Virus record (IMG/VR): IMGVR_UViG_3300026116_000073
Span: 1 to 33,899 of that record
Length of the DNA stretch: 33,899 nucleotides
Source: a virus
Direction: 5' to 3' (one strand)
Each line of letters starts with the position of its first letter. The stretch's first letter is position 1. Below, one piece after another: positions 1 to 33,899 of this stretch. The notes under the pieces are model-generated. The model was not told the DNA's origin. It saw only the letters and a list, made by a program, of their open reading frames with translations, and did not search any database. Position numbers and translations under genes: made by a program.

Positions 1-1857
1 CGCTCGCTGACGATCACCTACCTCGCCGACGCCGACAAGGTGCTCGCCGCGCAGAAGCAGATCGACGCCGGACATTCGACGCTCGACTCGTCGACGAAGA
101 AGACCGGCGGCGTGTTCTCCTCGACGTTCGGCAACGTCATGCCGCTCGCCGCGGCGGCGGCCGGTGCGGCCGTGCTCAAGTTCGGCGTCGACTCGATCAA
201 CGCGTTCAAAGAGTCCGAGGCGGCGATGGCGCAGACCAACGCCGTCCTCAAATCGACGGGCGGCGCGGCCAACGTGACCGCCGATGACGTGCTCGCCCTC
301 GCGCAGAAGCTCCGCGACATGAGCGGCGCCGACGATGAGGCGATCCAGGCGTCGGAGAACCTGCTCCTCACGTTCACGAAGGTCCGCAACGAGACGGGCA
401 AGGGGAACGACGTCTTCAACCAGGCGACGGGCGCGATCCTCGACATGGCGACGTCGATGGGGAACGGCGCCATCCCGACGATGGAAGACCTCAACTCGAA
501 GACCATCCTCGTCGGCAAGGCGCTGAACGACCCGATCAAGGGCCTCACCGCGCTCACGCGCGTCGGCGTCTCATTCACCGACGGGCAGAAAGAACAGATC
601 ACGGCGATGGTCGAGGCGGGCGACACGATGGGCGCGCAGAAGCTCATCCTCGCCGAGCTGAATAAGGAGTTCGGCGGTGCCGCGAAGGCGGCGGGCGATA
701 CCTTCGCTGGCGCGCAGGCCAAGGCGCAGCAGAAGATCGAAGACCTGCAGGAGGTCATCGGCGGGCTGCTGCTCCCGGTGATTGCCGAGATGACGGGCGC
801 GTTCGCGGACCTGCTGACCCAGCTCGCGCCGGTCATCGAGTTCGTCGGCCGCGGCCTCGTCGTCGCGTTCGAGTCCGCGAAGACCGAAGTCGAAGACATC
901 ATCGGCCCGATTCAGTCGCTCCTCGACCTGCTGCCGAAGCTCACCGACCAGGCGGGCGAGTCGAGTGGGATATGGAAAGTCTGGGGCGATGCTGTGGGTG
1001 GCGCCATCCAGACGCTCATCGAGAACGAGGTCCCGGGCTCGCAGGTGTTCTTCGCGTTCAAGGATGCGAGTGACGCGGCGACCGACTCGTTGCAAACGAA
1101 CGCCGGGGTTGTCGGTGACCTGTCGACGTTCTACCGCGGCCGGTTCGCCGAGGCGATGGATACCTCGGCTGAGGCCCAAACGATCAACAGGAACGCCACC
1201 GAGCACCTCACCGAGGCGATGCGCGACCAGCGGCTCGCGGTCCTTGCCCTGAGTAACTCGTTCCTCGGGATCATCGACTCGGCGAAGACGCTCGCCGAGG
1301 ATCAGCGCACGCTCAACCAGTTGCAGCAGCACGGCAAGGAAGACACGAAGGCATACGACGACGCGGTGCTGTCCGTCGTCGAGGATCAGATCGCGCTCGA
1401 GGAAGCCGTGTTTTCCTACGGCAAAGAGCTCGTCGACGCCGGGGAGAAGCAGTCGAAGGTCGAAAGGGCCATCCGTGAAGCGGCCAATGCGGCCGGGGTG
1501 AATAAGGCCGCGGTCAACGAGCTCATCGGGGAGATTCGCTCCTACATCACCGAGCTCAACCGTATCCCCGACCAGGTCGTCACGCACATCGCCACGACCA
1601 CCTCGGGTCACGGCTACCAGACCGGCGGTGGTTACCAGCACGGCGGCGTCGTCGAGAAGACCGGGCTCGCGATGGTGCACAAGGGCGAGGTGTTCTCCGG
1701 CGTCAATAACGAGATGGGCTTCGGTGGTTCCACCGTGAACATCACCATCGGAAACGTGGTCGGCCCCGGCGGGATCGAGGAGGTCGCGGATATCATCCGC
1801 CGGGAGCTCGTTCGCACCGGCCGCCGCAACGGCGACATCTTCGGCGGAACGGCGTAG
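1..1857 (+). CDS. Tail tape measure protein (5' end cut by window)
   Basis: The reading frame is open from the first base, so the true start lies upstream; 618 residues are visible. Tape measure proteins set tail length and line the tail lumen. The sequence is Ala-rich and mostly helical. It has a long hydrophobic stretch at about residues 250-285 (GGLLLPVIAEMTGAFADLL), coiled-coil-like charged segments at about 405-480, and a Gly/His-rich C-terminus (HGYQTGGGYQHGGVVEKTG). A late Gly-rich segment followed by a lamdba-type 'KGEVF' end is common in siphophage tape measures. At about 620 residues it would predict a fairly short tail. The downstream tail protein starts at the last base of its stop codon. 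The role is inferred from composition, the C-terminal motif and position upstream of minor tail genes. Confidence 0.85.
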   Translation, partial: RSLTITYLADADKVLAAQKQIDAGHSTLDSSTKKTGGVFSSTFGNVMPLAAAAAGAAVLKFGVDSINAFKESEAAMAQTNAVLKSTGGAANVTADDVLALAQKLRDMSGADDEAIQASENLLLTFTKVRNETGKGNDVFNQATGAILDMATSMGNGAIPTMEDLNSKTILVGKALNDPIKGLTALTRVGVSFTDGQKEQITAMVEAGDTMGAQKLILAELNKEFGGAAKAAGDTFAGAQAKAQQKIEDLQEVIGGLLLPVIAEMTGAFADLLTQLAPVIEFVGRGLVVAFESAKTEVEDIIGPIQSLLDLLPKLTDQAGESSGIWKVWGDAVGGAIQTLIENEVPGSQVFFAFKDASDAATDSLQTNAGVVGDLSTFYRGRFAEAMDTSAEAQTINRNATEHLTEAMRDQRLAVLALSNSFLGIIDSAKTLAEDQRTLNQLQQHGKEDTKAYDDAVLSVVEDQIALEEAVFSYGKELVDAGEKQSKVERAIREAANAAGVNKAAVNELIGEIRSYITELNRIPDQVVTHIATTTSGHGYQTGGGYQHGGVVEKTGLAMVHKGEVFSGVNNEMGFGGSTVNITIGNVVGPGGIEEVADIIRRELVRTGRRNGDIFGGTA

Positions 1858-3092
1858 TGCCGCTCCCGACCATCACCATCTCGCTCGGCGTCCCGACCGG
1901 GTGGATTCTCGGAGATTCGGTCGAGTCGATCCTCGGCACCAGCACGTTCCTCGTCTCGACGTCCCTCGAGCAGCTCACCGGAGTCCGCGGGTTCAAGATC
2001 AGTCGAGGACGGCAGCACGAGCTTGACCGGGTAGAGGCTGGCAAGGCGTCCGTGCGGTTCGCGAACCGGGACGGGACCTACACCCCGGAGAACGCGAGCA
2101 GCCCGCTGTTCCCGTTCCTTCGACCGATGGCGCCGCTGTCGATCCAGGCGACGTACAACGCCGTCACATACGACCTGTTCAGCGGGTTCCTCGAGGCGAT
2201 GCCGCAGACGTGGACCCGGGGACCGGCTGGCGACGCCGCCGTCGAGGTGCGCGCGGTCGATGCGTTCAAGGTGTTCAACCTTGCGAAGGTCACCGTCACC
2301 CGCGGCGTCGAGGGCGCCGGAGCGCGTATCACCGCGCTGCTCGACGCGATCGGCTGGCCCGCGAGCCTGCGGGCGATAGACGACGGCGACTCTGATGTTC
2401 AGGCCGTCACGCTCACGAACACCACCATCCTGTCGCACTTGCAGGAGGTGGCCGCGAGCGAGGGTGGGGTGCTGTTCGTCTCGGGCAGCGGTGTGGTGAC
2501 GTTCTTCGATCGTCTGCACACGGTCCTACTCGACGAGGCCAACGACACCTGGGGCGATGTGATCGGCGAGAAGCCTTACGAAGACCTCGACACCGACTAC
2601 GACGACGAGACGCTGTGGAACGAGGTCACCGTGACGGCGCCGGGGCTTGCCGATCAGACGGTGGCAGATGTGGCGAGTCAGGCGATATTCAGCGGCCCAG
2701 CGGGGGTGTCGGCGCCACGGTCGCTGTCGGTGAGCACGCTGCTGACGACCACTGGGGCGATGCTCGAGCGCGCCGAGTTCCTCCTGTCGCGGTACTCGAT
2801 ACCCCAGACCCGGGTCAAGTCGATAACGCTCGACACCCGCGCCGACGCGGCGTCGGTGCCGCGCATCCTGATGCGCGAGATTCACGACCGCATCGCCGCT
2901 CGTAAGCGTCCGCCGAACGGCGGGCTGATCGACCAGCCCTCGGTCGTTGAGGGGATGCATTGGGAGTACGCCGCGTCGAGATACCTGCGGGCGGTGTGGG
3001 CGTTGTCGTCCACGTCGTACCAGCAGGGCCAATGGGAGCTCGGGACCGTTGGAAAGTCCGAGCTCGGCGTCACCACATCACTCGTCGGCTAA
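1857..3092 (+). CDS. Minor tail protein (distal tail / tip type)
   Basis: 411 residues, GTG start overlapping the TAG stop of the tape measure gene. The N-terminal part has the pattern of actinophage minor tail proteins that follow the tape measure: a 'SRGRQHELDRVEAGKASVRF' segment near residues 50-70, then 'NRDGTYTPENASSPLFPFLRP', then a 'LFSGFLEAMPQTW' segment. In this family the region forms a beta-rich ring domain at the tail tip. The rest is beta-rich without a catalytic motif I can name. It probably builds the baseplate or tail tip and contacts the following tail proteins. The family assignment is by pattern recall and synteny; a structural comparison would be needed to name the fold. 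Confidence 0.75.
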   Translation: MPLPTITISLGVPTGWILGDSVESILGTSTFLVSTSLEQLTGVRGFKISRGRQHELDRVEAGKASVRFANRDGTYTPENASSPLFPFLRPMAPLSIQATYNAVTYDLFSGFLEAMPQTWTRGPAGDAAVEVRAVDAFKVFNLAKVTVTRGVEGAGARITALLDAIGWPASLRAIDDGDSDVQAVTLTNTTILSHLQEVAASEGGVLFVSGSGVVTFFDRLHTVLLDEANDTWGDVIGEKPYEDLDTDYDDETLWNEVTVTAPGLADQTVADVASQAIFSGPAGVSAPRSLSVSTLLTTTGAMLERAEFLLSRYSIPQTRVKSITLDTRADAASVPRILMREIHDRIAARKRPPNGGLIDQPSVVEGMHWEYAASRYLRAVWALSSTSYQQGQWELGTVGKSELGVTTSLVG

Positions 3093-3104
3093 GGAGACCG
3101 TCAC

Positions 3105-3647
3105 ATGGCCTGGACAAATCCTCGAACCTGGACCGACGGCGAGCTGATCACCAAGGCCATCATGGACCCGCACATCCGCGACAACTTCCTGGCGGTCGGA
3201 GAGCATCTGATCGCCCGCAAGACCGCAGACCAGACGGTCACATCCTCCACGGTGCTCGTGGACTGCACCTCTATGGTTCTGCCGGTCCTCGCCAACGAGG
3301 TGTGGCAGGCCACGTTCAACGTGCTCTACACGGCGGGCACCACGGAGGACATGAAGGTCGCGTTCACCTTCCCCACGGCGGGTCGGGTGGATGCCTCCAT
3401 CATGTGGATGTCGGCGACCCCCGCGGCGAACGTCCTGGACATGTTCGGCACGACCAGCCCGACCACATCCACGACCCTGTTCGGCAATGGGGTAGGGAGC
3501 GGCCGCTATCTGGCCCCCATCAGAGTCATCTACGTCGGCGGTGCCAACGCCGGGAACGTGACACTGCAGTTCGCGCAGAACACCTCTGGTGGGACCGCAA
3601 CCACGGTCTTCACCAACTCGACCGTGTGGGCCGTCAAGCTCGCATAG
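3105..3647 (+). CDS. Minor tail / tail appendage protein
   Basis: 180 residues; ATG preceded by AGGAG eight bases upstream. The N-terminus (MAWTNPRTWTDGELITKAIM, then DPHIRDNF) is a segment found at the start of many phage and prophage tail-region proteins, where it seems to be an attachment domain joined to variable beta-rich C-termini. The remaining 140 residues are Thr/Val/Gly-rich and predicted beta, like a jelly-roll or fibre-tip domain. It lies between the tip protein and a further small beta protein in one operon. A role in the tail tip or in host contact is inferred; there is no enzyme motif. Confidence 0.6.
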   Translation: MAWTNPRTWTDGELITKAIMDPHIRDNFLAVGEHLIARKTADQTVTSSTVLVDCTSMVLPVLANEVWQATFNVLYTAGTTEDMKVAFTFPTAGRVDASIMWMSATPAANVLDMFGTTSPTTSTTLFGNGVGSGRYLAPIRVIYVGGANAGNVTLQFAQNTSGGTATTVFTNSTVWAVKLA

Positions 3648-3658
3648 GAGGCACGCAG

Positions 3659-3982
3659 GTGTCAGTCATCGCGATCCAGACCATCGACCTCGACGGCGAG
3701 GGCGCCGACTACGCCGCGGCCGTCGGCCCCGACACATTCGTCAACGACGGGCGCACGTTCCTGCACTGTAAGAACACGAACGCCGCGACGCGCACGGTGA
3801 CGATCGACTCGACGAAGGCGTGCGACCAAGGGTTCGACCACGATCAAGCCGTCGTGATCCCGGCGACGACCGGCGACGTGATGATCGGCCCGTTCCCCAC
3901 GGCGCGATTCGGGACGACCGTCACCGTGACCTACTCGGCCGTGACGAATCTGTCCGTGGCCGCGTTCAAGCTGTCGGCGTGA
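3659..3982 (+). CDS. Small beta-rich tail-region structural protein
   Basis: 107 residues; GTG start 5 bases after a GGAGG site that begins right behind the previous stop. The open frame extends upstream, but this start gives a natural N-terminus (VSVIAIQTIDLDGEGADYAA) and a good ribosome site. The protein is almost entirely beta-strand-like, with 'FVNDGRTFLHCKNTN' and 'TVTVTYSAVTNLSVAAFKL' typical of small sandwich proteins in siphophage tail and head operons. No catalytic residues are visible. It could be a minor tail or decoration protein. Confidence 0.6.
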   Translation: MSVIAIQTIDLDGEGADYAAAVGPDTFVNDGRTFLHCKNTNAATRTVTIDSTKACDQGFDHDQAVVIPATTGDVMIGPFPTARFGTTVTVTYSAVTNLSVAAFKLSA

Positions 3983-4677
3983 GTGGCCTAGGTCGTATCC
4001 TCGACCCGCGGACACCGCGCGCGGTGGCGCTGCATCCCGTCCAAGCGGACAGCACGACGCGGACACGCCGCCAGTGGAAGGAACCGATCCGACTCGATCA
4101 GGGCGCGACCGGCACCTGCGTCGCCCACTGTTTCGGCCACCGGCGGGCAGGGAACCCGGTCGGCGTCGAGGGCATCGACGAGGACTGGTGCCGGAAGTTC
4201 TACCTCGCGGCCAGCGCCCGATATTGGGGGACGCCCGACACGTCGTTGCAGATGGGAACCTCGGCGCTGTCGGCGTGTGAGGAGCTCCTCGCGCGCAAGG
4301 CCATCGACCGTTTCGAGTGGATCGCCAACTGGAACGCCGGGCCGGAGCAGCTCCGGTACGCGCTGCTCGAGCTCGGGACGCTCTGCGTCGGCTCGGACTG
4401 GTACCCGAGCATGGACTCGCCGAAGATCGTGGACGGCGTGGCGTGTATGCGGGTCGACTACTCGCAGCCGTCACGCGGCGGGCACGAGTGGCTGCTGGTC
4501 ACGATCGACCTGGACCCGGACGACTGGCCGTGGCCATACGTCGACATGCTCAACTCGTGGGGTCCCGGCTGGGGCGTGAACGGGAAGGCGCGGTTCACGC
4601 TCGAGCAGATCGACGAGCTGATCTTCGGAGGATGGGGGGACGCCGTGCTGATCCACGAGCTGCCGAGAGCAGCATGA
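3979..4677 (+). CDS. Papain-like (C1 family) cysteine peptidase
   Basis: 232 residues; GTG start overlapping the previous stop. The three signature blocks of papain-family peptidases occur in order. The oxyanion Gln and nucleophile lie in 'LDQGATGTCVAH' (Gln41, Cys47), the catalytic His in 'RGGHEWLLV' (His169), and the Asn plus its flanking Trp in 'LNSWGPGWG' (Asn192). No propeptide, signal peptide or membrane segment is seen. It sits between tail genes and the M15 endolysin and overlaps the latter by 4 bases. It may cleave cell-wall peptides, mature a tail protein, or act on a host protein; the sequence does not decide. Papain-like folds in phages are known but uncommon as free-standing genes. 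The catalytic assignment is strong, the biological role is inference. Confidence 0.8.
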   Translation: MSGLGRILDPRTPRAVALHPVQADSTTRTRRQWKEPIRLDQGATGTCVAHCFGHRRAGNPVGVEGIDEDWCRKFYLAASARYWGTPDTSLQMGTSALSACEELLARKAIDRFEWIANWNAGPEQLRYALLELGTLCVGSDWYPSMDSPKIVDGVACMRVDYSQPSRGGHEWLLVTIDLDPDDWPWPYVDMLNSWGPGWGVNGKARFTLEQIDELIFGGWGDAVLIHELPRAA

Positions 4678-5309
4678 CCGACGCATCCGACCGCGGCTGG
4701 GGGTCGGGCTGGCCCGTCGATCGGAGCGACGACATGGTGGCGCTCCGCGTAGAGGGCGCCGACTTCCCCGGCGGCGTACACCCCGGCGTGCAGGCTCTCA
4801 TGGAGCTCCTGCTCGTCGAGTCGATCAGCCGTGGGTACGTCACGCTCCGCGACGGCTGGTGCTGGGGCTACGCCGGGCGTTTCATAAAGACGCCGAGCGG
4901 CGGCATCACGACCACGCCGTCGAACCATTCCTGGGGTTTGGCGATCGACGTGAACGCGCCGGTCAACTGCTTCGGCTGCACATCTCACTCGATCCCCGCG
5001 GCGATGGGCGCGCTGTGGACCGACTACGGGTTCCGCTGGGGTGGGGATTACGACGGCGCGAAGGATTGGATGCACTTCGAGTACATGAGCACGCCGTCGG
5101 CGGCGAAGAACGCCACGGCACGAGCGCGGGAGGAGTTCATGCAGGACGAGCGGCTCGACCAGTACGCCAAGGGCGAGGACGCCTACCGCGACCGTTACAA
5201 GGACAAGGGCGGCGAGGACCCGGGCGATGCCCCGAATGATCGGCCTGAGTGGTTCCAGCGCGGCTGGCGCTCGGCCCGGTTCGCGGCGCTGAACCCTCAC
5301 GGCGAATGA
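4674..5309 (+). CDS. Endolysin, M15-family peptidase
   Basis: 211 residues; ATG overlaps the previous stop (ATGA). The M15 (D-Ala-D-Ala carboxypeptidase / L-Ala-D-Glu endopeptidase) zinc site is visible: 'SNHSWGLAIDVN' (His85, Asp92) and 'DWMHFEY' (catalytic Asp131, His134). The family cuts peptidoglycan stem peptides at the end of infection. The catalytic domain covers about residues 30-140. The C-terminal 70 residues are charged and rich in Arg/Asp/Glu with Trp-containing ends, possibly a wall-targeting or linker segment. There is no signal peptide, so release would need a holin; several small membrane proteins follow directly. The neighbouring papain-like gene may be a second lytic enzyme. 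Confidence 0.88.
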   Translation: MTDASDRGWGSGWPVDRSDDMVALRVEGADFPGGVHPGVQALMELLLVESISRGYVTLRDGWCWGYAGRFIKTPSGGITTTPSNHSWGLAIDVNAPVNCFGCTSHSIPAAMGALWTDYGFRWGGDYDGAKDWMHFEYMSTPSAAKNATARAREEFMQDERLDQYAKGEDAYRDRYKDKGGEDPGDAPNDRPEWFQRGWRSARFAALNPHGE

Positions 5310-5827
5310 CCGAGGACGCCAATGGCCACGAGCACGTCGAACGGTCCGGCGACGATCGGCGCCACGGGGGCGGACGCGTCAGCGAGCGCGACTATTTCGA
5401 GCGCATCTTGCAGGAGCGCCGCCGAGCTCACGACGCCGAGCACGGCTCCCACGCCGAGAAGCACGTCGCCGAGACGCAGGCGATGGACTTCGCCCGGGCG
5501 ACCCTCGAAACGGCGGTCGCCGACGCTAAGGCGAACGTCAACGAGCGGAACAAGGAAATCATCCGCAGGCTCGACACGCTCGAAAGTGGCGGCGCCCCGT
5601 TCGCCTCCCGGCTCGACGACAGCCTTGAGCGGCTCAAGCAAGACGTCGAAGACCTCAAGATCAAGTCGGTCGAGCAGACCGCGCTCGACGGCCTGCGACA
5701 AGCGAACACCGACGCGATCGCGGCGCAGCGGCGGCAGATCAAGTACATCCTGTTGACCGCCGGGATCGCGCTCGCCCTGAGCCTGATCCTGTTCGGCATC
5801 CGACTGGCGACGGGTATCTCGGCGTGA
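5306..5827 (+). CDS. Coiled-coil protein with C-terminal membrane segment (lysis cassette)
   Basis: 173 residues; ATG overlaps the endolysin stop. It is highly charged and helical, with heptad-like Leu/Ile spacing (about residues 30-140, including 'RLDTLESG' and 'SLERLKQDVEDLKIKSVEQ'), and ends in one strong membrane helix (ILLTAGIALALSLILFGIRL). A soluble coiled coil anchored by a C-terminal helix resembles XhlA-type lysis accessory proteins, although it is longer. Position directly behind the endolysin supports a role in lysis timing or membrane attachment. The family is not firmly recognised. Confidence 0.65.
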   Translation: MTEDANGHEHVERSGDDRRHGGGRVSERDYFERILQERRRAHDAEHGSHAEKHVAETQAMDFARATLETAVADAKANVNERNKEIIRRLDTLESGGAPFASRLDDSLERLKQDVEDLKIKSVEQTALDGLRQANTDAIAAQRRQIKYILLTAGIALALSLILFGIRLATGISA

Positions 5828-5919
5828 TCGGCTGGGGCTCGAACGTCACCGTGACGATCACGGTGGGCGGGGCGCTCATCCTCGCCATCGTCGTCCTCGT
5901 GATCCGAGCGCGACGATGA
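5824..5919 (+). CDS. 31-residue single-span membrane protein
   Basis: GTG overlaps the previous stop, and its own stop overlaps the next ATG, so it sits in a chain of translationally coupled genes. It encodes a short polar N-terminus (VIGWGSNVTVT), one hydrophobic helix of about 19 residues and an Arg-rich end (VIRARR), the charge pattern of an inner-membrane protein. It is too small for routine gene calling, but its perfect 4-base overlaps on both sides argue that it is real. It could be a small holin or holin modulator. Confidence 0.6.
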   Translation: MIGWGSNVTVTITVGGALILAIVVLVIRARR

Positions 5920-6221
5920 TGGGCGAGCTCATCATCCTCGTCCGGTGGCACGATGCATGGTTCGACGTCGACCACGAGGCCGAGCCGCGCACCGACTACC
6001 TCGTCGAGACCGTCGGCTATGAGATCGGCGCCGACGACCGCTACCTGCACGTCGCCGCCGAACGCCTGCCCGACGGCGAGGGCTGGCGGGCGATCACGCA
6101 CATCCCGGTCGTCTGTATCGAGGAGATAGTGAGACTCGAACCGTTGCCGTCGACCGCCCTCAACGGAGGGCGCATCGCACCAACGTTCGCCGGGAGCGAA
6201 CAGATCGGAGGGAAGGCATGA
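5916..6221 (+). CDS. Hypothetical protein in lysis cassette
   Basis: 101 residues; ATG overlaps the previous stop. A soluble, acidic, beta-rich protein ('LIILVRWHDAWFDVDHEAEP', 'YLHVAAERLPDGEGWRAI') with no membrane segment or catalytic motif that I recognise. It lies between two membrane-protein genes and overlaps the next one by 4 bases. The last 20 residues are Gly/Ala-rich and probably flexible. Its role is unknown. Confidence 0.6.
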   Translation: MMGELIILVRWHDAWFDVDHEAEPRTDYLVETVGYEIGADDRYLHVAAERLPDGEGWRAITHIPVVCIEEIVRLEPLPSTALNGGRIAPTFAGSEQIGGKA

Positions 6222-6622
6222 CCGGGAAGGAAGCACTCGGCGTCTTCACGCGGACGTTTCTCGTCCTGGCGGGCGCCGTGCTCGTCGCCGTCCAGGGACT
6301 CGAATGGGCGGACCCGACGCTGATTGGGAACAACGTCCTCACCCTCGGGCTCGGCCTACTCTCGGCAGCGATCGGCGGGGTTCTCGCGGTCGCCGCCGCT
6401 TACCTGATCCATCCATCGGCGTCGAAGCTCGAGAAAGCCATCCGCGCGTTCCTCGAGAAGATCGTCTCGGCCGGTCTGGTCATCACGTTCTCGACCGTCG
6501 CCGACCTCGTCGCGTTCGGGAAGCTCCTGCCTCCGCTGCTCGTCGCCGCGGCGTTCTCGTTCGTCATCACGTTCATCTCAGTCGAGCCGCCGCCGCAAGC
6601 ACCAGGAGCGGCAACCGGATAG
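6218..6622 (+). CDS. Putative holin (multi-span membrane protein)
   Basis: 134 residues; ATG overlaps the previous stop and a GGAGG lies just upstream. There are four hydrophobic segments: about residues 13-27 (TFLVLAGAVLVAVQGL), 36-64, 83-100 and 104-122, with a short Pro-rich tail. The first half looks like the small actinophage holins with an N-terminal amphipathic 'F.RTFLVLAGA' start; the extra helices make it longer than the two-span types. It is the last gene before a strong terminator and closes the lysis cassette. The holin role rests on topology and position only. Confidence 0.65.
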   Translation: MTGKEALGVFTRTFLVLAGAVLVAVQGLEWADPTLIGNNVLTLGLGLLSAAIGGVLAVAAAYLIHPSASKLEKAIRAFLEKIVSAGLVITFSTVADLVAFGKLLPPLLVAAAFSFVITFISVEPPPQAPGAATG

Positions 6623-6641
6623 TCGCGCTCCGCGCGGCCCC

Positions 6642-6688
6642 AGCGCCCCCGGCCTGTCTACCCTCCCTGGGACAGGACCGGGGGCGCT
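6642..6688. terminator. Strong hairpin terminator between lysis cassette and integrase
   Basis: An 11 bp GC stem continues after a one-base bulge into 6 more pairs. The 5' arm is 6642-6658, the loop about 6659-6670 and the 3' arm 6671-6688, followed on the + strand by TTTCG. The stem lies between converging genes: the lysis cassette from the left and the integrase from the right. It probably ends both transcripts, though only the + strand side has a short T run. Confidence 0.8.
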
Positions 6689-6695
6689 TTCGCGT

Positions 6696-7526
6696 TCACG
6701 GCGTCGGGACGGCCCGCCGAACCCGCTCGTCGGTCCCGGCCACGTACCGCGCCCACTGCGATAGGTCGGCGTGATTCATGAACCGCCGCCAAGTCTCGGG
6801 GTCGGAGGACCGGGCGACCCTGGTCGACGCCGCGTGACGGAGCAGGTGCGGCCAGACACGGCCGAGCCCGGCCTCCTGTTCGGCGGCGTGGACCCACTGG
6901 CGGAACCGCTCGGCGCCGACACCGATGAGACGATCGCCAACAGTTGTCGATCGTTGGAGCTGCGTTGCAGCAATCACGCCCGCCCGCTCGAGCGGCACGC
7001 TGTACGGCTTCCCGCCCTTGGCCTCGAGGAGATCGAGCCGAGCGTTGGAGCCGAGGTGGACGTCGCTCGGCCGGGCTGCTACGAGCGAGCCGACCCTGGC
7101 GCCGGTGACGTAGCAGAGCAGGATCGCCCACCCTCGCCGAGGCTCCCGACGGAACGCGGCGCGGAGTAGACGGCGCAGCTCGTCGTCGGATAGGTCCGGC
7201 GCCGGGGGCACCTTCGGTCGGGGGATGGGGACGTGCGCCGCCGGGTCGCGGTCGACCTCACCCTCGACGACAGCCCATGCGAAGAACGCACGCAGCGCGC
7301 GGATCGCGTCGCCGCGCTTCGACCCCTGGCGGGGCAGGGTGCCGAGGTACTCCTCGACGTGGCCGGGCCGAATATCGGCGACCTCGAGCTCGCCGGGGAA
7401 CAGGTAGTCGGTCCACCAGCAGAGCAGCTCGTACCGATAGTGCCGCCGCGTCCCATCGGCTCGACCGACCACGTCCAGGTGACGGTCGAACCGGCGGAGC
7501 ACCGCGGGAAAGGTGCGGTCCTCCAT
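6696..7526 (-). CDS. int: Tyrosine integrase
   Basis: 276 residues from an ATG at 7526. The frame stays open further upstream, and another ATG at 7562 would add 12 residues; neither has a clear ribosome site. Tyrosine recombinases integrate and excise prophage DNA at att sites. All catalytic residues are present: Arg144 in 'TGARVGSL', a Lys in 'AKGGKPYSVPL' (Lys170 or Lys173), His227-x-x-Arg230 in 'HLLRHAAST', His252 in 'MNHADLSQWARYV' and Tyr261. The N-terminal 100 residues form a SAM-like core-binding domain ('RHYRYELLCWW', 'ALRAFFAWAVVEGEV'). There is no clear arm-type DNA-binding domain, so this is a compact form. It lies directly behind the repressor gene on the same strand, probably in one transcript. 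No attP site could be recognised. Confidence 0.92.
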   Translation of the reverse strand: MEDRTFPAVLRRFDRHLDVVGRADGTRRHYRYELLCWWTDYLFPGELEVADIRPGHVEEYLGTLPRQGSKRGDAIRALRAFFAWAVVEGEVDRDPAAHVPIPRPKVPPAPDLSDDELRRLLRAAFRREPRRGWAILLCYVTGARVGSLVAARPSDVHLGSNARLDLLEAKGGKPYSVPLERAGVIAATQLQRSTTVGDRLIGVGAERFRQWVHAAEQEAGLGRVWPHLLRHAASTRVARSSDPETWRRFMNHADLSQWARYVAGTDERVRRAVPTP

Positions 7527-7596
7527 CCCTACGTCATCGGCGGTACGGGCTACGGCGCGCATCGGTCGGCCGGGGGGTTCGGGTGGGGAGGCTGGG

Positions 7597-7884
7597 TTAG
7601 GCCGCCTGGGTTTGGCGTTGTCCGTTGGAGGACGCCCGCGTGGCCGAAGGCGGATCACCAAGAGGTGCGCCCACCTCGAGGAACCGCTCGAACGGCACAT
7701 CGTATATCCCGGCGAGCAGGAGCAGGTCTTCCAGCTCGATCGCCCGGTCGCCTTTCTCGATTCGCGACAGGCGCGACGTGTCGATGCCGGTCGCCTGCTC
7801 GACCTGAACCTGGGACAGGCCGCTTTCGGCCCGAGCACCTCGCAGCCTGGCCGCGAGCTTCCCGCGGTACTCGTGTCGGTCCAT
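7597..7884 (-). CDS. XRE-family repressor-like regulator
   Basis: 95 residues; ATG at 7884, with GGGAGG about ten bases upstream on the - strand. An HTH domain spans about residues 8-62 ('LRGARAESGLSQVQVEQATG' then 'DTSRLSRIEKG'), the Cro/CI fold. No dimerisation or protease domain follows; the C-terminal 25 residues look disordered (Pro/Ala/Gln-rich). It is divergent from the Cro-like gene at 8002 and lies upstream of the integrase, the layout of a lysogeny repressor. It is short for a CI protein, so it would be a minimal immunity repressor or a partner in the switch. It probably binds the dyads in 7919-7987. Confidence 0.8.
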   Translation of the reverse strand: MDRHEYRGKLAARLRGARAESGLSQVQVEQATGIDTSRLSRIEKGDRAIELEDLLLLAGIYDVPFERFLEVGAPLGDPPSATRASSNGQRQTQAA

Positions 7885-7918
7885 CGTCCGTCACCCTCCC
7901 TGGGGAATGGGGTACGGA

Positions 7919-7948
7919 GTTTGGCGTATTTCTGGGGAAAACGCAAAC
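7919..7948. promoter_or_regulatory. Imperfect dyad, candidate operator in the lysogeny switch
   Basis: GTTTGGCGTATTTC faces GAAAACGCAAAC: the two half-sites share GTTT-GCGT-TTTC, with one extra base at two points in the left arm. The dyad is in the intergenic region between two divergent XRE genes, where repressor operators are expected. On the - strand it overlaps a possible -35/-10 pair (TTGCGT, 17 bases, CAAACT) for the repressor gene. It is a candidate only. Confidence 0.4.
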
Positions 7949-7964
7949 GAGTCCCGCCGATGCG

Positions 7965-7993
7965 TTGACATCCCGCGCGTGAGCGCGTAGGGT
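7965..7993 (+). promoter_or_regulatory. Early rightward promoter with dyad in spacer
   Basis: TTGACA (7965-7970), a 17-base spacer and TAGGGT (7988-7993), a near-ideal actinobacterial sigma-70 type promoter. The spacer holds a perfect dyad CGCGC-GTGA-GCGCG (7974-7987), well placed for repression. The predicted transcript start falls at about 8000-8002, right on the GTG of the next gene, so the message would be leaderless. Confidence 0.8.
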
Positions 7994-8001
7994 TCGCATC
8001 C

Positions 8002-8226
8002 GTGAGAACCATTCCCGCCCTTGCGAAGCTCCGGGCCATGAAAGGTCTGAGCGCCCGCGATCTCGCTCGCCGCGCTGGCCTGGCCGACGAGACCGTCACG
8101 CGGATTGAGAACGGTCACAACGCACCGACCGCGACGACGATCGGCAAGCTCGCGCGCGCGCTCGAGATGGAGTTCGACGAGCTGGCGGCGCTGCTCACCG
8201 AGGAGCCCGACGAGGTGTCGGCGTGA
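8002..8226 (+). CDS. Cro-like XRE regulator
   Basis: 74 residues; GTG start with no ribosome site, 8 bases after the TAGGGT -10 box, as expected for a leaderless gene. Nearly the whole protein is one HTH_3 domain ('MKGLSARDLARRAGLADETV', then 'RIENGHNAPTATTIGKLARA'). As the first gene of the rightward early transcript and divergent from the repressor, it fits Cro or an early activator. It overlaps the next gene by 4 bases. The HTH call is firm; Cro function is inferred from position. Confidence 0.85.
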   Translation: MRTIPALAKLRAMKGLSARDLARRAGLADETVTRIENGHNAPTATTIGKLARALEMEFDELAALLTEEPDEVSA

Positions 8227-8390
8227 AGTGCTGGCGCTGCGGCCGGGTCGTTCATGCCGACTGGTGCTCCATGCCCGCCGGGTGCAATCACTGCGGGTGG
8301 CGCCCTCACCGCTGGTGGTGCTCCATCGGCAACGTCTACGCGTGGCAACCGAACCAGATGGGCCACGCGGTCATCGCGGGTGGGGCCTGA
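8223..8390 (+). CDS. Small Cys-rich (zinc-ribbon-like) protein, 55 residues
   Basis: GTG overlaps the stop of the Cro-like gene, and its TGA overlaps the next ATG. The N-terminus CWRCGRVVHADWCSMPAGC followed by NHCGW has six Cys in CxxC-like pairs plus His, suggesting one or two zinc sites. Trp is very frequent (six in 55). It is too small for routine gene calling, but the coupled overlaps on both sides support it. The function is unknown; small zinc proteins in early operons often bind nucleic acid or host protein. Confidence 0.65.
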   Translation: MKCWRCGRVVHADWCSMPAGCNHCGWRPHRWWCSIGNVYAWQPNQMGHAVIAGGA

Positions 8391-8662
8391 TGCACCACAC
8401 CCTCGGCAAGCACGCGCCCGCGTACCCGCAGCCTCCGCTCGCCGGTGTTCGCACCCACCGCGAGCTCGACGACGAGATCGCCAGCGAGAACCGCGCCATC
8501 AGTCACATCGAGCAGGCAATCGACGAGTACGTCCCGCCGCGGTGTGAGTTCTGCACGGCCTCGGCGATGGACTGGTGCTCGCTCTGCGAGCGGCCGATGT
8601 GCGAGGACGACTCGGTCGCTGACGGCATCTGCATCGAGTGCGACGCGGAGCTGCTGTCGTGA
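8390..8662 (+). CDS. Zinc-finger-like hypothetical protein
   Basis: 90 residues; ATG shares its first base with the previous stop codon. The C-terminal half carries CEFC, CSLC, a further Cys and CIEC, with the spacing of a small RING- or treble-clef-like zinc domain (about residues 52-86). The N-terminal half is a short helical segment ('ELDDEIASENRAISHIEQA'). Coupled to the small Cys-rich gene before it and overlapping the metzincin gene by 4 bases. A role in protein-protein or DNA contact is possible; the sequence gives no specific function. Confidence 0.65.
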   Translation: MHHTLGKHAPAYPQPPLAGVRTHRELDDEIASENRAISHIEQAIDEYVPPRCEFCTASAMDWCSLCERPMCEDDSVADGICIECDAELLS

Positions 8663-9228
8663 GGCGGCCGCTCGTCGGCGCGCTGGTCATCGCGGGGGTG
8701 CTCGCCACGGCGAGCCCTGCGACCGCGACCACATGGAGCCCCGGCGAGTCGAGCGTCGCACCCGCGTACTCGGTACCGATCCACGTCGTCGACGCGATGA
8801 TCGACACACTGCGCCCCGAGCACCGGCGCGAGTGGCGGCAGGCGCGTGGCAAGGCGCTCGCCGAGTGGGGCATCCCGTTCACCGTGACCCGGCTGGCCGA
8901 GACGTCGCTGCCGTACCTGTTCGACGAAAACATCGGCACGGCGGGCGTCGACGGGATGCTCGTTCCCGACGCGATCCTGCTCGTTCGGAACCGCTTGGAT
9001 CAGAGCGACGAGGCGGGCTACGCCGAGGCCGTCAACGGCGGCATCGCCGCGTTCAGTCCGTGGGCTCCCTGGTGGAAGCCCACCAGTGGGATGCAGACCG
9101 TGATCGCCCACGAGATCGGGCACGCCCTGGGCTTCTACCACGGTGGGACCGGGATCATGGCCGGGGCCTTCCGTGTGAACGACGAGGAACGGGCGCTGGC
9201 GCAGGCGTACTACGGGGCCGCGTCGTGA
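8659..9228 (+). CDS. Secreted metzincin-type zinc metalloprotease
   Basis: 189 residues; GTG overlaps the previous stop. An N-terminal signal peptide is evident (VRRPLVGALVIAGVLATASP, cleavage likely near ATA-TT, about residue 24). The zinc site HEIGHALGFYH (residues 151-161) matches the metzincin consensus HExxHxxGxxH, and Met167 in 'GIM' just behind it could be the Met-turn, as in matrixin-like M10 peptidases. The domain is small but complete enough to be active. The product should be exported from the infected cell or lysogen, which is unusual for an early-region phage gene. It sits among small zinc-finger genes in a coupled operon. It may act on surface proteins or outside the cell; the substrate is unknown. 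Confidence 0.8.
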   Translation: MRRPLVGALVIAGVLATASPATATTWSPGESSVAPAYSVPIHVVDAMIDTLRPEHRREWRQARGKALAEWGIPFTVTRLAETSLPYLFDENIGTAGVDGMLVPDAILLVRNRLDQSDEAGYAEAVNGGIAAFSPWAPWWKPTSGMQTVIAHEIGHALGFYHGGTGIMAGAFRVNDEERALAQAYYGAAS

Positions 9229-9362
9229 CCGAGCGCCGCTACAGCTCGGAGGTCATCCCGGTCGTCTGGCCGGATGGCCGCTGGGTCGGGTTCCTGATCC
9301 ACGTCGGGAATCGGTGGTTCGGCCCGTTCGCCAGCATCGGCGGGGCGAGGCTGGCTCCGTGA
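9225..9362 (+). CDS. Small hypothetical protein, 45 residues
   Basis: GTG overlaps the metzincin stop and its own stop overlaps the next GTG. The protein is aromatic and beta-like ('VVWPDGRWVGFLIHVGNRWF'), with no membrane helix. It resembles a tiny single-sheet domain. It is supported by coupled overlaps only; the function is unknown. Confidence 0.55.
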   Translation: MTERRYSSEVIPVVWPDGRWVGFLIHVGNRWFGPFASIGGARLAP

Positions 9363-9715
9363 TCGCGCTCTCGCCGGTGCTGTCGTGGTTCCTCGTCCTT
9401 GTGGTGCTGTTCGTCGCGGTCCTCGTCTACGCGGCGGTCGTCGCCGGAGGGCGCGCGGACGAGATGGCCGAGCGAGCATGGGCGTCGCGGCAGGCCACCT
9501 TGCAGTCGGCGCGGGAGGCGCAGGTCCGCATCTTCGGCGGCATCTACGACCACGAGGCTCGCGGGGACTTACACAACCCCATCCGCGACCACGAGTGGTG
9601 CGACGACTGCAACGCGCGGCTACGTCGGGCGTTCAACCAGGTCGCCGACCTCGACCTTGGGCCGCGCGATGCCGATGCGCTCATGGCCTCGATCCAAAAG
9701 GCGTTGGAGTCGTGA
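9359..9715 (+). CDS. Membrane-anchored hypothetical protein
   Basis: 118 residues; GTG overlaps the previous stop. A strong membrane helix occupies residues 7-27 (VLSWFLVLVVLFVAVLVYAA), followed by a charged helical region and a 'CDDC' pair ('HEWCDDCNARLRRAF'). The soluble part should lie in the cytoplasm or outside depending on topology. It overlaps the nuclease gene by 4 bases. No family is recognised. Confidence 0.6.
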   Translation: MIALSPVLSWFLVLVVLFVAVLVYAAVVAGGRADEMAERAWASRQATLQSAREAQVRIFGGIYDHEARGDLHNPIRDHEWCDDCNARLRRAFNQVADLDLGPRDADALMASIQKALES

Positions 9716-10668
9716 GCGAGCCGCGCAGGGATCGGTGGGGACGGTATCTCCTCCCCGACCCCACCACCGGCGAGGAGCGCGCGTGGACGCGAGCGACGAC
9801 GCTGGCGAACACGTTGTCGGACCCGTGGGGTCTGGTCGATTGGAAGCTCCGCATGGCCGTCAAGGGCGTCGCCACGCGCGACGACCTCCGCGCGCTCGCG
9901 TCGGCGCTGCCGCTCGACACCGGGAAGAAGCAGCTCAACGAGGTCGCAGAGGACGCGATCGAGTACGCCGGAGGCTCGAGCGGGCGGAACATGGGGACGG
10001 CGCTGCACGAGTGGTCGGCGCAGTCCGACCGGGGCGAGGCCCCGGAGGTCCCGTCGCCGTGGGACCTCGACCTCGAGGCGTACCACGCGGCGCTGTCCCT
10101 GCACGGGGTCCGCGTGATTCCCACCCTGGTCGAGCGGATCGTCTGCATCCCCGACCTCGGCATCGCCGGGACGTTCGACCGGATCGTGGTCTGGGACCCG
10201 CGCGCGTACATCGCCGACGTGAAGACCGGCGCCGACCTGTCGTACGGGTGGCTCGAGATCGCGGTGCAGCTCGCGCTGTACGCGAACGCCGAGTGGATAT
10301 GGAACCCGGCCGCGGGGGCGTGGGACTCGGCGCAGCCCGTCGACCGAACGCAGGGGCTCGTGATGCACCTGCCGGTCGGCCAGGCCCGGTGCGAGCTGTT
10401 CTGGGTCAACCTCGAGATCGGGTGGGAAGCCGTGACGCTCGCGGTCGACGTGCGCGAGTGGCGCAAGCGCAAGGACATCTCCCGGCCGTTCGGCGTCGAC
10501 CTGCTGGGTCGCTCGCCGGTGCAGCCGGTGCTCGATCTCCCGGCCGCTGAGACCGAGGGGGCGGGCGTGAACCGCACGCTCGTGGCAGCGCCCGCCCCCG
10601 CCGGGGTTGACATCCGTGGGTCGATCGGCGGAATCGTGGACGACGAGACGGACATCCCGCCCGTATGA
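9712..10668 (+). CDS. RecB/Cas4-like PD-(D/E)XK exonuclease
   Basis: 318 residues; GTG overlaps the previous stop. The nuclease motifs appear in order: GTALH (residues 95-99, the early His motif), a Glu in 'VERIV' (141), 'GTFDRI' (Asp156), 'ADVKTG' (Asp169, Lys171) and 'QLALYA' (Gln186, Tyr190). This is the signature of phage exonucleases related to Cas4/RecB, which resect DNA ends for recombination. There are no CRISPR genes nearby and no clear Cys cluster for an iron-sulphur site. It overlaps the next gene, a probable annealing protein, by 4 bases. An exonuclease plus annealing pair is the usual phage recombination module. Confidence 0.85.
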   Translation: MSEPRRDRWGRYLLPDPTTGEERAWTRATTLANTLSDPWGLVDWKLRMAVKGVATRDDLRALASALPLDTGKKQLNEVAEDAIEYAGGSSGRNMGTALHEWSAQSDRGEAPEVPSPWDLDLEAYHAALSLHGVRVIPTLVERIVCIPDLGIAGTFDRIVVWDPRAYIADVKTGADLSYGWLEIAVQLALYANAEWIWNPAAGAWDSAQPVDRTQGLVMHLPVGQARCELFWVNLEIGWEAVTLAVDVREWRKRKDISRPFGVDLLGRSPVQPVLDLPAAETEGAGVNRTLVAAPAPAGVDIRGSIGGIVDDETDIPPV

Positions 10669-11663
10669 CTGAGCCCGTCGCCATCGAGCGCCGCGACGAC
10701 GCCCTGTCGCAGATCGTCGGCACCGGCGACACGCGGGCCATGCTCGCCAGCGTCGAGCGGAACGTGCGCGACGTCATCGACATCGCCCGCGACCGGGGGT
10801 TCGTTACCCGGTTCAACAACCGCGACTTCTTCGGGTTCCCCGCGTGGTCGCTGCTCGCCATGACCTACGGGCTGACGCCGTTCGTCGAGTGGACGAAGCC
10901 TGTCGAGAACGGGTGGGAGGCGCGCGCAATCGTGCGGACCCGCGACGGCGACGTCGTCGGATCGGCCGAGGCGATGTGCACGCGCAAGGAACAGCCGCGC
11001 CGCAGCGCCGACGACCACACGCTGCGCGCGATGGCCCAGACGCGAGCGATGCGGAACGCGCTCCGGTCCTGTCTCGGCGCCGCCCTGGTCATGGCAGGGT
11101 TCGACTTCGCCGACCCGGAGGGACCGGCGACGAACGAGCAGGTCGGCCTCCTGCACCAGCTCGAGCGCGAGATCGGGATGTCGCACGACGAGGGTCACGC
11201 GATGGCGAACGTCGACTCTTACAAGCAACTCAACCGCGAGGACGCGTCCACGCTGATCGACCGCTGGACCGCGATCCGCGACGAGCTTCGGGGCGGGGGC
11301 ACGGCGACGTCGCCACCCTCCACGGTCAACCGCGACGCGGACGACCCTCGCCCCGAACCTTCCGACGCCGCTTCGACCTCACTTTCCGGCGTCGGGACCG
11401 AGGGGTCCCCGGCAACCGAGCAGACGGTCTCGTTTGGGGAAGGCGAGCCAGACGCCCCGGAGGCCGGGGACTCCTCACCTGCATCGGACGAGGCGTGGAG
11501 CCGCGCGCCGAAGGACATGAGTACCTCGGCGGCGATCAAGCTGGCAACCAAGTTACGCGCGGCCGAACGTATCCCCGGCCCGGTGCCGAAGACGAAGGCA
11601 GCGTTCACTCGGGAGCAACTCGCGAGGGTCGCGGCGGCGTGGCGGGATGGTGAGCGCGGGTGA
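10665..11663 (+). CDS. Putative single-strand annealing protein (RecT/ERF/Rad52-like role)
   Basis: 332 residues; ATG overlaps the exonuclease stop. The core (about residues 20-150) contains 'FPAWSLLAMTYGLTPFVEWT' and 'LRAMAQTRAMRNALRSCLGA', a pattern seen in actinophage proteins encoded beside recombination nucleases. A helical segment (about 150-210, 'TNEQVGLLHQLEREIGMSHD') resembles the C-terminal helical part of ERF-type proteins. The last 120 residues are Pro/Ser/Asp-rich and probably disordered, ending in a short basic helical segment. The annealing role is inferred mainly from the nuclease neighbour; I do not recognise the family with certainty. Confidence 0.6.
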   Translation: MTEPVAIERRDDALSQIVGTGDTRAMLASVERNVRDVIDIARDRGFVTRFNNRDFFGFPAWSLLAMTYGLTPFVEWTKPVENGWEARAIVRTRDGDVVGSAEAMCTRKEQPRRSADDHTLRAMAQTRAMRNALRSCLGAALVMAGFDFADPEGPATNEQVGLLHQLEREIGMSHDEGHAMANVDSYKQLNREDASTLIDRWTAIRDELRGGGTATSPPSTVNRDADDPRPEPSDAASTSLSGVGTEGSPATEQTVSFGEGEPDAPEAGDSSPASDEAWSRAPKDMSTSAAIKLATKLRAAERIPGPVPKTKAAFTREQLARVAAAWRDGERG

Positions 11664-11860
11664 ACGGCGAACGCCTGTTGAGCCGCGCGGAGGTCGCGGA
11701 ATACCTGAACATCCCGCCCCGGACCCTCTCCACGTGGGCGCATAAGGACAGCGGACCCCCATATTTCAAGATCGGGAAGCACGTGCGGTACCGCCCGATG
11801 GATGTCGAGGAGTGGCTCGCCGAGCGGCGCCACGTATCGGCGGGTCGGTGGGGCCGATGA
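11660..11860 (+). CDS. Excisionase-like HTH DNA-binding protein
   Basis: 66 residues; GTG overlaps the previous stop. The whole protein is an HTH_17/MerR-like winged helix ('LLSRAEVAEYLNIPPRTLST', then 'YFKIGKHVRYRPMDVEEWLA'), the fold of phage Xis and AlpA proteins. Such proteins steer the integrase towards excision by bending attachment-site DNA. It is far from the integrase but in the early rightward transcript, where an excision factor would be made after induction. It could instead be a transcription factor for downstream genes. Confidence 0.75.
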   Translation: MNGERLLSRAEVAEYLNIPPRTLSTWAHKDSGPPYFKIGKHVRYRPMDVEEWLAERRHVSAGRWGR

Positions 11861-12189
11861 CCGAGCCCATCCGCTGCCCGCGGTGTGGCCGTTTCTTCGG
11901 AGGCGAGCAGGCGTACCGCCGGGGGCATCGCCGACAGGGGCGACCGCGGCGTGAGACGTGCAGGCGCGTGGCCGAGATTCGTCGCGACGATCGGATGCGG
12001 CTGGGCGAGGACGGCGTGTGGCACATGAAGGCGTCGACCGAGCCGGGCCAGATCAAGCTCCCGCTGTTCGGTCGAGGCCGTCCCCGCAAGGCCATCCCCA
12101 TTTATTACGTACGCACAAGGAACCGACACACCTACCTCGTGCGGCCTAGGCCACCGAAACGCCCCGAAGTGAGCTCTGAGGCCGCGTGA
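11857..12189 (+). CDS. Zinc-ribbon-containing basic protein
   Basis: 110 residues; ATG overlaps the previous stop. A CPRCGRFF motif at residues 7-14 begins a small zinc-finger-like segment with 'RRGHRRQGRPRRETC' supplying more His/Cys. The middle carries a helical 'RRVAEIRRDDRMRLGEDGVWHM' region, and the C-terminus is strongly basic. It is probably nucleic-acid binding, given the charge and location in the replication region. No named family. Confidence 0.55.
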   Translation: MTEPIRCPRCGRFFGGEQAYRRGHRRQGRPRRETCRRVAEIRRDDRMRLGEDGVWHMKASTEPGQIKLPLFGRGRPRKAIPIYYVRTRNRHTYLVRPRPPKRPEVSSEAA

Positions 12190-12617
12190 GCGATCAGGCC
12201 GCGATGTTCCCCGAGACCGTCGGGACGCGGGTGTGGTGCATCGACTGCCGCGCCGAGCACCCTCTCGGTGAGCACCGCCGGAACCTGGACGAGCTCGAGC
12301 GGGAATCCCACAAGCGAACGGCCGAGGCGATCCAGCGCGTCGACGATCACGCCGACGAGGAGTGGAAGCGAGCCGCCGACGACGCGATCGTCTACGTAGC
12401 CCGACGGGCTGCGACCTTCACGGCTGACGATGTGTGGTGGCGGCTCGACGAGCTTGAGATCGCGTCACCACGGGAGCCGCGAGCTCTCGGCGCCCGGATG
12501 CAGGCGGCGGCCCGGTCGGGCATCGCGACGAACACGCAGCGCGTCGTGAAGTCCCGACGGCCCGAGACGCATGGGTCATGGGTCGCAGAGTGGGCGTCGA
12601 ACCTAGCGGGTATGTGA
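12186..12617 (+). CDS. Conserved actinophage-type hypothetical protein (wHTH-like)
   Basis: 143 residues; GTG overlaps the previous stop. The N-terminus has a CIDC pair (residues 18-21). The centre ('ARRAATFTADDVWWRLDELE') and the following 'GARMQAAARSGIATNTQRVV' look like the winged-helix replication-region proteins seen in many actinophages, with a recognition-helix-like segment and a basic 'KSRRPETHGSWVAEW' tail. It shares its last base with the start of the initiator gene. Its role is probably in replication or its control; this is inference from neighbours. Confidence 0.6.
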   Translation: MSDQAAMFPETVGTRVWCIDCRAEHPLGEHRRNLDELERESHKRTAEAIQRVDDHADEEWKRAADDAIVYVARRAATFTADDVWWRLDELEIASPREPRALGARMQAAARSGIATNTQRVVKSRRPETHGSWVAEWASNLAGM

Positions 12618-13405
12618 TGGGCTGGCTCAAGCTCGACGACGCGTTCGGCGATCACCCGAAGGTCGTCGGCCTGTCCGATCGAGCGTTCCGCGCGCACGTT
12701 CTCGGGATGGTCTACTGCGCCCGCTACCTCACCGACGGTCACGTACCGCGGGCCGTGGGTCCGAAACCCTCGATCGCCAAAGAGCTCGAGCGCGCCGGGC
12801 TGTGGACGTCGATGCGCGGCGGCTGGCAGATTCACGACTGGCTCGATTGGAACCCCTCGAGGGCCGAGACTGAGGCCGAGCGTGAGCGGTGGCGCGAGCA
12901 GCGCGTCGGTGCGGGCAAGGCTCGAGCAGCGAGCGCCCAGCGAGCCGCTGGTCGGTTCGCACCAGCGGATTCACCAGCGGGCGACCAGCGAGATACCAGC
13001 GAGCCGCTGGCGTTGCCGCTGGTGGACGCCACCAGCCCCGTACCCGTACCCGTACCTAAAGAACAAACCCTTGCGACGGGCAAGCCGCCGCGACCGAGAG
13101 ATGAGCTGTTCGAGGCCCTCGCCGAAGTCGAGAACGCAGACCTCGACGCCCTCACCCGATCCGCCCGAGGCAAGCTCAACGACGCGACGAAGCAACTGCG
13201 CGACATCGGTGCCACGCCCCAGGACGTCGCGGTCCGGGCGAGAACGTACCGCCGGGTTCACCCAACCTGGGACCTCACGGCGCAGGCGCTCGTGAAGCAC
13301 TGGCCGTCGCTGAATGGGGCAGCGCCGGTCGACCGCTACACGCCATCGCGCTCGGTCGACGACATGACCGACGAGGAGATCGAGGAGCTGACGCGCCGTG
13401 ACTGA
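12617..13405 (+). CDS. Replication initiator / replisome organizer-like protein
   Basis: 262 residues; ATG shares a base with the previous stop. The N-terminal 80 residues ('MGWLKLDDAFGDHPKVVGLS', 'RYLTDGHVP', 'GGWQIHDWLDWNPSRAE') match the winged-helix domain of phage replisome-organizer proteins. Residues about 85-160 are a charged, Ala/Pro-rich linker that includes a Val-Pro repeat, and residues 160-262 form a C-terminal helical domain, likely for helicase loading. These proteins open the phage origin and recruit the host helicase. Short DNA repeats at helical spacing lie inside the linker-coding part (see the repeat at 12937), as in lambda O. No helicase or polymerase gene is present, so the phage must use the host replisome. 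Confidence 0.75.
   Translation: MGWLKLDDAFGDHPKVVGLSDRAFRAHVLGMVYCARYLTDGHVPRAVGPKPSIAKELERAGLWTSMRGGWQIHDWLDWNPSRAETEAERERWREQRVGAGKARAASAQRAAGRFAPADSPAGDQRDTSEPLALPLVDATSPVPVPVPKEQTLATGKPPRPRDELFEALAEVENADLDALTRSARGKLNDATKQLRDIGATPQDVAVRARTYRRVHPTWDLTAQALVKHWPSLNGAAPVDRYTPSRSVDDMTDEEIEELTRRD
12937..13057 (+). repeat. Iteron-like direct and inverted repeats, candidate origin
   Basis: Five direct copies of CCAGCGRR start at 12937, 12962, 12974, 12985 and 12996, the last four 11-12 bases apart, about one helical turn. Three inverted copies (CCGCTGG) start at 12945, 13004 and 13016. Then CCCGTA is repeated three times (13037-13054), followed by an A-rich stretch (CCTAAAGAACAAACCC). The 11-base spacing does not keep the reading frame, so the repeats are not a protein-level repeat. 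The layout inside an initiator gene resembles the lambda origin. Confidence 0.55.
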
Positions 13406-13688
13406 CGCCCTCGACGACCTCGAACGCGAGCTCAAGGGCTACGTCGCCCTGCAGCACCGCTACGGCCGCGAGGAAGTCACCCTGTCGATGGCGCTGCGAG
13501 GTCACCGGCGGCAGGTGCTCGAGAACCTACGCGACGACGGCGACTCGGCGTGGACCCTACGCAACGGCCTGCTCGAGAACCTCGCCGATCGGCTGGGCAT
13601 CTCGCTCGTCGACGAGCCGGAGGTCGGGCCGATCCTCGAGTACCGGCGGGAGCTCGCGGCCGACCGGCGGAAGGCGGGGCGGTCGTGA
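13398..13688 (+). CDS. Hypothetical helical protein
   Basis: 96 residues; GTG overlaps the end of the initiator gene by 8 bases. It is all-helical and charged ('ALDDLERELKGYVALQHRYG', 'LRGHRRQVLENLRDDGDSAW'), without a known motif. As the first gene behind the initiator, it may be a replication accessory or helicase-loader partner. It overlaps the next small gene by 4 bases. Confidence 0.55.
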   Translation: MTDALDDLERELKGYVALQHRYGREEVTLSMALRGHRRQVLENLRDDGDSAWTLRNGLLENLADRLGISLVDEPEVGPILEYRRELAADRRKAGRS

Positions 13689-13858
13689 CCCCCGTCGTCG
13701 CTCCACGTCGTCGTGAACGTGAGCCGGGCCGTCCGGCGCAGCCGAAGCACCCCGTCACCGGCACCGCCGACGACGTGGCCGCGCTGTACCGCGCGATGGC
13801 CGGGGCGTGCAGGGACATCGCCGACGAGCTCCGCGCCGAGCAACGGGGGCAACGGTGA
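13685..13858 (+). CDS. Small basic hypothetical protein, 57 residues
   Basis: GTG overlaps the previous stop and the stop overlaps the next GTG. The N-terminal half is a basic, Pro-rich disordered segment (VAPRRREREPGRPAQPKHPV); the C-terminal half is one helix (DVAALYRAMAGACRDIADEL). No family recognised; support comes from coupling on both sides. Confidence 0.5.
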   Translation: MTPVVAPRRREREPGRPAQPKHPVTGTADDVAALYRAMAGACRDIADELRAEQRGQR

Positions 13859-14028
13859 ACGCGGTGTGGATCGTCGCCGGGATCGAGGTCTTCCTGGTCG
13901 TCGTCATCGGGGTCGCCCTGGCCGCGGCCGATGCGCTCGAGGATTTCTTCGGCGCGCTCCTCGCGTTCAACCTGCTCATCGGGGGAATCGCGGCGGGCGC
14001 GTGGCTGGTCTCGAGGGGTCTGTCGTGA
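13855..14028 (+). CDS. Small two-span membrane protein, 57 residues
   Basis: GTG overlaps the previous stop. Two hydrophobic helices (WIVAGIEVFLVVVIGVALAA, residues 5-24, and 34-52) are joined by a short acidic turn (DALEDFF). It overlaps the RusA gene by 4 bases. A membrane protein between replication genes is unexpected; it may act in superinfection exclusion or membrane anchoring of replication, but the sequence does not show which. Confidence 0.55.
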   Translation: MNAVWIVAGIEVFLVVVIGVALAAADALEDFFGALLAFNLLIGGIAAGAWLVSRGLS

Positions 14029-14429
14029 GGTCGCTGACGTTCCAAGTCTTTGGCGACCCGGTCCCCCAGGGATCGAAGCGCGCGTTCGTCGTGAAGAACC
14101 GCGCCGTCGTCGTCGACGACAACAAGGCAACGCTGCGGTCGTGGCGGTCGCAGATCGTCGACGCCGCTCGCGCCGAGCTGAACGGCGAGGGTCCCGAGCT
14201 CGGCCCGGTTCGGATCACGCTCATGTTCTTCCTGCGACGGCCGCAGCGGCCGAAGGCTGGCGTACCGATCGTGAAGCCCGACGTCGACAAGCTGGCCCGC
14301 GCGGTGCTCGACGGGATGACCGACGCCGGGGTGTTCCGCGACGATTCGCAGGTGACGACGTTGACCGCGCGCAAGCGGTACACGACCGAGGCGCCCTGCG
14401 TGCGCGTGTTCGTGGATCAGGACGCATGA
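14025..14429 (+). CDS. rusA: RusA-family Holliday junction resolvase
   Basis: 134 residues; GTG overlaps the previous stop. RusA cuts four-way DNA junctions made during recombination and replication. The active-site pattern is clear: 'KPDVDKL' (Asp86, Asp88) and 'FRDDSQV' (Asp107), with the 19-residue distance Asp88-Asp107 matching Asp72-Asp91 of E. coli RusA. The N-terminal 'FGDPVPQGSKR' is also typical. It is the last gene of the recombination and replication block and is followed by an 80-base gap with no gene. Confidence 0.92.
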   Translation: MRSLTFQVFGDPVPQGSKRAFVVKNRAVVVDDNKATLRSWRSQIVDAARAELNGEGPELGPVRITLMFFLRRPQRPKAGVPIVKPDVDKLARAVLDGMTDAGVFRDDSQVTTLTARKRYTTEAPCVRVFVDQDA

Positions 14430-14509
14430 CCGAGGGGAGGCGATAGCCACATACCGAGACCGCCGCGAGTCGGCCCAGGGAGGGACGACCAACACGACGG
14501 AGGTGCCAA

Positions 14510-15001
14510 GTGAAACGAGCAGTCGTGTACGCGGCCGCCATCACCGCGACCTTGGCAGGGCTGGTGATGGGGCCACCGGAGGCACTAGCAAGCACCCGGC
14601 TCGCCGATTCTCAGGCAACAGTGTCGGGCACGCAACAGCAGCAGATCAGGGAGCGAACGTGCAGGTTCCAGTGGGTCGACCGAGCGACGTGGACCGCCCG
14701 CGAGGAGCGGCGAACGACCGAGTGCGTCGTGGATCGGTTCGGCCCCATCGACGGCGGGATGCCGAAGATCGAGCAGGTCGGAGCGTGCGAGTCGGGCTGG
14801 AACCGGCTCGCGTCGAACGGCGGCGCGTACCTCGGCCTGTTCCAGCACGCGGCCTCGGCGTGGTCGAGTCGCGTGGCGTGGGCCATGCCGGACGGCTGGC
14901 GCGTCGGTCCGTGGACGTCATGGAAGAACAGCAGAGCGCAGATCGTCGTCACGGTGCGGATGGTTCACGCGTCCGGCTGGGGCGCCTGGTCGTGCGCGTG
15001 A
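14510..15001 (+). CDS. Secreted lysozyme-fold / transglycosylase-like protein
   Basis: 163 residues; GTG start 7 bases after GGAGGT. A signal peptide is present (KRAVVYAAAITATLAGLVMG, likely cleaved after 'EALA', residue 27). The mature part contains 'ACESGWNRLASNGGAYLGLF' then Gln (residues 92-112): the Glu-Ser-Gly-Trp-Asn segment and the G-x-Y-x-G-L-F-Q segment match lytic transglycosylase / Rpf-like lysozyme folds, with Glu94 as probable catalytic acid. The domain is short. Because it is exported on its own and separate from the lysis cassette, it may loosen the wall during infection or modify it in lysogens. The fold call is fairly firm, the role is inferred. Confidence 0.72.
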   Translation: MKRAVVYAAAITATLAGLVMGPPEALASTRLADSQATVSGTQQQQIRERTCRFQWVDRATWTAREERRTTECVVDRFGPIDGGMPKIEQVGACESGWNRLASNGGAYLGLFQHAASAWSSRVAWAMPDGWRVGPWTSWKNSRAQIVVTVRMVHASGWGAWSCA

Positions 15002-15014
15002 CAGGGAGGAACGA

Positions 15015-15275
15015 GTGCTGAAACGAGTGCAGGTGCACGGGTTCATTGAGATTCAGGAGGGCGCCGAGCTGCCCGAGCTCGGTCAGATCGTGAGCGTGTC
15101 GGAGGCGCGGTTCGAGGTCACGGGCGAGCTCAAGGAAAAGCAAGCCCGGCGCGGCGACGCCGTCGAGCTCGTCTTCACGCGGAAGACCAAGCTGCTCGAG
15201 GGGGCGCAGATTCTCAAAGTCGAGGACGCGCCCGAGCCGCTGTTCGAGGGCGACGGCGAAGCGGCCGAGGCGTGA
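15015..15275 (+). CDS. Hypothetical acidic protein
   Basis: 86 residues; GTG start 7 bases after GGGAGG. A beta-rich protein ('VQVHGFIEIQEGAELPELGQ', 'GDAVELVFTRKTKLLEG') with an acidic tail. It overlaps the proteasome-like hydrolase gene by 4 bases, so the two are translationally coupled and may work together, for example as substrate or adaptor. No family is recognised. Confidence 0.6.
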   Translation: MLKRVQVHGFIEIQEGAELPELGQIVSVSEARFEVTGELKEKQARRGDAVELVFTRKTKLLEGAQILKVEDAPEPLFEGDGEAAEA

Positions 15276-15805
15276 CCTGCATCGTCGGGCTCGTCGATGA
15301 CGGCGACGTTTACATCGGCGGGGACTCGGCCGGGGTGAGCAACTCCTGGCTGAGTCTCCACGCCAATCGCAAGGTGTTCACGAACGGCCCCTACGTCGTG
15401 GGCTTCACGTCGTCGTTTCGGATGGGGCAGCTCCTACGCTACGCGCTCAAGCCGCCGCCCCCGCCCGAGCGAGGTCTCGACCGTTTCATGGTGACGACGT
15501 TCGTCGATGCCGTGCGGCGGTGCCTCAAGGATGGCGGCCTGGCGAAGAAAGAGAACGAGGTTGAGACCGGGGGCGCCTTCCTCGTTGGCGTATCGGGTCG
15601 GCTGTTCGCGGTTTATGGCGACTATCAGGTCACTGAGGAGGTCGGGTCCTACGATGCCGTCGGGTCCGGCGCGTCGATCGCGCTCGGTGCGATGTACGCG
15701 ACCGAGGGGCTTCTGCCGCGTGATCGACTCCGGCTCGCGCTGGGTGCAGCCGAGCGGTTTAGCACCTACGTCCGCCGCCCGTTCACGATTCGGAAGGGGC
15801 CATGA
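15272..15805 (+). CDS. Proteasome beta / HslV-like Ntn hydrolase
   Basis: 177 residues; GTG overlaps the previous stop. After removal of Met the protein begins with Thr ('TCIVGLVDDGDVYIGGDSAG'). Counting that Thr as residue 1, Asp17 ('GGDSAG') and Lys33 ('ANRKVF') fall exactly where the proteasome beta and HslV catalytic residues lie, and 'GSGASIALGAMYA' at about 130-142 matches the conserved GSG segment. These enzymes form ring-shaped ATP-dependent proteases using the N-terminal Thr. There is no propeptide and no HslU/ATPase partner in the window, so it may use a host ATPase or act alone. The coupled 86-residue acidic protein before it is a possible partner. The Ntn-hydrolase fold is likely; its substrate is unknown. 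Confidence 0.78.
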   Translation: MTCIVGLVDDGDVYIGGDSAGVSNSWLSLHANRKVFTNGPYVVGFTSSFRMGQLLRYALKPPPPPERGLDRFMVTTFVDAVRRCLKDGGLAKKENEVETGGAFLVGVSGRLFAVYGDYQVTEEVGSYDAVGSGASIALGAMYATEGLLPRDRLRLALGAAERFSTYVRRPFTIRKGP

Positions 15806-16260
15806 CGTTGACAGGTGTGGAGCGGTCTGGCGGGGGAGGTGAGCGACGGCCAGACCGCTCCCGACCCGCAGACAAGCTGCCGCAGCCGCGCGCCGTCGCT
15901 CGCGAGGTCCGCGAGATTAGGGTGCGTGCCGAGGTGTTCGTCTCGGTCTATGCGCTCGAGCACGAGGCGCTGCTGGCGCTCGGGGCGTCCGAGGTCTCGG
16001 TCACATCGTCGCCCGGTTCGTTGACCGAGGCGACGGTCATCGACAAGGAGAACGAGGCCGCCCGGCGCCGGTGCGCGCGCGCCGTGGCGCACCTGCGAGC
16101 CGCGGAGACGCACGTCGAGATGGCGCTCAAGGCGTTCGGTAGCCTGGCCGAGCAGCCGGTCGAACGGTCGCCGGATGCCGTCGTCGATCAGTCGACGTTC
16201 GAGCGCGCGGTGAACCGGCGACGGCATCGCGAGAGGGAGGAGGAGCTGCGACGTGGCTGA
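15802..16260 (+). CDS. Hypothetical protein, possible helical DNA-packaging or accessory protein
   Basis: 152 residues; ATG overlaps the stop of the Ntn hydrolase gene. The first 30 residues are Gly/Arg-rich and probably disordered. The central part is helical (residues 32-120, 'REVREIRVRAEVFVSVYALE'), and the C-terminus is a long basic helix ('FERAVNRRRHREREEELRRG'). The size and helix-rich basic tail would suit a small terminase subunit or similar DNA-binding protein, but no motif proves it and it is far from the large terminase. A 13 bp hairpin lies within its first codons. Confidence 0.5.
   Translation: MTLTGVERSGGGGERRPDRSRPADKLPQPRAVAREVREIRVRAEVFVSVYALEHEALLALGASEVSVTSSPGSLTEATVIDKENEAARRRCARAVAHLRAAETHVEMALKAFGSLAEQPVERSPDAVVDQSTFERAVNRRRHREREEELRRG
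15819..15861 (+). promoter_or_regulatory. Perfect 13 bp inverted repeat at the start of a gene
   Basis: GGAGCGGTCTGGC (15819-15831) pairs perfectly with GCCAGACCGCTCC (15849-15861). The 17-base loop contains GGGGGAGGTGA, a Shine-Dalgarno-like run followed by GTG in another frame. No T tract follows, so it is not a classic terminator. A TTGACA lies just upstream (15808-15813) with no obvious -10. It may be an operator dyad or an RNA hairpin controlling translation. Confidence 0.5.
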
Positions 16261-16318
16261 AAGATCGGTGACGAGAGGTTCGGTGCCCTAGCAGCACGGG
16301 CCCATGGGAGGCGAGATC

Positions 16319-16822
16319 GTGTCAAGTAACGACTTCGAGATGGTGCGGGACTACATACAGCGGGCCGACCGCACGTTCGGACAAGGGCCTGGTCCCCGCG
16401 CCGCCCTAGACCGCATAGAGGCCGAGGTCGAGCGGCTACGGACGGAGCGAGTCCAGGCCGAGGAAACGTGGCGCATGGTGGCGCGGGAGCGCGACGCCGA
16501 GATCGAGCGGCTACGGGGCGCGGTCACGATGACACGACTGACAAGCCGGAAGTTGAGTGCCGATAACGAGCGGCTGCGGGGCGACAACGAGACGCTACAG
16601 GCTGAGAACGGCCGCATCATGAACACGTTTCAGAAGGCCCAGGTCGAGCGGCTGCGGGCGGCGCTGGAACAGATAGTCGAAGCCAACGTGAGTCACTTCC
16701 ACCAGGAACCGTGTTGGGAGAACTGCAAGTATCCCGATTGCGACTCGGACGCGCATGAGTGGCACACGCACATCGGTGGCGGAAGCATCGCCCGCGCCGC
16801 CCTCGCCAAGGAGGAATCATGA
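16319..16822 (+). CDS. Coiled-coil protein with C-terminal Cys/His segment
   Basis: 167 residues from a GTG at 16319, chosen because GGGAGG lies 7 bases upstream; an ATG at 16304 in the same frame overlaps that ribosome site. Residues about 30-115 are a coiled coil with repeated E-R-L-R ('EAEVERLRTERVQAEETW', 'DNERLRGDNETLQAENGR'). The end carries 'CWENCKYPDCDSDAHEWHTH' and then 'IARAALAKEES'. This layout resembles Ea22-like accessory phage proteins. A GGAGG in its last codons serves the next gene. Function unknown. Confidence 0.65.
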   Translation: MSSNDFEMVRDYIQRADRTFGQGPGPRAALDRIEAEVERLRTERVQAEETWRMVARERDAEIERLRGAVTMTRLTSRKLSADNERLRGDNETLQAENGRIMNTFQKAQVERLRAALEQIVEANVSHFHQEPCWENCKYPDCDSDAHEWHTHIGGGSIARAALAKEES

Positions 16823-17160
16823 GCTTCGCAGGTGTGATTCTGTTCGAGCTTGGCTACGACGGCGAGACCGTCCGGCAGCACGAGTTCGAGGGCAAGGAAG
16901 CGGTGTTCGACGACATCGTCGCGGCACCGGCCGAGGTCGAGAGGCTGCGGGCTGAAGTAGACGAGAAGCAGATTCAACTCAATCGCTGGATTCTGCATGA
17001 TATGGAGAAGCAACGCGAGGTCAAGCGGCTCCGGGCGGCGCATGAGTGCTGCTGGCACGACGGCCACGGCCACGGCGCGTTGGGTCCATGTGCAGTAACC
17101 GAGCGTGAAGCCCGCGCCGCCCTCGCCGAGGCCAAGGGTTCGGAGAACGTTGCACCGTAG
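16819..17160 (+). CDS. Coiled-coil protein related to the preceding gene
   Basis: 113 residues; ATG overlaps the previous stop, preceded by AAGGAGG. It has an N-terminal beta-like segment (SFAGVILFELGYDGETVRQH), then a coiled coil with E-R-L-R heptads (residues 40-75), a Cys/His-rich piece ('CCWHDGHGHGALGPC') and 'REARAALAEAKG' at the end. The order coil, Cys/His, 'ARAALA' matches the gene before it, so the two share C-terminal modules. Function unknown. Confidence 0.6.
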   Translation: MSFAGVILFELGYDGETVRQHEFEGKEAVFDDIVAAPAEVERLRAEVDEKQIQLNRWILHDMEKQREVKRLRAAHECCWHDGHGHGALGPCAVTEREARAALAEAKGSENVAP

Positions 17161-17162
17161 GC

Positions 17163-17168
17163 TATACT
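17163..17168 (+). promoter_or_regulatory. TATACT -10 box for a leaderless gene
   Basis: TATACT is rare in this GC-rich sequence and lies 8 bases before a GTG start, exactly the spacing seen at the early promoter (TAGGGT, 8 bases, GTG at 8002). The -35 region is weak (TTCGGA at 17139 with an 18-base spacer). The message should begin at or next to the GTG. Confidence 0.55.
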
Positions 17169-17176
17169 GGCGTCCC

Positions 17177-17383
17177 GTGGGGACGTGTTCAAACTGTCGG
17201 CAGCGACATGGTCGCCTGATCCTGGGGCGTTGCAACACCTGCTACCGCTACTGGAAACGCACCGGCCGCGACCGCGATGCCGAGCAGATCATGGCGACGA
17301 ACGCGCTGCGTCTCGAGCGGCGGATGTCGACCCCGTACCTGATCCAACAGCGCGTGCGGCTCTTGACAACGCTCGCCCCATAG
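17177..17383 (+). CDS. Small zinc-finger protein, probably leaderless
   Basis: 68 residues; GTG without a ribosome site, 8 bases after TATACT. CSNC (residues 4-7) and CNTC (22-25) make a four-Cys zinc finger, followed by 'YRYWKRTGRDRDAEQI' and a basic helix. The frame is open a little upstream, but no better start exists. Probably a nucleic-acid-binding regulator. A second promoter (17363) begins inside its end and drives the next gene. Confidence 0.6.
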   Translation: MGTCSNCRQRHGRLILGRCNTCYRYWKRTGRDRDAEQIMATNALRLERRMSTPYLIQQRVRLLTTLAP

Positions 17384-17391
17384 CGTATACG
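17363..17391 (+). promoter_or_regulatory. Promoter upstream of the beta-helix gene
   Basis: TTGACA (17363-17368), 17-base spacer, TATACG (17386-17391). The predicted start is about 17398, giving a leader of about 130 bases before the GTG at 17530. It overlaps the end of the zinc-finger gene. It suggests that the beta-helix gene is expressed separately, perhaps in lysogens. Confidence 0.65.
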
Positions 17392-17399
17392 CGTGTAGA

Positions 17400-17422
17400 T
17401 TCCGCGTGTTGTCCCCGCGGAA
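17400..17422. promoter_or_regulatory. Dyad TTCCGCG-N9-CGCGGAA just after the predicted transcript start
   Basis: A perfect 7 bp inverted repeat with a 9-base centre. Its TCCGCG half-sites recur in the dyad around the promoter at 23396. It could be an operator for a shared regulator or a hairpin in the 5' leader. The rest of the 17423-17529 leader shows nothing else apart from a GGAGGT ribosome site at 17518. Confidence 0.5.
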
Positions 17423-17529
17423 CGGCCCCACGTTTCTGATCCAGACCTCCGAGCGCATCTCCGCGTGCGTCCCCACGCCCTGCGGTCGTGCGCTCGGACC
17501 CACGTCCACCGACCCGATGGAGGTCCGTC

Positions 17530-18759
17530 GTGACGACGAAGGCAGCCCGGCGTGCCGCGGTCATCGTCGGCGCCTTCGTGGTCGTCGCAGCGGCGGGGTT
17601 CGCCCTCGCTGCCGATTCGGGCGGGCACGTTCAGAACGCGCGCGACCTGCTCGCGCAGGCCGACGCCGAGCTGCAGGCCGCGATCGCCGAACCGCTGCCG
17701 ACCGTTACCGAGACGGCGACAATCACCACGACGCAGACGATCACCGAGACCGCAACGGCCACGCCGACCCCGCCACCTCCGACGTGTACGGGCGTCACGG
17801 TGGCCCCAGGACCGGGGCTTGGCGCAGCCGTGAATGCAGCGCCCAGCGGCACCACGTTCTGCCTGCAGGCGGGTACGTACACGGTCAACAGTCGAATCCA
17901 GGCGTACTCGGACGCGTTCGTCGGTGCGGGGCGTACCGCCACGTTCATCGACGGCAGCGGCCTCTCGCCCACGGGGCAGAGTCGCATCTTTGTCGCACAC
18001 GACGGTGCCGTGTTCTTCCGCGACCTCAGCATCGGCAACGCGCCCGTGCCGCCGGTCGGTGGACACTGTCTCAAGGAAGATGGCACCGCGGGCAACGCGA
18101 GCTGTGGCGTCGCCATCATAAACAACGCCTCGATACTCACCCTGCAGAACGTGGACTGCCACGACAACGGTGGGGCCTGTGTCACTGGCTCCAACCCGCT
18201 CACGTTCGACAACGTGGTGTGCGACAGCAACGGCAGCCCCTACGCCTCAACGTCCGGCTTCGCTTACGGCGCGTGCGTCAAGCAAGCGGCGGCGTACGGT
18301 GCGGACGAGGGGCGCTTCACGATGACCGGCTCGACGATCAGCAACTCGTGGGGCAACGGTATCTGGTGCGATTACTGCAAGTACGCGAGCTGGGATATCC
18401 ACGGCAACACGTTCACCCACAACGGCAACCACGCCGTTCAGTGGGAGATGTCGGCAAACTGGTTGTGCTGCGTAGGCAGCGCCCACGTCTACGGCAACAC
18501 GTTCAGCGGCAACGGCTGGCAGACGGGCAAGACCGGCCCAGGCGGCATCATCATCTCGACGGCGGCGCACATCCTGGTCGAGGACAACACGTTCGACGGG
18601 ACCAACACCAACGCCGCATATGTCCTCTACTCGTCGGGGCGCTTGGGTGCGGACAACTACCGGACGTCGCAGGACGTCGTGATTCGTAACAACACGCTGA
18701 ACGGCGACCCGATGACAGGCTGCTCGCTGACCGGCGTGACCTGTTCGGGGAACGTGTAA
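17530..18759 (+). CDS. Exported right-handed beta-helix protein
   Basis: 409 residues from a GTG at 17530, 6 bases after GGAGGT; the frame is open to an ATG at 17488, but that would put extra residues before the signal and has no ribosome site. Residues 10-27 are a signal peptide or anchor (AVIVGAFVVVAAAGFALA). A short helical part follows, then a Thr/Pro linker (about 57-85), then a long domain with repeated turns such as 'HGNTFTHNGN', 'YGNTFSGNGW', 'VEDNTFDGTN' and 'IRNNTLNGDP', the pattern of parallel beta-helices (pectate-lyase-like, often carbohydrate binding or cleaving). Several Cys pairs may form disulphides. No catalytic set is identified. It has its own promoter and could modify the lysogen surface or act as a receptor-active protein. 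Confidence 0.72.
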   Translation: MTTKAARRAAVIVGAFVVVAAAGFALAADSGGHVQNARDLLAQADAELQAAIAEPLPTVTETATITTTQTITETATATPTPPPPTCTGVTVAPGPGLGAAVNAAPSGTTFCLQAGTYTVNSRIQAYSDAFVGAGRTATFIDGSGLSPTGQSRIFVAHDGAVFFRDLSIGNAPVPPVGGHCLKEDGTAGNASCGVAIINNASILTLQNVDCHDNGGACVTGSNPLTFDNVVCDSNGSPYASTSGFAYGACVKQAAAYGADEGRFTMTGSTISNSWGNGIWCDYCKYASWDIHGNTFTHNGNHAVQWEMSANWLCCVGSAHVYGNTFSGNGWQTGKTGPGGIIISTAAHILVEDNTFDGTNTNAAYVLYSSGRLGADNYRTSQDVVIRNNTLNGDPMTGCSLTGVTCSGNV

Positions 18760-18791
18760 CTCATCGGTCCCGAGGCAAGGAGGGGGAGACA

Positions 18792-19238
18792 ATGGCAGGT
18801 GCAGCATTCGCTGCGATTGATTCGACCGCCGGTGCCGCCGCGCCGAAGACCCAGATCGGTCTTCTGGCGGCGACCGTTCGAGCACGGGTGCGGGGTCTCC
18901 GCATCGGCAACACCGCCGCGACGTCGGCCGGTGGTAACCGTTTCGTCCTGAACGCGGTCTCGACGGCCGGGACGAAGACCGACATCACGGCGGCGAACAC
19001 GAAGCTCGACCCCAACTCCCCGTCGCCGATCACCGTCGCCTCCTCGACGTACACCGCCGAGCCGACCTCGGGCGTCACGACGGAGGACTTCGGGTTCGAC
19101 CGGGTCGGCACGTACATCCTGTGGTACCCGCCCGGCGCCGAGCCGTTCGTCACCGGCGCCACACGTCTCGCGTTGCAGAAGACGGTCGGCACCGAGACCG
19201 ATGTGCTCGCCGGAACGCTGGTTTGGTCGGAGGACTGA
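18792..19238 (+). CDS. Hypothetical structural-type protein
   Basis: 148 residues; ATG after AAGGAGGGGG. Ala/Thr-rich and beta-like ('AAFAAIDSTAGAAAPKTQIG', 'RVGTYILWYPPGAEPFVTG'), with no membrane segment or enzyme motif. It begins a run of small beta-rich genes that leads to the packaging genes, so a virion or appendage role is likely. Family not recognised. Confidence 0.6.
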   Translation: MAGAAFAAIDSTAGAAAPKTQIGLLAATVRARVRGLRIGNTAATSAGGNRFVLNAVSTAGTKTDITAANTKLDPNSPSPITVASSTYTAEPTSGVTTEDFGFDRVGTYILWYPPGAEPFVTGATRLALQKTVGTETDVLAGTLVWSED

Positions 19239-19240
19239 CG

Positions 19241-19564
19241 GTGCCGAAGACGAAGGACGAGAAACTCCTCGACACCGAGACGGCGTTCGATCAGACGGCC
19301 CGCATGGGCAACGCCTGGCAGTCCGTCGGCCAGTACGAGAAACAGCTCGAGCTCCCGGTGCACCTCGTTGCGATGGACGAGGACGACGACCTGATCCTCG
19401 TGAAGATCGAACGGGACGGGGCTAACGTCATGGGTTACCGCACGGTCTGCGGCCTGGCACTCGGCGGCGAGGGTTCGACCACGCGCGGGAAGCAACGCGG
19501 CGAGGGCACGCTCCGCTCGACCGATGACCGGGACGACGCGACCTGTCAGGCGTGCCTCGAGTGA
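19241..19564 (+). CDS. Hypothetical protein
   Basis: 107 residues; GTG start, two bases after the previous stop, with a GGAGG 9-13 bases upstream. Acidic ('LVAMDEDDDLILVKIERDGA') with a C-terminal 'CQAC' pair. The centre may be a small beta domain. It overlaps the next gene by 4 bases. Function unknown. Confidence 0.55.
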   Translation: MPKTKDEKLLDTETAFDQTARMGNAWQSVGQYEKQLELPVHLVAMDEDDDLILVKIERDGANVMGYRTVCGLALGGEGSTTRGKQRGEGTLRSTDDRDDATCQACLE

Positions 19565-19902
19565 GGCGGCCGACCCTCGCCGAGAAACAGAACGGTCCCG
19601 GCTACCGCGATCGCCTGCTGACGCACGAGGTCCGCGTGTTCCACCACTGCGGCGTCGAGGGCTGCGGCGATCCGGTCTACGCGGTGCTGACGCTCTACGT
19701 CGACGCCCATCCGCCCGGCTTCGGCTGGTACGAGAAACTCCTGCGGTCGCTCGTGATCGGCGTCGACACCGAGGTCGGTCTGTGCATGGGCCACATCGCC
19801 GACGTCGTGCGACTCGACGACGAGTGGGCGACGAACCCCGAACGGTGGGAGCCGGGGCGGGTGAATCCCCCGGTGATGCCGGGGCCTGGGAGGTCGGTGT
19901 AG
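19561..19902 (+). CDS. Hypothetical protein with Cys pairs
   Basis: 113 residues; GTG overlaps the previous stop. Contains 'FHHCGVEGCGDPVYAV' and a later 'GLCMGHIADVV', so a zinc site is possible. A beta strand-rich start and Pro-rich end. Its stop abuts the next GTG. Function unknown. Confidence 0.55.
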   Translation: MRRPTLAEKQNGPGYRDRLLTHEVRVFHHCGVEGCGDPVYAVLTLYVDAHPPGFGWYEKLLRSLVIGVDTEVGLCMGHIADVVRLDDEWATNPERWEPGRVNPPVMPGPGRSV

Positions 19903-20238
19903 GTGGGAACCGCGGTCATCTCACTCGAAGGCGATCGGATCAAGGTCGTCGGCGCCGACTTCGGCGATGGTGGCAAGCTCGACCTCGAAGTGCGCGAGCG
20001 AGCTGCGAACGGCGACGGTCGCAGCGCCCGCTACCGGCCGTGGGTCGCGCACTCGTTCAAGGACTCGCTTCCACCGCCGGACCGCTGCGACAACTGCGGG
20101 CAGACCGAGGAAGCGCACCTGTACTCGGCGGGCGCCGTCGATTGGGACGAGCCGCTCGCGTTCGGTACGGGCACCGTCGAGGTGATCCTGAGCGTCGGCC
20201 TCGACGTCGTGGCGACGGAGGTGTTCAACCTTGGCTGA
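19903..20238 (+). CDS. Hypothetical protein
   Basis: 111 residues; GTG directly after the previous TAG. Beta-rich with one 'CDNCGQTEEAH' zinc-like loop (about residues 62-72). The last codons contain the GGAGGT that serves the next gene's TTG start. Probably structural or accessory; no family recognised. Confidence 0.55.
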   Translation: MGTAVISLEGDRIKVVGADFGDGGKLDLEVRERAANGDGRSARYRPWVAHSFKDSLPPPDRCDNCGQTEEAHLYSAGAVDWDEPLAFGTGTVEVILSVGLDVVATEVFNLG

Positions 20239-20611
20239 CAACGTCGCGGTCACCGCCGGGTCCGGGACGAACATCGCGACCGACGAGCGGACGATCGCCG
20301 CGGCGACGGTCCACGTTCAGCGCGTCGGGGAGATCGGCGCGGCGACCGGCGCCGACGGGCAGGTCACGATCTCGAACACGTCGGCGGACATCGCCGCGGC
20401 GCGCGACACACGCAAGCGCATCATCATCGTCAACCGGCAGACCGTCCCGATCTTCGTCGACCCCGGCTCGACCGCGACCACGGCCGACTTCCGGCTCGAC
20501 CCCGGCGACTCGCTGACGCTGTACACGACGGTCGCGGTCAAAGCGATCACGACGGCGGCCTACACGGCGGCGGGCGACGCTAAGGTGCACTACATCGAGG
20601 AGTACGACTGA
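20231..20611 (+). CDS. Small structural protein (TTG start)
   Basis: 126 residues; TTG start 9 bases behind GGAGGT, which is the only good start for this frame and overlaps the previous gene by 8 bases. 'ADNVAVTAGSGTNIATDE' and 'VHVQRVGEIG' are typical of small beta-sandwich proteins that sit beside tail fibre or head decoration genes in siphophages. It shares its last base with the next ATG. A virion role is likely from pattern and neighbours. Confidence 0.65.
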   Translation: MADNVAVTAGSGTNIATDERTIAAATVHVQRVGEIGAATGADGQVTISNTSADIAAARDTRKRIIIVNRQTVPIFVDPGSTATTADFRLDPGDSLTLYTTVAVKAITTAAYTAAGDAKVHYIEEYD

Positions 20612-20856
20612 TGCCGCTCAACGCCGCCGAACGCAACCAGGTCGTCGATGCGTTCTTCAAGTGTTTCGGCGAGGAGGCAGCCGACACCGGGCGGGCGCTG
20701 AAGTTCATATCAACGTTCACGGTCGGGCAGGTTGATCTTCTCTCGACGCTGGCGACCAGAGCCTTCCTGTGGCAGCCGTTCATCGACTCCGGTCTCTCCA
20801 TCCAAGCGTGGGTGGATGAGGTGACCCGGATCTACAACATCACGCAGACGGCGTGA
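20611..20856 (+). CDS. Small helical hypothetical protein
   Basis: 81 residues; ATG overlaps the previous stop by one base. Mostly helical ('AERNQVVDAFFKCFGEEAAD', 'FIDSGLSIQAWVDEVTRIYN'), resembling small assembly or linker proteins between beta-rich structural genes. It overlaps the next gene by 4 bases. Confidence 0.55.
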   Translation: MPLNAAERNQVVDAFFKCFGEEAADTGRALKFISTFTVGQVDLLSTLATRAFLWQPFIDSGLSIQAWVDEVTRIYNITQTA

Positions 20857-21386
20857 CCTACTCCCCGGCCGTCCCGGTCGAGAGCGCGACCTATCGCCAC
20901 TTCGCGGTATCAACCGTTTCGCGTGGGCAGCCGCCGCGAGGCATCCAATCCGCCACCCCGGCGAGCGCCGCCTGGCCCCTCGCGAACCTCGCGATCTACG
21001 TCCCGATCTACTTCAACGAGGCGGGCACGATCTTCCAGGTGGGATGTGGCGCGGGAGCAACGGCGGGCGGCAACTTCGACATCGGCCTGTACGACATGGC
21101 GGGAAACAAGATCCAGACGACCGGCACGCAGGCGCGGACGAACAGCGCATGGAACGCGGTCAACTGGACCGACCTCGCTATCGCGCCGGGCTGGTACTAC
21201 GCCGCGATGGCGGCGGACGGAACGAACAACTACTCCGCGCACGTTCCGGTGGCGGGCCTGCTGGAAGCCGTTGGGGTCTGTGAACAGCAGACGGCGTTCG
21301 TGCTCCCCGCTACCGCCACGCTCACGCGGACAACTCGGGCTTTCAATCCGAATATCACGTTCACGCTCCGCTCGGTGGCGATATGA
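20853..21386 (+). CDS. Beta-sandwich appendage protein, copy A
   Basis: 177 residues; GTG overlaps the previous stop. A single jelly-roll-like domain: 'LAIYVPIYFNEAGTIFQVGC', then 'NFDIGLYDMAGNKIQTTGTQ', then 'PGWYYAAMAADG'. This pattern occurs in receptor-binding or fibre-tip domains of phages infecting actinobacteria. The following gene has the same order of motifs, suggesting an old tandem duplication. Confidence 0.6.
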   Translation: MTYSPAVPVESATYRHFAVSTVSRGQPPRGIQSATPASAAWPLANLAIYVPIYFNEAGTIFQVGCGAGATAGGNFDIGLYDMAGNKIQTTGTQARTNSAWNAVNWTDLAIAPGWYYAAMAADGTNNYSAHVPVAGLLEAVGVCEQQTAFVLPATATLTRTTRAFNPNITFTLRSVAI

Positions 21387-21940
21387 CGTTCTCACCGCGG
21401 GTCCGGCCCTACGCAACAGCGCCGTTCGTCGGACCTCACTCCATCCACGGGTGGTACGGCGAGATGCTGGACAGCGCCGGAGTGGCCGCATCGGCAACCT
21501 ACCCAGGGGCGCAGCGAGCGAACTACTACCCCATCGTGATCCCCACGGCGTGCATCGCCTACCGGGTGTTCTGGCTCAACGGTGCGACGGTCGGGACGGA
21601 TACGGTGCAGGTGGGCATCTACAACGACAACGACGCCGGAGACGACGGGCCGGGGACGGCGATCGTCCGGGGAACGGCCACCACGTCGGCCGGGGCGAAC
21701 GTCTGCCAGTTCGACAACATCACCGACACCGTCATACCGGCTGGTCGTATCTGGCTGGCGATCTGGGCGAGCGGCACGACAACAACGCTGTTCCGCGTCG
21801 CCCCCGGCGCGACGCTCGTGAAGGGCACGGGCGGATACCAGGAGACCGGGCTGGCCGGTGGTCTCCCGGCAACGGCTACCCCGGCCACGATGTCGGCGTA
21901 CATCCCTATCTTCGGGTTTACGACAATCGCCAGTCCGTAA
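21383..21940 (+). CDS. Beta-sandwich appendage protein, copy B
   Basis: 185 residues; ATG overlaps the previous stop. It begins MTFSPRVRP where copy A begins MTYSPAVPV, and keeps the order of 'YYPIVIPTACIAYRVFWLNG', 'VQVGIYNDNDAGDDGPG' and 'IPAGRIWLAIWASG'. The copies have diverged strongly, so they are probably distinct subunits or binding tips. A tail-fibre or head-decoration role is likely but unproven. Confidence 0.6.
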   Translation: MTFSPRVRPYATAPFVGPHSIHGWYGEMLDSAGVAASATYPGAQRANYYPIVIPTACIAYRVFWLNGATVGTDTVQVGIYNDNDAGDDGPGTAIVRGTATTSAGANVCQFDNITDTVIPAGRIWLAIWASGTTTTLFRVAPGATLVKGTGGYQETGLAGGLPATATPATMSAYIPIFGFTTIASP

Positions 21941-21949
21941 GGGGGTTCC

Positions 21950-23347
21950 GTGGCCGGTCTGATCTGGCTCTGGAATCAACCGAGCGGGGCCGCCGGTCCC
22001 GAGATTCACATCGCCGCCGACATCTCGACGCAGGCGGCGTGGTGGTACGAGGACGAGGACACCGGCGAGATCGCGCGCATGGCTGGCGAGGCGACGACCG
22101 TGGTGCTGGACGCTGTCCCCGCCGTCCTGGTGGGGCCACCGGCGCCGGACGCGGTGCAGGCGGTGCAGGTCTACACCGACGAGTACCCGCACGGTCACGA
22201 TCCCGAGGACGCATGGTGGGGCAACGTCTTCGGTTTCCCCGACCAGGCGCTCGACGTCGTCCCCACGCTCTTTCCGCCAGCGGCGGTCGAGCCGATCGAG
22301 ACCTTCGCCGCGCAGCCGCACTACGGTGACGACTTCGCGACGCTGATCCCGACCGAGACCGAGGACTACCAGCCCGGTCCCGAGCAGCTCGAGTTCCTAG
22401 CACCTCCCGAGGTCCCGTTCGTCGAGCTCACGGCGGCGCAGCCCCACTACGGCGAGTTGCCGATCCCGGCCGAGGAGACCGAGGACTACGCCAACGACAG
22501 CACCCTCGATCCGACGCCGACGCTGTTCCCCGCCGGTGTCGAGCCCGTCGAGACGTACGCGACGCAGCCGCTCGCCGAGCAGCCGTGGTTCGAGGGCGAG
22601 ATCGTCGAGGACTACCAGGCGGCGCCGGAGCAGCTCGAGTTCCTAGCGCCCCCGGAGGCACCGACCACCGAGCTCGTCGCATCTCAGCCCCACTACGGCG
22701 AGGCGTTCTGGCCGGAGGCCGAGACCGAGGATTACCAGGCCGACAGCACCCTCGACCTGTCCCCGACGCTGTTCCCCACGGCGGCCGAGGCGATTGAGGT
22801 CTTCGCCGCCCAACCCCACTACGGCGAATGGTGGTGGGACGAGCAGCAGACCGAGGACTACGCAGCCGACACCACGGTTGACGTCACCCCACACCTGGTC
22901 GCCGGTGTCGAGCCGATCGAGACGCTGGCCGCGGCGGGGTACACGGCCTATCAGGATCACGAGCCCGCAGAGACGCTCGAGGACTACCAGCACACGACGA
23001 CGCTGGACGTGGCGCCGCTCACGTTCGCACCACCGGCCAGCATCGTCGAGCTGGCCCCGTCGTACACCACGTTCCACGACCTCGTCGACCTACTCACGCC
23101 CGACAGCCTCGAGGACTACCAGCACACCAGCACGCTCGACGACGTCGCACCGTTCGCCGCACCACCACCGGCGCCGGTCTACCTCACCGAGGGCGACGCC
23201 GATGCAGCGGTGGGGATGCAGTCGAGCAGTGGGATGGGCGATGCGCTCGAGCATGACGCCAACGCCAACGCCGGGGCCGAGGCCGATGACGGCAAGGCGG
23301 GCAGCATCGAGGGCGGTGCCTCACCGATCACCGGGCTCGAGTCGTGA
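21950..23347 (+). CDS. Large acidic repeat protein
   Basis: 465 residues; GTG after GGGGG. Residues 1-100 are a non-repeated start with a 'WWYEDEDTGE' motif. From about 100 to 410 there are seven units of 40-44 residues, each with an E-D-Y motif (Glu at 138, 178, 220, 260, 302, 344, 388) and mostly an A-Q-P-H-Y-G motif. Two unit types alternate at first: 'PEQLEFLAPPE' and 'STLD..PTLFP..VEPIET'. The last 55 residues are Gly/Ala/Asp-rich and disordered. The whole protein is very acidic with many Trp, Tyr and Pro and almost no Lys or Arg. There is no signal peptide. It may be a fibrous virion protein or a charged scaffold; I know no described family. Confidence 0.65.
   Translation: MAGLIWLWNQPSGAAGPEIHIAADISTQAAWWYEDEDTGEIARMAGEATTVVLDAVPAVLVGPPAPDAVQAVQVYTDEYPHGHDPEDAWWGNVFGFPDQALDVVPTLFPPAAVEPIETFAAQPHYGDDFATLIPTETEDYQPGPEQLEFLAPPEVPFVELTAAQPHYGELPIPAEETEDYANDSTLDPTPTLFPAGVEPVETYATQPLAEQPWFEGEIVEDYQAAPEQLEFLAPPEAPTTELVASQPHYGEAFWPEAETEDYQADSTLDLSPTLFPTAAEAIEVFAAQPHYGEWWWDEQQTEDYAADTTVDVTPHLVAGVEPIETLAAAGYTAYQDHEPAETLEDYQHTTTLDVAPLTFAPPASIVELAPSYTTFHDLVDLLTPDSLEDYQHTSTLDDVAPFAAPPPAPVYLTEGDADAAVGMQSSSGMGDALEHDANANAGAEADDGKAGSIEGGASPITGLES
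22250..23179 (+). repeat. Tandem 40-44 residue coding repeats
   Basis: Codons 101-410 of the acidic protein encode the repeated units. Most copies have diverged at DNA level, but the segment around 22380-22415 and that around 22626-22661 are nearly identical (both contain CAGCTCGAGTTCCTAGC), pointing to a fairly recent duplication of about 246 bases. Confidence 0.7.
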
Positions 23348-23381
23348 AATAGTCCACGACGTTGACCATCCGACATGGGGC

Positions 23382-23418
23382 TTGACGTGGCGTTATCCGC
23401 GAGATGTATGATCGCGGA
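23382..23418 (+). promoter_or_regulatory. Late-type promoter overlapped by a perfect dyad
   Basis: TTGACG (23382-23387), 19-base spacer, TATGAT (23407-23412). A perfect inverted repeat TCCGCGA-N9-TCGCGGA (23396-23418) encloses the -10 box, so a bound protein would block or remodel the promoter. The 115-base gap 23348-23462 holds nothing else. It probably starts the packaging and head operon beginning at 23463. Confidence 0.65.
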
Positions 23419-23462
23419 CGCACCAGCCACGGGCACCCCACGACTTAGAGCGAGGCGACGAC

Positions 23463-23831
23463 GTGGGTTCTCCCGGTGGCAGGCTGCAGGTCCCCGATGG
23501 GTTCAACCGAGGCGAGCATGGTTTCATGGTGCTGCTGCAGGCCCAGGGTGGACGATGCGCCATCTGCGGGGATCAGCAGGGCATGGAGCTCATCCCCGAC
23601 CACGATCACCTGAGCGGGCGCCCTCGAGGGCTGCTCTGCTCGACGTGCAACCTCGGTCTCGGGATGTTGGCCGATGACCCCGAGCGACTCCGCGCCGCCG
23701 TGGTCTACGTGACGACCTGGCGCCTGTCCCACGCCGAGCAGGCCACCGCCCAGCGTGAGCGGCGCAAGGCCCAGCACGCCGGGGTCAGGCGCTCGAACCT
23801 GTACGGGCCGAACGCCCGCGCCGTTCCATAA
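23463..23831 (+). CDS. Endonuclease VII-like HNH nuclease
   Basis: 122 residues; GTG with GAGG 7 bases upstream. The recombination endonuclease VII pattern is clear: 'CAICGDQQG', 'LIPDHDHLSGRPRGLLCSTC' then 'NLGLG' (zinc Cys pairs CAIC and CSTC, catalytic DHDH, Asn). Endo VII-type enzymes resolve branched DNA before packaging. It is the first gene after the operator-bearing promoter and lies upstream of the terminase. The C-terminal 35 residues are basic. Confidence 0.85.
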   Translation: MGSPGGRLQVPDGFNRGEHGFMVLLQAQGGRCAICGDQQGMELIPDHDHLSGRPRGLLCSTCNLGLGMLADDPERLRAAVVYVTTWRLSHAEQATAQRERRKAQHAGVRRSNLYGPNARAVP

Positions 23832-23844
23832 GGGGGGAGGGGTC

Positions 23845-23937
23845 ATGCACCCCCCACCTCCCACCCACGAAGACCTCGCCGACCCGCGGCCTAGCGATGC
23901 AGGGACCGCGGGTCACCTATCGGGGGGGCACCGATGA
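23845..23937 (+). CDS. Possible 30-residue leader peptide
   Basis: ATG with a GGGGGGAGG ribosome site and a stop that overlaps the next gene's ATG (ATGA). The peptide is Pro/His-rich (MHPPPPTHEDLADPRPSD). The start codon sits in the loop of a small GGGGT/ACCCC hairpin (23839-23853). It may serve only to couple translation to the HNH gene. Weakly supported because of its length. Confidence 0.4.
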   Translation: MHPPPPTHEDLADPRPSDAGTAGHLSGGHR

Positions 23938-24227
23938 CCAGGCCCCGGCACCGTGCCTGCCCCATCGACGGACGCATCGACTGCCCGATCCACCCACCGG
24001 CCCGCCGCGGTCGCTCCGGCGCCCAGCAGCGCCGCCGTGCCGCCGTCGTGGCGCAGTACCGCGAGGAGCACGGCGAGGTGTGCCCAGGCTGGCAGACCCC
24101 GCCGCACCTGGTCGTGCCACCGAACCGACTGACCGCAGACCACCGGCTGCCGAGGTCCCTCGGTGGCGAACACGGTGACCTCGGTGTGCTCTGCATCGTG
24201 TGCAACGCGCGCCGCGGTCAAGGGTAG
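23934..24227 (+). CDS. HNH endonuclease next to terminase
   Basis: 97 residues; ATG overlaps the stop of the short leader frame. The HNH pattern is visible: 'CPGWQ', 'LTADHRLPRSLGGEHGDLGV' and 'LCIVCNARRG', with the Asp-His pair and two zinc Cys sets. HNH proteins directly before the large terminase are known to help terminase cut DNA at cos sites. This supports a cos-type packaging mode. The N-terminal 40 residues are basic. Confidence 0.85.
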   Translation: MTRPRHRACPIDGRIDCPIHPPARRGRSGAQQRRRAAVVAQYREEHGEVCPGWQTPPHLVVPPNRLTADHRLPRSLGGEHGDLGVLCIVCNARRGQG

Positions 24228-24295
24228 GGGGGGGAGTGGGGGGCATCGAAGACCTCGCGCACCGCCGGGACACCCGCTACCTCGCCGGGGGTGTC
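24222..24295 (+). other. G-run (quadruplex-prone) and dyad before terminase, candidate packaging region
   Basis: GGG-TA-G8-AGT-G6 (24222-24243) can form a G-quadruplex on the + strand. It is followed by a perfect inverted repeat GACACCC-N13-GGGTGTC (24269-24295) and a shorter palindrome GACCTGCGAGGTC (about 24305). The 137-base gap between the HNH and terminase genes is where cos or terminase-binding sites often lie. No cohesive end can be identified from sequence alone. Confidence 0.4.
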
Positions 24296-24364
24296 GGGAC
24301 TTTGACCTGCGAGGTCCGCCGGATAACGCTCTGACCTGCAGGAACGCGCCAGGGAGGCCATCAC

Positions 24365-25828
24365 GTGACGACCGACTGGCGTCTGCTCGACCCCATGACG
24401 CCCGATCACTTCCGCGGGTGGAGCGGTGAGCTGGTGCTCGATACCGGCGACCCGTGGGTCATCGAGGACTTCCAGATGGCGTTCGTGGTCGACCTGCTGC
24501 GCGGGTTCCGCGAGTGCTGGCTCGTGATGCCCGAGGGCAACGCGAAGACGACGCTTGTCGCGGCCATCGCGCTGTACGTCTGCCGCTACGTGCGCTGGTC
24601 GGCGATCGACGTGGCCGGTGCGGCGCGTGAGCAGGCCCAGACCGACTGGGATGCGGCCGAGGGGTTCGTGCTCCGGTCCCCCGAGCTCGAGGGTATCTAC
24701 ACGCTGAACCCGGGCCTGCGGAAGATCAGGTGCGTGGAGTCCGGGTCGCGCATCTTCATTGCCGCGGCCGACGCCCGGACCGGCGACGGGACGCGACCGA
24801 CGCTGTGCATCACCGACGAGCTCCACCAGCACCGCGACCTCAAGCTCTACCGGACCTGGCGCGGGAAGCTCCGCAAGCGCGACGGGCAGATCATCGCCAT
24901 CTCGACCGCCGGGGAACCGGGGACCGAGTTCGAGACCGTGCGCGAGCGGATGCGCCAGACCGGCACCGACATCACGCGCACCGAGACGTTCGTGCGATCG
25001 GCCTCGGCCGAGGTCACCGGCGGGGCGGTCCTGCACGAATGGGCGGTGCCCGAGGACGGCAACGTCGACGACCTCGAGCTGGTCAAGCGTGCGAACCCGC
25101 TAAAGGCGATCACCGTCGAGTCGCTGCGCGAGCTGCGCGAGTCGAGTTCGATGACCGAGCCCCACTGGCGCCGGTTCAACTGCGGACAGGCCGCCCGATC
25201 CGAAGCCGCGGCCATCACCGAGTCCGAGTGGTTCGGTGCGGCGGTGGCCGATGCCATCCCCGAGGGCGAGCCGGTGTGGGCGGGGCTCGACGTGGCGTGG
25301 AAGTGGGACACGACGGCGCTGGTGCCGGTGTGGATACGCGACGCGGAGTACCGGCTGCTCGGTCCCGCCGACGTGCTGGTGCCCCCGAGGGATGGAACGT
25401 CGCTCGAGCCGTCGCTCGTCGAGGACGCGTTGCACCGACTGCACGCGCGCAACCCGATCCACACGGTCGTGATGGACGAAACGCGCGCCGAGCAGCTCGC
25501 GGTGTGGATCGCGGACGAGCTCGGCGCCCGGGTGGTCCCGTGGCCGCACTCGCCGAAGATGGCGGCGCTCGATTACGAGCGGTTCATGGAAGCGTTGCGC
25601 GAGGGGTGGTTGCACCACACCGGCGACCCGAAGTTGACGCGCCACGTCCTGAACGCCGTGGCGAAGGTGCGCGCGGAGGGGACACGGTTCGACCGGCCGT
25701 CGCAGACGCGCGAGGGCGGGAACCAGGACATGAGGGTGATCGACGCGCTCGTCGCCGCCGCGATGGTGCACAACGCCGCGGCCGCCGAGATCGGGGTCGA
25801 CCGCGAACCGATGATCGCGTTCGTCTGA
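24365..25828 (+). CDS. terL: Terminase large subunit
   Basis: 487 residues; GTG with GGGAGG upstream. The ATPase site has a variant Walker A 'MPEGNAKTTL' (residues 55-64) and Walker B 'LCITDELHQH' (Asp151, Glu152). The nuclease site follows: Asp309 in 'GLDVAWKWDTTALV', Asp371 in 'VVMDETRAEQ' and Asp455 or Asp460 in 'DMRVIDALVAAAM'. The enzyme cuts and pumps phage DNA into the prohead. No small-subunit gene is evident beside it; the HNH gene fills that position. The next gene, portal, follows after 10 bases. Confidence 0.93.
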   Translation: MTTDWRLLDPMTPDHFRGWSGELVLDTGDPWVIEDFQMAFVVDLLRGFRECWLVMPEGNAKTTLVAAIALYVCRYVRWSAIDVAGAAREQAQTDWDAAEGFVLRSPELEGIYTLNPGLRKIRCVESGSRIFIAAADARTGDGTRPTLCITDELHQHRDLKLYRTWRGKLRKRDGQIIAISTAGEPGTEFETVRERMRQTGTDITRTETFVRSASAEVTGGAVLHEWAVPEDGNVDDLELVKRANPLKAITVESLRELRESSSMTEPHWRRFNCGQAARSEAAAITESEWFGAAVADAIPEGEPVWAGLDVAWKWDTTALVPVWIRDAEYRLLGPADVLVPPRDGTSLEPSLVEDALHRLHARNPIHTVVMDETRAEQLAVWIADELGARVVPWPHSPKMAALDYERFMEALREGWLHHTGDPKLTRHVLNAVAKVRAEGTRFDRPSQTREGGNQDMRVIDALVAAAMVHNAAAAEIGVDREPMIAFV

Positions 25829-25838
25829 CGGAGGTCGC

Positions 25839-27350
25839 ATGGGTCTGAGGGACCGCTGGTGGAAGTTCGTCGGAGCCGAACGGGCCAACGACCCGCTCGA
25901 CTTCGGCGAATGGATGACATGGCTCGGTCAGCAGTACCTCCTCGGCCTGAATACGTCGATGACCGGCAACCGCGAGGAGGTCCCGCCCGGGTCGACCGGC
26001 CTGGCCTCCTACGCGTTCGGCGGCAACGCCGTCGTGTTCGCGTGCATGGCGGTTCGGATGCGGGTGTTCACCGAGGCACGGTTCGCGTTCCAGCGGATGC
26101 GTGGCGGCCGACCGGGCGACCTGTGGTCGTCTCCGGCGCTCAACCTGCTCGAGCACCCGTGGCCGAACGGCACCACCGGCGACCTGCTGGCGCGCAACCT
26201 CGTGTACGCCGACCTGTTCGGCAACAGCTTCACGTATCGGGCGGCCCCCGATCGTTTGCAGGTGCTCCGGCCGGATTGGGTGACGATCCTGTCGGGGGTG
26301 CCCGACGACTCCGAGTCGAACGGGTGGGACCTCGGGGCCGAGGTGCTCGGCTACATCTACCAGCCGGGGGGCCGTGGGTCGGGCAAAGAGCCGCGGTTCC
26401 TGCTGCCGGAGTCGGTCGCGCACTTCGCGCCGGTGCCGGACCCGCTCGCGCCGTGGCGCGGGCAGTCGTGGCTATCGCCGGTGCTGCGCGAGATCAAGGC
26501 CGACACCGCGGCGACGTCGCACAAGCTGGCGTTCTTCGAGCAGGCGGCCACGCCGAACCTCAAGGTGAAGGCCGATCCGACGCTGACGCCCGAGAAGTTC
26601 AAGGAATGGGTGGCGCTGTTCCGCCAGGGACACGAGGGCGCGGCCAACGCGTACAAGACGCTGTTCCTCGGGGGCGGCGCCGATGCCGAGGTGATCGGCG
26701 CGAACCTGCGGCAGATGGATTTCAAACAGACCCAGGGCGCCGGTGAGACACGGATCGCCGCCGCGGCCGGGGTTCCGCCGGTGCTGGTCGGTCTGTCCGA
26801 GGGTCTGCAGGCCGCGACGTATTCCAACTACGGCCAGGCCCGGCGCGCGTTCGGCGACGAGTGGGCGCGCCCGACGTGGCGCAACTTCGCCGGGTCGATG
26901 CAGTCGATCATCCCGACGCCCACCGACTCGCGGCTGTGGTACGACGACAACGACGTGCCGTTCCTGCAGGAGGATCAGGCGGACGCCGCCGAGATTCTCG
27001 GAAAGAACGCGGCGACGATCAAGCAACTGGTCGACGCGGGGTTCCGTCCCGACTCGGTCGTCACGGCCGTTCACGCCGACGACATCACACTGCTGCAGCA
27101 CACGAACCTGTTCTCGGTGCAGTTGCAGCCGCCGGGGACTGGTGAGACGGGCGACAGGTCGATGTCGGTCGAGGAGCTCGTCGTTGCCCTGCAGAAGGTC
27201 TACCTCGCGGTGAATGTCGTCATCTCGGCCGAGGAGGCGCGGGAGATTCTGAACCGCGAGGGGGCCAACCTCGGCGCGCTGCCGACGTCGCTCGGTGGAT
27301 CACCGAACGGTAAGGCGCCCGCCGGAGCCGCTGCGTCCGAAGGGGGTTAG
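25839..27350 (+). CDS. Portal protein (HK97 type)
   Basis: 503 residues; ATG with GGAGGT 5 bases upstream. The portal forms the 12-subunit DNA gate at one head vertex and docks terminase. The signature regions are present: 'NAVVFACMAVRMRVFTEARF' early, 'LLARNLVYADLFGNSF', 'WLSPVLREIKADTAATSHKL', and 'AAAGVPPVLVGLSEGLQAAT' with 'YSNYGQARRAF'. The length is usual for the family. The C-terminal 30 residues are Gly/Ala-rich. It is followed by the protease after 3 bases. Confidence 0.92.
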   Translation: MGLRDRWWKFVGAERANDPLDFGEWMTWLGQQYLLGLNTSMTGNREEVPPGSTGLASYAFGGNAVVFACMAVRMRVFTEARFAFQRMRGGRPGDLWSSPALNLLEHPWPNGTTGDLLARNLVYADLFGNSFTYRAAPDRLQVLRPDWVTILSGVPDDSESNGWDLGAEVLGYIYQPGGRGSGKEPRFLLPESVAHFAPVPDPLAPWRGQSWLSPVLREIKADTAATSHKLAFFEQAATPNLKVKADPTLTPEKFKEWVALFRQGHEGAANAYKTLFLGGGADAEVIGANLRQMDFKQTQGAGETRIAAAAGVPPVLVGLSEGLQAATYSNYGQARRAFGDEWARPTWRNFAGSMQSIIPTPTDSRLWYDDNDVPFLQEDQADAAEILGKNAATIKQLVDAGFRPDSVVTAVHADDITLLQHTNLFSVQLQPPGTGETGDRSMSVEELVVALQKVYLAVNVVISAEEAREILNREGANLGALPTSLGGSPNGKAPAGAAASEGG

Positions 27351-27353
27351 TCC

Positions 27354-28394
27354 ATGACCGATCAGGCCACGAGGGCCGCGGTCGATAACGGTGCGTGGGA
27401 CGGGAACGCGGCAATGAACGTGTGCACGACGGCCGCCGATTACAACAAGGTCTGCGCGGGGAAGACCGCGGGCGATCCCGCGCTGCGCTCGTCGCACAAG
27501 CTCCCGCACCACTACCTCGCGAAGGCACCCGTGCCCAACGCCGACGGCGTACGAGCCGCGCTGCAGCGATTCGGGCAGACGCAGGGTCTCACGAACGCCG
27601 AGGAGGCCCGCCGACACTTGGAGGCGCACATGGTAACGATCCAGGCCCAGGAGGCGTCCGCGTTTCCCAAGGGTGACCTGTACCGGGCGATGGCCCCGGC
27701 CCTGTCGCACTTCGAGGTTCGTGAAGATTCCGACGGTGGCCGGACGCTCGTCGTGCCGTTCTCGCGGTTCAACGAGTGGACCGAGATCGACTCGTGGTTC
27801 GAGGGTCGGTTCATGGAGCAGGTCGCGCAGGGCGCGTTCGTTGACTCGTTCGAGGAGCGGATGCCCAAGATCACGTTCAACCACGGGCGCGACCCCGAGC
27901 TCGGCGACAAGCTGCTCGGGCACCCGGTCACGGCGCGCGAGACCGACGTCGGCGGTCTGGCCGAGGCGCCGCTGTTCCCCGGTGTGCCGCAGCTCGTGGT
28001 CGACGGCCTGCGAGCCGGTGCGTACGGCTCGTCGTTCCGATTCGGTGTCGACGACGAGGAGATCGTGCACCGCCCGGAGCCTTCCGACCACAACCCGGAG
28101 GGACTTCCCGAGCGAACGATCCTCAAGGCGTCGGTGTTCGAGGCCGGGCCGGTGACGTTCCCGGCGTACGCCAACACGACGGCGGGCGTGCGCTCGCTGA
28201 CAGACGAGTTTCGACCAGCCGCGGAGACGGTCGCGGAGCTGGCGGCACGGCGTCCGGGTGATCTCGCCCGGATGATCGACGAAGTCCTGCACAAGGGCGC
28301 CGAGGACAAGCCTCTCGAGGAAAAGCCTCTGCCCGTCGAGGTGCGGCGCTTCCGCACACGAGAGGAGTTCCTGACATGGATGTCGCAGAGCTGA
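27354..28394 (+). CDS. Prohead protease with N-terminal extension
   Basis: 346 residues; ATG with GGGGG upstream. Residues 110-290 are the HK97-type serine protease (S78): His177 in 'FNHGRDPELGDKLLGHP', Ser226/227 in 'GAYGSSFRFG' and Glu263 in 'SVFEAGPVTFPAY'. The first 95 residues ('AAMNVCTTAADYNKVCAGKT', 'NADGVRAALQRFGQTQGLT') are an extra domain found on other phage head-maturation proteins, possibly a scaffold or interaction part. The C-terminal segment runs 19 bases into the capsid gene. Confidence 0.9.
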   Translation: MTDQATRAAVDNGAWDGNAAMNVCTTAADYNKVCAGKTAGDPALRSSHKLPHHYLAKAPVPNADGVRAALQRFGQTQGLTNAEEARRHLEAHMVTIQAQEASAFPKGDLYRAMAPALSHFEVREDSDGGRTLVVPFSRFNEWTEIDSWFEGRFMEQVAQGAFVDSFEERMPKITFNHGRDPELGDKLLGHPVTARETDVGGLAEAPLFPGVPQLVVDGLRAGAYGSSFRFGVDDEEIVHRPEPSDHNPEGLPERTILKASVFEAGPVTFPAYANTTAGVRSLTDEFRPAAETVAELAARRPGDLARMIDEVLHKGAEDKPLEEKPLPVEVRRFRTREEFLTWMSQS

Positions 28395-29869
28395 ACGAGC
28401 TCCGCTCCATCGAGGAGTTGAGCAACAAGCAAGGGGAGGTGAAGGCCGAGCTGACGGCGCTCGAGAACGAGTACGCCGGTCTCCCTTATCCCGACGACGC
28501 CCGCGAGCGGTATGCGGACCTCGTCGAGACGAACGAGGAGATCGACAAGCGCGTCGTCGAGCTCGACAAGCGCGAGAAGTACCTCAAGCACATCGCCGAG
28601 AACGGCGGGTCGGACCCGGCCCGCGTGACCCCGGCATGGGAGGCACCCAAGGTCGACCGTTCCAGCCTCAAGGAACGGGACATCTACGACCTGTCGAACG
28701 TCCGATTCAACCCCGAGGACCCGCAGCGCGGACGCATGGAGTACCGCGACCGGGCGATGCGAGCGGTCGAGCTCGCGCACTTCCCCGAGCAGGTCACGAG
28801 GCAGCAGGCGCAGGACTACATCGCCCGCCTGCTCGACGAGTACGACACGCCCGACGGGCAGCTCGCCCGGCGCATCCTCAAGACCGGCTCGCCGCAGTAC
28901 CGCGCGGCGTTCCGCAAGTGGATGACGGGCGTCCCGATGACGAACGAGGAGCAGCGCGCGTTCTCGCTGTCGACGACCGGCATCCCGATCACGTTCACCC
29001 TGGACCCGACGCTGATCCCGGTGTCGGCCTCGGTGGTGAACCCGTTGCGCGCGATCTCCAACGTGGAGCCAATCGTAGGGTCGAACGAGTGGCGCGGGGC
29101 CACCGCCGCGGCGATCACCGCTTCGCGTGCACTCGAGGCCGCGGTCACGACCGACAACACCCCGACGCTCGCGCAGCCCGCGATCGTCTGCTCGCGGGTG
29201 CAGGCGTTCGTGCCGTTCTCGGTGGAGGCCGAGGGCGACTGGCCCGGCATGGACGCCGGGCTGGCGCGTCTGTTCGCCGATTCAAAGGACGACGAGGAGG
29301 CGACGGCGTTCTTCTCGGGCAACGGCACGCCGCCGAACCCGTTCGGCCTGTCGACCGGCGTCACGGGCACCACTCCTCTGTCGACCGGACTGACGGTCAC
29401 CGCCGCCAACCTGTACGCGATCGAGGCCGCGCTCGCTCCGCGATTCCGGCCTCGGGCGCAGTGGGTGGCGAACCGGGCGGTGTACAACATCATTCGGGCG
29501 CTGGACACCGCAGGCGGCGCGCAGCTGTGGCTCCGCATCGGTGAGCTCATGGGGAACGCACCCGCGTCCTCCGGCGGCAACGGCAACACCGGGCTACGTC
29601 TGCTCGGCTACGCCGTGAACGAGCTCTCGACGGCACCCGCGACGATCGTGAACGGCGTGAAGGACATCTTCCTGGGTGACTTCTCAATGTTCAAGATCAT
29701 CGACCGGGTGGGCATGAACATCGAGCTCGTTCAGAACCTCACGCAGCAGGCCACGGCCGGGACGGGCTTCGGGATGCCGACCGGGCAGCGCGGTCTGTTC
29801 GCGTGGTGGAGGAACGGCTCTAAGGTGCTGGACCCTGTCGGGTTCCGCGCCGGAACCGGCACCACGTAA
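28376..29869 (+). CDS. Major capsid protein (HK97 fold)
   Basis: 497 residues; ATG overlaps the end of the protease gene by 19 bases. The N-terminal 75 residues are a coiled coil (delta/scaffold domain, 'IEELSNKQGEVKAELTALEN'), which the protease normally removes, and a linker up to about 200 follows. The rest has the capsid pattern: 'FTLDPTLIPVSASVVNPLRA', 'NPFGLSTGVTGTTPLST', 'LFAWWRNGSKVLDPVGFR' at the end. Its length suits an unfused scaffold-plus-capsid protein. It is followed by a 66-base gap with two competing hairpins. Confidence 0.92.
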   Translation: MDVAELNELRSIEELSNKQGEVKAELTALENEYAGLPYPDDARERYADLVETNEEIDKRVVELDKREKYLKHIAENGGSDPARVTPAWEAPKVDRSSLKERDIYDLSNVRFNPEDPQRGRMEYRDRAMRAVELAHFPEQVTRQQAQDYIARLLDEYDTPDGQLARRILKTGSPQYRAAFRKWMTGVPMTNEEQRAFSLSTTGIPITFTLDPTLIPVSASVVNPLRAISNVEPIVGSNEWRGATAAAITASRALEAAVTTDNTPTLAQPAIVCSRVQAFVPFSVEAEGDWPGMDAGLARLFADSKDDEEATAFFSGNGTPPNPFGLSTGVTGTTPLSTGLTVTAANLYAIEAALAPRFRPRAQWVANRAVYNIIRALDTAGGAQLWLRIGELMGNAPASSGGNGNTGLRLLGYAVNELSTAPATIVNGVKDIFLGDFSMFKIIDRVGMNIELVQNLTQQATAGTGFGMPTGQRGLFAWWRNGSKVLDPVGFRAGTGTT

Positions 29870-29893
29870 GACCGGGCAACCGGGTGGATTCGG

Positions 29894-29931
29894 GGGGAGG
29901 GGCACACGGCCCCTCCCCACCTCAGGGGAGG
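29894..29931 (+). promoter_or_regulatory. Two mutually exclusive hairpins hiding a ribosome site
   Basis: Hairpin 1 is GGGGAGGGGC (29894-29903) with GCCCCTCCCC (29909-29918), loop of 5. Hairpin 2 is CCTCCCC (29912-29918) with GGGGAGG (29925-29931), which is the ribosome site of the gene starting at 29936. Both use the same C-rich strand, so only one can form. No T tract follows hairpin 1. The arrangement could stabilise capsid mRNA and set the translation of the next gene. Confidence 0.6.
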
Positions 29932-29935
29932 CACG

Positions 29936-30208
29936 ATGCCAGCACCGAAGAAGACCACCACGACGCGCAAGCCGCGGGTCAAGCGCGTCTCGTCGAGCAA
30001 GAGCTACTACCGCGCCCGCCACGCCTTCGGCGTGCAGTACGACGGCGAGTTCATCACGATCGCGGCCGACGAGCTCGTGCCCGCGGGTCACAAGCTGCTC
30101 AAGCAACTCGGCGCCAAGGGTGTCGAGGAACACTTCGAGCCCGTGACCAGCTTCGGCCGGTGGGACAAGGTCGAGCAGGCCACGGCCGCGCCAGGTGAGA
30201 AGCGGTGA
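29936..30208 (+). CDS. Small basic head-region protein
   Basis: 90 residues; ATG 5 bases after GGGGAGG. A very basic, Thr/Lys-rich N-terminus (APKKTTTTRKPRVKRVSSSK) precedes a small beta domain ('FGVQYDGEFITIAADELVPA'). Similar short proteins follow the capsid gene in many siphophages and may be head completion or decoration proteins. It shares its last base with the next ATG. Translation may depend on the hairpins upstream. Confidence 0.65.
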   Translation: MPAPKKTTTTRKPRVKRVSSSKSYYRARHAFGVQYDGEFITIAADELVPAGHKLLKQLGAKGVEEHFEPVTSFGRWDKVEQATAAPGEKR

Positions 30209-30357
30209 TGCGGGTAGTCGCGTTCTTCGCCGCACTGGCGTGCATCGTCGTGGGTCTGCTCACCGGCCTGTTCGGGCTCGACACGAACCTGTCGGCGCTC
30301 GCGTGGTTCGTCGCGGCCATCGCAATCGCTGTCGTGTTCAAGGGTGAGCCGGGATGA
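30208..30357 (+). CDS. 49-residue membrane protein inside the head operon
   Basis: ATG overlaps the previous stop by one base, and its stop overlaps the next ATG (ATGA). Two hydrophobic stretches (VVAFFAALACIVVGLLTG and LAWFVAAIAIAVVF) are joined by a short loop (LFGLDTNLSA). A membrane protein between capsid and connector genes is unusual. It is below the usual size for gene calling but fits perfectly between its neighbours. Confidence 0.6.
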   Translation: MRVVAFFAALACIVVGLLTGLFGLDTNLSALAWFVAAIAIAVVFKGEPG

Positions 30358-31187
30358 CGGTGCAGCGCGTCCTTCGGGACACGCGGGCGCAGCCCGAGGT
30401 CGTGTTCTACGTCGGCACGACGCCGACCGACGCCGATGCGGCGGTCACCGTGGACATCTTCCGCGGCGACGGCTCGATCTTCGCCACCGACGCCGCGACG
30501 ACCCACGGCGCAACGGGGCACTACACGTACACGCTCGCCCCGCAGTCGGTGCTCGAACGGTTCCAGCTCGTGTGGGAGGGCACGTTCGGCGGCGTGGTGC
30601 AGCGGCAGACCTCGTTCGTCGAGGTCGTCGGCGGGTACGTCGTGGCGCTGGCCGACCTGCAGGCCGAGTCGGGTCTGTCGACGAAGACCCCGGCCGAGCT
30701 CGCCGAGGCGCGCCAGTGGTTCGAGGACCGGGCCGAGGACTTCTGCGGCGTGGCGTTCGTGCCGCGGTACGCCCGCGACGTGCTCGACGGCCCCGGATCG
30801 CGCAAGCTCGACCTGTTGCACGCCCGGCCGCGCTCGGTCATCTCGGCGAAGTTCGACGGAGTCGTGCAGGACGCGACGACGTGGGACCTGTACGAGGCCG
30901 GGTACATCGTGGCTCCGTCGTCGTTCCCGTACGGCTTCCGCAACCTCGAGATCATCTACGAGCACGGGTACGACTCGGCGCCGTCCGACATCCGTGACGC
31001 GGCGCTGACCGCGATCCGGTCGAACGTGCTCGCCGATTCCTCCGGCGGTGGGGGCATCCCCGCCGGGGTGACGTCGCTCATCACCGACGCGGGGACGATG
31101 GTCTTCGGCGGTCGGCTCACCCAGCCGTTCGGCATCCGCGCCGTCGACGACGTGCTGATCGACCGGCGCGTCGTGATGATGGCGTGA
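30354..31187 (+). CDS. Head-tail connector protein with N-terminal Ig-like domain
   Basis: 277 residues; ATG overlaps the previous stop. The first 95 residues are a beta domain ('VTVDIFRGDGSIFATDAATT', 'HYTYTLAPQSVLERFQLVWE'). The second part is helical then beta ('AEARQWFEDRAEDFCGVAFV', 'EIIYEHGYDSAPSDIRDAAL'), like the gp6/gp15-type connectors that close the head under the portal. Its position after the capsid genes supports this. It overlaps the next gene by 4 bases. Confidence 0.75.
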   Translation: MTVQRVLRDTRAQPEVVFYVGTTPTDADAAVTVDIFRGDGSIFATDAATTHGATGHYTYTLAPQSVLERFQLVWEGTFGGVVQRQTSFVEVVGGYVVALADLQAESGLSTKTPAELAEARQWFEDRAEDFCGVAFVPRYARDVLDGPGSRKLDLLHARPRSVISAKFDGVVQDATTWDLYEAGYIVAPSSFPYGFRNLEIIYEHGYDSAPSDIRDAALTAIRSNVLADSSGGGGIPAGVTSLITDAGTMVFGGRLTQPFGIRAVDDVLIDRRVVMMA

Positions 31188-31639
31188 GCCGGACCTCGCG
31201 CCTCGCCGCCGCCGAGGTGGGGCTGTTCCACCTGCTCGAGGGACGCGCCGCCATCGTGGGTAACCCGCTCGAGGGTGTGCCGCTGTCCTACGGCTGGCCG
31301 GGCGACGAGCTCGCCGCCGAGCATGTCTGGATCGGTGAGGAGGCCACGTCCGAGCAGACGTGGGAGATCACGGGCTCGGGCTCGCAGGCGAAGACCGAGA
31401 CCGCTTCCCTCGAGGTGTGGTTCTGGCACACGGTCCCCGGCGCCGACTACCCGACCGCGCGCGATCGCATCCTCGAGATGGTCGGCGAGCTCGAGATCGC
31501 GCTGCGCGACGACTGGAAACTGCAGGAGACGGTCTTCGACGCGACGCTCACCCGCATCCGCAAGGCCGCGGCGCCCGCCGAGAACGCACGCGGGCTGTTC
31601 GTCCGTGCCGACGTCGAGTTCAAAGCATGGCTGTCGTGA
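31184..31639 (+). CDS. Probable tail terminator / head-tail joining protein
   Basis: 151 residues; GTG overlaps the previous stop. The size, a helical start ('SRTSRLAAAEVGLFHLLEGR') and beta core with 'LEVWFWHTVPGADYPTARDR' and a late 'ADVEFKAWLS' match tail terminator-like proteins that cap the tail tube. Position between the connector and the tail tube fits. The family match is by pattern only. Confidence 0.65.
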   Translation: MSRTSRLAAAEVGLFHLLEGRAAIVGNPLEGVPLSYGWPGDELAAEHVWIGEEATSEQTWEITGSGSQAKTETASLEVWFWHTVPGADYPTARDRILEMVGELEIALRDDWKLQETVFDATLTRIRKAAAPAENARGLFVRADVEFKAWLS

Positions 31640-31652
31640 CGAGGAGGTCGTC

Positions 31653-31820
31653 GTGAAGTTCAAGGTAAAGGAAGACGTGTCGGTGTCGAACCAGTTCGGA
31701 CCGGACACCGAGTTCAAACAGGGTGTGCACGAGGCCAAGGAAGCGAACCGGGAGCAGCTCGAGCACCTCGAGGGCCTCGGCCTCGCCGAACGCGTGAAGA
31801 CGTCCGACAAGGAGGCATGA
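31653..31820 (+). CDS. Small acidic protein before the tail tube gene
   Basis: 55 residues; GTG with GAGGAGG upstream. 'KFKVKEDVSVSNQFGPDTEF' then a helical acidic C-terminus. Its last codons hold the AAGGAGG that serves the tail tube gene, so it is translated just ahead of it. Small proteins here are common, but I do not recognise a family. Confidence 0.6.
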   Translation: MKFKVKEDVSVSNQFGPDTEFKQGVHEAKEANREQLEHLEGLGLAERVKTSDKEA

Positions 31821-31821
31821 G

Positions 31822-32811
31822 GTGGCGCTGAACAAGAAAATCGCCGTTCTCGCGTTCGACAAACAGACCTCGTTCGGGACGCTCGCGGCCAATCGCAAGT
31901 ACGGGTTCGGCCTGCGGTCCGGCTCGCTCATGAGCGCCGGGATGGATCAGTCGTACGAGGAGCTGACGACGGCGACCCGGTTCCCGCCCTCGGCCTACCG
32001 CTCGGCGTTCCTGTGGACGGTCGACTGCGTGTCGCGAGCGTGGCCGCGCTCGGTCGTCATGCTCCTCGAGAACGCGCTCGGCACGCGCGTCACGACCGGC
32101 GGCGCCGACCCGTTCCTGCACACGCTCACCCCGGCGGCCGCCCCCGGCTACCTCACGGCGGCGACCCGGCTCGACACCGAGTACCACAAGATTAGGGATT
32201 GTCGCGTCGACGAGCTGTCGTTCACCTGGAACCAGGCCGAACCGCTCGAGATGGGCGTGCGGATGATGGGCACCGTCGCCACGGTCTACACGACCTCGGG
32301 CAACCCGACGACCGACGACTCGGATCAGCAGTCGTTCTACCCGGCGGGTGGCGTGTTCCAGCTCGATACAAACTCGGCGACCCCGGCGACGGCAGACATC
32401 ACGGGCGGCACCGTCACAATCGCCAACCACCTCGAGCCGGTGCGCGTCTCCCGGCAGCTCGAGCCGATCGACGTCTGGCCGGGCCTGCACGAGATCAGCG
32501 TCACGCTCCGGCTCATGCCGACCGATACCGACCTGTGGCAGAAGATCATCACGGGAACGGGCGCCGCGACCGCGATCTCGAACGCGCCGGTGTACGGCTC
32601 GTTCCACAACCTGTTCACGATCACGGCCGGAACGCGCGATCTTGACTTCGCAGCGTCGAACATGGCGTGGCAGGGCGACTATCCCGACCCCGACCCTGCG
32701 GGCGGCCCGGTCGAGATCGAGTTGACGTCGACGGTGGTCGGGACCACGGCGCCGCAGTTCACGGCCCTGGTTCACAACCAGGAGGCAGCGACCAACTACG
32801 CGGGCTCGTAA
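31822..32811 (+). CDS. Major tail (tube) protein
   Basis: 329 residues; GTG with AAGGAGG upstream, directly behind the small acidic gene. The protein is beta-rich throughout, with 'AFDKQTSFGTLAANRKYGF' at the start and 'LEPIDVWPGLHEISVTLRLM' in the second half, the pattern of siphophage tail tube proteins. Position between the terminator-like gene and the tail chaperone genes fits exactly. It forms the rings of the tail tube around the tape measure. Confidence 0.8.
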   Translation: MALNKKIAVLAFDKQTSFGTLAANRKYGFGLRSGSLMSAGMDQSYEELTTATRFPPSAYRSAFLWTVDCVSRAWPRSVVMLLENALGTRVTTGGADPFLHTLTPAAAPGYLTAATRLDTEYHKIRDCRVDELSFTWNQAEPLEMGVRMMGTVATVYTTSGNPTTDDSDQQSFYPAGGVFQLDTNSATPATADITGGTVTIANHLEPVRVSRQLEPIDVWPGLHEISVTLRLMPTDTDLWQKIITGTGAATAISNAPVYGSFHNLFTITAGTRDLDFAASNMAWQGDYPDPDPAGGPVEIELTSTVVGTTAPQFTALVHNQEAATNYAGS

Positions 32812-32833
32812 CCCGCGAGAACAGGGGGGAACC

Positions 32834-33133
32834 ATGCTCATCATCAACGACTTCGGGAACGAGGTGGTCAACTCCGAGCTCGTGTTCGCGTTCACGGCCA
32901 CCGAGACGCCCGAGGGATGGATCGTCCTGGCGCAAGGCGTCGCGCAGTGGCGCTCCGTCATCGTCGCCGGATCGAAGGAACGGTGTGAGCGCACGCTCAA
33001 GCTCATTACCGACGGCGTCCGGCAACGCCAGCACGTCCTCGACCTCCTCGGCGTCCTCGGTCAGCGGCCGAACATCGCAGTAGCGCAGCCGAAGATCGTC
33101 CTGCCCGGCAACGGCGAGGGGCGGCCGTCGTGA
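32834..33133 (+). CDS. Hypothetical tail-region protein
   Basis: 99 residues; ATG after GGGGG. A beta hairpin start ('FGNEVVNSELVFAFTATETP') and a helical second half ('SKERCERTLKLITDGVRQRQ'). Found between tail tube and the chaperone pair; perhaps a tail assembly factor. It overlaps the next gene by 4 bases. No family recognised. Confidence 0.6.
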   Translation: MLIINDFGNEVVNSELVFAFTATETPEGWIVLAQGVAQWRSVIVAGSKERCERTLKLITDGVRQRQHVLDLLGVLGQRPNIAVAQPKIVLPGNGEGRPS

Positions 33134-33477
33134 CGTCGATGCGCGTCGTGGCGGTCATGCTCGACGGGACGAAGCACGAGACCATCGGGGTATACATGGC
33201 GCTGTCGGATCGTGTCGCGTTCGAGCGTCTGTACGCGGTGTCGGTCGTCGAGCTCAGGCGCGAGACGAAACTGCTCGACGACGAGGGCAACGCGACGGCG
33301 CCCGTTGCGCTTCTGCGCGAGGAGCAAACAGCCTGGTTCTCGTGGCGCGCATTGACCCGAGGCGACTGCCCGGTCGGCGGGTTCGAGGACTTCCTCGAGG
33401 GCGTCGAGGAGATTCAGCTCGAGAGGCTGGACGGCCCCGTGGACCCTACGGACTCGGGTCCGCCGCCTGGCGAGTAG
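33130..33477 (+). CDS. Tail assembly chaperone, short form (gpG-like)
   Basis: 115 residues; GTG overlaps the previous stop. The helical protein ('LSDRVAFERLYAVSVVELRR', 'AWFSWRALTRGDCPVGGFED') lies between tail tube and tape measure, where siphophages encode gpG and the frameshifted gpGT. It ends in a Pro/Gly/Asp-rich tail, the usual place of the shift. The next frame overlaps it and has no start codon of its own, supporting a programmed -1 shift. Confidence 0.75.
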   Translation: MTSMRVVAVMLDGTKHETIGVYMALSDRVAFERLYAVSVVELRRETKLLDDEGNATAPVALLREEQTAWFSWRALTRGDCPVGGFEDFLEGVEEIQLERLDGPVDPTDSGPPPGE

Positions 33478-33626
33478 CCGTCCTGGCGGCCGACCTGAAC
33501 ATCCCCCCCAACGCGATCCTCGAGGCACCCGTCGAGGTGCAGCAGGCACTCGCGGACTACCACGACCAGCAGGTCGAACAGCTCGACCGGGCGATGCGCG
33601 AAGCGGAGGTGAGGCGACGTGGCTAA
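33436..33626 (+). CDS. C-terminal extension of tail assembly chaperone by -1 frameshift (gpT-like)
   Basis: The frame one base back from the short form is open from 33342 to 33626 and encodes 'LAADLNIPPNAILEAPVEVQ' and a helical 'ALADYHDQQVEQLDRAMREA', typical of the second chaperone domain. There is no ATG, GTG or TTG with a ribosome site before it. The exact slip site is unsure: no classic heptamer is seen, and the best candidate is the run of four C at 33435-33438, where a CCC codon can re-pair one base back. The start given here marks that candidate site. Confidence 0.65.
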
Positions 33627-33899
33627 CGGTGGAACCGTGACGGTCACCGGGCTCAACGAGTTCCGCGCCGCCGTCCGCAAGGCCGCCGGTGCCGCGCCCC
33701 GCGAGATTCCGCTGGCGCTGAAACGCGCGGGCGTTCCGATCATCGCGCAGGCCGCCTCGAACGCGCCGCACCTGTCGGGCCGCCTGGCGTCGGGGTACAA
33801 GGTGGCCGTTCGAGGCACCACGGCGAGCATCGTGTCGTCGGTGCCTTACGCGGGCGGTGCGGAGTGGGGGCAGCGCGGCAAGTGGGCCGGGTTCGAGGG
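33619..33899 (+). CDS. HK97 gp10-like tail completion protein (3' end cut by window)
   Basis: 93 residues visible; GTG with GGAGG upstream (33605), overlapping the end of the chaperone extension. 'TVTGLNEFRAAVRKAAG', 'LSGRLASGYKVAVRGTTASI' and 'VPYAGGAEWGQRGKWAGF' match HK97 gp10-like proteins, which act at the head-tail joint. The usual place is before the tail tube gene; here it follows the chaperone pair and should directly precede the tape measure. Confidence 0.75.
   Translation, partial: MANGGTVTVTGLNEFRAAVRKAAGAAPREIPLALKRAGVPIIAQAASNAPHLSGRLASGYKVAVRGTTASIVSSVPYAGGAEWGQRGKWAGFE

Follow-up and report, generated by a model that had tools for sequence, protein, structure and literature searches.

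The closest known designs to the locus studied here are the origin in gene O of bacteriophage lambda and the RepA_N origin of the plasmid pSK41. In lambda and the Stx phages the origin lies inside gene O (PMC7466680), and in pSK41 the protein can do without the linker that the origin encodes (PMC5703833). The lambda iterons are imperfect inverted repeats of ~19 bp with an A/T-rich opening tract, and pSK41 has four Rep boxes and no C-rich tandem array as described in PMC5703833. At bacterial oriC, opening is directed by DnaA-trios, trinucleotide units bound by the AAA+ protein DnaA (PMC6669920). Finally, the RepA-like initiators of mycobacteriophages Miko and Jeeves suffice for autonomous replication, the origin being placed by the authors in or beside repA with no repeats identified (PMC7157519).

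We analyzed a viral DNA stretch of 33,899 nucleotides (IMG/VR record IMGVR_UViG_3300026116_000073, hereafter the window), for which an original prediction had proposed a lambda-type phage origin made of helically spaced repeats inside an initiator gene and bound by the N-terminal winged helix of the gene product. As judged from sequence comparison, the element is very probably the phage replication origin, located inside the linker of its own initiator gene; this part of the prediction is well supported by the identity of the initiator, by a repeat lattice kept in relatives and by copies of the element outside the coding region. The likeness to lambda is also well supported, with repeats within the initiator gene and an adjacent A/T-rich tract: as at the lambda O origin, iterons in the middle of the gene precede a putative opening tract, with initiator binding suggested here by covariation. 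Unlike lambda, the locus has half-sites of 5 to 6 bp on an 11- to 12-bp lattice and a G+C-rich tandem array between the half-sites and the A/T-rich DNA, and no sequence kinship of the window initiator to lambda O was seen. The locus resembles pSK41 RepA_N in the central position of the probable origin in the initiator gene, the winged-helix N-domain, a central linker that this origin would encode and that would be dispensable as protein, the variable C-domain, and DnaD-like elements; unlike in RepA_N, the reading part appears to be a helix past the winged helix, and there is no Pfam RepA_N match. Like DnaA boxes and DnaA-trios (PMC6669920), double-stranded sites adjoin a short tandem motif on one strand, but the units here are of 5 to 6 nt and mostly G+C-rich; the likeness, which covers position, period, and strand bias, is an analogy only. 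The replisome organisers of Firmicutes phages (PF09681, PF07261) give weak matches in some relatives and none in the window protein. The Miko and Jeeves proteins differ in being of 320 to 350 aa and of a plasmid RepA type.

The initiator and its domains

12617-13405, + strand: replication initiator gene, 262 aa (PHROG 2447 and PHROG 3926 profile matches)
12617-12856, + strand: winged-helix domain, codons 1-80 (AlphaFold2 pLDDT 91-98; conserved family-wide)
12860-12955, + strand: long basic helix, codons 82-113 (ERERWREQRVGAGKARAASAQR; CCAGC class; AlphaFold2 model)

Profile searches with the window protein matched PHROG 2447 (E 2.8e-28, residues 1-161) and PHROG 3926, "replication initiation protein" (E 1e-23, residues 1-169), and on these profile matches its identity as a phage replication initiator is confirmed. 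Relatives occur in 155 phage records, where they are frequently annotated as RepA-like replication initiator or replication initiation protein. The AlphaFold2 model comprises a confident winged helix (1-80) and one long helix (82-113), the remainder being poorly predicted. Comparison of the winged helix by VIA-align gave Z scores of 5.5 to 6.0 for RepA_N N-domains (4pql, 4pta, 4pt7, 5kbj), tied with unrelated winged helices, and of 4.9 for the DnaD N-domain; for the model, this supports a winged-helix fold and assigns no particular family. Foldseek with the whole initiator model returned no match at E <= 0.001, a sequence search of solved structures with the initiator gave nothing meaningful, and no AAA+ domain was seen in the initiator.

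The window protein matched no Pfam family up to E 1, RepA_N (PF06970) and PF09681 included, and RepA_N was not listed for any of 86 relatives. Weak PF09681 matches were found in five relatives (best E 0.0025), single relatives matched DnaB_2 (1e-4) and TIGR01446 DnaD_dom (4e-6), and six matched DnaT. These weak matches of a few relatives would fit a distant common origin, the window protein itself being no member of those families.

In Microbacterium phage Dropshot, the genes of a helicase loader and a DnaB-like helicase lie directly 3' of the initiator gene. In the window, the next PHROG-named gene past the initiator encodes a RusA-like Holliday junction resolvase (13713-14429, two genes past the initiator; PHROG 140, E 5e-24), and a gene of the peptidase HslV family (15272-15805; PHROG 1040, E 6e-23) follows soon past the replication genes.

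Half-sites, array, and A-rich DNA in the window

12937-13036, unstranded: iteron lattice of nine CCAGC half-sites, six forward and three reverse (sequence inspection)
13036-13056, + strand: C-rich tandem array CCCCGTACCCGTACCCGTACC, (CCCGTA)3, directly 3' of the last half-site (family statistics)
13057-13074, + strand: A-rich stretch, candidate opening site (18-mer from 13057 with 61% A+T, 99.7th percentile of the window)
13070-13090, unstranded: weak stem CTTGC-GACGG-GCAAG (stem 5, shuffle P 0.14)

All repeats listed in the original prediction are present, namely, the CCAGCGRR 8-mers at 12937, 12962, 12974, 12985, and 12996, the inverted 8-mers at 12945, 13004, and 13016, and the three CCCGTA units at 13036-13056 with an A-rich stretch from 13057. 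Taken as CCAGC half-sites, they stand at 12937, 12962, 12974, 12985, 12996, and 13032 in forward orientation and at 12947, 13006, and 13018 in reverse orientation; the one at 13032, a ninth half-site beyond those predicted, runs into the C-rich array. Two perfect palindromes CCAGCG-AGC-CGCTGG are formed at 12937-12951 and 12996-13010. The pattern CCAGCGR-N3-6-CCAGCG has four matches in the whole window, every one in the initiator linker, versus 0.06 expected, and the linker is the densest CCAGCG cluster of the entire 33.9 kb. Under synonymous-codon permutation of the linker (20,000 rounds, protein and codon usage preserved), the eight CCAGCG sites observed compare with a mean of 2.46 (P = 5e-5), and the frequency of the most-repeated 6-mer was reached at P = 1e-4. 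The claim that it is the DNA rather than the protein that is repeated is thus borne out by a codon-controlled excess, and also by elements lying beyond the stop codon in relatives with short genes.

The original prediction had listed three CCCGTA units after the half-sites. Their presence stood, with the correction that they are one copy of a C-rich tandem array found across the family and one of its main conserved parts. Taken singly, (CCCGTA)3 of the window gene is unremarkable (P = 0.28 for the C-run chain in codon permutation), and it is comparison with the relatives, not the window gene alone, that gives it its significance. The array keeps the A-rich tract apart from the iterons, and the most A-rich 18-mer at the locus starts at 13050 (99.9th percentile of the window). 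No significant palindrome follows the window array (shuffle P 0.14); the weak stem at 13070-13090 lies ~18 nt beyond the point where the C runs of the array end, close to the position at which relatives frequently have a long palindrome. The window locus thus has the half-site cluster, a short array, and the A-rich part.

One layout in phages of many actinobacterial genera

The comparison drew on about 200 relatives, collected from IMG/VR, GTDB genomes, phages, and plasmids. Most have, at the same position of the gene, a cluster of half-sites in both orientations, a tandem array, and A/T-rich DNA that is often palindromic, and this layout recurs in phages and prophages of at least ten actinobacterial genera, with hosts including Mycobacterium, Gordonia, Microbacterium, Arthrobacter, Propionibacterium, Streptomyces, Nocardia, Nonomuraea, Bifidobacterium, and others. 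Repeats exceeded synonymous permutation at P < 0.05 in 38 of 87 loci, where ~4 were expected, and fell short of P = 0.05 singly in the other 49; the combined P over the 87 loci, which as related loci are not independent, is ~3e-31. Among plasmid records, three distant relatives only were found, one with a C-rich array, one with a CAGAGA array, and one without an obvious array.

The half-site motif varies by lineage (CCAGC, GTCAC, GTTCG, AAGCA, GTTAC, GTTTC, and others). With the window left out, the six motif classes gave 272 same-orientation half-site pairs within 45 bp; 107 of them are 11 to 12 bp apart, and 244 are at 11 to 12, 22 to 24, 33 to 36, or 44 to 45 bp. Among relatives sharing the CCAGC motif (L012, L013, L014, and L046), steps are mostly of 10 to 12 bp, while the linker residues and even the orientation of the sites vary. 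The comparison suggested with the original prediction, of repeat spacing against codons in related phages, therefore came out in its favor: the 11- to 12-bp lattice stays, and the codons, even the motif, differ.

The array shows a strand bias. Chains of at least four CCC at 5- to 6-nt steps were found on the coding strand of 60 of 132 linkers, versus 4 of 1,053 control tiles drawn from the relatives' own loci, and on the noncoding strand of none of the 132; chains of at least five CCC occurred in 42 of 132 linkers versus none of the controls. Many loci without a CCC chain have (CAGAATA)n, (CAGATA)n, (CCAGA)n, (CCACT)n, or (CAGAGA)n instead, and at least three array units were present in 43 of 44 nonredundant loci of a held-out set. 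The unit measures 5 nt in 386 of 484 cases. The last half-site begins 8 to 11 nt 5' of the array in 42 of 77 loci. Past the array, the first 15 nt have an A+T content of 0.577 versus 0.361 locus-wide (n = 110). Perfect stems of 7 bp or more were found in the 45 nt that follow at 34 of 87 loci, as compared with 4 of 85 at 100 nt further.

Copies of the element beyond the stop codon

In several lineages the initiator has 106 to 146 aa, stopping once both the winged helix and the long helix are complete. The array lies 3' of the initiator stop codon there, in most cases together with half-sites; selection therefore acts on the nucleic acid. Since these short initiators are without a C-terminal domain, this domain cannot read the array in them, and the reading frames that follow mostly encode no split-off C-terminal domain. 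The clearest case is Propionibacterium phage B22 (L009), where the initiator ends at 2866, the next annotated gene begins at 3056, and the gap between them holds GTAAGCAA-type repeats, CCCCGTACCCGTACCCGTACCCGTA, and TATAT. Further extragenic cases are a Nocardioides prophage (L110) and loci L057, L065, L066, L071, L083, L084, L086, and L213. In a prophage of Nonomuraea soli (L129), which is probably decaying, the initiator frame seems broken past 64 codons, and the element persists.

Proposed working of the origin

The initiator, the lattice, the array with its strand bias and register, the A/T-rich DNA, and the covariation described below are each supported by the sequences compared. From these we infer origin activity along the following lines. 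Protomers of the initiator would dock on the half-sites, one per 11 to 12 bp, and the basic helix past the winged helix would bind and read the half-site directly, which we propose as the reason why the half-site differs between lineages and the lattice is constant. The row of protomers would end about one lattice step before the C-rich tandem array of 5- to 6-nt units, which may guide strand opening or the loading of helicase or primase; the A/T-rich, often palindromic, DNA past the array would melt, and the replicative helicase would be brought in by the C-terminal region of the initiator or by a neighboring helicase loader. The array could provide single-strand sites comparable to DnaA-trios, be a loading or priming site for host proteins, or be an RNA-level element. 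Its kind is constant across half-site classes and C-terminal domains, which suggests a common reader family-wide.

An effect in RNA of the array and palindrome (Rho-type, pausing, terminator, or an antisense G-rich primer or R-loop site), beside DNA-bound iterons, is rather unlikely. On the mRNA strand the array is, like Rho sites, rich in C and poor in G, with palindromes coming after it, and the opposite strand would yield a G-rich transcript. However, CAGAATA and CAGATA arrays occupy the same place, so that C-richness is not universal, the array holds a preferred distance from the half-sites, which are DNA, and no T run was seen past the palindromes on inspection by eye.

For the window and for the complete relatives Dropshot and B22, cumulative GC skew, proposed as a check of the predicted origin, showed no extreme at the element. 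It was dropped as a locator; we judge this test to be of low power because nearly all genes there are on one strand. A literature search found no published experiment on the replication of any family member.

Half-site identity follows a basic helix

The original prediction had assigned the reading of the repeats to the winged helix. To weigh this, a half-site class was assigned from the DNA of each locus, and the protein columns were ranked by their information on the class. Mutual information was highest at columns 92-107 (96, 95, 92, 102, and neighbors), in the helix past the winged helix, and the columns of the recognition helix and wing were no more informative than the remaining ones. 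The assignment was redone with DNA downstream of the helix codons only, because the first version could take in DNA encoding the helix. With relatives of >40% identity excluded, nearest-neighbor prediction from residues 84-106 was right in 53% of cases (chance 15%), and from residues 1-80 in 12% versus the same chance level. Half-site identity therefore covaries with the basic helix (~84-106), not with residues 1-80, and the assignment to the winged helix needed correction; half-site specificity through its recognition helix was rejected as unsupported by the column information and by the prediction from residues 1-80. That the winged helix, and not the helix that follows, reads the half-sites is unlikely on these figures, even though RepA_N initiators bind Rep boxes by a winged helix (PMC5703833), which the modeled fold resembles at scores tied with unrelated winged helices. 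Although probably not the sequence reader, the winged helix may contact DNA as well.

The pairings follow simple patterns of helix residues, as listed below.

..ERM...R pairs with GTTCG half-sites
ERQ or ERK..R pairs with GTCAC half-sites
ERL..(Y/F)R pairs with GTTTC half-sites
R(V/Q/K)..WR pairs with GTTAC half-sites
AG(R/K).GG pairs with AAGCA half-sites
(A/G)GK(A/S)RA pairs with CCAGC half-sites, the class of the window

This rule was frozen as code ahead of a second set of 80 loci. Of these, 44 were nonredundant and new, and for 17 of the 44 a class could be both predicted from the helix and called from the DNA. Prediction and call matched in 15 of the 17; the half-site classes came from the first relatives compared, the held-out loci came from a related query, and none of the 17 was a CCAGC case, the class of the window resting on five members of the first set. 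In 5,000 shuffles, agreement averaged 4.8 and reached at most 12; the shuffles leave shared ancestry in, an effect lessened by the cut at 40% identity and by the use of new loci. This covariation between helix and half-site is the best evidence, at the level of sequence, that the initiator itself may bind the half-sites.

In mycobacteriophage Murphy (L217), the winged helix is kept without the basic helix, the half-sites, or the array. The joint lack of helix and element fits the proposed coupling between the two, and possession of the winged helix does not in general entail the design of half-sites and array.

Other readings, novelty, and significance

The formation of a G-quadruplex or i-motif by the array at the origin is decidedly unlikely. 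The complementary strand, with (GGGTC)n or (GGGTAC)n, fits the quadruplex pattern in many members, but CCAGA, CCACT, CAGATA, and CAGAATA arrays are incapable of three-layer quadruplexes and yet occupy the same place; a quadruplex was thus rejected as the shared property of the array, being not general. It is very improbable that the half-sites are an operator only, through which the initiator represses its own operon while replication starts elsewhere. Initiators commonly autoregulate, and our data give a coupling in sequence between initiator and sites rather than origin activity; against this, the sites lie ~300 to 420 bp into the gene or behind it rather than at a promoter, and have the array and A/T-rich DNA at a set position downstream. 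Almost no credence is left for repeats that arise as a side effect of a proline/alanine-rich linker or through replication slippage, with any selection acting on the protein, since although the linker is of low complexity and (CCCGTA)n codes for PVPVP, the repeats exceed synonymous permutation, their periods of 11 and 5 nt are no multiples of 3, and the elements 3' of the stop codon in short-gene relatives already contradict it.

Returning to the origin in the initiator gene, we tentatively suggest, as a possibility somewhat short of an even chance, a large and widespread class of actinobacteriophage origins in which the mostly G+C-rich array would be a strand-specific opening or loading element with a reader shared by the family, be it a replication protein of the host or the conserved winged helix, and in which the separate basic helix would read lineage-specific half-sites by a simple residue code. 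Our literature search, in which subscription journals were thinly covered, turned up neither an account of the C-rich array or of the helix code nor a paper on such an origin for actinophages of this family, and a string search of papers with array sequences gave unrelated papers only. The G+C-rich array and the helix code thus look new. If true, the origins of many sequenced actinophages could be read straight from sequence, a few residues of one helix could serve to predict which coresident phages are incompatible, and the rule of origin melting at A/T-rich DNA could be put to the test with an opening element that is G+C-rich. The elements would also be compact candidate replicons for actinobacterial plasmids.

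Related repeats in other viral sequences

In viral contigs, (CCCGA)4 has the initiator signature upstream at 87 of 120 loci. (CCCGTA)3 was rejected as a stand-alone diagnostic, a scan of viral contigs giving mostly unrelated long repeat tracts. Many viral contigs (L342 to L421) carry long minisatellite-like tracts of CCCGTACCC, CCCGTCCC, or CCCGGACCC that are unrelated to the initiator. On the reverse strand of L237, at ~6488, GTTCG half-sites, (CCCGA)n, and a palindrome occur with no initiator signature in the preceding 750 bp. Mycobacteriophage KanikaMF1 (L216) has an unusual array of 12-nt units, (CCATTACCAACA)3, in place of the C-rich array (gene nt ~555 to 590), which is preceded by GGAGTCC-type repeats.
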